A stretch of DNA of 64,000 bases from Glacieibacterium arshaanense (GTDB lineage: Bacteria > Pseudomonadota > Alphaproteobacteria > Sphingomonadales > Sphingomonadaceae), in NCBI RefSeq assembly GCF_004681125.1, contig NZ_SIHO01000001.1, positions 817,149-881,148 of the forward strand, read 5' to 3'. Below, one piece after another: positions 1-64,000 of this stretch (positions are counted from its first letter, which is position 1; every line of letters starts with the position of its first letter). Under the pieces are notes generated by a model, which made no database searches, was not told where the DNA came from, and worked only from the letters and a program-made list of their open reading frames with translations. The translations under genes and the position numbers were made by a program.

Positions 1-3000
1 CGAAGCTGTATTTCTTCGGGCGACCGGTGGCGGGGTCGAGCTTGGCGAAGATCGGTGGCGACAGCTGCACCTTGGCCGCGCCGCCGCTGAACTGCGCGTC
101 GAACGCGGCGCGGAAGCGGCCGTCGCTGTACAGGCGGCCGACTTCATATTCGTCCTTGTACGCCATCAGCTTGTACATCGACCGCGCCACGGTTTCGGCG
201 AGCACGTCATTGCCGCTCGCCCGCACGCGCGCCACCAATGTGTTGAAGCGCGCGGCGTAGTTGGCGTCCTGATACGCGGTCAGGTCGGCGATGCGACGCG
301 CGATGATGTCGTCGAGGCTGGTCGCCGGCGGCGGCAGCGCCGGCCCACGCGCGGCGTCAACCATTTCAAGCACCTTCGACGGGCTGTGCGCGAGCAGGCG
401 ACCCAGCGCAAAGGCGCGCTTGTTGAACGGAATCGCCACGCCGTTGAGGTCGATCGCCGCTTCGATGCTTTCGCGCTTCAATGGGATCAACCCCTGCTGC
501 CAGGCAAAGCCCATCAGCAGGATATTGGCGCCAATGGCATCACCCAGCAGCATTGTCGCGATGGTATCGGCGGCGATGAAGCTGGTGGCATTGGGGTTCG
601 ACGCGTTGCGGATGGCCTTTTCGACGGCCTTCGAGCGGAAATCCAAGTCGCGGTTGCGCGCGAAATCGGCAGTCGGCGCAATCTCGCCGTTCGCCACCAC
701 CGCTGTGCGGTTGGGTAACATCAGCGTTTGGCAGGCACGGTCGGCGGCAACCACGGCGTCGCACGCCAGCACCAGGTCGGCGCCGCCGGCGATGATGCGC
801 GGGGACAGCAAGTCTTCGTCATGCTCGGCCAGGCGCACATGGCTGTAAACCGCGCCGCCCTTCTGCGCGAGGCCGGCCATGTCGGCGGTCGTCGCGGCCT
901 TGCCTTCGAGGTAGCCTGCGGTGCCGAGCAGCGCCGACACGGTCAGCACGCCGGTGCCGCCGATGCCGGTGACCATGATGTTGTAGCCGTCGCTGGGCGA
1001 GGCGATCACCGGGTCGGGCACGGCGCTGAGGTCGACGGTGTCGACCGCCTTGGCCTTGCGGACCTCGGCACCCGAAACCGTGACAAAGCTCGGGCAGAAG
1101 CCCTTGAGACAGCTGTAATCCTTGTTGCAGCTCGACTGGTTGATCTTGCGCTTGCGACCGAATTCGGTCTCGACCGGCTCGATGCTGACGCAGTTCGATT
1201 GCACCGAGCAATCGCCGCAGCCTTCGCAGACGGCGCTGTTGATGAAGATGCGCTGGTCGGGGTCGGCCATCAGCTTGCGCTTCCGGCGGCGGCGCTTTTC
1301 GGCGGCGCAGGTCTGATCGAAAATGATGACCGTGCAGCCCGGCGTGTTGCGCATTTCGTCCTGCACCGCGGGCAGCGCCGAACGGTCGTACAGCGGCACG
1401 CCGTCGGGCAGCTTGACGCCGTCATAGCGCGACAGGTCTTCGGTCAGCACGACGACCTTCTTGGCGTGTTCGGCGACCATCTGCGCGGCGATCATCGGCA
1501 CGGTCAGTTCGCCGTCATGCGTCTGGCCGCCGGTCATGGCGACCGCGTCATTGTAGAGGATTTTATAGGTGATGTTGGTCTTCGCGGCGATCGACTGGCG
1601 CACCGCGAGCAGGCCCGAGTGGAAATAGGTGCCGTCGCCAAGGTTGGCGAAGACATGGTTTTCGGTGGTGAACGGCGCTTCGCCAACCCAGGTCACGCCT
1701 TCGCCACCCATCTGCGTGAAGGTTTCGGCGCGGTCCATCCACAGCGCCATGATGTGGCAGCCGATGCCCGCCAACGCGCGCGAGCCTTCGGGCGGCTTGG
1801 TCGAGGTGTTGTGCGGGCAGCCCGAGCAGAAATACGGCGGGCGCTTGATCGGCACATCATACGCGGCGGCCTTGCCGTCCTGGTCGGTAAAGAACGCCAG
1901 CTTCGCGCGGATCGCGTCGGTGTCGTAATATTTCTGGATACGCGCCGCGACGATGTGCGCGATGACGCCGGGCGACAGTTCGTTGTCGGGCGACAGCAGC
2001 CACTCGCCATTCTCGTCATGCTTGCCGACGACGCGCGGGCGCACGGCCTCGCGCCAGTTGTAGAGCTGCCAGCGCAACTGGTGCTCGATGAACTCGCGCT
2101 TTTCCTCGATGACGAGGACTTCTTCGAGGCCTTCGGCAAACGCCCGGATGCCATCGGGCTCGAGCGGCCAGGGCATCCCGACCTTGTAGACGCGCAGGCC
2201 GATCTGCGCCGCGACGCTGGCGTCGATGCCGAGCTCGTCGAGCGCTTCCATCGTGTCGGCATAGGCCTTGCCGGTGGTGACGATGCCGAAACGCGGCTTG
2301 GGCGTGTCCCAGATGACGCGGTCGATCTTGTTGGCCTTGGCGAAGGCGAGCGCGGCAAAGCCCTTGTAGCGTTGCAGGCGGGTGTCTTCCTCGCGCCAGA
2401 TGTCGCCGCCGCGGATGTGGATGCCGCCTTCGGGGAAGTCGAACGGCGGCAGGATGATCGGCTTCCACTCGTTCGCCAGATCGACGGTGGCCGATGTTTC
2501 GACGGTGTCGGCGGTGGCCTTGAAGCCGACCCAGGTGCCGGCAAAGCGGCTCATCGCGAGGCCGAGCAGGCCGTATTCGACGAATTCATGCACCGAGGCC
2601 GGCGCGAGGAACGGTACGAACGCCGCCTGGAAATTATGGTCGGACTGGTGGGGCAGGGTGGAGGACTTGGCGCCATGGTCGTCGCCGACAATCGCCAGCA
2701 CGCCGCCGTGCGGGGAGGTGCCGGCGGCGTTGGCGTGCTTGAGCACGTCCATTGCGCGGTCGAGCCCCGGGCCCTTGCCATACCAGATGCCGAACACGCC
2801 ATCGACGGTGGCGCCGGGGCGCATGCCGACATGCTGCGTGCCCCAGACAGCGGTGGCGCCGAGTTCTTCATTGACGCCGGGCTGGAAGATGATGTTTTCG
2901 GCCGCCAGCAGCTTCTTGGCGCGCCACAGTTCCTGGTCATAGGTGCCGAGCGGCGAGCCGCGATAGCCCGAGATAAAGCCGCCGGTATTGAGCCCCGCCG

Positions 3001-3136
3001 CCTTGTCGCGCGCCCGCTGCACCAGCGGCAACCGCACCAGCGCCTGCACGCCCGACAGGAAAATGCGCCCCTCGGTGTGGGTGTACTTGTCGTCGAGCGA
3101 TACGGGTTTGACCGAAGCAGGCAGGCCGGTGACCAT
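1..3136 (-). CDS. Indolepyruvate ferredoxin oxidoreductase, fused alpha/beta-type (partial, 3' end outside window)
   Basis: Runs leftward off the window; about 1045 codons are visible without a stop, starting at ATG 3136 (MVTGLPASVKPVSLDDKY). The N-terminal part matches the TPP-binding, IorA-like region. Near residue 640 there is a ferredoxin-type cysteine cluster (CEGCGDCSVQSNC) followed by a second Cys group (CNKDYSCLKGFCPSF). The C-terminal part has the IorB-like gamma domain (GIGGTGVLTVSALLG). Known family role: oxidative decarboxylation of aryl-pyruvates to aryl-acetyl-CoA with ferredoxin reduction. The single long fused form is common in alphaproteobacteria. A good sigma70-type promoter lies directly upstream. 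The long opposite-strand frame over it is a GC-rich shadow. Confidence 0.9.
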   Translation of the reverse strand, partial: MVTGLPASVKPVSLDDKYTHTEGRIFLSGVQALVRLPLVQRARDKAAGLNTGGFISGYRGSPLGTYDQELWRAKKLLAAENIIFQPGVNEELGATAVWGTQHVGMRPGATVDGVFGIWYGKGPGLDRAMDVLKHANAAGTSPHGGVLAIVGDDHGAKSSTLPHQSDHNFQAAFVPFLAPASVHEFVEYGLLGLAMSRFAGTWVGFKATADTVETSATVDLANEWKPIILPPFDFPEGGIHIRGGDIWREEDTRLQRYKGFAALAFAKANKIDRVIWDTPKPRFGIVTTGKAYADTMEALDELGIDASVAAQIGLRVYKVGMPWPLEPDGIRAFAEGLEEVLVIEEKREFIEHQLRWQLYNWREAVRPRVVGKHDENGEWLLSPDNELSPGVIAHIVAARIQKYYDTDAIRAKLAFFTDQDGKAAAYDVPIKRPPYFCSGCPHNTSTKPPEGSRALAGIGCHIMALWMDRAETFTQMGGEGVTWVGEAPFTTENHVFANLGDGTYFHSGLLAVRQSIAAKTNITYKILYNDAVAMTGGQTHDGELTVPMIAAQMVAEHAKKVVVLTEDLSRYDGVKLPDGVPLYDRSALPAVQDEMRNTPGCTVIIFDQTCAAEKRRRRKRKLMADPDQRIFINSAVCEGCGDCSVQSNCVSIEPVETEFGRKRKINQSSCNKDYSCLKGFCPSFVTVSGAEVRKAKAVDTVDLSAVPDPVIASPSDGYNIMVTGIGGTGVLTVSALLGTAGYLEGKAATTADMAGLAQKGGAVYSHVRLAEHDEDLLSPRIIAGGADLVLACDAVVAADRACQTLMLPNRTAVVANGEIAPTADFARNRDLDFRSKAVEKAIRNASNPNATSFIAADTIATMLLGDAIGANILLMGFAWQQGLIPLKRESIEAAIDLNGVAIPFNKRAFALGRLLAHSPSKVLEMVDAARGPALPPPATSLDDIIARRIADLTAYQDANYAARFNTLVARVRASGNDVLAETVARSMYKLMAYKDEYEVGRLYSDGRFRAAFDAQFSGGAAKVQLSPPIFAKLDPATGRPKKYSF

Positions 3137-3161
3137 TCGAAATTCCCCTAAATATAGGACA

Positions 3162-3190
3162 GCTATACTGACCTTTAAGCGAACTTGCAA
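3162..3190 (-). promoter_or_regulatory. Predicted sigma70-type promoter of the indolepyruvate oxidoreductase gene
   Basis: Reading leftward: -35 TTGCAA (3185-3190), a 17-bp spacer, and -10 TATAGC (3162-3167), 26 bp before the ATG at 3136. Seen by eye; not tested against a model. Confidence 0.5.
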
Positions 3191-3221
3191 TGGTCACCTT
3201 ACGCCGCTTCGTACCTTGCCG

Positions 3222-4178
3222 CTACAGGCGGAACTGGATGCCCGCCGACAGCGTGTAGTTCGGCACCAGCTGCCAGCCGTTGACTTGCTGGGCGAGCGGC
3301 AGCTGCATGAACAGATAGCCGATGGCGCGTGACCCCAGCTTCACCGCAGCACCTGGCGCGAAATACAGCGACGTGCCGCCGCTGTTGTCGCGGTCGGCCT
3401 CGGCGCCGCTGTCCTTGGCGGCGGTGCGCAGGTTGAACTGGATCTGCGGGGTGATGCCCTGCCAGCCGGTAAAGTGCAGCCCGGCCGAAACCGTTGCGGC
3501 ATTGCCTGGGCGGTAGTCGCGGGTGCTGGTCAGCGCCACCTGGCCGCTGGCCTGCGCGAACCAGTCCCAGCGTCCCGACAGATTGCCGAAGTGATAGAAG
3601 CCGAACAGTGCGTCGGTGGTGCCGCTGCCCGCCTGCAGCCCGCGGTCGAGCGGGGCGCCTGCCTCGCTGCCGCTGTCGAAGGTGTCGCCTGTCGCCCCGG
3701 TCGGCAGCTTGAGCCCGGCGATAACCCCGGTGATGCCGGTGCCGCCGAAGCCCTGCCAGCGCGCCGACAGCCGGACATCGCCCAGCCCCTGTGTCATCGA
3801 CGACGAGCTGCCGACTTCGCCCTCGGCAATCGTGGTGTGCGGCCGGCGCAACAGCGGGATCTGTGCGTTGAAGCCCCAGTCAGTGTTCGGCGCATAGTCG
3901 AGCCCGAGCGTTGCGTAATTGTTGTAGGTCGAAATTTCGACTTCGCGGTCGGTCGGCAGCGCAATCGCGCCGCGATCGATATCGGTGCTTCCAGTGCGCA
4001 GCACCGTCTGCGGCACATAGTCGTAGCGCAGATCGACACGAAAGCCGGGCTGGCCGACGAGACCCTGGTCGATCCAGTCGGAAGTCAGCGTGCAGCCGCA
4101 ACTTGAACACGCCAGCGCCGGGCCTGCGCCAAGCGCAAGCAGGGCAGCCGCAACGCGGCCGCCGGTTGAGAACGTCAT
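3222..4178 (-). CDS. Exported outer-membrane beta-barrel protein (transporter-like)
   Basis: 318 aa. There is a signal peptide (MTFSTGGRVAAALLALGAGPALA), then a Cys-rich start to the mature protein (CSSCGCTLTSDW). The rest alternates short beta-strands and ends in GIQFRL, a terminal phenylalanine/leucine typical of outer-membrane barrels. The fold resembles the MetA-type 'transporter' family often found next to metal or thioredoxin-like genes; the substrate is not known. A clear AGGAG ribosome site lies in front of ATG 4178. It follows the DUF2946 gene in the same direction and is probably co-transcribed with it. Confidence 0.7.
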   Translation of the reverse strand: MTFSTGGRVAAALLALGAGPALACSSCGCTLTSDWIDQGLVGQPGFRVDLRYDYVPQTVLRTGSTDIDRGAIALPTDREVEISTYNNYATLGLDYAPNTDWGFNAQIPLLRRPHTTIAEGEVGSSSSMTQGLGDVRLSARWQGFGGTGITGVIAGLKLPTGATGDTFDSGSEAGAPLDRGLQAGSGTTDALFGFYHFGNLSGRWDWFAQASGQVALTSTRDYRPGNAATVSAGLHFTGWQGITPQIQFNLRTAAKDSGAEADRDNSGGTSLYFAPGAAVKLGSRAIGYLFMQLPLAQQVNGWQLVPNYTLSAGIQFRL

Positions 4179-4230
4179 GGTATATCTCCTGAAAATCTGT
4201 TGGCCGGCGCGCGTGCACGCGCCACGAGCG

Positions 4231-4602
4231 TCAGATTTTCAGCGGTGGCCCGGTCGAGGGTCGTGGCGGCTGCCCGAGCCCGACGCCGAGACGCAGGCCG
4301 GTCGCCAGCAACAGTACCGCAATCGCGGTGAGCAGCGGCAATGGCAGCGCTGGCAGTTCAGGCAGCGGCCCGGCGACACCGAGTCCGGCAAACGCGCAAC
4401 TGCTGCCGCTATCGGTTGCCAGCGGCGCCTTGACCGGATGGCCGGTGGCGTCGGCGGCGACCGTGACCACGCCGTTGCCGGTGCACAGCACCAGCGTGCC
4501 GCCGGCACCGGGCATGAAGCCTGCCGGCACCAGCAGCCGCAACAACAGCGCTGCGGCGGCAAGCCACAACAGCAGCGGGCGGGAGGCAGGACGCGATGTC
4601 AC
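4231..4602 (-). CDS. DUF2946-type small membrane protein
   Basis: About 123 aa from a GTG at 4602. It has an N-terminal membrane segment (LLLWLAAAALLLRLLVPAGFMPG), a short periplasmic part with two cysteines (LVLCTGNG, SSCAFAG), and a C-terminal membrane segment. The GFMPG sequence after the first helix is typical of DUF2946, a family usually near copper or metal genes with no fixed function. An upstream in-frame ATG (4755) would overlap the start of the divergent oxidase gene, so the shorter start is preferred. The start is uncertain. Confidence 0.55.
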   Translation of the reverse strand: MTSRPASRPLLLWLAAAALLLRLLVPAGFMPGAGGTLVLCTGNGVVTVAADATGHPVKAPLATDSGSSCAFAGLGVAGPLPELPALPLPLLTAIAVLLLATGLRLGVGLGQPPRPSTGPPLKI

Positions 4603-4689
4603 GCTGCGGCAACTAGCGCGACATCGCGCGCATGGCCAGTGCCGTTGTGCAGGCCTATTGAGACGCATCGCGACTCGAGGAAAACTCGT

Positions 4690-6090
4690 ATGTTCGACCA
4701 GTTCGCCGCCGTGGATCTTGCGCGGGCGCAGTTCGCCTTCACCGTGACCTTTCACTTCATCTTTCCGTCGTTCAGCATCGGGCTGGCGAGCTACCTTGCG
4801 GTGCTCGAAGCGCGCTGGCTGTGGACGGGGCGCAGCGTCTATCTCGACGTGTTCAAATACTGGCTGAAAATCTTCGCGCTGGTGTTCGGCATGGGCGTCG
4901 TGTCGGGCATCGTCATGGCGTATCAGTTCGGCACCAACTGGTCGGTGTTTTCGGACAAGGCCGGGCCGGTGATCGGGCCACTGATGGCGTATGAAGTGCT
5001 GACCGCCTTTTTTCTGGAGGCCGGCTTTCTCGGTGTCATGCTGTTCGGCATGGAGCGCGTCGGCAAGCGGTTACATTTCCTGGCGACGCTTATGGTCGCC
5101 GTCGGCACGGCGATTTCGGCATTCTGGATCATTTCGGTCAACAGCTGGATGCAGACGCCGCAGGGCTTCGGCATCAATGCCGTGGGGCAGTTCACCCCCG
5201 ATGACTGGCTGGCGATCATCTTCAACCCAAGCATGCCGTACCGGCTCGTCCACACCGTGCTTGCCGCCTATCTGACGACGGCGCTGGTCGTCGGTGGGGT
5301 GGGGGCGTGGCATCTGCTCCACGAAAAAGCCAATGCTAACGGGGCCAACGCCGGTGCCCGCGTCATGTTTTCGATGGCGATGTGGATGATGGTGGTAGTG
5401 GCGCCGTTGCAGATTATCGCCGGCGACGCGCACGGCCTCAACACGCTGCAGCACCAGCCCGCCAAGATCGCGGCGATGGAGGGGCATTTTCGTAGCTGGC
5501 CGCAGGGCGCGCCGCTGCTACTGTTCGGCGTGCCCGACCAGGCCAAGGGCGAAATGCACGACGTCGTCGAGATTCCCAAGCTCGGCTCGATTATCCTGAA
5601 GCATGATCCGAATGCGCCACTCGCCGGGCTGGACGCATTTCCGCGCGATCAATGGCCGCGGGTCGCCATCCTGTTCTGGAGCTTCCGCATCATGGTGGCG
5701 ATCGGCTTCGGCATGGTTTTGCTCGGCGCCTGGAGCCTTTGGGCGCGGTTCAAGGGCCGATTTTACGACGCGCCGTGGCTGCACCGCTTTGCGCTGCTGA
5801 TGTCGCCGATGGGCTTTGTCGCGGTCACCGCAGGCTGGATCACCACCGAGGTCGGGCGCCAGCCGTGGACGGTCTATGGCTTGCTGCGCACCGGTGCCAG
5901 CCATTCACCGCTTGATGCGCCGGCGGTGGCGGCGTCGCTGCTGGCGTTCGTCATGGTCTATTTCGCGATGTTCGGTGCCGGGATCTTCTACATCCTCAAG
6001 CTGATGGCGCGGCCGCCGCACCCGTCAGAATCGGGGCTGAGCCACGACGTGCCGCTGCGCGCCGCCGGCATCACGCCGATCGAAGTCTAG
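4690..6090 (+). CDS. cydA: Cytochrome bd-type (cyanide-insensitive) ubiquinol oxidase subunit I
   Basis: 466 aa from ATG 4690. Multi-helix inner-membrane protein. His22 in FHFIFPSFSIG fits the high-spin haem ligand near the N-terminus, and the GRQPWTVYG motif follows WITTEVG. The protein is much shorter than E. coli CydA (about 520 aa) and lacks the long Q-loop insertion, as in the CIO (CioA) branch. Subunit I binds the haems and oxidises quinol, reducing O2 to water without proton pumping. Forms an operon with subunit II 10 bp downstream. A longer frame beginning at 4090 is only an upstream open extension; residues before 4690 do not resemble the family. Confidence 0.93.
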   Translation: MFDQFAAVDLARAQFAFTVTFHFIFPSFSIGLASYLAVLEARWLWTGRSVYLDVFKYWLKIFALVFGMGVVSGIVMAYQFGTNWSVFSDKAGPVIGPLMAYEVLTAFFLEAGFLGVMLFGMERVGKRLHFLATLMVAVGTAISAFWIISVNSWMQTPQGFGINAVGQFTPDDWLAIIFNPSMPYRLVHTVLAAYLTTALVVGGVGAWHLLHEKANANGANAGARVMFSMAMWMMVVVAPLQIIAGDAHGLNTLQHQPAKIAAMEGHFRSWPQGAPLLLFGVPDQAKGEMHDVVEIPKLGSIILKHDPNAPLAGLDAFPRDQWPRVAILFWSFRIMVAIGFGMVLLGAWSLWARFKGRFYDAPWLHRFALLMSPMGFVAVTAGWITTEVGRQPWTVYGLLRTGASHSPLDAPAVAASLLAFVMVYFAMFGAGIFYILKLMARPPHPSESGLSHDVPLRAAGITPIEV

Positions 6091-6100
6091 GAGGGCAGCG

Positions 6101-7114
6101 ATGGACATCACCGTCATCTGGGCGTTCCTGATCGCCACTGCGGTCTTCCTCTATGTCGTGCTCGACGGCTTCGACCTTGGCGTCGGCATCCTGTTTCCGG
6201 CACTACAGCACGGGCCGCAACGTGACACCGCGATGAACAGCGTCGCGCCGGTGTGGGACGGCAACGAGACCTGGCTGGTACTCGGCGGCGGCGGGCTGTT
6301 TGCAGCGTTCCCGCTCGCCTACGCCATCATCATGCCGGCGCTTTATGCCCCGATCATCGCGATGCTGCTCGGGCTGGTGCTGCGCGGCGTGTCGTTCGAA
6401 TTCCGCTGGCGCGATCCACGCCATGAACGCTTCTGGGACTTCGCCTTTGCCGGTGGCTCGCTGGTTGCGGCGCTGGCACAAGGCATAGCGCTCGGCGCGT
6501 TGCTGCAGGGTATCCCCGTCGCGGGCCGCGCCTATGCCGGCGGCTGGTGGGACTGGCTCAGCCCGTTCAGCCTGCTCACCGGCGTGTCGGTCGCGGCGGG
6601 CTATGCCCTGCTCGGCGCCTGCTGGCTGGTCACCAAGACCGAAGGCGACCTGCGCGACCGCGCACTCGCGCTGGCACGACCACTGGCGCTGGTGACGGTC
6701 GGCGCCATCGTCGCCGTCAGCGCCGCGACGCCGTTCCTGCAATATGCCTATTTCGAACGCTGGCTGCAGGCGCCGGGCATCTTCTACGTCGCGCCGGTGC
6801 CGGTGCTGGTGGCGGTGCTGACAGTGCTGCTGTGGCGCGCGCTCGGGCGGGCGCGCAAATGGGGCGGACACGACACTGCGCCGTTCGTGCTGGCGCTCGG
6901 GCTGTTCGCGCTGACCTTCGTCGGGCTCGGCATCAGCATGTGGCCGTACATTATCCCCGATTCGGTGACGATCTGGCAGGCCGCCACCGAACGCCGCAGC
7001 CAGGTCTTCATGCTCGTCGGCATCGGTATCATGCTGCCGATCATCCTCGCCTATACCGGCTATGCGTATTGGGTGTTCCGCGGCAAGGTGCGGGGAGGCG
7101 GTTATCACAACTGA
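6101..7114 (+). CDS. cydB: Cytochrome bd-type ubiquinol oxidase subunit II
   Basis: 337 aa, start ATG 6101 with GGAGGGCAG upstream. N-terminal MDITVIWAFLIATAVFLYVVLDGFDLGVGILFP is the family signature (DGFDLGVG), followed by multiple membrane helices and GNETWLVLGGGGLFAAFP. Partner of subunit I in the inner membrane. Its 3' end overlaps or abuts a DUF2474 micro-gene, a usual neighbour of CIO operons. Confidence 0.95.
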   Translation: MDITVIWAFLIATAVFLYVVLDGFDLGVGILFPALQHGPQRDTAMNSVAPVWDGNETWLVLGGGGLFAAFPLAYAIIMPALYAPIIAMLLGLVLRGVSFEFRWRDPRHERFWDFAFAGGSLVAALAQGIALGALLQGIPVAGRAYAGGWWDWLSPFSLLTGVSVAAGYALLGACWLVTKTEGDLRDRALALARPLALVTVGAIVAVSAATPFLQYAYFERWLQAPGIFYVAPVPVLVAVLTVLLWRALGRARKWGGHDTAPFVLALGLFALTFVGLGISMWPYIIPDSVTIWQAATERRSQVFMLVGIGIMLPIILAYTGYAYWVFRGKVRGGGYHN

Positions 7115-7220
7115 AACCGGTCCGCTTTGGCGCCGGATGGCGTGGTTTATCGCGCTGTGGCTCGGCGGTGTGCTGAGCGTCGGCGCAGTCGCCTGGGTTA
7201 TTCGCGCGGTGCTGCTCTGA
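7104..7220 (+). CDS. DUF2474-family micro-protein, third gene of the cyanide-insensitive oxidase operon
   Basis: About 38 aa in one frame: ITTETGPLWRRMAWFIALW then LGGVLSVGAVAWVIRAVLL and a stop. One membrane helix; the PLWRRMAWFIALWLGG pattern is that of DUF2474 proteins, found after cydB in CIO operons as CydX-like accessory peptides. No ATG, GTG or TTG precedes the conserved part: the only ATG (7137) would remove the PLWRR segment. A GGGGAGG sequence sits 5 nt before ATC 7104, so initiation at ATC, or at a nearby non-standard codon, is proposed. The reading frame is firm; the start is not. Confidence 0.6.
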   Translation: MTTETGPLWRRMAWFIALWLGGVLSVGAVAWVIRAVLL

Positions 7221-7336
7221 CGGCTGCGCCGGGACACGTATTTCTACTTATTGAAGCCTAATGTGCCCGTTCACATTCTTGTTGGTGCCGGCATGAAACT
7301 CTCAGAAAAGCCGGCGCAATAGAGGGAGTGAACACC

Positions 7337-7708
7337 ATGAAAGCCAGCAACATTCTCGCGGTCTCGGCCGTGCTGGCGATGGGCCTTGTCGCCGCCGCCG
7401 CCGATGCCAAGGAAGGCAAGGTTCAATACAGCAAGCATGTCTTCTCGCCGGCGCGCGGCGTGATCTGCGATACCTATGGCACCGCCTATTGCGCCGATGG
7501 CACCGGCATTTCGATGTCATGGACCGAAAAATACCTCGGCCCCAAGGCGGTTTCGGCGTTCACCAAGATGACCGAAGGCGGTGATTTCGATGGCAGCACC
7601 TTCGTGCTGTCGAACGGCGTCCAGTGCCGCACCGCGGTCAACGCGTGCTTCACGCAAAAGAACGGCAACACCATCAGCGAAGCCATCACGCAGCGCATCT
7701 GGGGCTAA
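7337..7708 (+). CDS. YcgJ-family exported small protein
   Basis: 123 aa. Signal peptide (MKASNILAVSAVLAMGLVAAAADA), then a mature domain with paired cysteines: SPARGVICDTYGTAYCADGTG, then SWTEKYLGPKA and VQCRTAVNACF. The 'S.P.GV.CD...C.DG.G.S...TEKYLG' pattern is that of the YcgJ/Fels-1 prophage-like family, whose function is unknown. ATG 7337 is preferred over GTG 7328 because GAGGGAG lies at proper spacing. Stands alone. Confidence 0.75.
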   Translation: MKASNILAVSAVLAMGLVAAAADAKEGKVQYSKHVFSPARGVICDTYGTAYCADGTGISMSWTEKYLGPKAVSAFTKMTEGGDFDGSTFVLSNGVQCRTAVNACFTQKNGNTISEAITQRIWG

Positions 7709-7791
7709 TGCCCCGACACATCTGCGGCGCACGCCGCAGCGCGGCGCGGCGTCAACTGTTCCGGATCGGGGATGGCTGACGCTGCGCCGTG

Positions 7792-8187
7792 TCAGCGGTC
7801 GCGGGCTTGCGTGCCGAGCCCGGCGGTGATGAACAGCGCGGTCGCGGCGGCAGGCACATCGGCTGTGTGCCATACGCCGGGGTCGTTGATCGCATACTCA
7901 CCCGGGCCCAGCGTCACTTGCCGCGTGCTGCCGTCGGGGAATTCCTGATGCAGCGTCATCGTACCGGTCATGCAGATGACGACCTCGCTGCCCGCCGGGT
8001 GCATCTCCCAGCTCGTCCAGTCTTCGGTGAAGCTGAACATCGTCACCAGCCGGCCCTCGGCGCCGTCTGCGGCATCGTGGCGCGCGCCATAGGCCGCATA
8101 CCAGTCCATGCCGCCGGTAAACACCGGCTCGGCGACGGCGGTGGCGCCGAGTCCGAGGTGCAACGGCTGTTCGAAAATGCTGGGCAT
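7792..8187 (-). CDS. Cupin-domain protein
   Basis: 131 aa single cupin barrel: the first motif region is EMHPAGSEVVICMTGTMTLHQEFPDG and the second GPGEYAINDPGVWHTADV. The motif 1 histidine (MHPAGSE) and motif 2 histidine (WHTAD) could bind a metal. No partner gene shows the substrate. ATG 8187 has GGGAG nine bases upstream; ATG 8193 is the alternative. It is the last host gene before the prophage and is transcribed away from it. Confidence 0.8.
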   Translation of the reverse strand: MPSIFEQPLHLGLGATAVAEPVFTGGMDWYAAYGARHDAADGAEGRLVTMFSFTEDWTSWEMHPAGSEVVICMTGTMTLHQEFPDGSTRQVTLGPGEYAINDPGVWHTADVPAAATALFITAGLGTQARDR

Positions 8188-8275
8188 GGGCATCAACTCC
8201 CGACACTAAGCGGTGCGATGAACGACCATATCGCGGCGCGACGCCAGCGCCAAATGGCACATCGTCGCGCCTGCC

Positions 8276-8303
8276 TTGCGCGCAGGCCCCGCTTTGCTAT
8301 ACA
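8276..8303 (+). promoter_or_regulatory. Native promoter of tRNA-Leu(UAG), stranded at the left prophage end
   Basis: -35 TTGCGC (8276-8281), 16-bp spacer, -10 TATACA (8298-8303), and the tRNA 5' end at 8319. This is the spacing expected of a stable-RNA promoter. After prophage insertion it transcribes only the 5' half of the tRNA and then runs into phage DNA. Confidence 0.6.
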
Positions 8304-8312
8304 GCGCCTCCT

Positions 8313-8361
8313 TTCCCTGCGGGCGTGGCGGAACTGGTAGACGCGGCAGGTTTAGGTCCTG
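8313..8361 (+). repeat. attL: 49-bp direct repeat containing the 5' half of tRNA-Leu(UAG)
   Basis: Identical to 50962-51010. It covers six bases before the tRNA (8313-8318), then the acceptor strand, D-arm, anticodon (TTTAGGT loop) and into the anticodon stem, where homology ends at 8361. The tRNA here (from 8319) is broken: its 3' half is replaced by phage sequence. Reading on in the integrase frame from attL gives EGTDENP and a TAA at 8382-8384, which is the C-terminus int would have in the circular phage. Confidence 0.95.
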
Positions 8362-8471
8362 AGGGAACCGATGAGAATCCATAAGGCTACCGGCTGGGGG
8401 CGCTCGGTGTCTGGGGTAATACCTTCAAGATCACCATCCACGCTTCCCTGAGGCACCTTTAAGCGAACGAT

Positions 8472-8486
8472 AGGCCTAGTAGGCCT
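8472..8486. promoter_or_regulatory. Palindrome AGGCCTA-G-TAGGCCT at the left phage end
   Basis: Perfect 7-bp arms around one base, between the integrase stop in the circular form and the polymerase control region. A 10-bp direct repeat, GAACGATAGG, lies just before it (8466-8475, overlapping) and again at 8511-8520. It could be an operator or an integration arm site. Function not shown. Confidence 0.3.
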
Positions 8487-8518
8487 GATACGCCGTCCAG
8501 TCTAAATGTTGAACGATA

Positions 8519-8550
8519 GGAAGCCCTGGGCCGCAACGCCTGGGGTTTCC
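8519..8550 (+). terminator. Weak stem-loop terminator downstream of attL
   Basis: Stem GGAAGCCC (8519-8526) with GGGGTTTCC (8542-8550), allowing one G-U pair, followed by a poor T-run (CTTATGG). In the integrated state it could stop readthrough from the stranded tRNA promoter; in the circular state it would lie downstream of int. Confidence 0.4.
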
Positions 8551-8636
8551 CTTATGGTGCTTATTGGCTTGAGGACACTCAACCTCGAGGTGCCTGAAGG
8601 TTAACTCAAGTTTACCATCAATTTCGAATTTGAATG

Positions 8637-8688
8637 TTGCCAAACGGACCCTTTGGCCATATTATTATGACATTGGGGAACGTCCCCA
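8637..8688 (+). promoter_or_regulatory. Predicted sigma70-type promoter with an operator-like dyad for the phage RNA polymerase gene
   Basis: -35 TTGCCA (8637-8642), 17-bp spacer, -10 TATTAT (8660-8665): one of the best host-type promoters in the window. A perfect dyad TGGGGA-ACG-TCCCCA (8674-8688) lies at or just after the expected start site, where a bound repressor would block elongation. The phage-type promoter motif begins 3 bp further on. Confidence 0.6.
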
Positions 8689-8690
8689 TG

Positions 8691-8713
8691 TTTCTAAACT
8701 GCCCATATGGGGA
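8691..8713 (+). promoter_or_regulatory. Predicted phage RNA polymerase promoter 1
   Basis: Core CTAAACTGCCCATATG at 8694-8709, then GGGAGG. The same 16-bp core is at 11541-11556 and, reversed, at 45395-45410, and I found no other copy. The end of the motif (CATATGGGGAGG) resembles the T7 promoter end CTATAGGGAGA in layout. It lies in the leader of the polymerase gene, so the enzyme would activate its own transcription. Confidence 0.6.
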
Positions 8714-8755
8714 GGAACCTTAAAGTTTCCCTCTAGAACCAAAAGGAACTTGCAG

Positions 8756-11410
8756 ATGCTTCATGATACCCAAAACACACTAGAAGGAAACTTCAAGGAC
8801 CTTAAGGCCTTGCCGGTTTCTGCAGACGTTGAGGCATCCATCCAGGCGCAGCTGGCGCTTGAGGAATACAACCTGGTCGCAGGGGCCGAACGGTACCTGG
8901 ATCGTCAAGATCGCAAGGGCCGTTCGGAAGGCGTTGATGCCCGTGATGATGCCCAGAAGGTCATTAAGGCCGCCATTCCGTTGGTGTCCTCCCAGATCAC
9001 CAAATGGTGCGAAGAGGCTGGCAAATCGGCCGGTCGTACGCACCGCGCCCTGAAGTTCCTGAACGCTCTCGACCCGGACCTCCTGGCACTGATCGGTCTC
9101 CGCTCGGTTTTCCTGGGGGTTGGTCGTGGTGGTCATATGGTCGACGTTACGATCACCACCGGCACTGACGTCCAGATGGAGCTCGAGGCGTTGGCCTTGA
9201 AGGAGCATGACCCCAAGGCCGCAAAGCTTTTCGCCTCACTGGCAGCCAAAGGCACCGAGAGCGCAAACACCAAGCGCCACAATGCACTGACCGAAAAGGC
9301 CGGTGTGGCTCTCAACTGGGGCGGAGAGGAAAAGCTTCGTGCCGGCGAGCCTATCGTCAATGCGGTTCTGATTGCCTGTGAGGCACTGTTCGAACGTTCG
9401 GTCGGATACACGCCGTCGACGCATGCCTCAGCGAAGATCGAAAAGGAATCGACCATCGTTCTCACAGACGCTGGCGCCGCGGCCCTTGTCGAACTGGCAG
9501 AAGCTGAGGCCTGGATGCACCCGCTGTTGACCCCGATGATCGCCATCCCGCGCCCCTGGGAGTCTAACAACACTGGCGCCTATTACGATGAACGCCTCGC
9601 AAAGCGTGTCAAACTGGTGCGTGGTCGCTCCTCACAGCAGAAGAAACTCATCGCCCAGGCAGTCAAGGATGGCACATTCAATGACCTCTTGGCCGCGGTG
9701 AACGCCGCACAAGAAACCGCCTGGTCTATCGATACCCGTGTCCTCGAGATCGTCGAATGGACCAAGGAAGCCGGTTTGCGCCCTTCGTCATCCTTCCCGC
9801 TCACAAACCTGCCCGTGATGCCCGCTAAGGTGTCTGCAGACGTTTGGGACGCCGCGGACAAGACGGCCCGTTCGGTCTGGAGTTCATCACGCCGCGCGGT
9901 CCGTCTGGAAATCAAGGATGCCGCAAGCGCCTCGAGCGTGTTCAACAGCGACATTCAGATCGCCAAAATGCTCGCAGAGGCAGGCACGTTCTATCAGCCG
10001 CACAGTCTCGATTGGCGTGGTCGTATCTACCCAGTGGCGCATTTCAATCACCAGCGTGGGGACCACATCAAGGGTATGTTCCGTTTCGCAGACGGTGTGG
10101 CCCTGGGGGAAACCGGCGGTGACTGGCTGGCAATTCATATCGCGAACTGCGGGGATTTCGGGAAGGTTTCGAAAGCGACCTTGGATAAGCGGATTGCCTG
10201 GACGTACGAGAACGGCGAAATGCTCCTGGAGATCGCTGCAGACCCCCGCGGTACTTATGACAAATGGTCCGCCGCGGATGCGCCTTTTTGTTTCCTGCAG
10301 GCTTGCTTTGAGTATGCCGCTTGGGCTGAAACGGGCTTCTCTGAGGACTTCCAATCGTCAATCCCGATCGCACTCGACGGTTCCTGCTCGGGCCTGCAGC
10401 ACTATTCGGCAATCACACGGAGCCCGGAAGAAGCCCGCCACGTCAACCTGGTGCCACGTGATGACGTTGGGGACATCCACACGTTCGTCGTTGGGATCGC
10501 CCAGGACCTGTTTGAAAAGTCGATTGCTGATGGCGACCAAATGGCCAAAATCTGCATCGATGCGGGATTCGGGCGTCCAACCGTGAAACGTAACGTCATG
10601 ACCTACTTCTATGGCTCGAACCAGTTCGGTATGTCTGGTCAGCATATGGAAGACCTGATGCGCCCTCTGACCAAGCGCCTCGTCCTTGGGGAAATCGATA
10701 AACACCCATACAGTGTCATCAACGAGAAGACCGGCCTGGACGATGGGGGCTTTGCGGCCGCTGCATGTCTCGCCAAACACATCTACAAAGCTGTCACCAC
10801 TGCAGCACCGCGGGCTGAGTATGCTGCCAGATGGTTCCAGTCAGTTGCTGCCATCCTGGCCCATGAAGCACTTCCGGTTGTCTGGACGTCACCGATGGGC
10901 CTTCCCGTTGTCCAGCTGTACCAGCAGTACGAATCGAAGCGTGTGGCCATGTGGCTCTATGACCGCGCGGTGCCAGTCGTGACCCATGCGGACGATAAGG
11001 CTGACCAGGACGGTAACGTTCTGACCAAGGTGCGCACGGTCCTCCAGACCACAGCGACCAAGTTGATTGATAAGTCCAAGGCGCGTTCGGCCATTGCGCC
11101 CAACGTTATCCATTCGCTCGACGCGGCCCATATGCTCCGTACGGTCTTGATGGCCATGGCGAAGGGCATCAAGTCCTTCTGTCTCATCCATGACTCCTTC
11201 GCGACACATGCAGGTAATACCGGCAAGTTCGCCTGGACCATCAAGGAAGCCTTCGTGGCGCAATACGAGACATACTGTCCCATGAAGGCCATTGACGCCT
11301 ACGCCCGCTCGGTACTTTCGGAAGAGGGCATTGCGAAACTTCCGGCCATCGAGCCTTTGGGCACCTTGGATTTAAATGAAGTCATGGGAGCCATGTACGC
11401 ATTTGCCTAA
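8756..11410 (+). CDS. T7-type single-subunit DNA-dependent RNA polymerase
   Basis: 884 aa from ATG 8756 (AAGGA nine bases upstream), matching T7 gp1 (883 aa). A longer frame from 8630 would run through two promoters, so it is rejected. Palm motif A DGSCSGLQHYSA with Asp541, motif B KRNVMTYFYGS with Lys611 and Tyr619, and motif C IHDSFATHA with Asp813 all fit the T7 residues Asp537, Lys631, Tyr639 and Asp812. It should transcribe the middle and late genes from the three copies of CTAAACTGCCCATATG. It is followed by a strong terminator and then promoter 2. Confidence 0.97.
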   Translation: MLHDTQNTLEGNFKDLKALPVSADVEASIQAQLALEEYNLVAGAERYLDRQDRKGRSEGVDARDDAQKVIKAAIPLVSSQITKWCEEAGKSAGRTHRALKFLNALDPDLLALIGLRSVFLGVGRGGHMVDVTITTGTDVQMELEALALKEHDPKAAKLFASLAAKGTESANTKRHNALTEKAGVALNWGGEEKLRAGEPIVNAVLIACEALFERSVGYTPSTHASAKIEKESTIVLTDAGAAALVELAEAEAWMHPLLTPMIAIPRPWESNNTGAYYDERLAKRVKLVRGRSSQQKKLIAQAVKDGTFNDLLAAVNAAQETAWSIDTRVLEIVEWTKEAGLRPSSSFPLTNLPVMPAKVSADVWDAADKTARSVWSSSRRAVRLEIKDAASASSVFNSDIQIAKMLAEAGTFYQPHSLDWRGRIYPVAHFNHQRGDHIKGMFRFADGVALGETGGDWLAIHIANCGDFGKVSKATLDKRIAWTYENGEMLLEIAADPRGTYDKWSAADAPFCFLQACFEYAAWAETGFSEDFQSSIPIALDGSCSGLQHYSAITRSPEEARHVNLVPRDDVGDIHTFVVGIAQDLFEKSIADGDQMAKICIDAGFGRPTVKRNVMTYFYGSNQFGMSGQHMEDLMRPLTKRLVLGEIDKHPYSVINEKTGLDDGGFAAAACLAKHIYKAVTTAAPRAEYAARWFQSVAAILAHEALPVVWTSPMGLPVVQLYQQYESKRVAMWLYDRAVPVVTHADDKADQDGNVLTKVRTVLQTTATKLIDKSKARSAIAPNVIHSLDAAHMLRTVLMAMAKGIKSFCLIHDSFATHAGNTGKFAWTIKEAFVAQYETYCPMKAIDAYARSVLSEEGIAKLPAIEPLGTLDLNEVMGAMYAFA

Positions 11411-11465
11411 AACCTCCCCATCTGTGGATATTCCGCCGATGAGAATAAGACCCTAAGACACCTTC

Positions 11466-11506
11466 AAACCGCTCGGCTTCCCTAGGGACCGGGCGGTTTC
11501 TTTTTT
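11466..11506 (+). terminator. Rho-independent terminator after the RNA polymerase gene
   Basis: AAACCGCTCGG (11466-11476) pairs with CCGGGCGGTTT with one G-U pair, followed by CTTTTTTG. It separates the polymerase transcript from the middle operon, which has its own phage promoter. Confidence 0.85.
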
Positions 11507-11536
11507 GTCGATTCCGCAAGTGAAGAACATCCCCAA

Positions 11537-11560
11537 AATCCTAAACTGCCCATATGTGAA
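11537..11560 (+). promoter_or_regulatory. Predicted phage RNA polymerase promoter 2 (middle operon)
   Basis: Core CTAAACTGCCCATATG at 11541-11556, then TGAATAG. The similarity to promoter 1 extends upstream: GAACATCCCC here and GAACGTCCCC there, each six bases before the core. It is 92 bp ahead of the ssDNA-binding protein gene, just after the terminator. Confidence 0.6.
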
Positions 11561-11648
11561 TAGACAACCGAGTTCCTGAATTACCATCAGCATCATCGGT
11601 TATTTTTTCAACTCAATCTCAGAACTTCCACACCTGAAAGGCACTCGC

Positions 11649-12272
11649 ATGGCTTCTGCTAAAATCAAATTCACTACTCCGGTCCTCACCGTGAGCTATC
11701 CAAACTATAACAGCCCCGACACCGACGGCCAGTATGCCGACGGCAAATTCAAGGGCAAGTGCAGCGGCCCGCTGACCGATCCCAAGGTCGCCGCATTCAA
11801 GGCCCAGGTCCTCGAAGCTGCCAAAGAACTCGGCGTCGCCAAGAAGGGGAACACCATGCCCCTGACCGCCTTGAAGGACGACAACGACGAACTCACCGGC
11901 TACGTCCAGATCAACGCCAAGTCGAAGTTTGCGCCGGCGATTGTCGACGCTCGTGGCAAGCCGGTTAACCCTGCTAAGGTCAAGATCGGCACCGGCAGCA
12001 CCATCCGCGTCCAGGGCTTCTTCGAGGCCTACCAGGACGGCAAGGGCATGAGCGCTCGCCTCACTGGCGTTCAGATCGTCAACCTCGTCGAACCCAACGA
12101 CCAATCGTCTGCAGATTTCGATGCGGTTGAAGGCGGCTATTCGGCTGACGACGATGACATCGGCTTCGACATCGGTACGAGCGACGATGACGCTTGGTTT
12201 GATGTCAACTCAGTCAGCGGCTCTGTCGACACCTCAGAAGACGATGGCGATGGCGGCGAGCTCGATATCTAA
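11649..12272 (+). CDS. ssDNA-binding protein (T7 gp2.5-like)
   Basis: 207 aa. An OB-fold-sized N-terminal domain (about 1-150) is followed by a long acidic tail rich in D/E and S ending EDDGDGGELDI. The acidic C-terminus, the position just after the polymerase and the overlap with endonuclease I all match T7 gp2.5, which coats ssDNA and recruits gp5 and gp4. The sequence is divergent from T7; identification rests on layout and tail more than on identity. Confidence 0.8.
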   Translation: MASAKIKFTTPVLTVSYPNYNSPDTDGQYADGKFKGKCSGPLTDPKVAAFKAQVLEAAKELGVAKKGNTMPLTALKDDNDELTGYVQINAKSKFAPAIVDARGKPVNPAKVKIGTGSTIRVQGFFEAYQDGKGMSARLTGVQIVNLVEPNDQSSADFDAVEGGYSADDDDIGFDIGTSDDDAWFDVNSVSGSVDTSEDDGDGGELDI

Positions 12273-12711
12273 ATCGGGCATCAGGAACCGGGCGGTGGCT
12301 GCTGGCTACCGCTCGGGCCTCGAGGATAAAGTCCAAAGCGACCTGACGTCACGTGGAGTGCCACACGACTATGAGGCCGTGAAGGTCCGCTACTCGAAGC
12401 CTGCATCGCACCACAAATACACACCCGATTTTCGTCTGTTGGCCAACGGTATCCTTGTGGAGACCAAAGGCCGCTTCATGACTGCCGACCGGACCAAACA
12501 CGAACTCATCAAGAAGCAACATCCAGACCTGGATATTCGCTTCGTTTTCGATCGGTCCAAATCGCCAATCTCGAAAGGTTCCAAGACGACGTACGCCTCA
12601 TGGTGCGCGTCTCGAGGTTTCCTTTTCGCTGACAAATCGGTCCCCCAGGAATGGGTGGACGAACCATATTTACAGTCCCGCATCGATGCCCTCGAGGCTG
12701 CCCGGGCTTAA
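12250..12711 (+). CDS. Endonuclease I (T7 gp3-like Holliday-junction resolvase)
   Basis: 153 aa from ATG 12250, overlapping the end of the ssDNA-binding protein gene by 23 bp in another frame. The active-site pattern is clear: Glu25 in RSGLEDKV, Asp60 in YTPDF, Glu71 and Lys73 in ILVETKG, matching T7 Glu20, Asp55, Glu65 and Lys67. It resolves branched phage DNA and degrades host DNA. AGAAG nine bases upstream supports 12250; ATG 12244 is an alternative. Confidence 0.93.
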   Translation: MAASSISKSGIRNRAVAAGYRSGLEDKVQSDLTSRGVPHDYEAVKVRYSKPASHHKYTPDFRLLANGILVETKGRFMTADRTKHELIKKQHPDLDIRFVFDRSKSPISKGSKTTYASWCASRGFLFADKSVPQEWVDEPYLQSRIDALEAARA

Positions 12712-12720
12712 GGAACCATC

Positions 12721-13275
12721 ATGACATTTGGAATTGAAAGCGGCCTTCTGGACCTCCTGAAGGTCGAAGGTGGCTATTCGAACAATCCGGCCGATAAGGG
12801 CGGTGAAACGAACCATGGCATCACCATCGCGGTCGCTAGGGCCAATGGCTACACCGGCGCCATGAAGGACCTGCCGGTGTCCGTCGCCAAGGAGATTTAC
12901 CGCAAGGTTTATTTCACGGCCCCAGGGTTCGATAAGGTTGCCTCAGTGAACCCAGAGGTTGCCGGCGAGCTGTTCGATACCGGCGTGAACATGGGTCCCG
13001 CAACGGCCGCAGGGTTCCTGCAGACGGCCCTCAACGCACTCAACCGAGGCGGTCAGGACTATCCGGACATCTCGCCGAAAGGCCCTGTCTGTGGTCCTCA
13101 GACCATTGCGGCCCTTACGAAGTACATCAAGGTGCGCGGCGCCGACGGTATCACCGTGTTGCTGACTGCACTGAATGTGCTGCAGGGCGCCAGGTACCTG
13201 GAGATCGCGACCAACAGTCCCAAACAGGAAACGTTCGTCTACGGCTGGCTTAAGAACCGCGTGGCTACGAGCTGA
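12721..13275 (+). CDS. Endolysin, GH108-type N-acetylmuramidase with peptidoglycan-binding C-terminus
   Basis: 184 aa. The N-terminus has the EGGYSNNPADKGGETNHGI signature, where Glu16 of EGGY is the expected catalytic acid. It continues with the second family block (YFTAPGFDKV, ELFDTGVNMGP) and a C-terminal peptidoglycan-binding domain. There is no signal peptide, so release needs a holin. It follows endonuclease I by 9 bp. T7 itself uses an amidase (gp3.5) near this position, so a different lysin has replaced it. Confidence 0.92.
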   Translation: MTFGIESGLLDLLKVEGGYSNNPADKGGETNHGITIAVARANGYTGAMKDLPVSVAKEIYRKVYFTAPGFDKVASVNPEVAGELFDTGVNMGPATAAGFLQTALNALNRGGQDYPDISPKGPVCGPQTIAALTKYIKVRGADGITVLLTALNVLQGARYLEIATNSPKQETFVYGWLKNRVATS

Positions 13276-13285
13276 CAATAACAAT

Positions 13286-13308
13286 CATCCTGCAGGTCGC
13301 TGGGATGT
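13286..13308. repeat. 23-bp direct repeat, copy 1
   Basis: CATCCTGCAGGTCGCTGGGA followed by TGT; the identical second copy is at 13366-13388. Each copy has CATCC and GGATG at its ends and could form a small hairpin. They lie in the gap before the HTH gene at 13462. Role unknown: operator, RNA processing site or protein-binding site. Confidence 0.6.
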
Positions 13309-13365
13309 AAATAGGCGCTGCGCGGTTGAGTCTCGCGGCGGGTTAACTTGGTCAGATATGGTACG

Positions 13366-13388
13366 CATCCTGCAGGTCGCTGGGATGT
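13366..13388. repeat. 23-bp direct repeat, copy 2
   Basis: Identical to 13286-13308, start-to-start distance 80 bp. No similar copy was noticed elsewhere in the window. Confidence 0.6.
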
Positions 13389-13461
13389 TACGCACGCTGA
13401 GGCCAACCTATCAACTTCTTACCACTGATATTCAACACATCACGTATCGAAAGGAACACAC

Positions 13462-13686
13462 ATGAACATCAAGCTTTCACCGCGGGCCGCAGAGGTCCTT
13501 GATTATCTCCAGTCGAAAGGCCGCACGACACCGCGCGAAGCCCTTCTGGATATCGACATCAACAGCGGATCGTTCACCCGTCGCATCTCGGAAATCCGTG
13601 AGGCCGGTTACAACATCCTCGTGAAGTCTCACCGTCACCCGACGACCAATCGGCTCTACCGCTCCTATGAGTACAGCCTGGTCTAA
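13462..13686 (+). CDS. Small helix-turn-helix protein
   Basis: 74 aa, start after AAAGGAACACAC. The whole protein is one winged-helix-like unit (LSPRAAEVLDYLQSKGRTTP, GSFTRRISEIREAGYNI, then a wing RHPTTNRLYRSYEYSLV), similar to HTH_39 proteins common in phages. It could be a transcription regulator. The two 23-bp repeats upstream and a terminator directly downstream make it a self-contained unit. Confidence 0.75.
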   Translation: MNIKLSPRAAEVLDYLQSKGRTTPREALLDIDINSGSFTRRISEIREAGYNILVKSHRHPTTNRLYRSYEYSLV

Positions 13687-13723
13687 ACCTCTCCTCCAAG
13701 ACGTTCTGCCATGAACGCAACTC

Positions 13724-13785
13724 AATGCCCTGCACGTTACCGAAGTACCACCCGTACCAACAGTTACCTGCAGGGCATTTTTTCG
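13724..13785 (+). terminator. Rho-independent terminator after the small HTH gene
   Basis: AATGCCCTGCA (13724-13734) pairs with TGCAGGGCATT, with a loop of over 30 nt, followed by TTTTTCG. The long loop is unusual. Confidence 0.7.
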
Positions 13786-13792
13786 ATTTTCT

Positions 13793-13873
13793 GACACGTG
13801 TCCAAATTGAATCTTTCAGACGGTAATTCTTCAAGCCCATCAGGGCTTTAAGTACCTCTGGGACACGGTGTCC
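13793..13873. promoter_or_regulatory. Pair of operator-like palindromes between terminator and membrane-protein gene
   Basis: GACACGTGTC (13793-13802, perfect) and GGACAC-G-GTGTCC (13861-13873) share the GACAC/GTGTC arms and are 68 bp apart. A hairpin AAGCCC-ATCA-GGGCTT lies between them. They suggest a regulated promoter or attenuator for the rightward operon that begins at 13934. Confidence 0.35.
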
Positions 13874-13933
13874 AGACAGACCCTTTTCATCACATTCAGT
13901 CCGAAAAACCGGCTGACAACCGGAGGCACGCCC

Positions 13934-14194
13934 ATGCCCTTTTTGATCCTATTTGCCTCATCGTTCGGATGGGTTTTCGTTCAGGCATTCCAGTCTCGAA
14001 ACGTCAACTCCGGACAATATGTGGCTGCAGCTGCCGGCTCGTTCGCGATCGGTACCCTGCAAGTCTTCGTCCTGTCCCAAGTGGTCGGGCAGGGCGCCTC
14101 AATGCTCCACACGTTCACATACTGCACTGGAGGCGCCTTTGGCGTCATCGCGGCCATGTGGACCCACAAGAAATTCATGAAACCCAGAGGATAA
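13934..14194 (+). CDS. Small phage membrane protein (holin candidate)
   Basis: 86 aa from ATG 13934 (GGAGGCACGCCC upstream). Three hydrophobic stretches: PFLILFASSFGWVFVQAF, YVAAAAGSFAIGTLQVFVL and FTYCTGGAFGVIAAMW, ending in a basic tail (HKKFMKPRG). Size, helices and charged tail fit a class I holin, but it sits 4 bp before the primase gene rather than next to the endolysin, so the role is a guess. Confidence 0.6.
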   Translation: MPFLILFASSFGWVFVQAFQSRNVNSGQYVAAAAGSFAIGTLQVFVLSQVVGQGASMLHTFTYCTGGAFGVIAAMWTHKKFMKPRG

Positions 14195-14198
14195 CCCC

Positions 14199-15893
14199 AT
14201 GACCTATGAGCGCGATGAAAGTGCCTTCGTCGGCCACGAGGCCTGCCCGTCATGCGGCTCCAGGAACAACCTGGCCCGATACGCATCCGGCAGAGCCCAC
14301 TGTTTCAGCTGTGACCACTGGGAACCAGCAGACGACGATAATTCAACCCCCAGAACCTCAAAGCCGAAAGGGACCCACATGTTCAATTTGATCCAAGGGG
14401 AAACCCGCGGCCTAACGAAAGAATACGGCCTCAACGAAGACACCTGTCGGAAGATTGGCCTTCAGATCGTCCAGTATTCCGCAAAGGACGATGACGGTAA
14501 CCCGATGCCCCGCAAGGGCTGCCTGGCCTTCACGTACCGCAATGCCGATGGCTCCACTTGGGGCCAGAAGATTCGCTACAAGGTGTCCGAAGACGAGAAG
14601 ACCTATGGGTTTCCGCACGCACCTGGAAAGCCCCCGCTGTTCCTGCAGCACCTCTGGACGAACGGTTCCGACAAGCGCTCATTGATGATCTTTGAGGGCG
14701 AGGGGGATGCCGGCGCGTACTTCCAGGTGACTGGCGGGAAATACCCGGTCGTATCGATTCCGACGGGCGCCAAAGGCTGCCTGGACGTCATCAAGAACCA
14801 TTACGAATGGATCGCGAAGTACGAAAAGATCATCGTGTGTTTTGACGGTGACGCTACGGGCCGCGAGTGGGCCAAAAAGGCTGCCGAAATCCTGCCGCCT
14901 GGCAAGACGTTCATCGGTGAGGTCCCTGGGTTTAAGGATGCCCGCACGGCCTTGATGGCTGGAGACGCTAAGGCAATCCAACAGGCATTCTTCAACCCTG
15001 AGCCTTATCGTCCGGATGGCATCTTCACGCTCTCGGATATCCGTGAGGCCGTGTTGGCGCCGCCGGAAACTGGACGGCCCTGGTGGGATCCAAAAGTCAC
15101 CTCCTGGACGTTCGGTCGACGGACTGGCGAAATGTATCTGTTCGGCGCCGGTACGGGCATCGGGAAAACCGATTGGTTCACACAGTCCATAGCGTTTGAC
15201 GTTCTGGAACTGCAGGTCATGACGGCAGTCATCTACCTCGAACAGCCACCTGCGGAAACCGGCAAGCGTATCGCCGGAAAGGTCGCCGGCAAGGCGTTCC
15301 ACGTGCCAGATGGCTCATGGGACCAGGCGGAACTTATCGACACCATTGATCGCCTGGAAGCGACTGGCAAGCTGTTGCTTGGCGGTAACTTTTCGTCGGC
15401 CGATTGGGATGTCGTCAAGGAACGCATTCGGTACATGGTGCACGCGCACGGTGTTCAGCATGTCTACCTGGACCACTTCACGGCCCTTGTTGATAGCTCA
15501 GATGAAACCGCCAGTGTCACGAAGATCGTTAAGGAAGCGGCACTTCTGGCGCAGGAGCTCAGCATCATCATCCATGGGATCAGTCACCTTTCGACACCGG
15601 AAGGTAAGAGCCACGAAGAGGGCGGACGTGTCATGGTCAAGCATTTCAGAGGCTCACGGGCCCTGGGATACTGGGCGCATTATATGTTCGGCCTCGAACG
15701 CAACACCCAGGCGGAAGACCCTCAGGAGCGCAACGTCACGACGTTTCGTTGCCTGAAGGACCGCTACACCGGCCGTGCCAACGGGAACACCATGTTCCTA
15801 CGGTATGACCAGTCGACCTGCCAGCTGACCGAATGCGACGCACCGGCGCCTGGCGGCCATAAGTTCGAACCGGACTTCCCGCTCGATCTGTAA
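14199..15893 (+). CDS. DNA primase-helicase (T7 gp4-like)
   Basis: 564 aa (T7 gp4 is 566). N-terminal zinc finger with Cys16, Cys19, Cys35 and Cys38 (CPSCGS, CFSC). TOPRIM primase part with IFEGEGDAGAYF and IIVCFDGDATGREW. C-terminal RecA-type helicase with Walker A GAGTGIGKT (Lys323) and Walker B VYLDHFTALVD. It unwinds the fork and makes primers for the phage polymerase. An in-frame ATG at 14379 (Met61) with AAAGGGA upstream is at the place of the internal start that gives T7 gp4B, the zinc-less helicase form. Confidence 0.97.
   Translation: MTYERDESAFVGHEACPSCGSRNNLARYASGRAHCFSCDHWEPADDDNSTPRTSKPKGTHMFNLIQGETRGLTKEYGLNEDTCRKIGLQIVQYSAKDDDGNPMPRKGCLAFTYRNADGSTWGQKIRYKVSEDEKTYGFPHAPGKPPLFLQHLWTNGSDKRSLMIFEGEGDAGAYFQVTGGKYPVVSIPTGAKGCLDVIKNHYEWIAKYEKIIVCFDGDATGREWAKKAAEILPPGKTFIGEVPGFKDARTALMAGDAKAIQQAFFNPEPYRPDGIFTLSDIREAVLAPPETGRPWWDPKVTSWTFGRRTGEMYLFGAGTGIGKTDWFTQSIAFDVLELQVMTAVIYLEQPPAETGKRIAGKVAGKAFHVPDGSWDQAELIDTIDRLEATGKLLLGGNFSSADWDVVKERIRYMVHAHGVQHVYLDHFTALVDSSDETASVTKIVKEAALLAQELSIIIHGISHLSTPEGKSHEEGGRVMVKHFRGSRALGYWAHYMFGLERNTQAEDPQERNVTTFRCLKDRYTGRANGNTMFLRYDQSTCQLTECDAPAPGGHKFEPDFPLDL
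14379..14381 (+). promoter_or_regulatory. Internal start codon for a gp4B-like helicase form
   Basis: ATG for residue 61, preceded by GAAAGGGACCCAC. T7 uses Met64 in the same way to make the shorter gp4B. Conserved position and ribosome site suggest two products here too. Confidence 0.55.
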
Positions 15894-15972
15894 CTAAACG
15901 CTCTCCATTCGGGGAGTGTCCACAATCCGCAAGTAACCTCAATCAACCGGCCCGGAGCCGGAAGGAGCCCTC

Positions 15973-16167
15973 ATGTTTAGTGAAGATGAAATCACCCGCA
16001 ACCGCATCGAAGTGCGCCGGAACGCCATCAAGGCCATTCGGGCGTCCATCGTCGACGGGACCTCAGGCGACATCAAAACCGCCGTGGCCCAAATCGACTT
16101 CCTGAATAAGGCCATCTCGGAACTCCAGGCCACTCTCCCCAAGCTCCGCCCGGTCTACGCATCATGA
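15973..16167 (+). CDS. Hypothetical small phage protein between primase and polymerase
   Basis: 64 aa, charged and mostly helical (EDEITRNRIEVRRNAIKAI, TAVAQIDFLNKAISELQATL). It starts after GGAAGGAGCCCTC and its stop overlaps the polymerase start, so it is translated. A short hairpin (CTCTCC-ATTC-GGGGAG, about 15900-15917) lies upstream. No family recognised. Confidence 0.7.
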   Translation: MFSEDEITRNRIEVRRNAIKAIRASIVDGTSGDIKTAVAQIDFLNKAISELQATLPKLRPVYAS

Positions 16168-18242
16168 TGGTGCACGGCCTCCCAATCTCCAGAGGCCGTT
16201 ACGTTTTCGACGTGGAATCGAACGGCCTGCTGGATACCGCAACGGTTATCCACTGCGCGGTGATGAAGGATGTCGACACCCTCCAGGTGCACGGCTTTCG
16301 TCCCGATCAGATACCGGCGTTCCTCAAGCTCTATCGGGCCGCAAAGCTCTTGATCGGTTTCAACTGCATCAAGTTCGACTGCGCTCTCATCGAGAAACTT
16401 CACGGCGTTACGGTCCCCCAGGACCGCGTGTTGGACTTGATGAACCTGGGTCGTTTGGTCTTCTCGGACATCAAGTCTTTGGATTTCCCCAAGGCCAAGG
16501 CGTCCAAGGAATACCAATCGAAACTGGCGGCACATGAGGCCGATAGGGCTCACCGTATCGAAATGGGACTTCCGGACATCGGGCCTAGCAGGCTCAAGCC
16601 GGTCCCGTTGTTCCCTGGCCAGTTCGTTGGGCGCCATAGCCTCGAGGCGTGGGGTTACCGGATGGGTGGTGGTCTGAAGGGCGACTACTCGAAGGACATG
16701 AAGGCACTTGGGCTAGACCCCTGGGCCTCATGGAACCCTGAGATGCATGCCTACATGCTCCAGGACGCCGAGGTAACTCACGACCTCTTCAGACACCTCG
16801 AGACCTTCCAGGCATCCCAACAGTCAATCGACCTTGAGATGCGTGTGGCCTGGCTGTGCGCGAAGATCGAGCGGAACGGATGGCCCCTCGACGTGAGGGC
16901 TGCCGAGCAGCTCTACATGACCCTGGTGGCCGAACGGGAATCCCTTCGGACCCAGCTGGTCACGCTGTTCCCGCCCTGGCGTACGCGCCTTCCGGACTTC
17001 ATTCCGAAACGACCTAACAGGACCCTCGGGTATCTGGCCGGCGTTCCGGTTGAGCGTTGGAAAACTCACGAGTTCAATCCGGCATCTAGAGATCACATCG
17101 CGGACCGATTGATCGAAAAGTACGGATGGAAACCGACAGAGTTCAACGAAGCCAAAAAGGACGCGGACGGCAACACGGTTACTGTCGGAAAGCCAGTAAT
17201 CGACGACAAGGTCCTCAAGAAACTGCCGTACCCGGAAGCCCAACAGCTTGCCCGGTTCTTCATGTTGCAAAAACGTATTGGCCAGTTGGGCGAAGGTGCT
17301 CAGGCTTGGCTGAAAGTTGTTAGAGAGGGAAAGATACATGCAAGTTACACAACAAATGGCGCTGTCACGGGCCGCGCGACTCATTCCTACCCAAACATCG
17401 CCCAAGTACCGAGTTTATCAGCGGAATTCGGACGGGACTGTCGAGCTCTTTTCAACGTCCCACGTGGCTGGAAACAGCTAGGAGTTGACCAGGCCGGACT
17501 AGAACTCCGCTGCCTGGCCAGCTTTATGGTCGCCTTCGACGGCGGCGCATACATCGATATCGTCCTCAATGGAGACATCCACTGGGAAAACGCCAAGGCA
17601 CTGTTCGGCCTTCCGGAGGATACGGTCAGAGATGACAACAATCCGGATCACGTTCGGTACCGCGGCGTCGCGAAGACCTTCATTTACGCGTTTCTCTACG
17701 GTGCCGGCGATGCCAAACTTGGCTCAATCGTCAAGAAAGGCGCTGCAGAGGGTAAGAAGCTCCGTGCACGGTTCCTCAAGAAGTTCCCTGCGCTCGAGCG
17801 TCTCATCAACTACGTCAAGAATGCCGCGAAGAAGGGCTGGCTGAAAGGCCTCGACGGCCGGAAGCTCCCCATTCGGTCACCACATGCCGCCTTGAACACG
17901 CTCCTGCAGTCCGCAGGCGCATTGATTTGCAAGCAGTGGATTGTCGACTCTGAGGATGCCCTCAAGGCCGCCGGGCTACGTCATGGCTGGGATGGTGATT
18001 TTGTGATCCTTGGATGGATTCACGATGAGCTCCAGATCGCAGTCCGTGATGTCGACGGTTTAGTCGCGAAGGTGGCCGAAATCGTCATTGGCGTTGCTCG
18101 AGACGTGGGCCGGCACTTTCCAAGCTGGAAGTGTCCTACCGACGGTTCGGCCTCTCCGATGCCCAAAAAGCAAAACAAAGACGACCCTGACGAAGTCCTA
18201 GGACCCATCGTCGGCGGCGCCAACTGGGCCGCGTGTCACTGA
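16164..18242 (+). CDS. DNA polymerase (T7 gp5-like, family A with 3'-5' exonuclease)
   Basis: 692 aa (T7 gp5 is 704). N-terminal exonuclease motif FDVESNGLLDTATVIHC. Palm motif A GVDQAGLELRCLASFM (Asp442), fingers motif KTFIYAFLYGAGDAKLG, and motif C IHDELQIAVR (Asp621, Glu622). It ends in a histidine (WAACH), as T7 gp5 does. It replicates phage DNA, probably with host thioredoxin, although I did not check the binding loop. The start overlaps the preceding gene (two ATGs, 16164 or 16167). Confidence 0.97.
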   Translation: MMVHGLPISRGRYVFDVESNGLLDTATVIHCAVMKDVDTLQVHGFRPDQIPAFLKLYRAAKLLIGFNCIKFDCALIEKLHGVTVPQDRVLDLMNLGRLVFSDIKSLDFPKAKASKEYQSKLAAHEADRAHRIEMGLPDIGPSRLKPVPLFPGQFVGRHSLEAWGYRMGGGLKGDYSKDMKALGLDPWASWNPEMHAYMLQDAEVTHDLFRHLETFQASQQSIDLEMRVAWLCAKIERNGWPLDVRAAEQLYMTLVAERESLRTQLVTLFPPWRTRLPDFIPKRPNRTLGYLAGVPVERWKTHEFNPASRDHIADRLIEKYGWKPTEFNEAKKDADGNTVTVGKPVIDDKVLKKLPYPEAQQLARFFMLQKRIGQLGEGAQAWLKVVREGKIHASYTTNGAVTGRATHSYPNIAQVPSLSAEFGRDCRALFNVPRGWKQLGVDQAGLELRCLASFMVAFDGGAYIDIVLNGDIHWENAKALFGLPEDTVRDDNNPDHVRYRGVAKTFIYAFLYGAGDAKLGSIVKKGAAEGKKLRARFLKKFPALERLINYVKNAAKKGWLKGLDGRKLPIRSPHAALNTLLQSAGALICKQWIVDSEDALKAAGLRHGWDGDFVILGWIHDELQIAVRDVDGLVAKVAEIVIGVARDVGRHFPSWKCPTDGSASPMPKKQNKDDPDEVLGPIVGGANWAACH

Positions 18243-18484
18243 TGCGCCTCTCAGAACCCCCTGAACCGCATGCCTACCGGACTGAAGTGCTTCCAGTGCT
18301 CGAAAGGGCCTGGAAGTCACCCTTCACCACCCGTTCGGAATTTGCGCGAACTGAAGCTGACCTGGTGGCCCTTGCGGCGAACCAGCGGCTCATCACGACC
18401 CAACTGAACCCCACGACCTGGGGGCAAACCTGGCGAATTACCGCCCGGGGCCTCCGGTTACTCGAGAAAGCCCTCAAAACCTAA
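18242..18484 (+). CDS. Small winged-helix-like hypothetical protein
   Basis: 80 aa from ATG 18242, which overlaps the polymerase stop (ATGA). The sequence SEFARTEADLVALAANQRLITTQ... GQTWRITARGLRLLEKAL resembles a winged helix with a final recognition-like helix. Translational coupling with the polymerase is likely. Function unknown. Confidence 0.65.
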   Translation: MRLSEPPEPHAYRTEVLPVLERAWKSPFTTRSEFARTEADLVALAANQRLITTQLNPTTWGQTWRITARGLRLLEKALKT

Positions 18485-18494
18485 GGAACACCTC

Positions 18495-19280
18495 ATGGAA
18501 AACCTCCTCGATAACATCATCGCCATGTCTGCCAACATGGAAACCCTCAAGGCCCGAAACGCAGACCTAACGCAGACAGTCGCCTCATTGACCGCTGAGA
18601 AACGCCGATACGAGACGATTGTCGTCAGCCAGGCGGACTACATCGCGGCCCTGACGCAGGCCGTTGAGGCCTTTATGGACGAACGTGAAGACCACCTGGG
18701 CCTCATCGAAGCCATGGTGAACTCGAACGGCGACCGCGACGAACTCGAGGCGGTGGAAATGGAAGCCGCTGGTCTCCTCCAGGCCTGCGAGACCTTCATG
18801 GACGAACGTTATGCCGCCAAGTGCACCATCGATACCCTGCAGGTGAACGTGCAGCTCATGACGGACGCCCTGGACTATTCCAAGAAGTCCCGCACGATTC
18901 TCCTCACGGACTATTCGGCCCTCGAGGCTCGCCTGTTGTTCCATGAGGAACTGCGGGAAGCCGCAGCGGCTGCCGGTGTGGTCATGCAGTGCGTTGGTGA
19001 TGGCCTTTGGGACATCTACACGCCGGACTACAGCACCTCAGAGGTCGACAAGGAGATCAACGCCGAACTCCGCAGGGTCATCGAGAGCCTGAACGAAGAC
19101 GTCAAGGTCATGTTGGACCGTGAGGCAGCTGCGGTTGCCAAATGCTCCGAGCATTACAAGGCTCGTATGGACCTGCAGGAACAGCTGGATGTCGCAAACG
19201 GCACCATCTTCGACCTGAAGGCCGTTTCGTCACGTCCGGCGTTCAGCCTTGCCGGCTATCGGTTCGGTGGCGGCTTCTGA
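18495..19280 (+). CDS. Coiled-coil hypothetical protein
   Basis: 261 aa, acidic. Long helices suggest coiled coils at about 12-45 (MSANMETLKARNADLTQTV) and about 185-235. Two similar blocks, VEAFMDEREDHLGLIEAM and CETFMDERYAAKCTIDTL, point to an internal duplication. The end (RPAFSLAGYRFGGGF) is hydrophobic and glycine-rich. No family recognised. Its stop overlaps the next start. Confidence 0.65.
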   Translation: MENLLDNIIAMSANMETLKARNADLTQTVASLTAEKRRYETIVVSQADYIAALTQAVEAFMDEREDHLGLIEAMVNSNGDRDELEAVEMEAAGLLQACETFMDERYAAKCTIDTLQVNVQLMTDALDYSKKSRTILLTDYSALEARLLFHEELREAAAAAGVVMQCVGDGLWDIYTPDYSTSEVDKEINAELRRVIESLNEDVKVMLDREAAAVAKCSEHYKARMDLQEQLDVANGTIFDLKAVSSRPAFSLAGYRFGGGF

Positions 19281-19519
19281 TGTTCGCCAATCTCCGTACC
19301 CTCATCAAGGACGTCCTCACAGCCCGTGACGGCGTCACTTATGCACCTGCCCGTGTCTACTGGATGCTCGCAGCCCTGCAGTTCCTGATGCTCTCCGCCT
19401 GGTCCGTATTGATCCAAAAGTCGACCTTCGATCCCGTTGCGTACGGGACGGGGGCCGGTCTGATCATTGCGGCCGGCGGGGTTGGCGTCTGGATCACCCG
19501 CAAATCTGACGAAGGCTAA
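19280..19519 (+). CDS. Small two-helix membrane protein (holin candidate)
   Basis: 79 aa from ATG 19280, overlapping the previous stop. The N-terminus is amphipathic (FANLRTLIKDVLTARDG), followed by two membrane segments (VYWMLAALQFLMLSAWSVLI and AYGTGAGLIIAAGGVGVWI) and a charged tail. It lies just ahead of the spanin genes, which favours a holin role. The longer frame from 19142 overlaps the coiled-coil gene and is rejected. Confidence 0.65.
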   Translation: MFANLRTLIKDVLTARDGVTYAPARVYWMLAALQFLMLSAWSVLIQKSTFDPVAYGTGAGLIIAAGGVGVWITRKSDEG

Positions 19520-19581
19520 CGGCGTCCCGCCTGAAAGGCCTCATCGCCCAACGGTCCGTCTGGACCTCAAAGGAAACCCAA

Positions 19582-20004
19582 ATGCTCTCAATACTCAACC
19601 TGCTGACCCCTAAGGTCGGCGGGGCCCTTCTGGCTGCCTTGGTGGTCATGATGGCCTTTGCAGGCATCCAGACGGCCCGCCTGCACAATACGGCCGATAA
19701 GCTCGAACTGAGCCGCACGGCAACCGACACGCTCGAAATGCGCGTGAAGGCCGATGGGATAACCATCAAGGGCTTCAAGGACGCAATCGCCACCCAGAAC
19801 CTCGCGATCGACAAGATGTCTGCGCAGCGTACCGCGGAGCGCATCGAGTACCAGGCGGGCCTGAAAGCTGCCGAAAAGGTTGCCGCCAGGGCTGAGGTCA
19901 AAGCCTCAAATCTGATGGCCCTTCAGGCGCCGGCGGACACCGATGAAATCGTTCAGTGCCGTGCAGCACGGGACCTACTGATCCAGGAGCTCACCCATGA
20001 GTAA
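19582..20004 (+). CDS. Inner-membrane spanin subunit (Rz-like)
   Basis: 140 aa. One N-terminal membrane helix (VGGALLAALVVMMAFAGIQTARL), then a long helical periplasmic part with coiled-coil character (LEMRVKADGITIKGF... QRTAERIEYQAGLKAAEKVAARAEV) and a short tail with one cysteine. This is i-spanin architecture; with the lipoprotein at 20212 it would span the periplasm and fuse the membranes at lysis. Confidence 0.75.
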   Translation: MLSILNLLTPKVGGALLAALVVMMAFAGIQTARLHNTADKLELSRTATDTLEMRVKADGITIKGFKDAIATQNLAIDKMSAQRTAERIEYQAGLKAAEKVAARAEVKASNLMALQAPADTDEIVQCRAARDLLIQELTHE

Positions 20005-20215
20005 CGTGGTGAACCTCTGGGACAAGAAGGCCCGCCGACCGGAGCCGTCCAGTCTTCCGCCAAGCCCCATCTGGTACCTCACGATGGACCACCAGGTGCT
20101 CGAGGACTTCCTCAGGGACCAGCTGATCCTCCTGACCGAACTCGACCACTTCCTGCCTGATTGCCCGCCCGTACTTGAGGCGGCCATCTCGAACCTAAGG
20201 AAAGCCCTATCATGA
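19997..20215 (+). CDS. Hypothetical protein between the spanin subunits
   Basis: 72 aa. Overlaps the i-spanin end by 8 bp and the o-spanin start by 4 bp. Proline-rich middle (PEPSSLPPSPIWYL) then helices (DHQVLEDFLRDQLILLTELDHF). The overlaps show it is part of the lysis operon. No family recognised; such an insertion between Rz and Rz1 genes is unusual. Confidence 0.6.
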   Translation: MSNVVNLWDKKARRPEPSSLPPSPIWYLTMDHQVLEDFLRDQLILLTELDHFLPDCPPVLEAAISNLRKALS

Positions 20216-20523
20216 TCAAATATCCCAAGGTCGCCATTCGGCGCATCACAGCCCTGTTTGCCTTCTGGTTTCTGCTCATCCTGACCGCATGCACCACTAC
20301 GGGCATTCCGGCCCAGGAGGCGCCTCCAGTCATCGTGAAGGTTCCGGTCCCGGTTCCCTGCGAGATCGAACAGGTCGCAAAGCCTGTCCGTCCGACGGTT
20401 CCGAAAGGCACCACCGGCATCTTCGATCTGACCAAGACGGCACTCGCTGACCGCAGGGTCCTCGAGGCTGACACAACGCGCCTTAGGGCCGCCAACACAA
20501 CGCCCTGCAAGGAACTGAAGTGA
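20212..20523 (+). CDS. Outer-membrane spanin lipoprotein (Rz1-like)
   Basis: 103 aa. Signal sequence followed by a lipobox (FWFLLILTACTTTG), so the mature protein starts at a lipidated cysteine. A proline/valine-rich segment (PPVIVKVPVPVPCEI) follows, as in Rz1 proteins. Probable partner of the i-spanin at 19582. Confidence 0.75.
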   Translation: MIKYPKVAIRRITALFAFWFLLILTACTTTGIPAQEAPPVIVKVPVPVPCEIEQVAKPVRPTVPKGTTGIFDLTKTALADRRVLEADTTRLRAANTTPCKELK

Positions 20524-20864
20524 TGAAGATCGAACAGTTTCTGGAAGAAAACCCCTGGGCATCTATTCGTGCCGACGGTGTCACCGTGGACCATATGGCA
20601 CTCGGCGAAATTGACGGCATCATTGTGAACGACGGTGAGGTCACTCTCCGCCATGGGAGCGGGTCGTTTGCACACGAGATCGTATATGAACGTTTCAGAG
20701 CAATCCGCGACATCTTGGCCTTTGTTGGAAAGCCCAACACGGGCCGAGCGGGCGCCGCTACGCTCGCAGAGGTGCTGAACGCCAATATCGACTTTGAACC
20801 AATGGACCGTTTGTCTTTCGTCCAGGCGGTGATCAACGCCGTTTCGCCCCCGCAGGCTGCCTAA
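20523..20864 (+). CDS. Hypothetical phage protein
   Basis: 113 aa from ATG 20523, overlapping the spanin stop. Mixed alpha/beta, acidic (MKIEQFLEENPWASIRADG, FRAIRDILAFVGKPNTGRAG). No family recognised. Part of a chain of overlapping genes from 18242 to 20962. Confidence 0.6.
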   Translation: MKIEQFLEENPWASIRADGVTVDHMALGEIDGIIVNDGEVTLRHGSGSFAHEIVYERFRAIRDILAFVGKPNTGRAGAATLAEVLNANIDFEPMDRLSFVQAVINAVSPPQAA

Positions 20865-20962
20865 TGGCCCCCGTGACCAGTCCGGCCGCGGTGGTCCTCT
20901 GGTCCATCGTCCTAGGCGTCGCCTTCTACAACCTAGCGAAGTTCATCAAGTACCGCTGGTAG
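20864..20962 (+). CDS. Membrane micro-protein of 32 aa
   Basis: ATG 20864 lies within the stop of the previous gene (TAATG). One hydrophobic helix (VVLWSIVLGVAFYNLAKF) and a basic end (IKYRW). Start-stop overlap with its neighbour argues that it is translated. Function unknown; could be a lysis regulator. Confidence 0.5.
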   Translation: MAPVTSPAAVVLWSIVLGVAFYNLAKFIKYRW

Positions 20963-20979
20963 CTCAAGGAAACCATCAA

Positions 20980-21318
20980 ATGACATCAACTAACACGCCG
21001 AACTTCGGGTTCGGTCAGGCACTCCTGTGGCTCCAATCGGGCCGTCCTGTCACTCGGACCGGATGGAACGGGAAGGGCATGTGGCTCGAGCTGCAGACAC
21101 CTGACCTCTACTCGAAGATGACGAAACCGTACGTCTACCTCTGCACACCAAACGGCTCCCTGGAACATCGTGTCCCCTGGGCCCCGAGCCAGACGGACCT
21201 CCTGGAACGCGACTGGATGCTTGCTGACCTCATGTGGTCGGACAGTGTCGAGTGCGTCGAGGTCTACAGCCTCCCATCCCCTACAGCCGTCGGCGCCCAG
21301 CTCGACTGTCAATTCTAA
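20980..21318 (+). CDS. Tad2-like protein (DUF2829), anti-Thoeris signal sponge
   Basis: 112 aa. Carries the DUF2829 signature in order: FGQALLWLQSGRPVTRTGWN, GKGMWLELQTPD, SKMTKPYVYL and VPWAPSQTDLLERDWM. Known family role: Tad2 tetramers bind and sequester the cyclic ADP-ribose isomer made by Thoeris ThsB, and some homologues also bind CBASS-type nucleotides. The phage therefore probably blocks a nucleotide-signalled defence. Start ATG 20980 after AAGGAAACCATCAA. Ligand choice here is unknown. Confidence 0.85.
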   Translation: MTSTNTPNFGFGQALLWLQSGRPVTRTGWNGKGMWLELQTPDLYSKMTKPYVYLCTPNGSLEHRVPWAPSQTDLLERDWMLADLMWSDSVECVEVYSLPSPTAVGAQLDCQF

Positions 21319-21330
21319 GGAACCAACAAC

Positions 21331-22140
21331 ATGGCTACTCAACTACTGATCGATGCCGATTTCAGCTTGTACCGCGATTGCTCGGTGGTTGAGCGTGAGG
21401 CAGTTTTTACCAACGAAGCCGGGCATAGCATTCACGTGCTGAACTCATCCGAAGAGGAGGCCCTGGAAGTCTTCATTCGCACCATTAAGAAGCTCGAAAA
21501 AACACTCGGCACTGATGACACCGTTTTGGTTTTCAGCGGTGCCGAGAACTTCCGGAAAGATGTTTGGTCTGGCTACAAAGCGAACCGCAAGGCAACCCGC
21601 AAGCCGCTCTGCTACTGGTCAATCATCGATCGCCTCAAGGCCGAAGGCACCTACAAGGTCGTCGAGGAAACCTGCCTGGAAGGCGACGACTACATCGGTA
21701 TCCTGGCCACCCGCACGTCACCTGTCGACCGTATCATCGTGTCGGACGACAAGGACATGCAGACCCTTCCGAACGTCAAAATCTGGCGCATGGATGGTAT
21801 GGTCCATACGACTGAGGAATCTGCTGATGCCTTCTGGCTCTTGCAGACCCTCATGGGCGATACGACGGACGGTTATAAGGGCTGCCCGGGCCTTGGGCCG
21901 GTGTTGGCCCAGCGGGTTCTCGATAAGGCCGGCGATCCCTGGGGTAACGTCTTGCAGGCTTATCACGATGGCTGCCGGAAGAACCCCAAGGCACTCGAGG
22001 ACGGTCAGACATCTGACGACCTGGCGCTCCTCAACGCTCGCCTGGCACGCATCCTCAGGCACACCGACTGGGACAGCAAGAACCGCAAGCCAATCCTCTG
22101 GACCCCTCCGGAACTGGCGGTGACCAATGTCCCTGGCTGA
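21331..22140 (+). CDS. 5'-3' exonuclease (T7 gp6-like, FEN family)
   Basis: 269 aa. Metal-binding acidic residues are in LLIDADFSLYRDC, EGDDYIGI and SDDKDMQTLP; the basic arch motif is FRKDVWSGYKANRK and the helix-hairpin-helix-like region is TTDGYKGCPGLGPVLA. In T7 this enzyme removes RNA primers and degrades host DNA for nucleotides. It follows the Tad2-like gene and overlaps the next small gene. Confidence 0.93.
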   Translation: MATQLLIDADFSLYRDCSVVEREAVFTNEAGHSIHVLNSSEEEALEVFIRTIKKLEKTLGTDDTVLVFSGAENFRKDVWSGYKANRKATRKPLCYWSIIDRLKAEGTYKVVEETCLEGDDYIGILATRTSPVDRIIVSDDKDMQTLPNVKIWRMDGMVHTTEESADAFWLLQTLMGDTTDGYKGCPGLGPVLAQRVLDKAGDPWGNVLQAYHDGCRKNPKALEDGQTSDDLALLNARLARILRHTDWDSKNRKPILWTPPELAVTNVPG

Positions 22141-22333
22141 CAAGCTCCGTGAGGAAGCTCGAGGCCTTCGCCACATGGCCGTAGGGGCACTCGAAGATGG
22201 CCGCCTGGTCTATCAGCTCAACGGTCAATCGGTGGTCGCAACGGCCATCGAGCCAATGGACCTAATCGACGACGCAATGGCCCTAGAGGCGTACGCAATC
22301 AAACTGGAGACGCATTATGACCCACGTGCTTAA
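22127..22333 (+). CDS. Hypothetical small phage protein
   Basis: 68 aa. Overlaps the exonuclease end by 14 bp and the next gene by 17 bp. Contains LADKLREEARGLRHMAVGAL and DLIDDAMALEAYAIKLE, both helical. No family recognised. Confidence 0.55.
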   Translation: MSLADKLREEARGLRHMAVGALEDGRLVYQLNGQSVVATAIEPMDLIDDAMALEAYAIKLETHYDPRA

Positions 22334-22580
22334 CAACAAGTCCTTCAAAGCCCTTGTCGACGCCCTGTGTGAACCAAAGGACGCTCTGGAACCGCACGTT
22401 CCCATGACGTTCGACATTGAGGCCTGTGAGGGCTTCGACGACACCACAGTCAGCCAGATGGACCCTGACGTCTTTTCGATCATCCAGGAAGACGAAGACG
22501 GTCAGCTGCACGACATCGAGCTATCCCGCGCCATGGCCGAAACGGTCATCAAGCGCCTCACAACCCTTCTGGCAGCCTAA
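22317..22580 (+). CDS. Hypothetical acidic small phage protein
   Basis: 87 aa, strongly acidic (DTTVSQMDPDVFSIIQEDED). Overlaps the preceding gene, so probably translationally coupled. Size and charge would suit a DNA-mimic inhibitor, but nothing specific supports that. Confidence 0.55.
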   Translation: MTHVLNNKSFKALVDALCEPKDALEPHVPMTFDIEACEGFDDTTVSQMDPDVFSIIQEDEDGQLHDIELSRAMAETVIKRLTTLLAA

Positions 22581-22590
22581 AGGAGCCTCC

Positions 22591-23088
22591 ATGGATACAC
22601 CCTCAGAATACTCCAGAGACGCAAGCCCTTTCGGCTTCAAGTTCAATCCCGACACCGCTCCAGGTGGTAAGGACCATCGGGAAACCTATGCGGTCGAAGC
22701 GTCCGACACGAACCCCAAGGACCTGGCCGGCCGAATGAAGCCTGCAACGTTCTCTGTGGTGCCTGTCGCCCCGATGTTTCAGATCGGCAAGGTGATGTCC
22801 CTGGGCGCCGCAAAGTACGGTGCGTTCAACTATCGGGACAAACCGATCTCCGAAAGTGTCTACCTGGACGCCTTCATGCGCCACATGGCCGCGGTGATCG
22901 ATGGGCAAGATGTCGACCCCGAGTCCGGTCAGTCACATGTCGCCCATATGGCTGCCGGCTGCATCATCCTGTTGGACGCTATGAACGTCGGGACCCTCAT
23001 TCGCGACCTGCCACGCAACGGCATGAGCGAGAAGGTCCTGTTGGGCATGGCGGTACCAGGGACGCAGGTTGGCGTGATCAATACGTAA
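22591..23088 (+). CDS. dATP/dGTP diphosphohydrolase-domain protein
   Basis: 165 aa from ATG 22591 (AAAGGAGCCTCC upstream). The core KPATFSVVPVAPMFQIGKVM, GAAKYGAFNYRDKPI and SHVAHMAAGCIILLDAMN has the all-alpha layout of the phage dATP/dGTP diphosphohydrolase N-terminal domain (MazG-related). It would hydrolyse dNTPs and shift the nucleotide pool during replication. Last gene of the middle operon, 12 bp before a terminator. There are no signs of a 2-aminoadenine (Z) pathway, since PurZ is absent. Confidence 0.8.
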   Translation: MDTPSEYSRDASPFGFKFNPDTAPGGKDHRETYAVEASDTNPKDLAGRMKPATFSVVPVAPMFQIGKVMSLGAAKYGAFNYRDKPISESVYLDAFMRHMAAVIDGQDVDPESGQSHVAHMAAGCIILLDAMNVGTLIRDLPRNGMSEKVLLGMAVPGTQVGVINT

Positions 23089-23100
23089 TGAAATCGATGA

Positions 23101-23140
23101 AATACCCCCAAGGCCTTCGTGGTCCTGGGGGTATTTTTTC
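23101..23140 (+). terminator. Middle-operon terminator
   Basis: AATACCCCCAAGGCC-TTCG-TGGTCCTGGGGGTATT followed by TTTTC: a long stem with a stable UUCG loop. It ends the rightward operon and forms the left wall of the cargo pocket. Confidence 0.92.
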
Positions 23141-23213
23141 GGTTTCGGAATGACTGGCAGGATTATCGGCTCTAGAAGGGTCCTTAGGGGCATTATTCTT
23201 CCAGGGGGCCTAT

Positions 23214-23927
23214 ATGAGCACTGAGGTGCGTGGCGGGATCAAATCGGTCGCCTGGATGGCTGGCCGGATACTTCTGGTCACTATTGGCTGGTTGACGCTC
23301 ATGGCGGCTTATTTCTCGGTAAGTGGCCTTTTGCAGCAAGCTGCGACGCCTCCCTATATGTCTGCCAAGATATTTGGGGCTAACATGTGGGACCGCGGCT
23401 ATTTTTATACTGAAGGGTCTTTTAATAATGACAGTGCGATAAGCGACGGTGATCAGCTGCCTCCCCAAACAATCCGCATCGTCTGTGTGCAGTTAGAAAT
23501 GGTCTGCACCCTCGCTACAGCTGAGGTCTCTGACAACTTCTTGAGTCTAGATATGACGCGGTATGATATAACGACCTGGGACGATAAGCAGATTACCGTT
23601 GTCGACACCACACCGTTATGCGTCACTCAGACAATGATTATCGATAGGGCCGCAGAGACCTTCACGATGATCGTCAGGAGGAAGTCGAACTTACCGGACG
23701 TGAGTGCAAGCGGGGCCCCTAACCGGTGCTCAAACATCATAGATAAGAATATCTCCATAGTGGACGGGATGGACGTCTACGAGCGCCTTAGGGCCCGCTT
23801 CGACCAAAAGTACGGCCTGTACCTTCACGCCGCGCTGTTCCTGATGAACGCACTGTACTTTGGCGCCATATGGCTCTGGTGGCGCCGGCGGAGAGCCGCT
23901 CAGGGCGCCTTTAAATCCAATATTTAA
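23214..23927 (+). CDS. Unknown two-helix membrane protein, cargo pocket gene 1
   Basis: 237 aa. N-terminal membrane helix (GRILLVTIGWLTLMAAYFSVSGLL), a beta-rich domain of about 150 residues with four cysteines (RIVCVQLEMVCTL, TTPLCVTQ, NRCSNII), then a second membrane helix near the C-terminus (LYLHAALFLMNALYFGAIWLW) and a basic tail (WRRRRAAQ). The cysteine-bearing domain would face the periplasm. Base composition is more AT-rich than neighbours. No family recognised. Followed 13 bp later by gene 2. Confidence 0.6.
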   Translation: MSTEVRGGIKSVAWMAGRILLVTIGWLTLMAAYFSVSGLLQQAATPPYMSAKIFGANMWDRGYFYTEGSFNNDSAISDGDQLPPQTIRIVCVQLEMVCTLATAEVSDNFLSLDMTRYDITTWDDKQITVVDTTPLCVTQTMIIDRAAETFTMIVRRKSNLPDVSASGAPNRCSNIIDKNISIVDGMDVYERLRARFDQKYGLYLHAALFLMNALYFGAIWLWWRRRRAAQGAFKSNI

Positions 23928-23940
23928 CTCGAGGGACCAG

Positions 23941-24561
23941 ATGGCTACCAATCCGACAACTCAAGGACCTGTGGCCCCGCAGCCGGTGGTCATAAAGGTC
24001 GAAGGGTCTGGGGGCGGCCCGTGGCCCATCCTGTTACTCTCCGTCGTTGTGGCGATCGTTGTGCCTATATCGGTCGGAAAGATGAACCAGGATGCAAGTC
24101 ATGAAGGTATCGATAAGGACTACGTTGGCCTTGCAGTAAACATCTTGAACGCAAAAGGCTCTCCGCCTGAAAGTAGACAATGGGCGCTGAATGTCCTGAA
24201 CAAACTGTCTCCGGTACCATTCACGCGTGAAGGCGTGCAGGACCTGAAGGCTGGAAATCCATTGTATAGCACTGTCTCAGGCGCCGTAGCCGAACCGCTA
24301 TATGGCCCAACACACCCATTCATTAAAAAGGGCGCCGAACCGGTTCAGCCATGTAAATCCGTCCCATTACCTCCTGGAAAGACAATCAATGACGATCAAA
24401 TTCTAGATTTTGCCGTGCGCCTATCGGAGGCGTATGAAGAGTGCGCCTTAAAACAAAGCTACGCTGTACAGATGATCGACATCCTTCAGCATACGAATAA
24501 AACACCACAAGCCATTCATGAGAAAACGCCCAAGATGCACGTCCTAGAGGTTAAGCCCTGA
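23941..24561 (+). CDS. Unknown single-helix membrane protein, cargo pocket gene 2
   Basis: 206 aa from ATG 23941 (GAGGGACCAG upstream). A cytosolic proline-rich start (TQGPVAPQPVVIKVEGSGGG) leads into one membrane helix (WPILLLSVVVAIVVPISVG) and a soluble domain of about 150 residues, mostly helical, with two cysteines (QPCKSVPLPPG, EECALKQ). Paired with gene 1, convergent with the methyltransferase unit 26 bp away. Possible lysogenic conversion or exclusion function; not known. Confidence 0.55.
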   Translation: MATNPTTQGPVAPQPVVIKVEGSGGGPWPILLLSVVVAIVVPISVGKMNQDASHEGIDKDYVGLAVNILNAKGSPPESRQWALNVLNKLSPVPFTREGVQDLKAGNPLYSTVSGAVAEPLYGPTHPFIKKGAEPVQPCKSVPLPPGKTINDDQILDFAVRLSEAYEECALKQSYAVQMIDILQHTNKTPQAIHEKTPKMHVLEVKP

Positions 24562-24587
24562 CCTTCAAAGCCAAAGAGCCGGCGCCG

Positions 24588-25007
24588 TCAAGACTCCAGG
24601 CGCCTAGCGAACCGAACGGCCTTGTCGATTCCAGCCTGGTCCTTTTGGATTAGGTCGACCGGCCGAATGGTCCCGATGCCTTCCTCGAGGCTGTAGAGGT
24701 AATCCAACACGTCCCACCCGTCGGTATCCGGTATGGCCTTCAAGACCGCGACGACACCGGGATGGACCTGTCCGGCAACAAACTGGAACGCAGGGTAACG
24801 CCTCATAGGACCATCCTGGACAGCTAGAACCTTTCGATCGGAAACGGCCTGATAGATTTCCTGATGTGTCTTTATGCCCAAAATGCGCATGACCTCACCG
24901 ACCTCTAGAAGGCCGCCGGCTTGCCTAGCGAGCTCTGTGTTGACAATTAGTCCTAGAGCCAACTCTTCGGACGTGTAGGCATCATCTGGCTCATTATCGT
25001 TCGTCAT
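24588..25007 (-). CDS. Xre/MbcA/ParS-like protein downstream of the methyltransferase-nuclease
   Basis: 139 aa. N-terminal helices contain an HTH-like unit (LLEVGEVMRILGIKTHQEIYQAVSDRK), and the C-terminus (GWDVLDYLYSLEEGIG, IRPVDLIQKDQAGIDKAVRFA) resembles the MbcA/ParS toxin-binding domain that usually neutralises RES toxins. There is no RES gene nearby. It starts 8 bp after the methyltransferase stop, so the two are one unit. Possibly a regulator or immunity factor for the upstream enzyme. Confidence 0.6.
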   Translation of the reverse strand: MTNDNEPDDAYTSEELALGLIVNTELARQAGGLLEVGEVMRILGIKTHQEIYQAVSDRKVLAVQDGPMRRYPAFQFVAGQVHPGVVAVLKAIPDTDGWDVLDYLYSLEEGIGTIRPVDLIQKDQAGIDKAVRFARRLES

Positions 25008-25015
25008 AAAGGCCT

Positions 25016-26836
25016 TCAGTCCGCGGAGGCTGTAGTGATAACGCTCAACAAGTCACCTTGTGCCGATGAGGACTTCGCGGCCTTTTTGTAAATCACCGAT
25101 GGGTCGACATACGGCAGTCGCGGCCGCTCACCATTCAGTATCTGTTGGATCGTGAGAATTTGAAGGGCGTCATATTTGTTGCCGTGGAGTTCTATCGTTC
25201 CTGCCTCCCTGGCGAATTTACGCATAGGGCCAGTTGGTTCCCGTAGGCAGACAAACACGCCAAAGCCCATAGTCGCGGCATCGGACCTCGTGACACCATG
25301 CAAGTCCCTAATCTCGGACAGTTTGGGCTCACCAGACTTCACGGACACAGCGGCCCATTTAGCTGCCTTGTCGAACCCGTTTGGCTTGAACGGAATGCGG
25401 CCGTCAACACCACCATCGGCACCCTTCTTCTCATTTGGTTTGGCATCAATGTTCGTAACTGCCCAAATCTCGAAGGCCTTCCGGTCACGCAGGGCGAGCA
25501 TTTCGGCGCCAGTCATATCCTTAGGCAATCCATCGATCTCGTAGTCCCTGCCGATACCTTCCTCTAGGCCCGGGAAGGAGCCACCAAGCCGTGTGCGCTT
25601 GATGAGCTGGATGGCAAATGATGAGATATCGATCCCGATCCATTGGCGCTGCAGGCGCTCTGAAGCCTCAATGGTCGTACCGCACCCGCAAAACGGATCG
25701 AACACCACATCGCCCTTATTGGAGCTTGCTTCGATAATCCTGCCAAGCAACGAAAGGGGCTTCTGGGTAGGGTACCCGAGGCGCTCAGCGGCCTTTGGGG
25801 ATAGCCACCTCACATCCTCGTCAATGCCTTCATTTGTGCCAAAGACTGTTCCGCCAGTGTAAGGCTGAAATGTCCATAAATCCGATGCTGAGACGCCGCG
25901 GCTGGGGTCAACTTCCATATATGGCAGCGGCCAGGCTTCGTTCGGAGCAATCGTAATGAAACCGGCCTCGTAGAGCATCTCTAGTTTTTCAGGGGTCGAT
26001 TTACCCCTGATATCAGGCTTCACCTCAAACCCATTCCAAATATCGCCGGGGATAGCCCAGTGGCGTCCTTTAGATGTGGGGTCGAAACCCCGCCAAACTG
26101 CTGCTGAGGTTCCGTTCCGGACGCCGCTGCCTGTCATCACGTTGCCGTAGTAATCCGTCCGGTATTTACCGTCTGTGCCTTTGATGAAATGCTCATCAAC
26201 ATGACCACGCATGTAAGGCCGCTTAGGGTTGTTCCAGGTGAAAACATCGGACTTCGTATAGTACAGGATGGTGTCGTGGATAGGCGCCCAACGCTTCGAC
26301 TTGCCGTGGCTACCCGTGCGTCGCCAAATGATTTCGCTCCGGAACCTTGTGGGCCCAAAGATCGCATCAAGGATCAGTTTAAGATAATGGGAGGCGTTAG
26401 GGTCGCAATGTAAATATAAGGACCCAGTGTCCTTCATGATCCTATGAATTTCTGTAAGCCTGATACCCATATTGACCAAATAGGCCATCATCGGACACTT
26501 GCCCAAACTCACCTTCAAGGCGTCAATTAGCGTCGCTAGGCGTGTGGTTCCATGTAGGGAGATAAGCTCTAAGGCCTCATCGGCTGATTTGTCCCATACC
26601 CAGGTGTCCTTGAAGGCCGTCCATTGGGCTTCGTCGACATCAAGTCCTTCGGCCTGAAAGAAGACGTTATAGTCCTCATCAGAATTGAATGGCGGATCAA
26701 GATACACAAGGTCCACCAGGCCATCTGGCAGGTTGCCCATTACGCTCAAATTGTCACCAAAGTAGAGTCTGCGAATGGGCTTTTCGGAATCTTTTGGCAT
26801 GACCAGAAACGCACCCCGTTTGGAACCTTTAGGCAC
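25016..26836 (-). CDS. DNA methyltransferase fused to an Mrr-like nuclease domain
   Basis: 606 aa. Beta-class order: catalytic DPPF (residues 47-50, VYLDPPFNSDEDYN) comes first and the SAM motif FDPFCGCGTT about residue 379. Residues from about 470 form a second domain with GADGGVDGRI, then AAVSVKSG (about 500) and GVTRSDAATMGFGVFVCL, which matches the Mrr-like PD-(D/E)XK layout of a family of methylase-nuclease fusions. It could act as a single-chain restriction-modification enzyme. The usual Q/E before VK is serine here. Transcribed on its own; a possible TTGCCG-17-TATCGT promoter lies upstream. ATG 26800 is an alternative start. Confidence 0.85.
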   Translation of the reverse strand: MPKGSKRGAFLVMPKDSEKPIRRLYFGDNLSVMGNLPDGLVDLVYLDPPFNSDEDYNVFFQAEGLDVDEAQWTAFKDTWVWDKSADEALELISLHGTTRLATLIDALKVSLGKCPMMAYLVNMGIRLTEIHRIMKDTGSLYLHCDPNASHYLKLILDAIFGPTRFRSEIIWRRTGSHGKSKRWAPIHDTILYYTKSDVFTWNNPKRPYMRGHVDEHFIKGTDGKYRTDYYGNVMTGSGVRNGTSAAVWRGFDPTSKGRHWAIPGDIWNGFEVKPDIRGKSTPEKLEMLYEAGFITIAPNEAWPLPYMEVDPSRGVSASDLWTFQPYTGGTVFGTNEGIDEDVRWLSPKAAERLGYPTQKPLSLLGRIIEASSNKGDVVFDPFCGCGTTIEASERLQRQWIGIDISSFAIQLIKRTRLGGSFPGLEEGIGRDYEIDGLPKDMTGAEMLALRDRKAFEIWAVTNIDAKPNEKKGADGGVDGRIPFKPNGFDKAAKWAAVSVKSGEPKLSEIRDLHGVTRSDAATMGFGVFVCLREPTGPMRKFAREAGTIELHGNKYDALQILTIQQILNGERPRLPYVDPSVIYKKAAKSSSAQGDLLSVITTASAD

Positions 26837-26916
26837 TCATTAGCCCGTCAGCAGGAACGATAGCGGAGACGTTAGGTATCGGCAAAGGGCTTTCCGTTCC
26901 TACCGGCAACCATCCC

Positions 26917-26960
26917 GAAAAAATAACCCCAGGGCCAATCGGGGCCGAGGGGTTATTTTA
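26917..26960 (-). terminator. Late-operon terminator (bidirectional)
   Basis: AAATAACCCC (26921-26930) pairs with GGGGTTATTT (26949-26958); an inner GGCC/GGCC pair extends the stem. Leftward it ends in TTATTTTTTC, a strong U-run, and rightward in TTATTTTA. It ends the leftward late operon and forms the right wall of the cargo pocket. Confidence 0.9.
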
Positions 26961-27013
26961 GGTCAGTAGAAGGTTTCTGGACGGAAACTTGCAGAGGCCG
27001 GAAGGCCGTTGGC

Positions 27014-27277
27014 TTAGTGGATGCCCAGGGCGCTCAGGAGCCTGTCGCCAAGCATCCCGATGATCCCTGCGATCGCGGTGGCCGCAAAGCCTACCAGTTT
27101 CACGAAGGTCCGTTGGGCGATCTGGGCTTCCTCGAGTTCATCAAGGCGCAGATCGTGCTTCTCAACGGCTGCCTCGAGCTTAGTGGCCCGTTCGGCCGCA
27201 AAGTCGATTTTGACTTCGATACGTGCCAGGCGGTCCCTCACGTCCATAAGGACTGAATCGGTGGTGAGGGGTTCCAT
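27014..27277 (-). CDS. XhlA-like membrane protein (lysis-associated candidate)
   Basis: 87 aa. N-terminal coiled coil (VRDRLARIEVKIDFAAERA, LDELEEAQIAQ) and one C-terminal membrane helix (VKLVGFAATAIAGIIGMLG). This is the layout of XhlA/haemolysin-type phage proteins. Last gene of the late operon; its start overlaps the stop of the fibre gene before it by one base. Confidence 0.65.
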   Translation of the reverse strand: MEPLTTDSVLMDVRDRLARIEVKIDFAAERATKLEAAVEKHDLRLDELEEAQIAQRTFVKLVGFAATAIAGIIGMLGDRLLSALGIH

Positions 27278-28008
27278 TAGCCGACCTTACGGATCTGGAA
27301 GTACGAGGCGTTTCCGAAGACGCTCTTGGCGCGAACCTGGAAGTTTGTCTCAGTGGTCTCGAGGCCGGCGGTGTAGCCGCAAACGACTTTATCCGTGGGC
27401 GAGCTGATGCCGAATGCGAAAACATAGCCGGCAGGCATCCATACGGTAGTAGAACCGCGGCACATTCCAGCCGCAGGGCTGTGGGTTGCGATGGTGTAGT
27501 GTTCGCCCGCTCCCCCCGCAACATTTATGAGGTCGACCCCGTTATGGTCGAGAGGTGTCGCAAATCCAAAATTCGGATAGTACGAAGCTGTTATCTCATA
27601 GAAACCTTCATCAGTGATTTGAAGGCACCGGGGATCAGGGGTCGAGCCGGTGAACGGGCCCACAGCAGGCCATGTGAGCCATGAAGGGAGACTTGGCTCC
27701 AGATGGTACCCAATTTCCATGTAGTAGGAAGATGTATACTGGCCATTGGTGGGCATGAAGGTAGCAACCTTCGAGTAATCCAGCAGTCCACCACCGCTAG
27801 TACCATCGGCCCCTGCAGGGCCTACCGGACCAACCGGACCAACGGCACCATCGGCGCCATCCGCACCTGCCGGACCAGCCGGTCCCGGGATGCCATCGGC
27901 ACCAGTCGGGCCAATCGGGCCTTGGTCGCCCGTATCGCCCTTGTCGCCCTTAGGGCCAAGAGCACCGCGCGGGTCGATCGCGGATTTTGCGTAGAAACTT
28001 GCCGTCAC
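27277..28008 (-). CDS. Collagen-like tail fibre protein, short, with jelly-roll-type head
   Basis: 243 aa from GTG 28008. After MTASFYAKSAIDPRGALGPK a collagen-like run of G-X-Y triplets (about residues 18-72) is followed by a beta-rich C-terminal domain of about 165 residues that resembles trimeric C1q/TNF-like heads. Shares its first residues and the [10 protein letters not shown] motif with the larger fibre upstream. Likely an accessory fibre or receptor-binding protein; trimer formation is inferred. Confidence 0.7.
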   Translation of the reverse strand: MTASFYAKSAIDPRGALGPKGDKGDTGDQGPIGPTGADGIPGPAGPAGADGADGAVGPVGPVGPAGADGTSGGGLLDYSKVATFMPTNGQYTSSYYMEIGYHLEPSLPSWLTWPAVGPFTGSTPDPRCLQITDEGFYEITASYYPNFGFATPLDHNGVDLINVAGGAGEHYTIATHSPAAGMCRGSTTVWMPAGYVFAFGISSPTDKVVCGYTAGLETTETNFQVRAKSVFGNASYFQIRKVG

Positions 28009-28018
28009 TTAGGGGGTC

Positions 28019-28186
28019 CTATTCGTCCCCAGTGGGGAGGTTCCATGCGCCCCCAGCCCGGTACATTCCGGGTTCTGAGGGAGCTTCAAGGGTGCTCATC
28101 GAGGGAGCGGGAGCGTCTTCAGGAAGGTCGATTGAACCGACATGAAGAAACTGTTCGTTGTAGAGGTAGTAAGTCACCAGAGGCAT
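28019..28186 (-). CDS. Small protein of 55 aa between the two fibre genes
   Basis: ATG 28186 overlaps the stop of the large fibre gene (TAATG), and the TAG is 11 bp before the next gene start. Begins [20 protein letters not shown] and is acidic and proline-rich in the middle. Start-stop overlap argues it is real; possibly a fibre chaperone. No family recognised. Confidence 0.55.
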   Translation of the reverse strand: MPLVTYYLYNEQFLHVGSIDLPEDAPAPSMSTLEAPSEPGMYRAGGAWNLPTGDE

Positions 28187-29955
28187 TAGGTTTTAATCCA
28201 GGCACTGAGAGAGAGGCTCCCGGTACTGAATGCCGGAAGGACGAACTGGGTCGCAGGGTTGATGTCCGGCATCGAAGCGTACGCAATGCCACCAGAAGTC
28301 GAAAAGCCTGACGTGTAACAGGCAATGAACTGCTGGTTATTGAAGGACACACCGTACCCCTGGACCATCGGACCAATCGTCCCCAGAAGGGGATAACGGT
28401 CTTCCCAGGTCACGAGGTCATAGGAGACCTTGAGGCGCGATCTGGCATCCGCTGAGGTGCCTGAGGACATCACGACGTACGTGCCATTGCCATAAGCAAC
28501 GCTTGCGCAGTTCAGGACGTTTGAGTCTCCGATAAGCGACGGGAGCCAGGTGACACCATCTGATGACGTCACGATACGACCTGCGGCGCCGACGGCAACG
28601 AACTGCGTTCCTGTCCAGATGACACTGAAGAGGTTGCTCGTGGTATTGCTGGTTGCTGTGATCCAGTTGATGCCGTCCGTGCTCGTGAAGATCGCCCCGG
28701 AAGTACCAGTGACAACCAACAGACCAGCGCCCTGGGCAATACTATAAAGCGGCCGTGTGGCGAGAGGTCCGGTACGACGATACCAGTTCAAACCATCGGG
28801 TGACGTCATGATCAAAGTGGTCGGAGAGACGTTTGCCTGGCCGACCGCAATGAACTGTGTGCCATCCCAGGCAACATCGCGGATCGCAAGGATATCGAGT
28901 GCCGGCGAGCCAGAGGCTAGAATAGGCGTTCGGACAGTCCAGGTGGCCGCGTTAGGTGCCGTGATGAACTGCGTGCTTGCAGTCCCAACAGCCAAATTCA
29001 ACGAAGACGAATAGGCAAACCCACTTGGGGCACCAGTCATCGTCAGGGCGATAGTGGTCCAGGTGATGCCATTTGGAGACGTCTGGAGCCCTGCGTTCGT
29101 CCCGACAATATGGACACCAAAGATATAACCAGGCTTGTTGCAAAGCGGGTTCGCAATGGCCTTACCGTCTACCCAGATGTCCGCAGAGTTGTATGTGGTT
29201 CCGAACAGGGTCCCAAGCGCCGGATAGGCAGACTTGAGGTACGTTCCGCCCAGGAGGGGAAGCCATCCGACCTTCGAGGCCGCACGTGTCAGGAGCCGAA
29301 CGTCACCTGTTGCAATTGTCATATCGGCGCCAGCAGGGCCGGTTGGACCAGTCGGACCAATGAGCCCTTGAATACCCTGGATACCTTGAGGACCAGTGGC
29401 ACCTGTTGCGCCGGTGGCCCCCGTGGCGCCTGCTGCACCATTGGTTCCGTTCGTACCAGCTGCACCTGTAGCGCCAGTGGCACCTGTAGCACCGTCTGCA
29501 CCATTCGTGCCGGCCGGTCCCTGGATACCCTGAGGACCAGTGGCGCCAGCTGCACCTGTGGCGCCTGTCAGGCCGATAGGACCTTGAGGACCGGTCGGAC
29601 CATCTGCACCAGTCGGGCCGGTCAGACCAATCGGCCCCTGAGGACCGGTAGCGCCTGTGGCACCAGTGGCACCTGTAGCGCCGGTCAGTCCAGTCAGGCC
29701 TCGAGGACCTGTGGCACCTGCGGGACCTGTAGCACCGGCCGGGCCAACGGCGCCTGTAGCACCAGTCGGACCAGCTGCACCTGTGGCGCCTGAACCTGCA
29801 GGGCCTGTGGCGCCGGCGGGACCAATGTCGCCCTGGGGACCGGCAGCACCGGTCGGGCCGGCGGGACCCTGAGGACCAGCGGGCCCAGTGTCGCCTTTGT
29901 CGCCCTTAGGGCCAACCGGATTTACCGGTTCCGTACCGTAGAATGTTGTCGACAC
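28186..29955 (-). CDS. Collagen-like tail fibre with beta-propeller-like receptor domain
   Basis: 589 aa. N-terminus [20 protein letters not shown], then a long collagen-like G-X-Y region to about residue 205, then a linker and about 350 residues of repeated units of the type 'T.S.DG..W' ([40 protein letters not shown]) typical of beta-propellers. Probably the main host-recognition fibre. The collagen part is encoded by low-complexity DNA that could vary in length by slippage. Confidence 0.75.
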
Positions 29956-29963
29956 GTGATGTC

Positions 29964-30563
29964 CTAATAGTCTCCGCAGATCGCGGGTTGAATGGCCATG
30001 GGGCCTGAAAATACTTCGTCGATTGCCTGTTCAGCGAGTTCGTCACGGTACTGTTGGTTCTTCGCCTGGAAGCGAGCGGCCCGTTCGTCCTCGAAGAAAT
30101 CGGCAGCCAACTCAGCGGCGCCGTAGAGGACCGCATTGGTGCACGCGAGGGTCCAGGGGTTATTGTCCGTATCGGCCACCAGGGCATCCGTCTGGCTGAA
30201 GTAGTTCAGGTAGACCGTCGAGTCCGCCTGGGGCTTCGGTTTGATCATCCAGCGGTCGCCGACCTTGATGAACAGACGGGGCGTACCGCAGTCTTCGGTC
30301 TTGAGGAAACGGCTGATGTCACACTGCTCGAGCTCATTGTCGTCAGTGAAGAAGTTCATCAGTTCCAGATAGTCCCGCGGGATACGGATGGCGTTCGTGA
30401 TGCCGTCCATAGTCACCGGAAGGAGCTTCTCCATGAACCCCAGGCGCAAGATACGCTCGAGGTCGCTGATGACCTGATTGACGAACTGGCCGGCGAGGGC
30501 ATCCGTAATGTCTTTGCGGTTGATAAGGGCCTTGAGGGCCAATTTGATCTCGCCGTAGTTCAT
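29964..30563 (-). CDS. Head-tail adaptor-like protein
   Basis: 199 aa from ATG 30563 ([20 protein letters not shown]). Helical N-terminus, a middle beta-rich part ([28 protein letters not shown]) and C-terminal helices with [17 protein letters not shown]. This arrangement is that of phage adaptor proteins of the SU10/gp11-like type that close the portal ring. Identification is by layout and position after the capsid gene. Confidence 0.65.
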
Positions 30564-30567
30564 GGTG

Positions 30568-30897
30568 TTAAAATCTCTTGTTGGTCGTGATGAACCCATC
30601 GAGTGCCTCAAGCCGCAGGCGGGCGAGGATCATGGGAACCGTGATGTTCTTGTCGGACAGGATGTTGAAACCCTGGCGGCACCATTTGTTGAAGACGGCC
30701 TCAGGGATTCTGCAGGCCAGGATGGCGTCTGTGTTCTTGCGGAACTTCTGGCCGTCCAGTGTCCGGAGCTCTTCGTTTTCCTTCATGAACTCATCGGTGA
30801 TGACCTGGTGGCCAACGATGTGTCCTGAGAACATTCCGTCGCTTGAGGGTTCGTCCAGGACCAGGCGATCAGTCGCCCGGGTGATGTCAAATGTCAT
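30568..30897 (-). CDS. Hypothetical structural-region protein
   Basis: 109 aa (MTFDITRATDRLVLDEPSSD... KNTDAILACRIPEAVFNKWC). Between capsid and adaptor genes, 4 bp before the adaptor start. No family recognised; position suggests a virion or assembly role. Confidence 0.6.
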   Translation of the reverse strand: MTFDITRATDRLVLDEPSSDGMFSGHIVGHQVITDEFMKENEELRTLDGQKFRKNTDAILACRIPEAVFNKWCRQGFNILSDKNITVPMILARLRLEALDGFITTNKRF

Positions 30898-30960
30898 TCG
30901 GTACTCTTGGGGAGGTGCCCAGAGGCTACCTGTTGGATTATTCTTGATTGGACATACGGA

Positions 30961-30998
30961 AACCCCCCAGGCTCCAATTAAGGAACCCAGGGGGCTAA
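30961..30998 (-). terminator. Stem-loop terminator after the capsid gene
   Basis: CCCCCCAGGCTCC (30963-30975) pairs with GGAACCCAGGGGG (30982-30994), with a few mismatches; leftward it ends in GGGGGGTTTCC, a short U-run. It may reduce expression of the genes that follow, much as T7 T-phi does after gene 10. Confidence 0.65.
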
Positions 30999-31042
30999 CG
31001 GACGTCAGGGTCGTCTAGTCCTTGCGGACCAGGCGGTTGCCT

Positions 31043-31939
31043 TTAGGCGTCGAGGTTCGTGATCGCGAAGCCCGAACGGTAGTTCTTGGACTTCAGGCCA
31101 CGCTCGGTGACGATCATGGTCGTTTCAGCGTCGCCCGTCTTCGCCAGGGCTTCACGCTTGTAGCCGCGGAGGACCACGTCAGCCCACATCTCGGCATCGA
31201 GGCCCAGAGCGTGTTCGAACGCGTTCATCTCGAGGTTCTTGACGACCTTGAGTTCAGCGTACGGCGTCACGTAGACGTCGATGCTGTTCACGATCTTGTT
31301 CGGGGTTTCCGAAACGTCGCGGGTGCGGGTTGCGTTGCCCGAGAAAGCCGCAACGAGCTTGGCGTCCTTCATGCGGATCATCAGGATATCCGGAGTACCG
31401 CCGGCGTTTGCCGAGGCTTCCGTTGCGTCCATGATCGCATCTTCGGTCAGACCAGCGCCCAGGGCGTCGACCGTCACGTCTGCATGAATCTGAGCCAGAG
31501 CGCCGGCGGTCACGCGAGCGGTGTCTTCGTCGACAGCGTCAACCATCGTCTGAGGCGAAACGTATGCACGCTCCAAGTCGAGCTTCAGTTCCTTGCCGAC
31601 CTTGACGGTCTGGTAGGCTGTTTCACGGGCGCGGCCGTACTGCTTGACAGTGTCCTGGGTGTCCGAGATTTTGAACGTGTCGCTCAGAATCTGCGTGACG
31701 TTCTTGCGCATCAGGGTCGCAGCGCGGGCTGACACAGTTGCGTCGGCGCCTTCCTTCTTGGCGTTCGCAGCTGAGGCACGCAGGCGATCTTCCTGCCACT
31801 TGAACTCAACGTTCTTCGTGGTGTCGCTGCCGATTGCCGTGAGGAACGGCGTCTTCGAGGGCGTGATGTTGGTGATGATGTCCGAGACATCTTCGACGCG
31901 GCCAACGGCGTCAAAAGTCGTGTAGGTTGCAGAAGTCAT
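31043..31939 (-). CDS. Major capsid protein (SU10/DUF5309 type)
   Basis: 298 aa. Strong match in pattern to DUF5309/SU10 major head proteins: AVGRVEDVSDIITNITPSKT, then EFKWQEDRLR, then NVTQILSDTFKISDTQDTVK and YGRARETAYQ near the middle. It has an HK97-type fold and builds the head. It is clearly not the T7 gp10 type. Followed by a terminator and preceded by the scaffold gene. Confidence 0.9.
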   Translation of the reverse strand: MTSATYTTFDAVGRVEDVSDIITNITPSKTPFLTAIGSDTTKNVEFKWQEDRLRASAANAKKEGADATVSARAATLMRKNVTQILSDTFKISDTQDTVKQYGRARETAYQTVKVGKELKLDLERAYVSPQTMVDAVDEDTARVTAGALAQIHADVTVDALGAGLTEDAIMDATEASANAGGTPDILMIRMKDAKLVAAFSGNATRTRDVSETPNKIVNSIDVYVTPYAELKVVKNLEMNAFEHALGLDAEMWADVVLRGYKREALAKTGDAETTMIVTERGLKSKNYRSGFAITNLDA

Positions 31940-32009
31940 AATATTCTCTTTTGGTAGTTAGATGGCGCCACTCTGGACGCACGTCGGGTTGGTTTGGGTA
32001 GGTTGGTAG

Positions 32010-33050
32010 TTAGCCCTTGGCGCCCCAACGCCCCATAAGGAGCGCGACAGCGTCATCAGTCGATCCGGTCTTCCGGAGGCGTTCTGTAAGGACCTTAGTC
32101 TTCTTCACCGAAGTCAGTTCGGCAGTCGGGCGTTCGCCGGTTCCGCTCTTGAAGGTCTTGGCGGGTGCCGCTTCGACTTTCTTCGTAACGGCCGTCTTGC
32201 CCTTGTCGTACAGCATGGCCTTGTGGAGCAGCTTGATGACCGATGCGTCGACGATATTGTCAACGTCATTGGCTTCCAGGCCCTGTGAGACACCGTATGC
32301 CCGGATGGAGCCGTAAAGCTCATCGGACCAATTCGGGATGTCCCGCTTGAGGGTCTCGACGGCTTCCATTGCGCGACGCTGGGTTTCAGCTGTCTGGCGC
32401 GTCTGGGTGTCCGTAGTGAACTCCTGGGCCTTGCCGAGCACCGTCTGGTACCGCTTGTTCGCCTCAACGGCCATTCCGCGGTATGCCTTGAAGTCTTCAG
32501 GCGACAATTCGGTCTGGAGAACCAGCCAATCTATGCCTTCAAATTCCTTCAGCTGTGACTGCGCGTCCTCGAGGGTTGCCTGAAGGGCTGCCGCATAGCG
32601 ACCTCCGATCTCATCGGCTTCCTTGCGGACTGCCGCGACTTCCTGCGACTTTCGGGTGAGTGAGGCTTCCTGTCCGTAAAGGCGCTTGAGGTCCTTGATG
32701 GGAACGGTGACATCCTGGCCATCAACGGAAATCGTCACGATGTGGTCGTCGGTAGCCTGGGGCGCCTCTGACTTATCGGACTTCTCGTTGCCGGCGGGGT
32801 CTTCTTCGTTCGCATCGGTACCTTCGTCTTCCGGTTCCGTGCCGTCCTCGTCGTTTGCATCATCGGCCTGGATGGTGCCTTCGTCTTCTTCGTCCGTTTC
32901 GGACTCAGTGGCCTTTGAGGTCTTCGAGCTTCCGGTGGTGCTGGTGGCCTTTTCGGCGCCTTCCCAACGGGCTGTCAGTGCTTCAATTGCAGCATCCTCT
33001 GAGAGGGCGCTGTCGTTCGTGTTGGTGTCGTCCAGTGAATGGATAGACAT
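32010..33050 (-). CDS. Head scaffolding protein
   Basis: 346 aa. The first 110 residues are very acidic and low-complexity (D/E/S/T). The middle is helical and coiled-coil-like (LYGQEASLTRKSQEVAAVRK), and the C-terminus is basic and ends in LLMGRWGAKG. Acidic start, coiled middle and basic capsid-binding end, placed just before the capsid gene, fit a scaffold. Confidence 0.75.
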   Translation of the reverse strand: MSIHSLDDTNTNDSALSEDAAIEALTARWEGAEKATSTTGSSKTSKATESETDEEDEGTIQADDANDEDGTEPEDEGTDANEEDPAGNEKSDKSEAPQATDDHIVTISVDGQDVTVPIKDLKRLYGQEASLTRKSQEVAAVRKEADEIGGRYAAALQATLEDAQSQLKEFEGIDWLVLQTELSPEDFKAYRGMAVEANKRYQTVLGKAQEFTTDTQTRQTAETQRRAMEAVETLKRDIPNWSDELYGSIRAYGVSQGLEANDVDNIVDASVIKLLHKAMLYDKGKTAVTKKVEAAPAKTFKSGTGERPTAELTSVKKTKVLTERLRKTGSTDDAVALLMGRWGAKG

Positions 33051-33341
33051 TTAATAGGTATCGCTTTCTTGTTCGGCCGGCTCCGTCTGGAGTTGGGCCA
33101 CTATGGAATCCTTCAGGGCAACGCGGGCTGTTAGCTCCGCTTCGATCGCCTGGAGGCCTTGGTGTTTGTAATAGAGACGCTCACGACCTTGCGGATCGTC
33201 AGGCGCCGTTTCGAGCATTTGCACCGCTATCTCGAAGGACAAATCCTTGAGGAGCTTTGCGAAGAAAGGAGTGTCAAGCAGGACCTGGGCTTCAAGTCCC
33301 GCTTGCACATCCCGGCTCTCACTTTCGGAGAACGGGTTCAT
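33051..33341 (-). CDS. Hypothetical protein between portal and scaffold genes
   Basis: 96 aa, helical (DVQAGLEAQVLLDTPFFAKL, LQAIEAELTARVALKDSIV). Starts 7 bp after the portal stop and its own stop touches the scaffold start. No family recognised; a small gene in this position is common in podoviruses. Confidence 0.65.
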   Translation of the reverse strand: MNPFSESESRDVQAGLEAQVLLDTPFFAKLLKDLSFEIAVQMLETAPDDPQGRERLYYKHQGLQAIEAELTARVALKDSIVAQLQTEPAEQESDTY

Positions 33342-33348
33342 TTAGTTC

Positions 33349-35421
33349 CTAGCTGTTTGGCGAAATGATCGTCGCGACCTTCTCGTTTGCGGGATCGGCC
33401 TGTGTGGCCACATTCGTCGCAATCTCGAGTTCGGCCATTGCCACGTCGATACGGTTCTCGGTTTCCTTGTCCTTCCGATCTTCAGCACGTCCAGCAAGTG
33501 CCAGGCGAATATCTTCGATCTTCTGGTTCATCTCGAACTGCATGGTTTCCATCTGGGCCTGATGCGCCAGCTGTTGTTCACGCAGAGCAACCTCCTTGTC
33601 CTCACGAGCCGTCTTCTTGATGAGGGCATCGAGTTCCGCCTGGGCCTTGGGGTCCGGAGCGGGCGGTTGGAGTGTCGTGGGATCCACCAGGTAGTCCTGG
33701 AAGTTCTTGATGTCCTTCAGCTTGAAGACCGTCGACATCAGGTTGTACTTCTGTTGCTCGCCGTACATGCGGGCCATAGACTCGTCGGAACCCATGATCT
33801 TATGGGCCGTGAGGTATTCCTCGACGACCTGATCGCGTTCACCGAAACCGAGCTTCAGGTCCACTGTGACATGGCGCCTTGAGGTCCACTGGCCAGGAGT
33901 GACCGGAACGAACTCGCCGGCCAACTCGAAGACCTTTTCGGACTTCTCGTTTTCGATGACCAGCTCGTACACCTTGAGGTACAGCTCCCTGAGGAACTGG
34001 ATGGCAAAGTGCCTGGCGACGACCTTCTGGCGAACCTGTGAGTTCGACGTCAGTTGCTCCACGAGGCCCTGTGAGTTCTGCTTGGACATGGCGTCCTTGC
34101 TGAGACCCTGGGAGAGCCTCGAGATGCCGGTAATGTCCTCACGGTCGCTGTCCGTCATCTGAAGGACCTGGAATGCCTGGGGAGGCAACTGGCCTTGAGG
34201 CATCGGGAGGATGCTTTCACGGTCCTTCACGTTCACGATGCCACCGTTACGGGGATCGAGAAGTTCGCGAGGGTTCGTTAGGCCACCTTTGACCACCTGC
34301 CACCGCGGATTAGCTGCGTTGACTGTGAGCTCGAGGATCGAACGTGTCAGCACGGTCTTGGCGTTTGCGATCGGCATCACGTTCTGGGCGTAGTTGGTGC
34401 CGTAGAACGTGTGAGGGATCGGCAAGGGACGGAAGGCGCAGAAGGGGTGAGACTTCACCTTTTCCTTGTGGAGAATGACGCCACTTGCATGGACCACACG
34501 CCACAAACGCTGCACGCCGGCACCTTCAAGGTCGATACGGAGATAGCTGTCGTAAACGGTGACCTCACGGCCCGCTTCGTCTTCAGCATCATCGCTGCCC
34601 CAAAGGACACCGTCTTCCGTTGCCTCATGGCGCTGTGTGCGCTCCATGTTGACGTTAAGGTCGTCATCATCGCCACCGATGGAATCCACCAGGTCCTGAT
34701 CGTAACCTTCTTCGACCAACTGGCCGAGCGTCTTCAAGGCCCGATGGGCGCAATAAGATGCCCTGCGGAGGTCCTTGGTCCGGCTGGCCACAATGAACTC
34801 TTCCGGCGGAATGGTATCAATGCGGACCTGGCTCGTGTCGACCATCTGGTTCGCAAAGCCCGTATAGAGCTTGGAGCCGTCGGGGCCGATTGTGACTTTT
34901 GGCTTCGCTTGGAGTTCGAACCCAGGGTGCTGCATGACACCGATAAAGTGCTCTTCAGGCATCTGTTCGAACGCATGTTCCGCTTCGATCTCTGAGGACT
35001 TTTCCCAGTAGACCTTGGCGACACCGACACGCGCCGTAAGGCCATCGTGCATAACGTCACCGAAAATCTCCAGGCCATCGTTCAGCCGGAAAATCTGATA
35101 GTCCGTGTAGGACGATGCGATGCGGGCCATTGCGGTGTCGTTGGCATTCTGCGGGGAGAACTGGACGATGTTGTTGCCGGCGGCAAACGTCTCGAGCAGC
35201 TGGCCCTTCATGGCCTCTACGGCGTTGTAGACGTCCCTGGAGATGTACTTCGAGCCGCCTTCGCGGACCGGGAGCGGCTTCTTGCCGTTGTAGGCATCCG
35301 TGATGTCCTGGCGTTCGCGTGCCAGCTTGCTGTCGAGAATTCCGACACCCTGGGATGCCTGACGTTTACAAGCTGACAGCAGCTGAGCGTCCGATATTGC
35401 TTTACGCTTTGACTGCGCCAT
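33349..35421 (-). CDS. Portal protein (SU10-like)
   Basis: 690 aa. Begins MAQSKRKAISDAQLLSACKR, contains the portal-type stretches LRRASYCAHRALKTLGQL, RPLPIPHTFYGTNYAQNVMP and NAANPRWQVVKGG. A long C-terminal helical segment (from about residue 580) includes DKEVALREQQLAHQAQMETM, as in large podoviral portals with a barrel. It forms the twelve-fold DNA channel. The start overlaps the terminase stop by one base. Confidence 0.88.
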   Translation of the reverse strand: MAQSKRKAISDAQLLSACKRQASQGVGILDSKLARERQDITDAYNGKKPLPVREGGSKYISRDVYNAVEAMKGQLLETFAAGNNIVQFSPQNANDTAMARIASSYTDYQIFRLNDGLEIFGDVMHDGLTARVGVAKVYWEKSSEIEAEHAFEQMPEEHFIGVMQHPGFELQAKPKVTIGPDGSKLYTGFANQMVDTSQVRIDTIPPEEFIVASRTKDLRRASYCAHRALKTLGQLVEEGYDQDLVDSIGGDDDDLNVNMERTQRHEATEDGVLWGSDDAEDEAGREVTVYDSYLRIDLEGAGVQRLWRVVHASGVILHKEKVKSHPFCAFRPLPIPHTFYGTNYAQNVMPIANAKTVLTRSILELTVNAANPRWQVVKGGLTNPRELLDPRNGGIVNVKDRESILPMPQGQLPPQAFQVLQMTDSDREDITGISRLSQGLSKDAMSKQNSQGLVEQLTSNSQVRQKVVARHFAIQFLRELYLKVYELVIENEKSEKVFELAGEFVPVTPGQWTSRRHVTVDLKLGFGERDQVVEEYLTAHKIMGSDESMARMYGEQQKYNLMSTVFKLKDIKNFQDYLVDPTTLQPPAPDPKAQAELDALIKKTAREDKEVALREQQLAHQAQMETMQFEMNQKIEDIRLALAGRAEDRKDKETENRIDVAMAELEIATNVATQADPANEKVATIISPNS

Positions 35422-37097
35422 TAAATTGATCCGAAATATGAATCCTCCGGGACCTCGATGGGATCGAAGCGGCCTTCATGGATGTGATTGGTGATTGCCA
35501 GGGCCATGACGGTATCGTCGTGGGAGCCGTACTCAGCCTCCATGCCACCCGTGTTTGGGTTGACGACGAAGGTCATGAGTTCCTGGATGGTTTTCTGGTC
35601 GTTCAGTTCGATGGTGCCGTCACGGATGGCTGCACGCAGTTCGCTGATGATGAGGGGTTTTGATATCTGATCGGTTTTGAAGCCGACCTTTGCGACCTCT
35701 TCGTCACGCATCTTGTCGTACTGGAGGCGCCGATAAAGGTTCGGATAGTCGAAGTCCTTTTCGAGCCTGGTGTTCGGCAAGATACCCTGGTTGTTCACTT
35801 CAACGGCCAGAAGGGCGTCATTGTAGTAAAGGCCCAGGTGGTAAACCGTGGTGGCCCAGAAGTCCGGATCGACGTGTCCGCGCCATACGGCAACCTGACG
35901 TTTCCGACTGTCGAAGACCTGAGCGACCGTATAGTCGCCTTCGAATTCCCCATTGGACTTGCGAGCCCCAGGGATGCCTTCAGCGACGTCGGAACCGATG
36001 GTGTAACTTTCGGCCGGGTTGTGTTCCCGATAGACCAGGAGCTCACCGCGAGGGTCCGGCATGAATTCCGGCTTGGGACCTAACTGAAGGCCCAGACGGT
36101 GAATGATGTTCGGACAGACTGCCAGGCGTTCGTGAAGCTTCTCGAGGTTGAACACAGGGCGACCTGAGGTCAGGAAGGCTTCCATCGCGTTCGACGGGTA
36201 TTCCTGCTTGAACAGATCGAGACCGTCGGCCGCAACCTTCCGTCGGCGCCACATGAGCTGTCCGTCCGAAAGGCCATGCTTTTCCGCCAGTTCCTCTTCG
36301 TCCAGGGTGCGCGTGAAGCCCTCGATGGGTTCCTCACAGTATTCGTCCTGGATAAACCACGGGAGGAAGACCTGAATGAACCCGTTGCCTTCAGGGTCCA
36401 GGGGATCCAGGCGGGCGCCTTGCCAGTATTCGTAGAAGGGACCTGAGGTACCTCGAGCGGTCGATTCGATCGCAACGAACGTGTCGTCATTCTTTGGGAC
36501 GGCCTGGAGGAGACCGTTCAGGATGTCTGCGGCTTTACCTTTAGGCCAAAGGCCCAATTCGGACGCATGGACCAACTGGAGGGTTTCACCGCGGCCAACC
36601 GTATCGGAGCCGGCAGTACCCACCATGTACCCAGAGTCCAGGATGTCGAACTTGAGTTCCCGTACGGACGATGCGCCACTTGAGGGCTTGCAGGGGTGGC
36701 CAGGCTCGATGCTGTCGTAAAACCGCTTGGTCATATCGAACAGCGCCTTGGTGCTATCCGTCTTGTGCGTGATGACCATGGCCTTTTGGCCTTTGTGCTG
36801 GGTGGTCCACCAGAACATGAAGGCGCCCCAGAGTGTCGACAGGCCCATCTGGCGGGCCTTGAGGACAACCACGCGGACCCTGCCGGTCTTCTGCCACTGG
36901 TCCAGGATTTGTTCGAAGAACTGCCTCTGGGCACGGTTAAGCTTGAAGGGGAGGGTCTCGCCGGTTTTCGTTCTGATCTTGAGGATACGCGGGGCGTAAT
37001 ACTCGAAGTCGTTCAGGAGCCTGAGGCGGGCGGCCTTGCGTTTCTTCTCGAGGGCCTTCTGGGCCAGCTCGTCTGCAGTCAGGGGCGCAACGGCCAT
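35421..37097 (-). CDS. Terminase large subunit
   Basis: 558 aa. ATPase domain with adenine motif FKLNRAQRQFFEQ, Walker A-like VLKARQMGLST and Walker B region LQLVHASELGLWP. RNase H-like nuclease domain with YTIGSDVAEGIPG (first Asp), VEVNNQG (Glu) and GSHDDTVMALAI (final Asp pair). It cuts and pumps phage DNA into the head. Closely linked to the small subunit and portal genes. Confidence 0.95.
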   Translation of the reverse strand: MAVAPLTADELAQKALEKKRKAARLRLLNDFEYYAPRILKIRTKTGETLPFKLNRAQRQFFEQILDQWQKTGRVRVVVLKARQMGLSTLWGAFMFWWTTQHKGQKAMVITHKTDSTKALFDMTKRFYDSIEPGHPCKPSSGASSVRELKFDILDSGYMVGTAGSDTVGRGETLQLVHASELGLWPKGKAADILNGLLQAVPKNDDTFVAIESTARGTSGPFYEYWQGARLDPLDPEGNGFIQVFLPWFIQDEYCEEPIEGFTRTLDEEELAEKHGLSDGQLMWRRRKVAADGLDLFKQEYPSNAMEAFLTSGRPVFNLEKLHERLAVCPNIIHRLGLQLGPKPEFMPDPRGELLVYREHNPAESYTIGSDVAEGIPGARKSNGEFEGDYTVAQVFDSRKRQVAVWRGHVDPDFWATTVYHLGLYYNDALLAVEVNNQGILPNTRLEKDFDYPNLYRRLQYDKMRDEEVAKVGFKTDQISKPLIISELRAAIRDGTIELNDQKTIQELMTFVVNPNTGGMEAEYGSHDDTVMALAITNHIHEGRFDPIEVPEDSYFGSI

Positions 37098-37100
37098 AAA

Positions 37101-37673
37101 TTACTCGTTGTCTGTGGCCTCATCGTCATCGTCCAGGAGCTCGTCGAGGATATCCTCAGCGGTCCGTACGGTAACTTCCTTGATGGCGACGGGTTTGGAT
37201 TTCGTGAAATCGAGGATCAGCCGGGCTGCGGCGATCTTGTTCGCGTCGGCTGTCTGGCTCTTCATGACCGTCAATGCGGTCTCGAGTGCCTGGACGGCGC
37301 GTGTGTCCTCAGGGAGAATGCCCTGCTTCTTCATTTTGCTCATGATAATCTTGACCTCGGGGCGAGCCTCTTGAAGCACGATGGCGTGCTGCTTGGCTGT
37401 CAGGTGATAGGGAACGCCCGGTTTACGGCCGCAGTTCTTGAATGATTCCGGAGTGCGCTTCGCGGCGTTTGCCTTTTGGGCTGCCGAGCGTTCCTCTGGT
37501 GACATATCGGTGTATTGGTTCCGATAGTTTCCTTGTCGTCTCTTCGGTTTCACAACCACCGGTGCAACTCGAGGCTCCTTGAGCGCCTCTAGGGCGAATA
37601 GGACCACGGTCTTCGGTTTGTTCTTCACGCCAGGCGGGCGACCGCGAGGGTTGCCGGTACGCTTGGTAGGCAT
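37101..37673 (-). CDS. Terminase small subunit
   Basis: 190 aa. Basic N-terminus with AT-hook-like residues (RTGNPRGRPPGVKNKPK), a helical middle (AIVLQEARPEVKIIMSKMKK, AVQALETALTVMKSQTAD) and an acidic end (ILDELLDDDDEATDNE). Its position 3 bp before the large subunit gene supports the call; it would bind packaging sites. Confidence 0.75.
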   Translation of the reverse strand: MPTKRTGNPRGRPPGVKNKPKTVVLFALEALKEPRVAPVVVKPKRRQGNYRNQYTDMSPEERSAAQKANAAKRTPESFKNCGRKPGVPYHLTAKQHAIVLQEARPEVKIIMSKMKKQGILPEDTRAVQALETALTVMKSQTADANKIAAARLILDFTKSKPVAIKEVTVRTAEDILDELLDDDDEATDNE

Positions 37674-37705
37674 GAGGTATCCTTGAAATTCTGTGGGGTC
37701 TCAGG

Positions 37706-37738
37706 GGCCAGGCAGGTCTGTTGGGAGCCTGCCTGGCC
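37706..37738 (-). other. Perfect 11-bp hairpin between ejection and terminase genes
   Basis: GGCCAGGCAGG (37706-37716) and CCTGCCTGGCC (37728-37738) with an 11-nt loop and no U-run. Probably an RNA processing site or mRNA stabiliser within the late transcript rather than a full terminator. Confidence 0.5.
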
Positions 37739-37750
37739 TTGAGGTTTCGT

Positions 37751-39490
37751 TTAGTATTGCCCGTTGGGGACTTGCTGATCGCCCTGGGGCCCGTAGGCGC
37801 TAGGGTCCTTGTTCCCAAGGAACGCAGGCGCCAGAAGGTTTGTCTTCTGGGACATACGGCGAACCATCTCAGCGGCACTTTCGGCACCGGCTGGACGTGA
37901 GGTCATTGCGTGACGCAAGGCTTTTTGACCGGCCTGGCTGTAGGCCATACGGCCCGCAATGATTGTTGCTGCAAGGGTCGGATTGACCATACCGGTAACG
38001 GCGCCAATTCCGGCCGCAGGGGCCGCGCCTACGCCGATAGCCTTCATGATTGCTGCGTTCAGAGGGGTGCCGCTATCTCCGACTTTCATCGGAAGAACAT
38101 CCTTACCGGCATCGGCCAGGTCAGACATCAAGGCAACGCCTCGCGCTGTGGCGTTGTGGCGCGAACTTCTGTCGCCGGCTTTCACCGCAGCTTGAAGGCT
38201 GTTTGGTGTGAACAGCCCGTTAGTGGAGCCTGTTCTGGAAGCAGCATCCTCAACGCGTGCGAGCATTGCAAAGCCGCTTCTGGCCTTCTGAAGTGCAGCA
38301 GTTGTCTCAGGTGAGTTCTGACGCTCCATAGCGTCGCGGACGGCGCCTTGAGCTTCTTGCAGATAGTCCTTCTGCACAATCATGTGCGGATCGGTGGTTA
38401 CACCACGGGCACTGATATGTTTACCAAGCGCCGAGTCAACGCGATTGGCGTCAGCACCGGAAAGGTGATTTCCCGCCCGTGTGAGCGAACCATCAACTGC
38501 CTCTGTGACAATCTTGGTTAGGTGCTGGGCTTGTTCCGGCGGGAGGTCGATAGCCGCCCGATCGAAAATATCTGCGAGATGTCCGTACAATTCGCTATCC
38601 GGCTTCAGTTCAGCATGAGCCAGAGCTTTGTCGTATGCGCTGGAAACGACATCATGAGCGCTCTGGACGTTCGTTCTATCGAAGCCAGGCGTATACTCCA
38701 GAGGGGCTCCTACAGCTGTGCGTACACGGTTAGTTGCAGCACGAGCGTAGGATTCTGCGCCACGATTGTATGCATCAGCCACACCTGTTCCAGGAACACG
38801 GCTAAGGGCATTTTCGACTTTCTGCAAAGCTCCGCCGGCGATCTGACCTGGTGTGAGCTCGACGCCTTCAGCCAGCAGTTTTTTGACGTTCTCTCGGGTT
38901 TGGGGACTGACGACACGCGATAACGCACCCATCGCCTTATGGCCCACACCGCTCAATGCGCCGCCTTCGAGTGCAGAAACTGCACGGTCCTTCAGGTCAC
39001 CTTCACCGGACCCTAAACCGTATGCAGCACCATCAAGCACCGCAGTGCCCAACTTGCCGACGGCTGCAACGGCCTTGGCGCCTTGGAGAGCCCTTGAGGC
39101 AGGATTGATGAAACCGCCGGCCAGTTGGCCAACAAGCCTCCCGGCGCCTGATTCTGCATCACGCTTCCGGTAGACCTTCAGGTTGTCGTCGTAACTTGAT
39201 GTGCCACCAAGGGCCCCACCGGCGACCGATTGGGCACCTGCAGCGATCTCATCGGCAAAACCAAAAGTTGCACCATCGGCAACCCCACGCACCACATCGA
39301 CCGCAGTGTCTCCCCAGGTGCGGGAAGGCTTTTCGGTTTCATGTGGTGCCGTGGAGTTTTGCTCTTGGGCTTGAGGGGCGCCCAGGTGACGGTCGTGTAC
39401 GTACCTAATGGCATCTTGCGCTGTAGCGCCTTCCGGAACGTTCACTTTGAAATTACGTCCGTCCGGTGACGTTACGTTGAAAGATGGCAT
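37751..39490 (-). CDS. Ejection (internal virion) protein with ubiquitin-like start
   Basis: 579 aa. Starts FNVTSPDGRNFKVNVPEGAT, the small beta-grasp-like opening found in many podoviral internal proteins, followed by a long alanine/glycine-rich helical body with hydrophobic stretches (AAPAAGIGAVTGMVNPTLAA). Probably released from the head to form part of the DNA-injection channel. First of the terminase-proximal genes; three ejection-type genes lie in a row. Confidence 0.65.
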   Translation of the reverse strand: MPSFNVTSPDGRNFKVNVPEGATAQDAIRYVHDRHLGAPQAQEQNSTAPHETEKPSRTWGDTAVDVVRGVADGATFGFADEIAAGAQSVAGGALGGTSSYDDNLKVYRKRDAESGAGRLVGQLAGGFINPASRALQGAKAVAAVGKLGTAVLDGAAYGLGSGEGDLKDRAVSALEGGALSGVGHKAMGALSRVVSPQTRENVKKLLAEGVELTPGQIAGGALQKVENALSRVPGTGVADAYNRGAESYARAATNRVRTAVGAPLEYTPGFDRTNVQSAHDVVSSAYDKALAHAELKPDSELYGHLADIFDRAAIDLPPEQAQHLTKIVTEAVDGSLTRAGNHLSGADANRVDSALGKHISARGVTTDPHMIVQKDYLQEAQGAVRDAMERQNSPETTAALQKARSGFAMLARVEDAASRTGSTNGLFTPNSLQAAVKAGDRSSRHNATARGVALMSDLADAGKDVLPMKVGDSGTPLNAAIMKAIGVGAAPAAGIGAVTGMVNPTLAATIIAGRMAYSQAGQKALRHAMTSRPAGAESAAEMVRRMSQKTNLLAPAFLGNKDPSAYGPQGDQQVPNGQY

Positions 39491-39496
39491 TATGTG

Positions 39497-40771
39497 TTAT
39501 CCAGGTGTTGCTGAGTACCCAGCGTATGGGTCGTTTGTGTTGGTGGATGTCGCTGCGTCCACACCCGTTTTAGAATAGCCAGATGCTTTATAAGTCGCCG
39601 CAAGGCGATCTCTCACACGCTGCGTTATTCTCGTGCGGGCTGCGATGTTTGCTCTGATGACAGAGGGCGACATTCCAGGATCGATTGAGGTTTTATCCCA
39701 TTCTGCGGCTTCGACAGGTGTTAGAGCGCCACCAAACAAGACATTACGATCCACGTTGTTTAGTGCATCTGCGCTCTGCCAGAATTTGGCCTGGTCTTCC
39801 TTTTTGTCGACCCCATGGCGCCCCATGAAGTTGGCGATTCTACCTGTGCCATATTGGCCGGCGAAGTCGTCCCTAAAAGTTCCTGTCAAATCTTGCAGCT
39901 TCGCGACAGTTTCCGTCGGACCTGTCAGTTCCTTAATTGCACCAGACGTGAGTCTTGCACCAGCATCCGCGGGGCCCCCAGGAATTGCTTCCATGTTCCC
40001 GTTGGGAAGCATGCGGTATCCCGAGGGAGCATCTTTGTGATATGCATTGTACCTTGAGATCGCGGTGTTTTCACGAGCATTAGCGTTTTGAGCATTGTCG
40101 TTTTGAACAGTATGGACAAACCTACGATCACCATCCATGTGACTGTACTTCTGGTCATCCTCACGGAGACTGAAGTCCCTATTAGAGTTAATGACGTTTT
40201 GATCTGAGTTTATCTTCAGTAGACCGTAGTTACGATCCCCGTTGGATTCGACGTAGTCCTGACCACGCTCGGCTAGGCCAGCTGCGCGATCACCATTCTT
40301 CTCGACGTAGTTCTGACCGCGGTCGAGACGAGACTCTTGGCGGTTGAAATGCTGTTCATCGCTTGCGACCTTCTTGGCATCAATCATAGCCCTGCTGAAA
40401 CCTGCACCACCCTTTGAAAGGCCGTCGGCAAATCCGTTGCCGGACAGAAGCCCAGAGCCCAAGGCAATAAGGCCTTCACTCACACCTGGACGGTGCAGAA
40501 AGCCCTTGATGCCGCCTTCAGCCTTAATGCCGCTGGTATCCTGGAGTATGGAGGCCGTGTTTAAAGCGCCGCCTTCAGGACCTACCGTCACGAGGGGTTG
40601 CGACTTGAGAATACCATCCGACAGGTGGGGGACTTCTGGTGTTTCCGGCAGACCTGGGGCCGTTGAGACATTGAGGTCCGCCGGGTTTCCCGGTGCATAT
40701 GCGAGCGCGTCGGTCGAAAGGGAGCCTTGTCCAATCCTGGGATTGCGGCCGATCATGGACAAGATTGCCAT
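39497..40771 (-). CDS. Ejection/internal virion-like protein
   Basis: 424 aa. The N-terminal half is glycine-rich with a hydrophobic patch (GVSEGLIALGSGLLSGNGFA). The middle has repeated units around N/R-G-D-R: NYVEKNGDRAAGLAERGQDY, YVESNGDRNYGLL and HMDGDRRFVHT, suggesting a short internal repeat. No specific family. Position between two similar virion genes supports the role. Confidence 0.6.
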   Translation of the reverse strand: MAILSMIGRNPRIGQGSLSTDALAYAPGNPADLNVSTAPGLPETPEVPHLSDGILKSQPLVTVGPEGGALNTASILQDTSGIKAEGGIKGFLHRPGVSEGLIALGSGLLSGNGFADGLSKGGAGFSRAMIDAKKVASDEQHFNRQESRLDRGQNYVEKNGDRAAGLAERGQDYVESNGDRNYGLLKINSDQNVINSNRDFSLREDDQKYSHMDGDRRFVHTVQNDNAQNANARENTAISRYNAYHKDAPSGYRMLPNGNMEAIPGGPADAGARLTSGAIKELTGPTETVAKLQDLTGTFRDDFAGQYGTGRIANFMGRHGVDKKEDQAKFWQSADALNNVDRNVLFGGALTPVEAAEWDKTSIDPGMSPSVIRANIAARTRITQRVRDRLAATYKASGYSKTGVDAATSTNTNDPYAGYSATPG

Positions 40772-40790
40772 TTATATTTCCTTGAGATTG

Positions 40791-41774
40791 TTATTTGAAG
40801 CCGCCGTAGATACCGGCAGCGGTCGAAGCAGCTCCGAGGAGACCACCAACGAGACCAGGGTTCTTGGTCGCCTTCTCGGTGCCCGTGGTGTTGACCTTTT
40901 GGCCCCACTGGTTTGCGCCAATTGTGCCGTAATAGGCATCGAGCAGTTTCTGCTGACGAACGTCGTTTTCGTCCCACTGGCTCTTTGCGGCCGTGTCGTA
41001 ACCCTGACGATCCGCCTGGCCCAAAGCAGCTGCCTTGGTGGCTTCGTCATAGTTGCCGTACGTCGCATCAAGACCTGCACCGATAGTGCCGGCGCCTTGC
41101 GAGACCTGGTTGCCGAAGATGCCGGCAGAATTGCCCATAGCGGACAGATTGGTGCCTCGAGCCTGTTCGGCCAGAGAGAGACCACGGTCGTATGCCTGGC
41201 CCCGAATGTTCGCCGAAACGTCCGCGATGGAATCTGCAGCACCGCGTTGAGCGATACCGGCAGCCACACCGGCTCGGCTGGAGTTGATGTTGCCTGAAGC
41301 CGTTGCCTGGCGATCTATGCCCGGGAGCGTGCCCTCATTGAGATTGCGGGTGACATCGCGTGTTGCCGCGGTGACCATGCCGTCAATTTCAGGGTTATTC
41401 GCATACGCCCTTGCGGCCGCAATGTTCCCTGCAGTGGCATCGGTACCGGCCATGCGTGCATAGGCATCCGCAGAGCCATGAGCGCCTTCAGCTGCACCAT
41501 CCAGGAGCGTTGAGCCTGCCTGGCCAATCCGGCTAGCAGCACCCATACCGGCGCCTGTGGAATACTTACGGAGGGCATCAAGCGTCTGCTGAGCCTGGCC
41601 GTCCATACCGGCATAACGTTCGCCGCCATAGGCAGCCGAGCCGGACTTCTGCTTGAAGAGGTCCTGAGCGCCGTTGAAGGCGGTCTGCAGGAAAGGCTTC
41701 TGGAAATCGGAAACCTGGGAGTCTGAAGTGCCTGTTGAAGAGGTCTTCGAGGTCGACTGGAACATTTTGCCCAT
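40791..41774 (-). CDS. Ejection/DNA-transfer-like virion protein
   Basis: 327 aa. Starts MGKMFQSTSKTSSTGTSDSQ and continues with an alanine/glycine/serine-rich helical body (RQATASGNINSSRAGVAAG, then DSIADVSANIRGQAYDRG), and a hydrophobic C-terminus (GLVGGLLGAASTAAGIYGG). This type is frequent among podoviral tail and ejection modules. Alternative start at 41765. Confidence 0.65.
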   Translation of the reverse strand: MGKMFQSTSKTSSTGTSDSQVSDFQKPFLQTAFNGAQDLFKQKSGSAAYGGERYAGMDGQAQQTLDALRKYSTGAGMGAASRIGQAGSTLLDGAAEGAHGSADAYARMAGTDATAGNIAAARAYANNPEIDGMVTAATRDVTRNLNEGTLPGIDRQATASGNINSSRAGVAAGIAQRGAADSIADVSANIRGQAYDRGLSLAEQARGTNLSAMGNSAGIFGNQVSQGAGTIGAGLDATYGNYDEATKAAALGQADRQGYDTAAKSQWDENDVRQQKLLDAYYGTIGANQWGQKVNTTGTEKATKNPGLVGGLLGAASTAAGIYGGFK

Positions 41775-41789
41775 GGGCGTGAAGTCTTT

Positions 41790-42110
41790 CTAAAGTGCCC
41801 GATGGATTTCGGTGAGTTCGCCGGAAACCCGGTCGGTATAATTGGTGACGTATGTGAACCCGCACATCCCAAGGAACTTGAGGTGCTTTTCGTCGCCTGG
41901 TTCATGAAGGGCGTAAATGGGACCACCGTGGAGGTCCTTCAGGACATCAAGATCGCGCAGGAACGCCTTCTTGACCGTCGCGGACCATCTGACACGCATG
42001 GTGCAGTGAATGAACGTGAGGTGCGGAGCCGCTTGCTCGAGGTACACGGTGTACTCATGCCGGCGAACGACTGGGACTTTGAATTGGTGGTCTGAAACGA
42101 AAGGGATCAC
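41790..42110 (-). CDS. Hypothetical protein with GNAT-like C-terminus
   Basis: 106 aa. Mixed alpha/beta; YALHEPGDEKHLKFLGMCGF resembles the last strands of small GNAT-like phage internal proteins (as T7 gp13 has). It is followed 15 bp later by the first ejection gene. The GNAT link is weak. Confidence 0.45.
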   Translation of the reverse strand: MIPFVSDHQFKVPVVRRHEYTVYLEQAAPHLTFIHCTMRVRWSATVKKAFLRDLDVLKDLHGGPIYALHEPGDEKHLKFLGMCGFTYVTNYTDRVSGELTEIHRAL

Positions 42111-42140
42111 TCAAGGCCCCTCTCGTTTCTAGATGTTTGG

Positions 42141-42512
42141 TTATGGTGACGTTAGTTGAGCGTCCAGGTACTGGCGGACGACGTAGAGGTCGCTGACGTT
42201 GCCTTTGGCCATCCGTTCGATTGCACTCATGCCTCCGAAAGGCGGTGCCTTGTTCGGCCGGCGCATCCACTCATCGGCCCTATCGGTGACCGGCAGGATC
42301 GTGTTGATCGCCTTGAAGACACCGATGACGTACGAAATGCGCTCGAGGGTGTCCCGGCTGATCTTTTTGATCTTACCGCTCTTCCAGTAGGTCACAGTCG
42401 AAATGCTGGACTGTCCTAGGATGCGCATCTGCTCAGCCCTGGACAATTTCCAAGCGGCGGCGATGTTGAAGAACGTACGCAGGGCAGGGCCGGTGAGTTC
42501 GGCTTCAGTCAT
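42141..42512 (-). CDS. Xre/MbcA/ParS antitoxin-family protein without a RES toxin
   Basis: 123 aa. N-terminal HTH (FFNIAAAWKLSRAEQMRILG, then STVTYWKSGKIKKISRDTL) and C-terminal toxin-binding type domain (RRPNKAPPFGGMSAIERM, then DLYVVRQYLDAQ). These features match the MbcA/ParS/Xre antitoxin family well. No RES partner is found on either side; it lies inside the late virion operon. It may neutralise a host RES toxin or act as a late regulator. Confidence 0.75.
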   Translation of the reverse strand: MTEAELTGPALRTFFNIAAAWKLSRAEQMRILGQSSISTVTYWKSGKIKKISRDTLERISYVIGVFKAINTILPVTDRADEWMRRPNKAPPFGGMSAIERMAKGNVSDLYVVRQYLDAQLTSP

Positions 42513-42523
42513 CAGGAGCTCCG

Positions 42524-42706
42524 TTATGGACCCTCTAGAACCGCGATGCGGGCCTCGAGTGACGCTATGATAGCCTCATAGTTCGCGAAAGCGTAAGCGA
42601 TCTTGATGAGCTCATCGTCGACGAATTGCGGGAAGCTTTGAGGCATCGCGGGCCTTATGCCCTTACGATACCCCGCAGCCATTTTGATTGTAGGTTCCAC
42701 GCTCAT
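42524..42706 (-). CDS. Hypothetical small protein coupled to the tail hub gene
   Basis: 60 aa; its ATG overlaps the tail hub stop (ATGA). The C-terminus is a short coiled coil (YEAIIASLEARIAVLEG). Followed by the ParS-like gene. No family recognised. Confidence 0.55.
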   Translation of the reverse strand: MSVEPTIKMAAGYRKGIRPAMPQSFPQFVDDELIKIAYAFANYEAIIASLEARIAVLEGP

Positions 42707-44325
42707 CGCCGGCCCCTAATGGTCATTTCGATGTCAAAGCCCGAAAGCTTGAAGTCCGAAATGCCCCTAACGCCGAACCGGTACCCAAGGTACTTGCCGG
42801 CTTCGTTGATGTCGATTTTGCCGTCAACATCTGGGTCGAAAGGCATCTCAACGGACCACTGCGGCTCTTTGCCCACAAGGTCGTTGGCGCCGAACTGCCA
42901 GTAGATGTCCTTTGCGTCATCCGCATAGACCTGAGGCCACATGGCCTGCAGGCGAACGTACTGGGTCAGGTGCTTCCCGAGGGCGTCGAGGTCTAGGCCG
43001 GTACGCTCGAGGAACGCAGGGCGCAAAGCCTCAGGTTCCGGAGGGATCGGCAACCGACCACCCGTCAACGTGTCGAATCCGTAGAGACGATCAGCCGAAA
43101 GGCCCTGGTTGGTGTCCATACGGCTCACGAGGAGCATATGGGACGCCTCATCGCCGCTAACCGAAGTCCAGGAGCCCCCAAGGTCATCCCAAGAGGTATC
43201 GCCGGCGTCTTCCCAGGTCTTCCCGCTGATGATGGCGGCCTTGGTTCCTGAGGTGACGTTCGGTACGTCGTAGAAGCTCCAGGTCTTGGAGCCATAATTG
43301 TAGACAGCAGCACGGTTGCAACCGGTTTCCGGGTTCGCAAAGCCAACCAGGCGGTCAACCGACGGGTACATGAAGCGCACTTCGGTCAGCTTGGCGTCGT
43401 GAGACACAAAGCACAGATTGGCCTTCGAGTAATCCAGGGCGTCGAAGATGAAATTCTTCACCTTCTGGTCCGCTATGGACGTCTTGGTAGCACCGTCATG
43501 AATCCAAATGTCGTTCTTGTCGAAAACGTAGTGCATCCCATCGACCTGGACGACGCAGTTCGTGTTGATGACACCGCATTCGTCGTAGAGTTTCCGGAAG
43601 TCGAACAGGAGGTTCCCGCCGATGTAATTCATGGTCCACACCGAGCTGGTGCAGTACAGAATGAAGCTGTCGCGCAGGGACGCACCGTCGACGATGGCGT
43701 GTTGCATTTCGTTGACGATGTTTTCGCCAGCTGAGTTTGTTGTGATCGTTGAGTCCCATGAGGCCGGCGGTGCGCCAAAGCCTGTAAGGTCGGACCATTT
43801 GACCATCGTGGGATAATAGGCACCGCCCTTGGTCACCCCGAGGGCGATCAGGAAGTCCTTGTAGGCTCTCAGCGACTTGCAGCGCCATTCCGGAGCCCAG
43901 TCGGGCAGCGAAAGGTACGTGCCGTCACCTGGGGCCTTACCCACTGGGGCGTGAGTGTCCCGATTGATATACGAGACGCCACCCAGGTACGTGCTGGTGA
44001 ACGTGGAGAGCCCATCGATACCTGTTTGACCAGGAGGCGTGAGGTCCTCGTACACTAGGCCATTTAGGTGCAGGATGGATCCGAAATCGTGCGAAACGAT
44101 AACGATCTCATCGTACCCAGCGGCGCCAGGTGGGATCGTGAGGACGTGCCCGGGACTGATCGGCAACGTGGCGACCGTGCGAGCAACTGGAGCCCTTGAG
44201 GCCCTGCCGTTACTGAAACGCACGTTGACGCCTGCCGTGAAGACCGCGGGCTCCTCGATGTCTGCAGGGTGCATATCGGCGACGATACCAGCCGAACCGA
44301 GCCGGCGGACTGGAATGGTCGCCAT
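42703..44325 (-). CDS. Tail hub/tube protein of podovirus type
   Basis: 540 aa. Begins VRRLGSAGIVADMHPADIEE and FTAGVNVRFSNGRASRAPV, an opening common to podoviral tail hub (stabilisation-type) proteins. The body is beta-rich with repeated W and Y (TSSVWTMNYIGGNLLFDF, YNYGSKTWSFYDVP), consistent with a propeller. It probably attaches fibres and closes the portal after packaging. Confidence 0.7.
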   Translation of the reverse strand: MATIPVRRLGSAGIVADMHPADIEEPAVFTAGVNVRFSNGRASRAPVARTVATLPISPGHVLTIPPGAAGYDEIVIVSHDFGSILHLNGLVYEDLTPPGQTGIDGLSTFTSTYLGGVSYINRDTHAPVGKAPGDGTYLSLPDWAPEWRCKSLRAYKDFLIALGVTKGGAYYPTMVKWSDLTGFGAPPASWDSTITTNSAGENIVNEMQHAIVDGASLRDSFILYCTSSVWTMNYIGGNLLFDFRKLYDECGVINTNCVVQVDGMHYVFDKNDIWIHDGATKTSIADQKVKNFIFDALDYSKANLCFVSHDAKLTEVRFMYPSVDRLVGFANPETGCNRAAVYNYGSKTWSFYDVPNVTSGTKAAIISGKTWEDAGDTSWDDLGGSWTSVSGDEASHMLLVSRMDTNQGLSADRLYGFDTLTGGRLPIPPEPEALRPAFLERTGLDLDALGKHLTQYVRLQAMWPQVYADDAKDIYWQFGANDLVGKEPQWSVEMPFDPDVDGKIDINEAGKYLGYRFGVRGISDFKLSGFDIEMTIRGRR

Positions 44326-44330
44326 ATGTT

Positions 44331-45128
44331 TTAGACTTTCATGATGTAGTTCAAGGCCATTGAGGGCTGAACGGAACTTGTGGTGACCGAATGGCTATGG
44401 CCCGCAACGCCCGTGACGGTAACCGCATGGTTATGGGCGCCGGCCGGTGTCTGATCGATCGTATGGGTATGAGCCGTGCCGGAACCGACTTCGGACGTGT
44501 AGCCCTGGAAGCCGCCATGCGTGTTCGTATCGATACCGACAGCCACAATGGCCGTCTGGGCTTCTCCGCCGTAAACGAACAGGCTTGAGGCGCCTGCAGC
44601 ACCATCGTCCGAAATGCCGTTGAGATGCTTATGGGCCGGCAGTTCCGCTTCGGTCAGCGAGTGACCTACGGCCGAAACGCTATGCGAGTGGTTTGCTGCA
44701 TCCGCCAGGTCGACGTCATGCGTATGGCCACCGCCGGCACCTGCGGTAACCGTGTAGCTTTCCTGGCCGAACATATCGCCAAGCGCATGGGCCACTGAGG
44801 CGCCAACAGGCACACGGTTCTGCATGTCCGGCGTGGTGACCGTACCGGAACCATCGGACTTGGCGACCGTACGGCCATCGCAGATCGCCCAGCCCGTCGG
44901 AGCCGTATCGCCCGAAAAGAGCATGATGGCGCCAAACGGAACCAGGTGGACCGCGATGTCATTCAGGAAGGTCGACGTCAGGTTCATGGCGCCCGTGAAG
45001 TTCGGGAAGGTCGCCTTGATGGCTGCCTTGAGGAGCCGAATGTGGTCGTCACCTTCACGCTGCATGTCGGTGCCGGAAGGATACGAGGGGTTTAGTTGAT
45101 GAAGATAAGAGGCAGTCTCGAGGGACAT
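44331..45128 (-). CDS. Phage tail collar-domain protein (receptor-binding fibre)
   Basis: 265 aa from ATG 45128 (GGAAACCAG upstream); the frame upstream to 45200 is rejected. Has the tail-collar core VPFGAIMLFSGDTAPTGWAI, then CDGR and TPDMQNRVPVG, and histidine-rich repeats (GGHTHDVDLADAANHSHSVS, GTAHTHTIDQTPAGAHNHAV) as in T4 gp12-like metal-bound tips. First gene of the leftward late operon, 263 bp after promoter 3. Confidence 0.85.
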   Translation of the reverse strand: MSLETASYLHQLNPSYPSGTDMQREGDDHIRLLKAAIKATFPNFTGAMNLTSTFLNDIAVHLVPFGAIMLFSGDTAPTGWAICDGRTVAKSDGSGTVTTPDMQNRVPVGASVAHALGDMFGQESYTVTAGAGGGHTHDVDLADAANHSHSVSAVGHSLTEAELPAHKHLNGISDDGAAGASSLFVYGGEAQTAIVAVGIDTNTHGGFQGYTSEVGSGTAHTHTIDQTPAGAHNHAVTVTGVAGHSHSVTTSSVQPSMALNYIMKV

Positions 45129-45390
45129 CTGGTTTCCATGAAGGCGACGTACAGGCCTGGTGGTTGCCCAAAGGCCCTTGCGGGCTTGAGGACACTCCAC
45201 CAGACGGTACTTGAGGTTTTGTGAAAGTTTCCATCGAGGGAAACACTATTAGGACTTTGGGAAACGAGAGGTGCCTTCTTGCCTAAAGGTACCTTTAAGA
45301 ACCTTAAGGTTTCTTCTTTAAGTAACTACTACAAGGTACCTTAAGGCACCTATAGGAGGACCGGGAGGAAACCAGCCGTCACCGCATCTG

Positions 45391-45415
45391 TTCACATATG
45401 GGCAGTTTAGAAACC
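45391..45415 (-). promoter_or_regulatory. Predicted phage RNA polymerase promoter 3 (late operon)
   Basis: Reading leftward, TTTCTAAACTGCCCATATG then TGAACAG; the core is 45395-45410. It differs from promoter 2 only outside the core. It is the only copy on this strand, so one promoter would drive about 18 kb of head and tail genes. Confidence 0.6.
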
Positions 45416-46347
45416 AGATGGGTGATACAGTAAGGAAATCAAGGGCTTACAGGCGAAATGAACCATGGGCGAAAAGGTGCCTGAATGGTTATGAAATGTG
45501 TCCTCGAAAATGATCCAAAAGGCAGCGATCCGGCCAACTGGTACGGGGGGTACCTGGGTGAAAACAGGGGACGCCGCACGGTGTGCTTGCTGGTACCATT
45601 TCGGCATAAAGTTTCCGGGCAGAAACCTGGGGTGGGGGTATCTGAGGGAAAACCACAGGGCCTCTTTTAGGCACCGATTGGGCTTGGAGGCGTGGTGCGC
45701 CCTGGGTTTTCTAAAAGTCGACGAGAAGGGCCTTGTGGGGCCGGAATGTGCCAAAAATAATCGGGTAGGTACCTGGGGAAAACTTGGGGCTTTAAGGCCT
45801 GTCTGACCATAAAAATCAAAGGGTCAGCGAAGCCGTCACTTTTGAATTCTCTAGGCTAATCAGTGCCTTATGGTACCAGATCGCCCTGGGAGGGACCCTA
45901 AGATTGACCTTCGTCCCCCACGACTTCCCGCCCCCACGTCCATAAGTCCTTGAGTTCGCTAGGTTTCCTTCAGGTGTTACACCTGTTGCACCTGCTAGTC
46001 ACCCCACGACCAGGGACATACAGTGCCTCGAGTGTACTATCATGGCAACACATTGGGACATTAGGCGACATTCAGGCCATGCGCTCACACACGGCGCATT
46101 TGGCGTCATTTAGGCGGGTAGGTCATCGGGCCGCAGGGCTGCAAACAGGCGACGATATGGGCCGTGTGGTGCGATTGCGGGGCCTTCTAGCTGCTAGCGG
46201 GCTGCCGATCGGTGACTTTGCGGACATATCGGTCCGTGGGGCCGGGGAGGGCGAGAGGCGCGGGAGGGACAATAGGAAACCCTCAAGCGCCTGGGAGACC
46301 GACTGGCCTGGGAGTATCCTCGACGCACCACCTGGCCCTCTCGGCAA

Positions 46348-46443
46348 CCTTCTAGTTCACCATCGGCGCATCAGGCCGGGAAGCCCAGTCGGTTGCCTTA
46401 TAGTCTCTAGTCACCTTCTAGTTCACCATAGGCGCACTAGGCC
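46348..46443. repeat. Pair of 30-bp imperfect direct repeats
   Basis: 46348-46377 and 46414-46443 share CCTTCTAGTTCACCAT and GGCGCA, with three mismatches in 30. They lie 66 bp apart in the long intergenic region. Confidence 0.5.
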
Positions 46444-46689
46444 CTGATCGCCGTGGGGAGCCTTCAGTTGACGTATAGTGGCCTTATGGCCTGGGAGGAC
46501 ACCACGGCATGCAGTTGCCTCGAGGTGCCTCCAGTCATCGTTCACGTATAACCCAACGACAGCCCCATGGCGCCTCAACGCCTTCATGCCTGGTAGTCCT
46601 CAACGCCAGCCGGCAGCCGTTGGCATTAAGTTCCAGGTGACGATTGGCGACGATATCGACCGGACCAAACAGCCCTTAAGAACAAATCG

Positions 46690-46712
46690 TGGTTAACAAG
46701 TAATTTATTTCT
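46690..46712 (-). promoter_or_regulatory. Shared regulatory element, copy 1 (before early genes)
   Basis: On the leftward strand this reads GAAATAAATTACTTGTTAAC plus CA after one base. It matches 49301-49323 at 21 of 23 positions in opposite orientation. It lies about 75 bp before the first early gene and includes TAATTTATTT, which could serve as a -10. Likely a binding site for a phage regulator such as the wHTH protein at 49441. Confidence 0.45.
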
Positions 46713-46786
46713 GCAAGTCCCCAAAAATGCACCGTTGTACCATTCATGGGCGGCACGATGCCGGCCAGTAACTGAAAGGAAACAAC

Positions 46787-47017
46787 ATGACCAACGGACA
46801 CTTCATCAAGTTCGGCCTGTCCCGTGAGACCTCGCAGGAAGTCCTGGAGGCGATCTTGCAGGTTGCCGCAGGTAACGAGACGGTTGCCGAACGTATCTGG
46901 GAGACACCCACTGCGGCCGAAACGCTTGCCGTTTGGAACATCCTGCAGACGAACGGCACCGACGAGAGTGGCTACCACTGGGGCGCTGAGGGCATCAACT
47001 GGGCGCCCAAGGCCTAA
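46787..47017 (+). CDS. Hypothetical early phage protein 1
   Basis: 76 aa, start after GAAAGGAAACAAC. Acidic, helical (FGLSRETSQEVLEAILQVAA, TPTAAETLAVWNILQ). First gene of a rightward run of small genes that in the circular phage would precede int and the RNA polymerase, as T7 class I genes do. Possibly a host takeover protein. No family recognised. Confidence 0.6.
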   Translation: MTNGHFIKFGLSRETSQEVLEAILQVAAGNETVAERIWETPTAAETLAVWNILQTNGTDESGYHWGAEGINWAPKA

Positions 47018-47060
47018 CCGAAACAAACCGAAACCCAACCAGCACCGAGAGGAAAACATC

Positions 47061-47504
47061 ATGAACACACAGTCAATCAACAGCAACCCTACGCCCCGCG
47101 GTTACATCTCGGACGCATCGTCCGACGCAGTCCGCACGTTCCTGTTGGACCTCTACGCACAGCCTGGCGTCAAACGGGACGTCATGATGGCCTTCTACAC
47201 GTCCGCATCGCCCAACGAGGCCTTCACGTACCAAATGCCGATCGCCAATCGGTTCTTCCAGGCAACCCTGCAGGTCAACCGCCGGAACGCATCGGCCGCC
47301 CAGTTCGCCTTCGAGACCGAGCTCGCTGGGATGGCCGTGCGCCGCTTGGGCCTGGAGAGCTGGGAGGCCGCAATCGACGCGGGCATCGAGACCAACTGGG
47401 ACGAGTGCCGTTACCGTGTGGCCGGCGAGATCGTCGAGGTCGAGTTTGACTCCTCAGAGACCCTGACTGGGCCAGTTCGCACCGTCGAGTTCGAGGGCCG
47501 CTGA
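47061..47504 (+). CDS. Hypothetical early phage protein 2
   Basis: 147 aa from ATG 47061 (GAGAGGAAAACATC upstream). The longer frame from 46824 overlaps gene 1 and is rejected. Contains SDAVRTFLLDLYAQPGVKRD and ESWEAAIDAGIETNWDECRY, and ends in acidic beta-strands (GEIVEVEFDSSETL). No family recognised. Confidence 0.6.
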   Translation: MNTQSINSNPTPRGYISDASSDAVRTFLLDLYAQPGVKRDVMMAFYTSASPNEAFTYQMPIANRFFQATLQVNRRNASAAQFAFETELAGMAVRRLGLESWEAAIDAGIETNWDECRYRVAGEIVEVEFDSSETLTGPVRTVEFEGR

Positions 47505-47543
47505 GCCTTGCTGCAACCATTTTGACCTAGAAAGGAACGCATC

Positions 47544-47927
47544 ATGAACACCACAAACGTCGTCAACATCCTCGAGGCACCCTCAAAGCGCCTCAACGTC
47601 GCCGCCTTGCTCCCGCCAGACTTTCCGTTCCAAGAGGATTTCGGCGGGGCCTCGAGCCTCCTGGCATCTATCGCCAACGAGAATATCGTCGAGCACCTGG
47701 GGCTGATTGGCGGTGAGCTGGCAGTCCTGGCAGACCTCAGGCGCCAACGGGCATCGAGTGACTGCACGCCTGGCGCGTTTATCACCCTGGCCCTCGACGC
47801 AGACATCAAGCGCTCTCAGGAGAACGTCACGCTCCTGCAGACCTCTATTGCCGAGATGACCATCTGGGCACGTGAGGCAGTTAGATTGATGCATGAGGCG
47901 ACTGATTGGGCATATAGCGCCGCATGA
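47544..47927 (+). CDS. Hypothetical early phage protein 3
   Basis: 127 aa, start after AGAAAGGAACGCATC. The second half is helical (IKRSQENVTLLQTSIAEMTI, WAREAVRLMHEATDWAY). Followed at once by a strong terminator, so early genes 1 to 3 are one transcript. No family recognised. Confidence 0.6.
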   Translation: MNTTNVVNILEAPSKRLNVAALLPPDFPFQEDFGGASSLLASIANENIVEHLGLIGGELAVLADLRRQRASSDCTPGAFITLALDADIKRSQENVTLLQTSIAEMTIWAREAVRLMHEATDWAYSAA

Positions 47928-47946
47928 GTTTAGCCGCTAAAACGAG

Positions 47947-47989
47947 ATGGCTCGAGGTGCCCTAGAGGCGTTTCGGGCCATTTTTTTTT
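47947..47989 (+). terminator. Early-operon terminator
   Basis: ATGGCTCGA (47947-47955) pairs with TCGGGCCAT (47973-47981) with one G-U pair; an inner GCC/GGC pair extends it; nine T follow. It overlaps the only ATG of the next frame. Confidence 0.85.
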
Positions 47990-48630
47990 GTGTAATTGAG
48001 GAATTAGTTATCACTAGCGTAAATTCGGACGGGTTCACGATCCTAGAGCGCCTACCGCGTATCGTCACCATTGAGACTAGTGGCCGCGACGCCGACGACA
48101 GGACCAAACGGCGCCTGGAGTCAGCTGCAGGGGCGTTTGATGGCGCCGATCTGGTCATGGCGTGGGCCCTGCAGGACGCCGTCTGGTCCGTTGCTGATAG
48201 GAACACAGGTGACGTCAAGATCACGATCAGCGGTTTCGAGTTGAGCGTCACCGATTTACTATCTCTGCGCCAGTGGGCACACCAGGAACTAACTGGAGAG
48301 TCTGATTTTGGAGCAGTTGCCAATCGTGTGAGCGCTAAAATGAACTCACGATTGAGCCGGGTTGAGCCGCACCAGGCGGGCCGTGACCTGACGACTATTG
48401 CTCGCCTGGAGTTGTCAGCTGCTGACCTGGCTACGTTGCCGGTTCCGTATCTGCGTGAAATCCTCGTTCGCCTGGCGGAGCAGCTCGAGGAGGATCAGGC
48501 ACTCGATATCAATACGCCACTGCCTATCGATGAGCGTGATGTTTACTCCGACGTGGTGACGATTTCGACGGTAATTGAGGCCTTGAAGCGCCCGGCAGAC
48601 GCCATTAAGCCGAATTATTTGCGATATTAA
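47947..48630 (+). CDS. Hypothetical phage protein, start uncertain
   Basis: Up to 227 aa. Residues from about 25 onward look coding (ILERLPRIVTIETSGRDADD, DVKITISGFELSVTDLLSL, LPVPYLREILVRLAEQLEED). The only ATG before residue 71 is at 47947, inside a terminator stem with a poor ribosome site, so a non-ATG start downstream of the terminator is likely. No family recognised. Confidence 0.55.
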   Translation: MARGALEAFRAIFFCVIEELVITSVNSDGFTILERLPRIVTIETSGRDADDRTKRRLESAAGAFDGADLVMAWALQDAVWSVADRNTGDVKITISGFELSVTDLLSLRQWAHQELTGESDFGAVANRVSAKMNSRLSRVEPHQAGRDLTTIARLELSAADLATLPVPYLREILVRLAEQLEEDQALDINTPLPIDERDVYSDVVTISTVIEALKRPADAIKPNYLRY

Positions 48631-48645
48631 CGGGAGTCTGTTGAA

Positions 48646-48700
48646 TTTAAGGGCTTTTCAGTCTACATTAACACCATAACGCCACTGAAAGGCCCTTAAA
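48646..48700. promoter_or_regulatory. 17-bp inverted repeat touching the next start codon
   Basis: TTTAAGGGCTTTTCAGT (48646-48662) and ACTGAAAGGCCCTTAAA (48684-48700) differ at one pair, with a 21-bp loop. The right arm ends on the first base of the ATG at 48700. As RNA it would hide the start codon; as DNA it would be an operator. Confidence 0.5.
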
Positions 48701-48885
48701 TGTTCGACGATATGTTCAAAATATTCGATGCCAGGTTCGCGATCTTCACGTTCCTGCTGGTCCCGATGATCGTGCTGGGCTTAGTTGATCCGACGAAGTT
48801 CTACTGGATTATCGGCATCCTGTCGGCGTGTGTCGTGGTGGCCAGCGGCGGCCTGGCGTTCGCCTGGTACCGCTCGCGCTATTAA
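48700..48885 (+). CDS. Small two-helix membrane protein
   Basis: 61 aa: an N-terminal amphipathic part (MFDDMFKIFDARFAIFTFLL), then two membrane helices (LVPMIVLGLVD and FYWIIGILSACVVVASGGLA) and a basic end (YRSRY). It has no ribosome site apart from the hairpin region, suggesting tight control. Possible superinfection exclusion or immunity-region membrane protein. Confidence 0.6.
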   Translation: MFDDMFKIFDARFAIFTFLLVPMIVLGLVDPTKFYWIIGILSACVVVASGGLAFAWYRSRY

Positions 48886-48980
48886 GGCGTTCACGCGTTA
48901 CACCGATGGCGGGAAATCAGGTTAATTTTCGCTAATAACGATTTTGAAAATAAATACTGGTCGAATTAAAACCACGTTCC

Positions 48981-49125
48981 TATAATGTTCCCTAGGCCAT
49001 AAAAACATGTGGCGACGAACCGGGGCAGGGCCGGAAAGCCGCGCAGGAACTAGCCTGTGTCGCATGGTAGGCGAGAAGCCGACCAGGACCTGAGGTCTAA
49101 ACACCCTTTGTGACCTGAGAGTGCC
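48981..49125 (+). ncRNA. Candidate structured RNA or leader with its own -10 box
   Basis: TATAAT at 48981-48986 is followed by about 130 bases with dense pairing and no gene. GCGAC (about 49013) closes with GTCGC (about 49055), enclosing GGC-CGGAAA-GCC and GCAGG-AACTAG-CCTGT stems, a three-way junction. Then come GGTAGGC-GAGAA-GCCGACC and AGGTC...GACCT hairpins. The next gene starts at 49129. No known family fits by eye. It could be a small RNA or a riboswitch-like leader. The -35 is poor (TGGTCG). Confidence 0.4.
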
Positions 49126-49128
49126 TAT

Positions 49129-49281
49129 ATGACCCTGCCGGATACCGACACGACAGTTTTGTTTTCCTGCCCTGAGAGTGGCGTGGTTCATATCACGCAG
49201 CGCGATGATGGCGGCGACCGGAATGACCTGGTCCTCACCCGTGCAGACCTGGTCGCGCTGTTAGCCCTGATCGACGCCTGA
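49129..49281 (+). CDS. Hypothetical 50-aa protein downstream of the candidate RNA
   Basis: ATG 49129 with a weak GAGAG eight bases upstream; begins MTLPDTDTTVLFSCPESGVV and ends LTRADLVALLALIDA. Looks like a small beta-then-helix protein. The structured leader and weak ribosome site suggest translational control. Confidence 0.5.
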   Translation: MTLPDTDTTVLFSCPESGVVHITQRDDGGDRNDLVLTRADLVALLALIDA

Positions 49282-49300
49282 GCCCGCTACCAGAGCCTCA

Positions 49301-49323
49301 GGAAATAAATTTCTTGTTAACCA
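49301..49323 (+). promoter_or_regulatory. Shared regulatory element, copy 2 (before wHTH gene)
   Basis: GGAAATAAATTTCTTGTTAA then CCA; matches the reverse of 46690-46712 at 21 of 23 positions. It lies about 120 bp before the wHTH gene at 49441. Two copies, one before the early genes and one before a regulator gene, suggest a common binding protein. Confidence 0.45.
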
Positions 49324-49440
49324 ACAATGTTGCCTAAACATTTCAATTAGGCCTTGAGCCTCGTAGAAATACGGTTTACATGTGTGGACGTTCTGGTGTC
49401 GGGTATAGTCCCCACTGGTTGATACGAGAGGAGTTTAGCC

Positions 49441-49788
49441 ATGACTGACGATTACAAATCAGCGCTGGTGAAAGCCGATAGAATCCTGAGTTTCTTGCGT
49501 ACCGCGATTAGCCCGTTGCTGCCTCTCCAGGTGGCTCATACGTTCGTGATGGTTGCCCGAAACGAAGGAAAAAACCTCACGGAGATCACCGAGTTGATGT
49601 CCTCGAAAGTGTCGACGGTCAGCCGTCACCTTTTGGACCTGGGAGACTACACCCGCAAGATGGAACCCGGTTACGGACTTGTGGAATCCAAGACGGCCCC
49701 TACGAACTTGAGGACCAAACAGTTCTACCTGACGTCGCGCGGGAAACTGGTGGCCCGTGAGCTCGCAACAATCCTGCAAGAATCGTGA
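49441..49788 (+). CDS. MarR-like winged-helix regulator next to int
   Basis: 115 aa, start after GAGAGGAGTTTAGCC. Helices then a winged HTH: LQVAHTFVMVARNEGKNLTE, ITELMSSKVSTVSRHLLDLG and a wing ending LRTKQFYLTSRGKLVARELA. It lies 9 bp before int and is probably co-transcribed with it. It is the best candidate for a lysogeny regulator or recombination directionality factor, as no CI-type repressor was seen. Confidence 0.75.
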   Translation: MTDDYKSALVKADRILSFLRTAISPLLPLQVAHTFVMVARNEGKNLTEITELMSSKVSTVSRHLLDLGDYTRKMEPGYGLVESKTAPTNLRTKQFYLTSRGKLVARELATILQES

Positions 49789-49797
49789 GGTGCCATC

Positions 49798-51093
49798 ATG
49801 GCCATTTACGCCGACAAGAATTCGAAGGGTCAGTTGACAGGCCGGTGGCGCGTTGAGCTCCAGTCGGGTGGCAAGCGCTATCGGGAACGTCACGATACCG
49901 TCCAGGCCGCCAAGGCCGATGAGGCTCGTGTGTCCGCCGCTTGGGCCGCAGGGCTCGAGGTCGGGAAGGTCGTTAAGCGTATCGATACCCGCCAGGGCAC
50001 CAAGGCCGTCGAGACGCTCCAGGAAGCCCTCAAGGCGGCCCGTGGGCATCTCTGGAGGGGTATTGCGTCCGAGCAGGGTTGCTGGGCTCATGTGGAGCGT
50101 ATCGTTCGCCTTCTGGGACCTAACCGGAAACTCAACGACCTGGTGACCACTGATATCGATGACCTGATCGTTTCCCTGGAGATCGGCGGGGACGTGGCGC
50201 CTGGGCGAGTTTCCAAACAGAAACCTTTCGTCTTCAAGCCGGCGAGCCAGTCGACCATCAACCGCTACCTGTCGTCATTCCACACGTTTATCGACTGGTG
50301 CACCTCGCGGGGCATGCGGCCCACTGGTGCCAAGCTGGAGTTCGCCTGGCGCGATGAGGATGCCGGCCGTATCCGCTGGATCACTCCGGACGAAGAGGCC
50401 TTGCTTTACGAGTTGCTGCCGCCGGCGATCGGTAAGTTCGTTCATGTTGCTATTGAGACTGGATGCCGCCGTGGTGAACTGAGGACCGCGCAGGCCCACC
50501 AGGTGCAGCTGAACCGCTTGAACTTGTGGGATACCAAAACGGACAAACCCCGGCCGGTGCCCATCACGCCTGCCGTCTCGCAAATCCTGCACGAACTTAT
50601 CGCCACCGGCATGCCGACTTTCAGTGAACTTCGGTACCACTGGGATATCGCCAGGGAAGCCATGGGCCTGAAGGATGACCCTAATTTTGTCCTCCACGCC
50701 TGCCGGCATACCTGCGCCACAAGGCTCGTTGAGGCTGGCGTCAACATCAGGGTCATTCAGGCCTGGCTGGGACACGCTCGGATCGAAACGACCATGAGAT
50801 ACACGCAGGTTCACGACACGATGCTGAATGGCGCCCTCGAGGCCCGTTTACAGCACTCAGGTGCAATCTGTGCGCGTAAAAGTGGGGGCGCAATGGCGTG
50901 GGGTAGCAAGAGGGCCAAACGGCTCGACAACAGGCGTTCAGGCAACTATGTGACCTCACGATTCCCTGCGGGCGTGGCGGAACTGGTAGACGCGGCAGGT
51001 TTAGGTCCTGTTGTTGAAAGACGTGGGGGTTCGAGTCCCTTCGCCCGCACCAAGTTATTGAATACGAACTGTTTTTTGACATTTGAACATTGA
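49798..51093 (+). CDS. int: Prophage tyrosine integrase with C-terminus running through tRNA-Leu
   Basis: 431 aa in the integrated state. Catalytic residues are visible: Arg225 region (ETGCRRGEL), HxxR at 300-303 (LHACRH) and Tyr335 (TTMRYTQV). The frame crosses attR: from residue 404 the last 27 residues are tRNA-Leu 3' half and host DNA (VVERRGGSSPFARTK...). In the circular phage the same frame would end after residue 404 with EGTDENP, 411 aa. The catalytic core is unaffected. Ribosome site GAGGTG before ATG 49798. Confidence 0.93.
   Translation: MAIYADKNSKGQLTGRWRVELQSGGKRYRERHDTVQAAKADEARVSAAWAAGLEVGKVVKRIDTRQGTKAVETLQEALKAARGHLWRGIASEQGCWAHVERIVRLLGPNRKLNDLVTTDIDDLIVSLEIGGDVAPGRVSKQKPFVFKPASQSTINRYLSSFHTFIDWCTSRGMRPTGAKLEFAWRDEDAGRIRWITPDEEALLYELLPPAIGKFVHVAIETGCRRGELRTAQAHQVQLNRLNLWDTKTDKPRPVPITPAVSQILHELIATGMPTFSELRYHWDIAREAMGLKDDPNFVLHACRHTCATRLVEAGVNIRVIQAWLGHARIETTMRYTQVHDTMLNGALEARLQHSGAICARKSGGAMAWGSKRAKRLDNRRSGNYVTSRFPAGVAELVDAAGLGPVVERRGGSSPFARTKLLNTNCFLTFEH
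50962..51010 (+). repeat. attR: 49-bp direct repeat inside int and tRNA-Leu
   Basis: Identical to 8313-8361. It supplies the 5' half of the rebuilt tRNA and also encodes integrase residues near 389-404. The strand exchange must fall within these 49 bp. Confidence 0.95.
50968..51052 (+). tRNA. tRNA-Leu (anticodon UAG), rebuilt at attR
   Basis: 85 nt including an encoded CCA. Acceptor GCGGGCG pairs with CGCCCGC; D-arm with AACTGGTAGACG; anticodon loop TTTAGGT; a variable arm typical of class II tRNA (GTTGTTGAAAGAC); T-arm GGGGGTTCGAGTCCC. The 5' half now comes from the phage attP. There is no tRNA-type promoter directly upstream, which is int coding sequence, so expression probably depends on transcription through int. 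Confidence 0.95.
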
Positions 51094-51105
51094 AAGACTT
51101 TAACG

Positions 51106-52719
51106 ATGCGTATTGCCGAAACGATGAACGATGGCCTCAAGCGCGCCTATAGCGTGTCGATTCCCGCGAGCGAGCTCGCAGCGCGTGTCGACAAGCAGCT
51201 GGCGACGGTCGCCAAGCAGATCCGCATGCCGGGTTTCCGCCCCGGCAAGGTGCCGCACAACCTCGTCCGCAAGATGCACGGCGCGCAGCTGCGCAGCGAC
51301 GCGCTCAACGAGGTCGTCCAGGAAAGCATGAACAAGCTGATGGCCGACCACGCACTGCGTCCGGCGACGCAGCCGCAGGTCGACCTCGCGGCGATCCCCG
51401 ACGAAGGCCAGGACGTTGATTTCAACGTCACGCTCGAAGTGCTGCCGACCATCGAAACGCCGAACATCGAAGGCATCACGCTCGAAAAGCTGACCGTCGA
51501 GCCCGGCGATGCCGAAATGACCGCGGCGCTGACGCGCCTTGCCGACCAGCAGAAGTCGTTCGAAGCCGCCGGCGCCAAGCACAAGGCCGCTGCCGGTGAC
51601 CAGGTCGTCATGGACTATGAAGGCCGCGTCGACGGCGAAGTGTTCGAAGGCGGCAAGGGCGAAGGCATGAAGATCGAGCTCGGCTCGGGCCAGCTCATCC
51701 CCGGCTTCGAAGACCAGCTCGTCGGCGTCAAGGCCGGCGACAAGCGCACCGTCAAGGTGACCTTCCCCGACGATTACAATGTCGCCTACCTCAAGGGTAA
51801 GCCGGCCGAGTTCGCCGTCACGGTGACGGCGGTCGAAACCCCCAAGCCTGTCGTCATCGATGACAGCCTGGCCACCGGTTTCGGCATCGAAAGCCTCGAA
51901 GCGCTCAAGGAAATCCTCAAGGATCAGGTCGCTGCCGAACTCGGCCAGCTGACGCGCACCCACATGAAGCGCAAGCTGCTCGACAACCTCGCGTCGAGCC
52001 ATGACTTCGCCGTGCCCGAATCGATGGTCGAAGCCGAATTCGGCCAGATCTGGGCGCAGATCGAAGCCGAAGCCGAAAACCTCGATGCCGAAGACAAGGC
52101 CAAGCTCGAAGGCGATCGCGGCGAATACCGCCGCATCGCCGAACGCCGCGTCCGCCTCGGTCTGCTGCTGTCGGAAATCGGCCAGGCCAATGGCGTGCAG
52201 GTCACGCAGGCCGAAATGAACCGCCTGATCAGCCAGGAAGCCAACCGCTATCCGGGCCAGCAGCAGCAGGTCGTGAAGTACTTCCAGGAAACCCCGATGG
52301 CCGCCGCGCAGCTGCGCGCGCCGCTGTACGAGGACAAGGTCGTCGACTTCCTGCTGTCGAAGGCATCGCTGGTCGAACGCATCGTGACGCGCGAAGCGCT
52401 GGTTGCCGAAATCGAGAACGAGGACGAGACCCCGGTCCACGTCCACGGCCCCGATTGCGACCATGACCACGATCACCACGGCCATGACCACAAGCCGGCG
52501 AAGAAGCCTGCCAAGGCGAAGGCTGCCAAGGCCGAAGCGCCAGTCGAAGCCGTAGCCGAAGTCGCTGCCAAGCCCGCCAAGGCTAAGCCGGCGGCCAAGA
52601 AGGCTGCACCTGCCGAAGCTGCTGCCGCACCTGCCAAGGCTGCTGCTGCCAAGCCGGCCGCTGCCAAGGCTGCAGCAAAGCCGGCCGCCAAAAAGGCAGC
52701 TGCCAAGCCCGCAAAGTAA
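51106..52719 (+). CDS. tig: Trigger factor
   Basis: 537 aa. Ribosome-binding domain with the signature GFRPGKVPHNLVRK, PPIase domain with GDQVVMDYEGRVDGEVFEGG, and the helical chaperone arms. It folds nascent chains at the ribosome exit. The C-terminus is unusual: from about residue 443 there is a histidine/aspartate stretch (HVHGPDCDHDHDHHGHDHK) and then about 75 residues of Ala/Lys/Pro repeats, about 90 residues beyond the usual family length. Directly follows tRNA-Leu, then clpP and clpX. Confidence 0.97.
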   Translation: MRIAETMNDGLKRAYSVSIPASELAARVDKQLATVAKQIRMPGFRPGKVPHNLVRKMHGAQLRSDALNEVVQESMNKLMADHALRPATQPQVDLAAIPDEGQDVDFNVTLEVLPTIETPNIEGITLEKLTVEPGDAEMTAALTRLADQQKSFEAAGAKHKAAAGDQVVMDYEGRVDGEVFEGGKGEGMKIELGSGQLIPGFEDQLVGVKAGDKRTVKVTFPDDYNVAYLKGKPAEFAVTVTAVETPKPVVIDDSLATGFGIESLEALKEILKDQVAAELGQLTRTHMKRKLLDNLASSHDFAVPESMVEAEFGQIWAQIEAEAENLDAEDKAKLEGDRGEYRRIAERRVRLGLLLSEIGQANGVQVTQAEMNRLISQEANRYPGQQQQVVKYFQETPMAAAQLRAPLYEDKVVDFLLSKASLVERIVTREALVAEIENEDETPVHVHGPDCDHDHDHHGHDHKPAKKPAKAKAAKAEAPVEAVAEVAAKPAKAKPAAKKAAPAEAAAAPAKAAAAKPAAAKAAAKPAAKKAAAKPAK

Positions 52720-52739
52720 GCGGCACCAACGCATTATCC

Positions 52740-52762
52740 CGCCCCGGCACCGCGCCGGGGCG
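52740..52762 (+). terminator. Stem-loop after tig
   Basis: CGCCCCGG and CCGGGGCG with a short loop and no U-run; perhaps an mRNA 3' end stabiliser or weak terminator. Confidence 0.4.
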
Positions 52763-52856
52763 GCAAATGCGCGCAGTTCGGGGACGCGGCTCCAACTCTC
52801 CCCTTGAAACAAACTGCAAAACGTCCGACCTAGGGACGGTAGCTTAGGGAGCCAAC

Positions 52857-53489
52857 ATGATCGATCCAGTCGCCGGCCTCGTGCCAATCGTCATCGAGCA
52901 ATCGAACCGCGGTGAACGCTCGTTCGACATCTTCTCGCGCCTGCTGCGCGAGCGCATCATTTTCGTGACGGGGCAGGTCGAGGATCAGATGGCGTCGCTG
53001 ATCGTCGCGCAGTTGCTGTTTCTCGAATCGGAAAATCCGAAAAAAGACATCAACATGTACATCAACTCGCCCGGCGGCGTGATTACCGCGGGCATGGCGA
53101 TCTACGACACGATGCAATACATCCGCCCGCGCGTCGCAACGACCTGCATCGGGCAGGCCGCGTCGATGGGCAGCTTCCTGCTCGCCGCTGGTGAACCCGG
53201 CATGCGCACCGCGCTGGCGAACGCCCGCATCATGGTCCACCAGCCGTCGGGCGGCGCGCAGGGCCAGGCCACCGATATCGAGATCCAGGCGCGCGAAATC
53301 CTCCGCGTCCGCTCGACGATGAACGACCTGTACGTCAAGCACACCGGACAGACGCTCGACACCATCGAACGCGCGATGGAACGCGACAAGTTCCTCAATG
53401 CCGAGGAAGCCAAGGCGTTCGGGCTGATCGACGCGGTGGTCGACAAGCGGCCGACGACGCTTGAAGGCGACGCAGCCAAGGCCGCGTAG
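52857..53489 (+). CDS. clpP: ATP-dependent Clp protease proteolytic subunit
   Basis: 210 aa. Serine protease core with [18 protein letters not shown], nucleophile in [15 protein letters not shown] and catalytic histidine in [18 protein letters not shown]. Forms the barrel that degrades unfolded substrates handed over by ClpX, encoded next door. Start ATG 52857. Confidence 0.98.
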
Positions 53490-53614
53490 GCGGACAAAAC
53501 TGAAAGCGTCCGCTTAAGGACCGTTTTTTACGATAACGCGCGCTTGTGGCACGCGGGCTTGCAGCATCCCCCACTTGCCCGTTAGACTGTCACAATCGCT
53601 CTGAAAGGAAGCCC

Positions 53615-54865
53615 ATGACCAAGTTGACGGGCGGGGACTCGAAGAACACGCTCTACTGCAGCTTCTGCGGCAAGAGCCAGCACGAGGTGCGCAAGCTGAT
53701 TGCGGGCCCGACGGTGTTCATCTGCGACGAGTGCGTCGAACTCTGCAACGACATCATCCGCGAGGAAACCAAGACGGCTTTGGTCAAGACCAAGGACGGC
53801 GTGCCGACCCCGCGCGAGATCTGCAAGGTGCTCGACGATTATGTCATCGGCCAGAGCCACGCCAAGCGCGTGCTCGCGGTCGCGGTGCACAACCACTACA
53901 AGCGCCTCAACCATGGTGCCAAGGGCGCCGAGGTCGAACTGGCGAAGTCGAACATTCTTCTTGTGGGCCCGACCGGCTGCGGCAAGACGCTGCTGGCGCA
54001 GACGCTGGCGCGCATCCTCGACGTGCCGTTCACCATGGCCGATGCGACGACGCTCACCGAAGCCGGCTATGTCGGCGAAGACGTTGAAAACATTATCCTC
54101 AAGCTGCTGCAGGCAAGCGACTACAACGTCGAGCGCGCGCAGCGCGGCATCGTCTATATCGACGAAATCGACAAGATCAGCCGCAAGGCAGACAACCCCT
54201 CGATCACCCGCGACGTGTCGGGCGAGGGCGTCCAGCAGGCGCTGCTCAAGATCATGGAAGGCACGACCGCGAGCGTCCCGCCCCAGGGTGGCCGCAAGCA
54301 TCCGCAGCAGGAATTCCTCCAGGTCGATACGACCAACATCCTGTTCATCTGCGGCGGTGCCTTCAACGGCCTTGAACGCATCATTGGCGACCGCCTGCAG
54401 GGCAAGTCGATCGGTTTCGGCGCGCATGTCGCCGGCCCCGACGAGCGCCGCACCGGCCAGATGCTGCGCCAGTGCGAGCCCGAGGATCTGCTCAAGTTCG
54501 GCCTGATCCCCGAGTTCATCGGCCGTCTGCCGGTCATCGCGACGCTCGAAGACCTCGACGAATCGGCGCTGATCACCATCCTGACCGAACCGAAGAACGC
54601 ACTGGTCAAGCAGTACGCCCGGCTGTTCGAGATGGAAGGCGTCAAGCTCGAGTTCTCGGTCGATGCGCTGTCGGCAATCGCCAAGCGCGCCATCGAACGC
54701 AAGACCGGTGCGCGCGGGCTGCGCTCGATCATGGAGAGCATCCTGCTCGACACGATGTTCGAATTGCCCGGCATGGAAGGAGTCAGTGAAGTCGTCGTCG
54801 ACAAGGACGTCGTCGCCGGCATCAAGGAACCGATGCGCGTGCTGGCGAAGGAAGAAGCGGCCTAA
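53615..54865 (+). CDS. clpX: ATP-dependent Clp protease ATP-binding subunit ClpX
   Basis: 416 aa from ATG 53615 (GAAAGGAAGCCC upstream). N-terminal zinc finger with Cys15/Cys18 (YCSFCGKS) and [13 protein letters not shown]+ core with Walker [17 protein letters not shown], Walker [11 protein letters not shown] and the RPHRxxY-loop region. Unfolds tagged proteins and feeds them to ClpP. The extra 23 residues of the longer frame are not family-like. Confidence 0.98.
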
Positions 54866-54896
54866 GCCCGTCGCGCAACGACACCAACCTTCAAGC

Positions 54897-54932
54897 AAGG
54901 GCGGGAGCGGCAACGCTTCCGCCCTTTGTTTT
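54897..54932 (+). terminator. clpX terminator
   Basis: AAGGGCGGGAGCG-GCAA-CGCTTCCGCCCTT followed by TGTTTT. Confidence 0.9.
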
Positions 54933-55046
54933 GCGCGGTGTCGGCGGACGACATTTGCGACACAAACCGTGCAAATTTCTGCTTGCAATCGCTGCCCTCT
55001 GGGATGATCCTGCAGATCCCTGAAACAGGCGAAAGGAGGTGGTCTA

Positions 55047-55112
55047 GTGTCTCATTGTTCCACGTTGTGCACTGGTAACTTGGGTGTTGTGGTCGAGATC
55101 GCAACGGAATAG
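55047..55112 (+). CDS. Possible 21-aa peptide with a near-perfect ribosome site
   Basis: GAAAGGAGGTGG lies 4 nt before GTG 55047; the frame has two cysteines (VSHCSTLCTGN...) and ends TAG 55110. An overlapping frame from ATG 55003 gives MILQIPETGERRWSSVSLFH. The AAAGGAGGTGG match to the 16S 3' end is exceptional. A strong terminator follows at 55143, so a short RNA unit exists here. Whether peptide, leader or RNA matters is not shown. Confidence 0.35.
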   Translation: MSHCSTLCTGNLGVVVEIATE

Positions 55113-55142
55113 CCCATCTCCGGTTCGCAACCGGCAATGTGG

Positions 55143-55173
55143 GAGCCGCCCGGTCAAGCCGGGCGGCTCTTTT
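55143..55173 (+). terminator. Terminator between the short peptide unit and the enoyl-CoA hydratase gene
   Basis: GAGCCGCCCGG-TCAAG-CCGGGCGGCTC followed by TTTTC: a perfect 11-bp stem. Confidence 0.92.
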
Positions 55174-55200
55174 CATTTCAGTGGCTTAGTCAGGTGGCGC

Positions 55201-55983
55201 TTAGCGACCCTTCCACTCCGGCTTGCGCTTCTGCGCGAACGCCAGCGGGCCTTCCTTGAGGTCTTCCGACTTCCACAGCGCCTGCACCGCCGGGTGCTTC
55301 ATCTGGCCCGAATAAGCTTCTTCGAGCGACGGCGTATCGAGTCCGCGCATCACCACCTGCTTCGACGCGCGCAGCGACAGCGGCGACAGCGTCAGCATCG
55401 TATCGGCGAGCGCGCGTGCGGCAGCGGCGAGTTCGGCCGCCGGCACGACCTGGTGGACAAAGCCGAGTTCCTTGCCCTCGGCCGCGGGCACGCTGCGGCC
55501 GGTCAGGATCATGCCCATCGCGCGCTTGAGGCCGATCTGGCGCGGCAGCCGGTGCAGCCCGCCGGCGAGTGCGGCCAGCCCGACCTTGGGCTCGGGCAGC
55601 GCGAAAGTGGCGTTGTCGCTGGCGATGATGATGTCGCAGGCCAGCGCGATTTCAAAACCGCCGCCCATCGCGACGCCATTAACCGCAGCAATGACCGGCT
55701 TGTCGAGGTCGTAGCGCGAGGTGATGCCGGCAAAGCCCGACGGCGGCACCGTCACGGCATTGCCTTCGGCCTGGTAGCGCAAGTCGTTGCCCGCCGAAAA
55801 CGCCCGGTCGCCGGCGCCGGTCAGGATGGCGACCCACAAGTCGGGATCGGCAGCGAAATCATCGAACGCCTGCGCCAGTTCGGCGTTGGCCGGCGGATGC
55901 AGCGCGTTCATGCGGTCGGGACGGTTGATGGTGATAGTCAGGACGTGGCCGTCCTTTTCGACGGTGCAATGTTCATAGGCCAT
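55201..55983 (-). CDS. Enoyl-CoA hydratase/isomerase family protein
   Basis: 260 aa from ATG 55983; the N-terminal extension to 56148 is not family-like. Crotonase-fold signatures are visible: AFSAGNDLRYQAEGN (oxyanion region), then IAAVNGVAMGGGFEIALACD and GLAALAGGLHRLPRQIGL. Likely acts on an acyl-CoA in fatty-acid or aromatic degradation; the substrate is not deducible. Divergent from the AceE-like gene. Confidence 0.92.
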   Translation of the reverse strand: MAYEHCTVEKDGHVLTITINRPDRMNALHPPANAELAQAFDDFAADPDLWVAILTGAGDRAFSAGNDLRYQAEGNAVTVPPSGFAGITSRYDLDKPVIAAVNGVAMGGGFEIALACDIIIASDNATFALPEPKVGLAALAGGLHRLPRQIGLKRAMGMILTGRSVPAAEGKELGFVHQVVPAAELAAAARALADTMLTLSPLSLRASKQVVMRGLDTPSLEEAYSGQMKHPAVQALWKSEDLKEGPLAFAQKRKPEWKGR

Positions 55984-56132
55984 GATGGCACTCCCCGGTG
56001 AAGGCCGCGTTTTGCGGCGGATTGGACCGACGCGGTTTCGGGCAATTCTCCGCGCGGTGCAAGCGCGAAGCCAATTGCAGTGCGGCATCTTCGGACGGTG
56101 ACGCGCGGCGTTCGACTCGCTAGGTTGCGGCG

Positions 56133-58484
56133 ATGACCGTAGCCGCACTTGCCGACACCGACACCATCGCGCTGATCGAGCGCCTCGACGAGCGGCTGCG
56201 CTGGCTGAGTTCGTGGACGATCCACAATGCCAACCATCTGCGCAACAGCGACGACGGCCTCAAGGTCGGTGGGCATCAGGCGAGTTGCGCGTCGATTTCG
56301 GCGATCATGGCGGCGCTGTATTTCCACGCGCTCGGCCCCAACGACAAGGTCGCGGTCAAGCCGCATGCCGGGCCGGTGCTGCACGCCATCCACTATCTGC
56401 TGGGCCAGCAGAGCCTCGACCAGCTGCAGCGCTTCCGCGGGCTGGGCGGCGCGCAGAGCTACCCGAGCCGGACCAAGGATCAGATTCCCGTCGATTTTTC
56501 GACCGGCAGCGTCGGGCTGGGCGTTGCGGTCACGGCGTTCGCGTCGCTGGTGCAGGACTATCTGATCGCCCATGGCCAACTCGCCCCTGCCGACGCCGGG
56601 CGGATGATCGCGCTGATGGGCGACGCCGAACTCGACGAGGGCAACATCTACGAATGCCTGATCGAAGCCTATAAGCACGACGTCCGCAACTGCTGGTGGG
56701 TGGTCGATTACAACCGCCAGTCGCTCGATGCGACGACCGCCGACCGCATGTTCCGACGCTTCGACGACATCTTCGAAACCTGCGGCTGGCGCGTCATCAC
56801 CTTGAAGCATGGCAAGCTCCAGCAGGCGGCGTTCAAGCTGCCCGGCGGCAAGGCGCTCGAAGACTGGATCGACACCTGTCCCAACGCCGAGTTCGCGGCG
56901 CTGACCTATCAGGGCGGCGCGGCGTGGCGCGCGCGGCTGACGCGCGACATCGGCAGCAAGCGCGGCGTGGCGGCGCTGCTCGCCGGTTATGACGACGCCG
57001 CACTGGCGCGGCTGATGACCAACCTCGGCGGCCATTGCATCGCCAGCCTGATCGAGGCGTTCGACAGCGCGCAGGACGACACGCCGACGCTGTTCATCGC
57101 CTATACCGTCAAGGGGCAGGGGCTGCCGTTCGCCGGGCACAAGGACAATCATTCGGGTCTGATGAACCCCGGCCAGATCCACGGGCTGCGCGACGCGCTG
57201 GGCATTGCGCCGGGCGACGAATGGGCGCTGTTCGGCGGGGTCGGCGACAATGAAGCGGCGCGGCTGCAGGCGTTCGTCGCGGCGTCACCGCTGGCGCGCG
57301 CGCACCGTGCCGCGCCCGCTGCAGCCGTGCCGGTGCCGGCGCGGCTACCGGTGCCCGACGGCGCCGAACAATCGACGCAAGCCGCCTTCGGGCGCATCCT
57401 GCTCGACCTCGCCAAGGCCGAGGATGCCGACAGCGCAGCGCTGGCGGCGCGCATCGTCACCACCTCGCCCGATGTCACCGTTTCGACCAACCTCGGCGCC
57501 TGGGTCAACCAGCGCGGGCTGTTCCGCCGCGCCGACATGGCCGATGTGTTCCGCTCGGCCGGCATCCCCAGCCCGCAGAAATGGTCGGGGCATGCCGCCG
57601 GCCAACACATCGAACTCGGCATCGCCGAAAACAACCTGTTCCTGCTGCTCGCCGCGCTGGGGCTGAGTGCCCCGCTTTTCGGCACGCGGCTGCTGCCGGT
57701 CGGCACCGTCTATGACCCGTTCATCGCGCGCGGCCTCGATGCGCTCAACTATGGCTGCTACCAGGACGCGCGCTTCCTGCTGGTGGCGACGCCGAGCGGG
57801 CTGACGCTCGGGCCCGAAGGCGGCGCGCACCAGTCGATCAACACGCCGCTGATCGGCATGGGCCAGCCCGGGCTGACGGCGTTTGAGCCAGCGTTCGCCG
57901 ACGAACTGACCGCGATGATGCGCTGGAGCTTCGACCATCTGCAGGCCGACGACGGCGGCTCGGTGTATCTGCGGCTGACGACGCGCAACATAGCGCAGGT
58001 GCCGCGCGACACTGCCGACTGGGAGGCGCAGGCGCTCGCCGGCGCCTATTGGCTGCGCGCCCCGGCACCGGGCGCCAGCGCCGCCATCGTCTATTGCGGT
58101 GCGATTGCACCCGAAGCCATCGCCGCGTGGGAAATGCTCGCCGATGACCTGCCCGGCCTCGGCCTGCTCGCGGTGACCTCGCCCGACCTGCTGCATCGCG
58201 GCTGGAGCGCAGCGCGGGCGTCACGCTGGGGCAGGGGTGCGCATACGCTAAGCCATATCGAAACGCTGCTCGCTGACCTCGCACCCGGCGCCGGGCTGGT
58301 CACCGTGATCGACGGCTCGCCCGCGGCGCTGTCATGGCTTGGCGGGGTGCGCGGGCAGCGTGTCAGCCCGCTCGGCGTCGACCGCTTCGGGCAAACCGGC
58401 ACACTCGCCGACCTCTACAGCCGCTACCGCCTCGATGCCGACAGCATCGTCGAGGCCATGGCCGAACTGCTGCTGCCAATCTGA
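56133..58484 (+). CDS. AceE-like/transketolase-family thiamine diphosphate enzyme
   Basis: 783 aa. N-terminal TPP domain: GLKVGGHQASCASISAIMAA and the TPP/Mg motif GDAELDEGNIYECL...VDYNRQSLD. Middle pyrimidine-type domain with GHAAGQHIELGIAENN and a C-terminal transketolase domain. It resembles homodimeric pyruvate dehydrogenase E1 (AceE, about 890 aa) but is shorter; such proteins are usually labelled transketolase in sphingomonads. No E2/E3 genes are near, so the reaction is uncertain. Confidence 0.8.
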   Translation: MTVAALADTDTIALIERLDERLRWLSSWTIHNANHLRNSDDGLKVGGHQASCASISAIMAALYFHALGPNDKVAVKPHAGPVLHAIHYLLGQQSLDQLQRFRGLGGAQSYPSRTKDQIPVDFSTGSVGLGVAVTAFASLVQDYLIAHGQLAPADAGRMIALMGDAELDEGNIYECLIEAYKHDVRNCWWVVDYNRQSLDATTADRMFRRFDDIFETCGWRVITLKHGKLQQAAFKLPGGKALEDWIDTCPNAEFAALTYQGGAAWRARLTRDIGSKRGVAALLAGYDDAALARLMTNLGGHCIASLIEAFDSAQDDTPTLFIAYTVKGQGLPFAGHKDNHSGLMNPGQIHGLRDALGIAPGDEWALFGGVGDNEAARLQAFVAASPLARAHRAAPAAAVPVPARLPVPDGAEQSTQAAFGRILLDLAKAEDADSAALAARIVTTSPDVTVSTNLGAWVNQRGLFRRADMADVFRSAGIPSPQKWSGHAAGQHIELGIAENNLFLLLAALGLSAPLFGTRLLPVGTVYDPFIARGLDALNYGCYQDARFLLVATPSGLTLGPEGGAHQSINTPLIGMGQPGLTAFEPAFADELTAMMRWSFDHLQADDGGSVYLRLTTRNIAQVPRDTADWEAQALAGAYWLRAPAPGASAAIVYCGAIAPEAIAAWEMLADDLPGLGLLAVTSPDLLHRGWSAARASRWGRGAHTLSHIETLLADLAPGAGLVTVIDGSPAALSWLGGVRGQRVSPLGVDRFGQTGTLADLYSRYRLDADSIVEAMAELLLPI

Positions 58485-58503
58485 CCCTCACAGGAAAACA
58501 CGC

Positions 58504-58920
58504 ATGACGACCCCCAAGGGCCTGTGGCTGATGAAGTCCGAGCCGGTGAAATACAGCTTCGACCAGCTGGTGCGCGACGGCCGCACGCTGTGGGACGGTG
58601 TCCGCAACAACCAGGCGGCGCTCTACCTGAAGGCAATGCGCGTCGGCGACCTCGGGCTGTTCTACCATTCGAACGAGGGCCTCGCGGTGGTCGGCATCAT
58701 GAAGGTCGTGCGCGAGGCTGAAATCGACCCCGGCGATCCCAAGGGTCGCTTTGTCGCTGTCGACGTCGCGCCGGTGCGGGCGCTGGCGCATCCGGTGACG
58801 CTCGCCGCGATGAAGGCACATCCGGGCCTCGCCGACATGACGATGTTCCGCCAGTTCCGCCTGTCGGTGACGCCGGTCACACCCGCTGAGTGGGCGATAA
58901 TCGAGGGCCTCGGCGCCTGA
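58504..58920 (+). CDS. EVE-domain protein
   Basis: 138 aa from ATG 58504. LWLMKSEPVKYSFDQLVRDG, WDGVRNNQAALYLKAMRVGD and GLFYHSNEGLAVVGIMKV are the EVE (PUA-like) signature. Known members bind modified nucleotides or RNA. Twenty bp after the preceding gene stop; last host gene before the tRNA-Pro island. Confidence 0.95.
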   Translation: MTTPKGLWLMKSEPVKYSFDQLVRDGRTLWDGVRNNQAALYLKAMRVGDLGLFYHSNEGLAVVGIMKVVREAEIDPGDPKGRFVAVDVAPVRALAHPVTLAAMKAHPGLADMTMFRQFRLSVTPVTPAEWAIIEGLGA

Positions 58921-58963
58921 AGCGCTTGCGTGCGCGGCCAATCCCCTCTACGGCAGCCCTCGT

Positions 58964-59002
58964 CGGGGAGTGGCGCAGCCTGGTAGCGCATCTGGTTTGG
59001 GA
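58964..59002 (+). pseudogene. 5' half of tRNA-Pro (UGG), left junction of the island
   Basis: CGGGGAGTGGCGCAGCCTGG then TAGCGCATC and TGGTTTGGGA: acceptor, D-arm and anticodon loop (TGG) are normal, but after TTTGGGA the sequence departs from tRNA (GCAGCTATCTG). The 3' half is missing, so it is the attL of an element; an intact tRNA-Pro is expected at the far end outside the window. Confidence 0.85.
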
Positions 59003-59006
59003 GCAG

Positions 59007-60122
59007 CTATCTGACCACCCTGTAAGTCCTTGTAACAGTTGAAACTTCTGCTGAATCGTGGGGATTTGGTTCGGGAATAGTTCGGGATTCCGTCGTTACC
59101 ATCGCTGCAAGTACGTCGTCGCCTGTAACGTGTGCATACCGCGCGGTTGTGTTGATGGTCGAGTGACCCGCGAGCTTCTGGGCGATCTTCAGGTTGCCGG
59201 TGGCGCGTGTAATACGAGTGAGCGCGGTGTGCCGCATGTCGTGAAATCGAAAATCCTCGATCTCGGCGTTAGACAATGCCTTTTTCCATTTACGTTCCCA
59301 ACCCTGAGGGGTCATGGGATAACGCTCGCCCTTGATCCTGCGTACCCTATCTAGGCGGGGTGGTGCCGACCTCTCGCACATATAGGTGAACACCTGAGGA
59401 CAAACTTTCGGCCGTCCCTTGATGATCGCTATCAGACGAGGTGGTAAAGGAAATGAATGCCAATCGTCTGATTGTGCTTTCAGTTTGATCTTGGCCGTAC
59501 AGTTGTTGAAATCTACGTTTCGCCATAGCAGCGTAACGACAGCAGTCCGACGTTGGCCCGAAATCATGGCAAACTCTGCGACCGCCGCGATGTCTTCTGG
59601 TAGCTCCGCAAAGAGCCGCAGTTCCTCGTCGGCCAGGAGTTCGCGCACCCGCTCCTTGGGTTCTGGAAGCATCAATTTGCCCCATTCGATGTCATCGCCG
59701 ACATCGAATTTTCGCCGAGCGGTGTAACGCCAAATTTTCCGTGCATGTTCGATTTCGCGGTTAACACTCGCGTTAGACACGGCCTTTCTCCGGAGGGCGA
59801 CATAGTCGTCGAGTTCGGCAAAGCCGACGTCTGAAACTCTGTTTGATTTACCCAGTCCATCGACCAGGTTCGCTAACTGGTATCGTGTGGTTTTGGCGCT
59901 ACGCTGATACTGCCCTTTGTTCGCCCACCACGTGCCAATCGCGTCATCGATTGTAACCTGGGGTTTTGCCGTATTGCCAAAAATTATATTTCGCCGCGCC
60001 TCGGCTTCGACGCGTTCCGCATCTCGCTTATTCGTGCAGCGCGTCGAATCTGCGTACCGCTGGCCATCGATTTGAAAATCGTAGTGCCAGTATCGAGATC
60101 GCTGATGCTTGTAGACGGTCAT
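59007..60122 (-). CDS. int: Tyrosine integrase of the tRNA-Pro island
   Basis: 371 aa. N-terminal SAM-like/arm region (MTVYKHQRSRYWHYDFQIDG), then catalytic residues: Arg in ISGQRRTAVVTL, HxxR in FHDMRH, later histidine in LAGHSTINTT and the tyrosine in ARYAHV. The stop is 4 bp from the broken tRNA-Pro, the usual place for an integrase. Its start overlaps the stop of the upstream gene. Confidence 0.95.
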   Translation of the reverse strand: MTVYKHQRSRYWHYDFQIDGQRYADSTRCTNKRDAERVEAEARRNIIFGNTAKPQVTIDDAIGTWWANKGQYQRSAKTTRYQLANLVDGLGKSNRVSDVGFAELDDYVALRRKAVSNASVNREIEHARKIWRYTARRKFDVGDDIEWGKLMLPEPKERVRELLADEELRLFAELPEDIAAVAEFAMISGQRRTAVVTLLWRNVDFNNCTAKIKLKAQSDDWHSFPLPPRLIAIIKGRPKVCPQVFTYMCERSAPPRLDRVRRIKGERYPMTPQGWERKWKKALSNAEIEDFRFHDMRHTALTRITRATGNLKIAQKLAGHSTINTTARYAHVTGDDVLAAMVTTESRTIPEPNPHDSAEVSTVTRTYRVVR

Positions 60123-60553
60123 CGAGGCACCTGCTGCGACGTGAAGCTTACGAGGCCACTTGATCTTGCCCGCGCACGACGTGGCTTCACAGGCGGATTG
60201 TATTCACTCGGCGGCCCAACGCTGCCCTCCTGTCGGCTTGCAAGGAATGCTGCGACATCTGACAAACGCATACCCCAAATTCTTGGTGTGATTCTGACCC
60301 ACCTGAAAACGCGAGCAGCCTTCATTCGGCGCAGCGTTCGTTCTGATACTCGCATTGCCCTTGCGGCCTCGCGCGGGATCAAGACAGGGTCATCGATGAA
60401 ATCGCTGACGTCGCTTCGATCGCATCCGCCACTGGCGGCGTCCTGGCATCTGATCTGCTGGGCCGGCAAGTTGCGCTGCGCTAACTGATGGGACATCGCC
60501 GGCAGTTTATCGTTTGTGCTGGGCGGTCCCAGGGTTGAAGGTAAATTGTTCAT
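60119..60553 (-). CDS. Excisionase/AlpA-like HTH protein
   Basis: 144 aa from ATG 60553 (a longer frame begins at 60745). The core LIPREAARAMRVSERTLRRM then KAARVFRWVRI is a MerR/AlpA-type HTH, followed by RLSDVAAFLASRQ. It overlaps the integrase start by 4 bp, so the two are coupled; probably directs excision. Confidence 0.65.
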   Translation of the reverse strand: MNNLPSTLGPPSTNDKLPAMSHQLAQRNLPAQQIRCQDAASGGCDRSDVSDFIDDPVLIPREAARAMRVSERTLRRMKAARVFRWVRITPRIWGMRLSDVAAFLASRQEGSVGPPSEYNPPVKPRRARARSSGLVSFTSQQVPR

Positions 60554-61162
60554 TTGGGGCTTGAGGCTACGTTGTTTCTTACCCGCATTATGATTGTTTG
60601 CGGGCGTCAAAGTCGATTTGATTCGCGCGGCCGGCTCGAACTTTATTTCTACAAGCCTCTGAAAAAGATATGGACTTTTCGCAAAACTAGGGCAGGCGTC
60701 TGCGACGCAAATACAATTGTTGACCGGCTGGCGTCTCCCCATCACCGAGAGTTGGCTTCCTACGTGGACCTTCCTGAAGGTGTACGTCGCTCACCAACCT
60801 GACACTCGCCGGCGGCAGAAAATGGCGTTCCGCCGGCCTCGTCGGTTGACGCAGCACGCATTGATCGCACATTGGCTGGCTTCGACCTGATCAGTGCCGG
60901 CTTGGCGAGTAGGAGGGTCCTGCAGGACCTCTGCTGGCGGCCGGCCGAATCATTTCCAACCCACTCGCCGACCGACAGCCATGCCGGCCGGCGCCGTTCG
61001 CGTCCGGGCCGGCCGCGAACTTTCACGATGGCGGCGCCGAAGTTGCCTGCGCTGGCCGGCGCGGTAACGGCATGCCCTAGGTGTTTGACAATGCTCAAAA
61101 AACGACGTGAAATACATTATGATATCGATTGCCAGCCATCAAATCGCTAATGTTGCTGTCCG
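60554..61162. other. Gap of about 600 bp without a supported gene
   Basis: Several short overlapping frames exist but none has gene-like sequence or ribosome sites. The stretch is rich in GCCGGC/GGCCGG runs (about 60800-61070), which may be degenerate coding DNA or recombination debris. Confidence 0.4.
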
Positions 61163-61477
61163 ATGACCGACGAAATTGATCTCGATGAAGACGCCGTTGC
61201 TGCATGGCTCGCGGTCCATGGTGATGCGATGGAGAGTATCATTGCCGAGATCATTTCGACCGAAGGCAGCACCCCCTATGAATTGGATTGTGGCGAACGA
61301 CCGTTGGTAAATTTCCTGGCCGTCCAACTGCCACCTTACCCCGGTACTCACATGATCGATGATCTCTTTAGCTTGTCAGGACAGACTATCCATTGCGTCC
61401 GATCAATCCCCGAACTCGCCGGCCCTTCTGTGCTTGGTAGGAGAGAACGCGCTACCATTCGTTCCAGAATTTGCTAA
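61163..61477 (+). CDS. Hypothetical protein, possibly a remnant
   Basis: 104 aa (MTDEIDLDEDAVAAWLAVHG...). The first 60 residues look protein-like and acidic; the end overlaps the CD-NTase 3' end by 26 bp on the other strand and appears to run on by chance. Perhaps a truncated gene left by rearrangement at the edge of the CBASS unit. Confidence 0.4.
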   Translation: MTDEIDLDEDAVAAWLAVHGDAMESIIAEIISTEGSTPYELDCGERPLVNFLAVQLPPYPGTHMIDDLFSLSGQTIHCVRSIPELAGPSVLGRRERATIRSRIC

Positions 61478-62342
61478 ACGCGTCCAAGTAAGTTTGGAGA
61501 TTTTCTGCTCTCCATGTCACTGGAGAAGTCGGGTTCAAAAGATAATATTGTTCATTTGCGCAGAGAAGTTTTGATCTATCGGATTTCATAATCCAGTTAA
61601 TAGTATTGGCTATAGTTTCCGCATATGATTTGCCGAATAAATATGTCGGTGCGTTGTAAAGCATGCCTTCTAGAAAATATGATGGGGCAATTCCTTCCGA
61701 CAAATATCCACCCGCTATCATCGAATTACGTGAATTTTTAAGAATTCGTACAGACGGCTTATACCATCCTGATGCAGATTGGTGCTTTGCAGTGCAATTT
61801 GCAGAGTGTTGCTTTGGATAGTTAACAATCTTCGTACCATCTGTAGTCCAAAAGCATATACCGGTATCGTATGAATTATCAGTCTGACTGTTGAACTTTC
61901 TATAGCGACGAAATTCTACCGCAGGCAGTACGTCTGCATCGCGACGATTGCCAGAACCTTCGATAAAAATTGCCTTGTTACCGGGTTTTACTGACGATCC
62001 GAATTTGTTTATCAAATGGTTCGAAACTTGATTTTTGAAGTCGCCATAAGAAAAGCCTCCCTTGATAAAAGCCGAGGCGTAAGAGGCGCGTTCAGTCTCT
62101 GAGAGATCGCTCGTATCATCGTAGTAGATTGATTCAGTTGATATAACAACATCGACATCGCTATCTGCATAAATATTTGTATCATTTCCGTATGAACCTT
62201 GTAGAAAAATTGACTTAGATTTTTCTGCGAATGGAGATTCGTTTGCTTCCAAACAGGACTTTATCGAGGCATATGTGTCTTTGGATTGAGTGATCGAGCC
62301 TTGTTTTGCCCAAACATCCAACTGTTGTTCCGGTATTGCCAT
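61452..62342 (-). CDS. CBASS CD-NTase (cGAS/DncV-like nucleotidyltransferase)
   Basis: 296 aa. Polymerase-beta fold with GS at 49-50 and DSDVDVVI (Asp62, Asp64) in LQGSYGNDTNIYADSDVDVV; the third metal-binding aspartate is in RRDADVLP (Asp137). It ends with helical parts (NTINWIMKSDRSKLLCANEQ). Expected to make a cyclic oligonucleotide upon phage infection that activates the effector upstream. Starts 3 bp after the CapV stop. The nucleotide product and clade cannot be read from sequence alone. No Cap2/Cap3 genes, so a type I system. Confidence 0.88.
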   Translation of the reverse strand: MAIPEQQLDVWAKQGSITQSKDTYASIKSCLEANESPFAEKSKSIFLQGSYGNDTNIYADSDVDVVISTESIYYDDTSDLSETERASYASAFIKGGFSYGDFKNQVSNHLINKFGSSVKPGNKAIFIEGSGNRRDADVLPAVEFRRYRKFNSQTDNSYDTGICFWTTDGTKIVNYPKQHSANCTAKHQSASGWYKPSVRILKNSRNSMIAGGYLSEGIAPSYFLEGMLYNAPTYLFGKSYAETIANTINWIMKSDRSKLLCANEQYYLLNPTSPVTWRAENLQTYLDAFSKFWNEW

Positions 62343-62345
62343 CGT

Positions 62346-63290
62346 CTATCCTTGGAGAAGTAATTTTATGTCTGCTTCCCGAGAAGCAAACGACTCGACA
62401 CCTCGTTGACGCAATAGATTCAGCTTGCTCAGATCATATTCGAAAAGATCGGTAGCCATTTCAGGACGCTCAAATGTATCGCTGATTCGAATGGTCGGCA
62501 CATGCTTGAAAAGGATGGCTCTGAGCTGGTCCATCGAGTGCGTGTTGATCTCCAGAGTTTTTTGCAGAAGCTGAACGCTCATAAGGTACTTTGCCCAGCG
62601 CATCTTACTAAGCATCGACGCATGTGGCTCAGGGTAATTCCCTACACCCACGCTCACTACCCGAAGAGATTCAGGTGGGTGCCCGAGCGCTCGGGTGGCA
62701 TCTGCAATGGCGTAAAGGGTCGGATTATTCGCGCAATAACCGCCATCCACCAGTTCCACGTCATCACCGGCCGCCGTATGTACGATCTTTCGATCGAAAA
62801 AAGGATAGGCAGAGCATGAAGCTTGGACCGCATCGGCTATCGATACCCCGAAGCCAGGCACGAAGGTTCCAACTCGACCATGAGCCTGCTCCACACTGCC
62901 CTTGAAAATCATAGGTCTTTCAACGACCCATTTGGTTGCCACAATCCCTATGCCGGTCTTCACACTACTAAACGCAGCGTCGTCAAAAACTTCCTTCGCC
63001 AGTTCAGCGAGCGCCTTAGATTTTTCATCGGGCCGCTTGCGGCGCATGATGCGGGGTACATGCTCCTTATACAGCCGATGAATTTCGTCTACCGAGTAAC
63101 CTTGTGAAATCAGCGCGGCGATGATCGCGCCCGTGCTCGTCCCGAACACTAGATCGAAAGCTTCGTGGAGCGGCTTCGCAAGCATACCTTCTATTTCACG
63201 AAGCACGCCAAGGCTGTAGAAACCTTTGGCACCTCCACCATCCAGGCTCAGTATTCGGAACGGCTGGGAAGGCGTGGGCGAGCTATGCAC
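62346..63290 (-). CDS. capV: CBASS effector: patatin-like phospholipase (CapV-like)
   Basis: 314 aa from GTG 63290. Patatin signatures: glycine-rich DGGGAKGFYSLG (17-28), nucleophile Ser52 in GTSTG, and the dyad aspartate Asp182 in VDGGYC. When bound by the cyclic nucleotide it would degrade membrane phospholipids and kill the infected cell. The start overlaps the end of the resolvase gene by 8 bp; ATG 63377 would lie deep in the resolvase gene and is less likely. Confidence 0.88.
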   Translation of the reverse strand: MHSSPTPSQPFRILSLDGGGAKGFYSLGVLREIEGMLAKPLHEAFDLVFGTSTGAIIAALISQGYSVDEIHRLYKEHVPRIMRRKRPDEKSKALAELAKEVFDDAAFSSVKTGIGIVATKWVVERPMIFKGSVEQAHGRVGTFVPGFGVSIADAVQASCSAYPFFDRKIVHTAAGDDVELVDGGYCANNPTLYAIADATRALGHPPESLRVVSVGVGNYPEPHASMLSKMRWAKYLMSVQLLQKTLEINTHSMDQLRAILFKHVPTIRISDTFERPEMATDLFEYDLSKLNLLRQRGVESFASREADIKLLLQG

Positions 63291-63858
63291 GCTTTTCTGC
63301 GCGCTGAATTGCTGCCCGCGAAACACGGTACTGCTTGGCAAGCGTTCCGAGAGACAACCCTTCTGCGCGCCGGTCACGGATGGCAGCTTGCTCGAAGGCG
63401 TTCAGCTTCGAGGGGCGGCCAAGAATCTTCCCTTCGGCCTTTGCCCGAGCGAGACCTGATTGAGTTCGTTCGACGAGTAGATCGCGTTCAAATTCTGCCA
63501 CTGCCGCAATCACGGACATTGTCATTTTTCCTGCCGCACTGGTCAAGTCAACGCCGCCGAGCGCTAGGCAATGAACACGGACGCCAGTTGATTCCAATCC
63601 CTCAACGGTAGCGCGCACGTCAATCGCTGATCGACCGAGCCGGTCAAGCTTGGTTACCACCAACACGTCACCAGATTCGAGCTTGTCAATGAGCCGGGCA
63701 AATCCCTTTCGCTGCGATGCAGATACTGAACCCGACACAGTTTCCGAAATCAGGCGCTGCTCCTCAATAGCGAAGCCGGCCGCCTCGATTTCCCGGCGTT
63801 GATTGTCAGGGTTCTGCTCTGTTGAAGAGACGCGGCAGTACGCAAATGTTCGCGCCAT
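63283..63858 (-). CDS. Serine recombinase (resolvase/invertase family)
   Basis: 191 aa from ATG 63858. Catalytic Ser11 in FAYCRVSSTEQ, then VVTKLDRLGRSAIDV and AEFERDLLVERTQSGLARAK. C-terminal HTH (AIRDRRAEGLSLGTLAKQYR). Full-length for Tn3-type resolvases. It ends inside the start of capV, so it may be translationally coupled with CBASS. Repeated half-sites just upstream could be its res site. No transposase is seen in the window. Confidence 0.92.
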   Translation of the reverse strand: MARTFAYCRVSSTEQNPDNQRREIEAAGFAIEEQRLISETVSGSVSASQRKGFARLIDKLESGDVLVVTKLDRLGRSAIDVRATVEGLESTGVRVHCLALGGVDLTSAAGKMTMSVIAAVAEFERDLLVERTQSGLARAKAEGKILGRPSKLNAFEQAAIRDRRAEGLSLGTLAKQYRVSRAAIQRAEKRA

Positions 63859-63897
63859 CTCAATCTCCGCATCGAAAACCTGCATCTTTAAGCAGCA

Positions 63898-63972
63898 TGT
63901 ATCGTAACTATGTCAAGTATATTATTCGATACAAACGAAATAACAGCATCGAATACGTTCGTTTCCGATACA
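63898..63972. promoter_or_regulatory. Candidate res-type recombination site
   Basis: TGTATCG (63898-63904) and CGATACA (63927-63933) form an inverted pair, and a third CGATACA is at 63966-63972; TCGTTT/AAACGA sequences accompany the last two. Repeated half-sites upstream of a resolvase gene are typical of res. Confidence 0.45.
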
Positions 63973-64000
63973 AGGCAATCGCCGGCTACCGTTGCCTTTT

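Follow-up and report, generated by a model that had tools for sequence, protein, structure and literature searches.

An integrase gene that runs through its own attachment site into tRNA-Leu(UAG) in a T7-like prophage

The window analyzed here, a 64-kb stretch of a Sphingomonadaceae genome, contains a prophage whose integrase gene (int) stays open across the attachment site and into the host tRNA gene. This raises the question of whether the exchange of the integrase C-terminus upon integration serves the phage, as proposed in an earlier note on this DNA, according to which the swap could bias integration versus excision, or whether it is mainly a by-product of the overlap between gene and attachment site.

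RESULTS AND DISCUSSION

The prophage and its attachment sites

Across the whole window, an exact 49-bp repeat pair was identified (8313-8361 = 50962-51010), whose copies bracket a 42.6-kb T7-like prophage occupying the only tRNA-Leu(UAG) gene of the genome. Genome-wide, this tRNA gene has a single complete copy; the remaining matches are the attL half, short fragments, and two genes of 77-80% identity. In a genome of the same genus (L009), the tRNA-Leu/tig locus is uninterrupted and agrees with the joined attB (8361|51011); the host genes past attR start with tig, clpP, and clpX (named by eye from their translations). There is no doubt about the repeat or the element, and an attachment site within the end of int is an arrangement already known in kind.

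8313-8361, + strand: attL core, the original host 5' part of tRNA-Leu; exact repeat, empty site in L009
50962-51010, + strand: attR core, phage-borne, 6 bp of tRNA 5' flank plus tRNA-Leu positions 1-43; exact repeat
50968-51052, + strand: tRNA-Leu (anticodon UAG), reconstituted at attR (ARAGORN)
8630-11410, + strand: T7-like single-subunit RNA polymerase (phrog_414, E 2e-179); mechanical ORF from TTG, start provisional
49441-49788, + strand: small transcriptional regulator (phrog_9665, transcription regulation, E 3.8e-18), directly upstream of int

The element encodes an RNA polymerase, a primase/helicase, a DNA polymerase, a portal, and a terminase, and its single-subunit RNA polymerase, 270 bp from attL, is a feature of the temperate T7-like phages (Autographiviridae). 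As for the collinear T7 structural order, portal and terminase are present, and the structural block is on the opposite strand. In the circular form, the order would read regulator (49441-49788), int, attP (51010|8362), and RNA polymerase (8630). The regulator is assigned to the MarR type by position only, as in the named T7-like phages discussed below. To the right of the prophage lies a second, weakly similar tyrosine recombinase ORF (59007-60122, - strand) that borders a low-GC stretch (0.51-0.52 from 60 kb on), and this region is possibly another mobile element.

8276-8303, + strand: promoter-like TTGCGC-16-TATACA of the host tRNA-Leu (read by eye, no tool match)
8518-8553, + strand: GC-rich hairpin between attL and the RNA polymerase gene (MFE -30.8, z -2.0)

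The promoter-like stretch of the host tRNA-Leu stays at attL and points into the phage, towards the RNA polymerase gene, and TATAGA boxes of a similar kind are found upstream of attL in relatives. The hairpin is a possible insulating terminator that likely shields the phage from the tRNA promoter; in relatives with this same layout, terminator-like GGTNNCCC...GGTGGGGGACC-T-run hairpins occur ~115 bp past the core. A consensus search for a replacement tRNA promoter in the int tail or upstream at attR gave no match.

The two ends of the integrase

49798-51093, + strand: tyrosine integrase gene int, lysogen form, 431 aa (Pfam Phage_integrase, E 3e-19)
51011-51093, + strand: lysogen-only int end, 27 residues from the tRNA 3' half and host DNA
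8362-8384, + strand: phage-side int end across attP; its 23 bases encode the C-terminal EGTDENP and a stop

The int frame crosses attR and tRNA-Leu and ends in host DNA after 431 aa, its last 27 residues, tRNA- and host-encoded, being VVERRGGSSPFARTKLLNTNCFLTFEH; the figures given in the earlier note are all confirmed. Its claim that attR joins the phage side of attL in frame was recomputed from the sequence, with the circle junction (attP) deduced from the prophage ends: with 8362 placed directly after 51010, the product has 411 aa and its end reads …GLGP-EGTDENP*. Residues 1-404 are common to both forms, and from residue 405 integration exchanges 7 C-terminal amino acids for 27 others; that the lysogen and free-phage integrases differ at the C-terminus follows directly. 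As in the overlap known from phage Mx8, the attP core lies within the int frame, and integration supplies a new 3' end while the catalytic domain stays intact.

An alignment of 28 rows shows no variation at the catalytic residues R224, K247, H300, R303, H326, and Y335. The AlphaFold2 model is confident for the core, whereas residues 379-431 have a pLDDT <50 and are predicted to be disordered. Since the active site is complete by Tyr335, some 70 residues before the swapped segment, the difference between the two forms is confined to the last part of a flexible tail, and both are presumably catalytically competent.

When random tails were redrawn from the base-step composition of the tail DNA itself (Markov model, tRNA core fixed), ~21% kept the frame open through the core; the open frame taken alone is not beyond chance. 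GC content by codon position is 0.63/0.46/0.74 in the int body versus 0.50/0.63/0.58 in the tail, which thus shows no codon-position pattern like that of the body or of coding DNA, a comparison based on 38 codons. The tail also contains one member of a motif pair:

50883-50905, + strand: putative arm-type Int site, TGGGGGCGC-N7-TGGGGTA, within the int coding tail
8395-8418, + strand: matching putative arm-type Int site, TGGGGGCGC-N8-TGGGGTA, on the other side of the core

The pattern TGGGGGCGC-N7/8-TGGGGTA has exactly two matches in the 64 kb, with 0 expected and none in 100 shuffles. In most relatives, GTGGGG/CCCCAC clusters flank the core (background 0.4-0.7 per kb), and some of the right-hand clusters, ~115 bp past the core, sit in terminator-like hairpins. 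The pair may represent the arm sites bound by Int. With a putative arm site in the tail and its partner at the other phage end, the int tail would largely be attP read as protein.

Relatives of the integrase

Among named genomes, relatives came mostly from Sphingomonadaceae, and a plasmid search at E 1e-40 gave none. Both ends could be mapped for 12 elements. The identity blocks comprise the tRNA 5' half up to the anticodon stem-loop in the window, G017a, G398, G399, G400, G406, and G412, and run from the stem-loop to the tRNA 3' end in G017b, G340, G402, G407, and G408. As the former end and the latter begin at the anticodon stem-loop, the crossover is placed there; the integrase thus belongs to the class recombining in tRNA anticodon loops, with a crossover position that is read from sequence identity and is accordingly putative. 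In G017 (L013-L018), two related prophages lie in tandem at one tRNA-Leu, the first with the 5' half and the next with the 3' half.

The earlier note had suggested examining int ends in related prophages in tRNA-Leu, and this comparison cuts both ways. Read-through recurs, being present in six of the 12 first-mapped elements (G000, G340, G402, G406, G407, and G408) versus ~2.2 expected, in a set whose members are related. In the free-phage forms L053 and L058, int also runs through the core and is followed by the RNA polymerase gene. On the tree, where the labels of L059 and L172 were assigned from attR reads only, the distribution of read-through needs seven changes, at least four of them forced by well-supported branches. 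On the other side, int lacks read-through in L043, L057, G986, and G987, among the 12 rows of its clade read-through is limited to the window, and in L043, the nearest relative (51-53%), int stops before the tRNA-like core.

Two further candidate signals were considered and not retained. As the origin of read-through in the window, a frameshift from an L043-like ancestor would fit a DNA alignment with a 2-nt gap and a lost stop region, in sequences too diverged for proof. The uniform length of the phage forms (406-426 aa) was rejected as a sign of selection, since random DNA also gives stops 5-25 codons past the core. In the wider clade, the integrases that stop before the tRNA (L006, L027-L030, L041, L048-L051, L055, and L057) nearly all end in Ala-Ala, encoded by different codons, which could be a degradation end of the ClpXP type.

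A peptide beyond the core in the sister clade

In the sister clade, which includes Novosphingobium islands, all six read-through integrases encode A/S/G-N-D-N/D in frame past the att core. The phage-form ends are EKSTTYANDNDQNP in G340, ..KASNDD in G402, ..KTANDD in G407, ..STANDDGGVEKP in G408, QQLQTLTANDNDP in G404, and ..SGTSGNDN in G405, with the left ends of the last two traced on other contigs. The phase in which the frame leaves the core (0, 1, or 2) and the distance to the motif vary (21-41 bp past the core in the first four measured), while all six motifs are in frame and their codons differ mostly at third positions. Random left ends yield the motif at a frequency of ≤0.001, a figure that is only descriptive because of homology among the members; a cleaner one is the probability of six in-frame cases out of six if the frame were irrelevant, (1/3)^5 to (1/3)^6. 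In the lysogens of this clade, host-coded residues of varied sequence and length replace the peptide.

The motif has no trace in two relatives without read-through, G427 and G986, and is absent in the read-through window, G406, L053, and L058. A pattern scan of the virus collection for further att ends of this clade gave no match. ANDN/ANDD as a family-wide DNA site was rejected, as it is confined to one clade and always lies in the int frame. The A-N-D-N sequence presumably resembles the start of SsrA tags. Like the NDQNP and NDNDP of the sister clade, the EGTDENP of the window is acidic, contains Asn, and has a final Pro, a likeness too short for testing. For the sister clade, selection on the phage-side int end is likely, and a switch analogous to that of Mx8 would be a fair hypothesis.

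Several integrases of this group (G340, L021-L026; G402, L135-L137; G407/G408, L141-L146) are located on islands of just 6-12 kb, which look like satellites and not full phages. In L173 (11000-11130), an RNA polymerase gene follows int, yet no tRNA-like core is found there, and ATNDD-stop is in a different frame from int; perhaps the element has another target site, or a frameshift has occurred.

By-product or switch

For the window, the account that we consider probable is as follows: a temperate T7-like prophage, arranged as regulator - int - attP - RNA polymerase, encodes a tyrosine Int that would recombine within the anticodon stem-loop of tRNA-Leu(UAG). The host tRNA is rebuilt, since its 5' half and flank come with the phage. 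Its attP would be compact, with one arm and the core beneath the int 3' end, and since no int stop lies upstream of the core, 411 aa would be made from the free phage and 431 aa from the lysogen. The tail swap would have a modest effect at most, on Int stability or partner binding, and would mainly be a by-product of the int/attP overlap. The position of the swap in a disordered tail beyond the active site, the solitary read-through of the window within its clade, the stop in L043, the non-coding-like tail, the chance of ~0.21, and the paired motif all point this way. The excess of read-through in the first-mapped elements and the in-frame peptide of the sister clade count against it, since a pure by-product would not predict such a peptide. 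An assembly artifact or a wrong att call is highly improbable: the prophage is present in one genome only (L011, a virus-collection record with an identical int, is probably the same isolate), but the site is empty in L009, the same arrangement occurs in many independent genomes, and the frame is long and intact. As a reason for the overlap, it is conceivable, and compatible with the by-product account, that the phage must supply a promoter and the 5' half of a single-copy tRNA; selection on the DNA (promoter, arm sites) would then leave the protein end free to drift. This would fit the one full tRNA-Leu(UAG) copy, the host promoter left behind at attL, the arm-like motifs in the int tail, and a near-identical stretch in G405 that takes in the tRNA 5' flank within the int tail, but the search upstream of the tRNA at the window's attR gave no consensus promoter, and the sister-clade peptide is left unexplained.

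Given the recurrence of read-through and the sister-clade peptide, a functional switch as in Mx8 is a serious, if somewhat unlikely, alternative here: EGTDENP would tune integration or Int lifetime, and its replacement upon integration would leave the lysogen with an altered Int and tilt the balance of integration and excision. The Mx8 precedent, in which the new int 3' end reportedly alters specificity (PMC6070905), speaks for it, as do the forced changes on the tree and a peptide kept in frame from all three phases, with mostly third-position changes, and missing from the two sister-clade relatives without read-through. However, that motif is lacking in the window and in three other read-through forms, and the window tail is disordered, is not coding-like, and has no counterpart in the nearest relative. 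We regard as doubtful the more specific idea that the C-terminus senses integration, the far-side attP peptide (A/S/G-N-D-N/D in the sister clade, the altered form EGTDENP here) being carried only by Int encoded on unintegrated DNA and lost upon integration. It is unlikely, too, that Int is scarcely made in the lysogen and the 431-aa form has no biological role; a regulator gene does precede int, and LUZ100 has int in a single operon with a MarR-like gene (PMC10134795), but excision requires Int at induction, a stage at which int still carries the lysogen 3' end. These estimates overlap and are not mutually exclusive, since the DNA-level reason for the overlap and low int expression in the lysogen both fit the by-product account.

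If the swap is functional, the integrase would report the integration state from the end of its own gene, giving directionality without a separate factor. The sister clade offers natural variants, some having the peptide and some lacking it, in which the tRNA core is read in three phases; these make such a switch testable. If the swap is not functional, the locus illustrates cleanly how attachment-site DNA can supply the end of a gene.

Comparison with known systems

The int coding sequence of Mx8 contains attP, and upon integration int acquires a new 3' end with the integrase still active; this end swap is reported to alter integrase specificity, and a similar principle is stated for Mx9 (PMC6070905, a review). 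Both share with the window an attP inside int. For Mx8, the specificity change was measured, whereas the window is known from sequence alone, and the description of Mx8 in the review makes no mention of a tRNA gene or a T7-like case, unlike the window.

The T7-like phages LUZ100, RHEph01, HTVC119P, P-SSP7, and S-TIP37 have the same gene order as the window (regulator-int-attP-RNA polymerase) and likewise target tRNA-Leu, with distant integrases (~25-31% identity) and a MarR-family gene where the window has its small regulator. In the cyanophages P-SSP7 and S-TIP37, 39-bp attP motifs matching the first half of tRNA-Leu lie just 3' of int (PMC8776855). In RHEph01, HTVC119P, and LUZ100, int stops ~45-115 bp before a core-like stretch, whereas the window int crosses the core; the tRNA-Leu carried by these phages, immediately 5' of int, is whole, in contrast to the 5' half carried by the window prophage. 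Their core-like stretch is short and of the anticodon-loop type, and the anticodon of the carried tRNA fits it (L215, L217, and L219 for RHEph01, HTVC119P, and LUZ100, respectively); these three phages seem to replace, not rebuild, the host tRNA.

In the archaeal suicidal integrases (SSV, pTN3, and pT26-2), the att site also lies within the integrase gene and integration alters the gene (PMC8371274). They differ from the window because their gene is split and inactivated, whereas the window int keeps its catalytic domain in a single frame and changes at the tail only.
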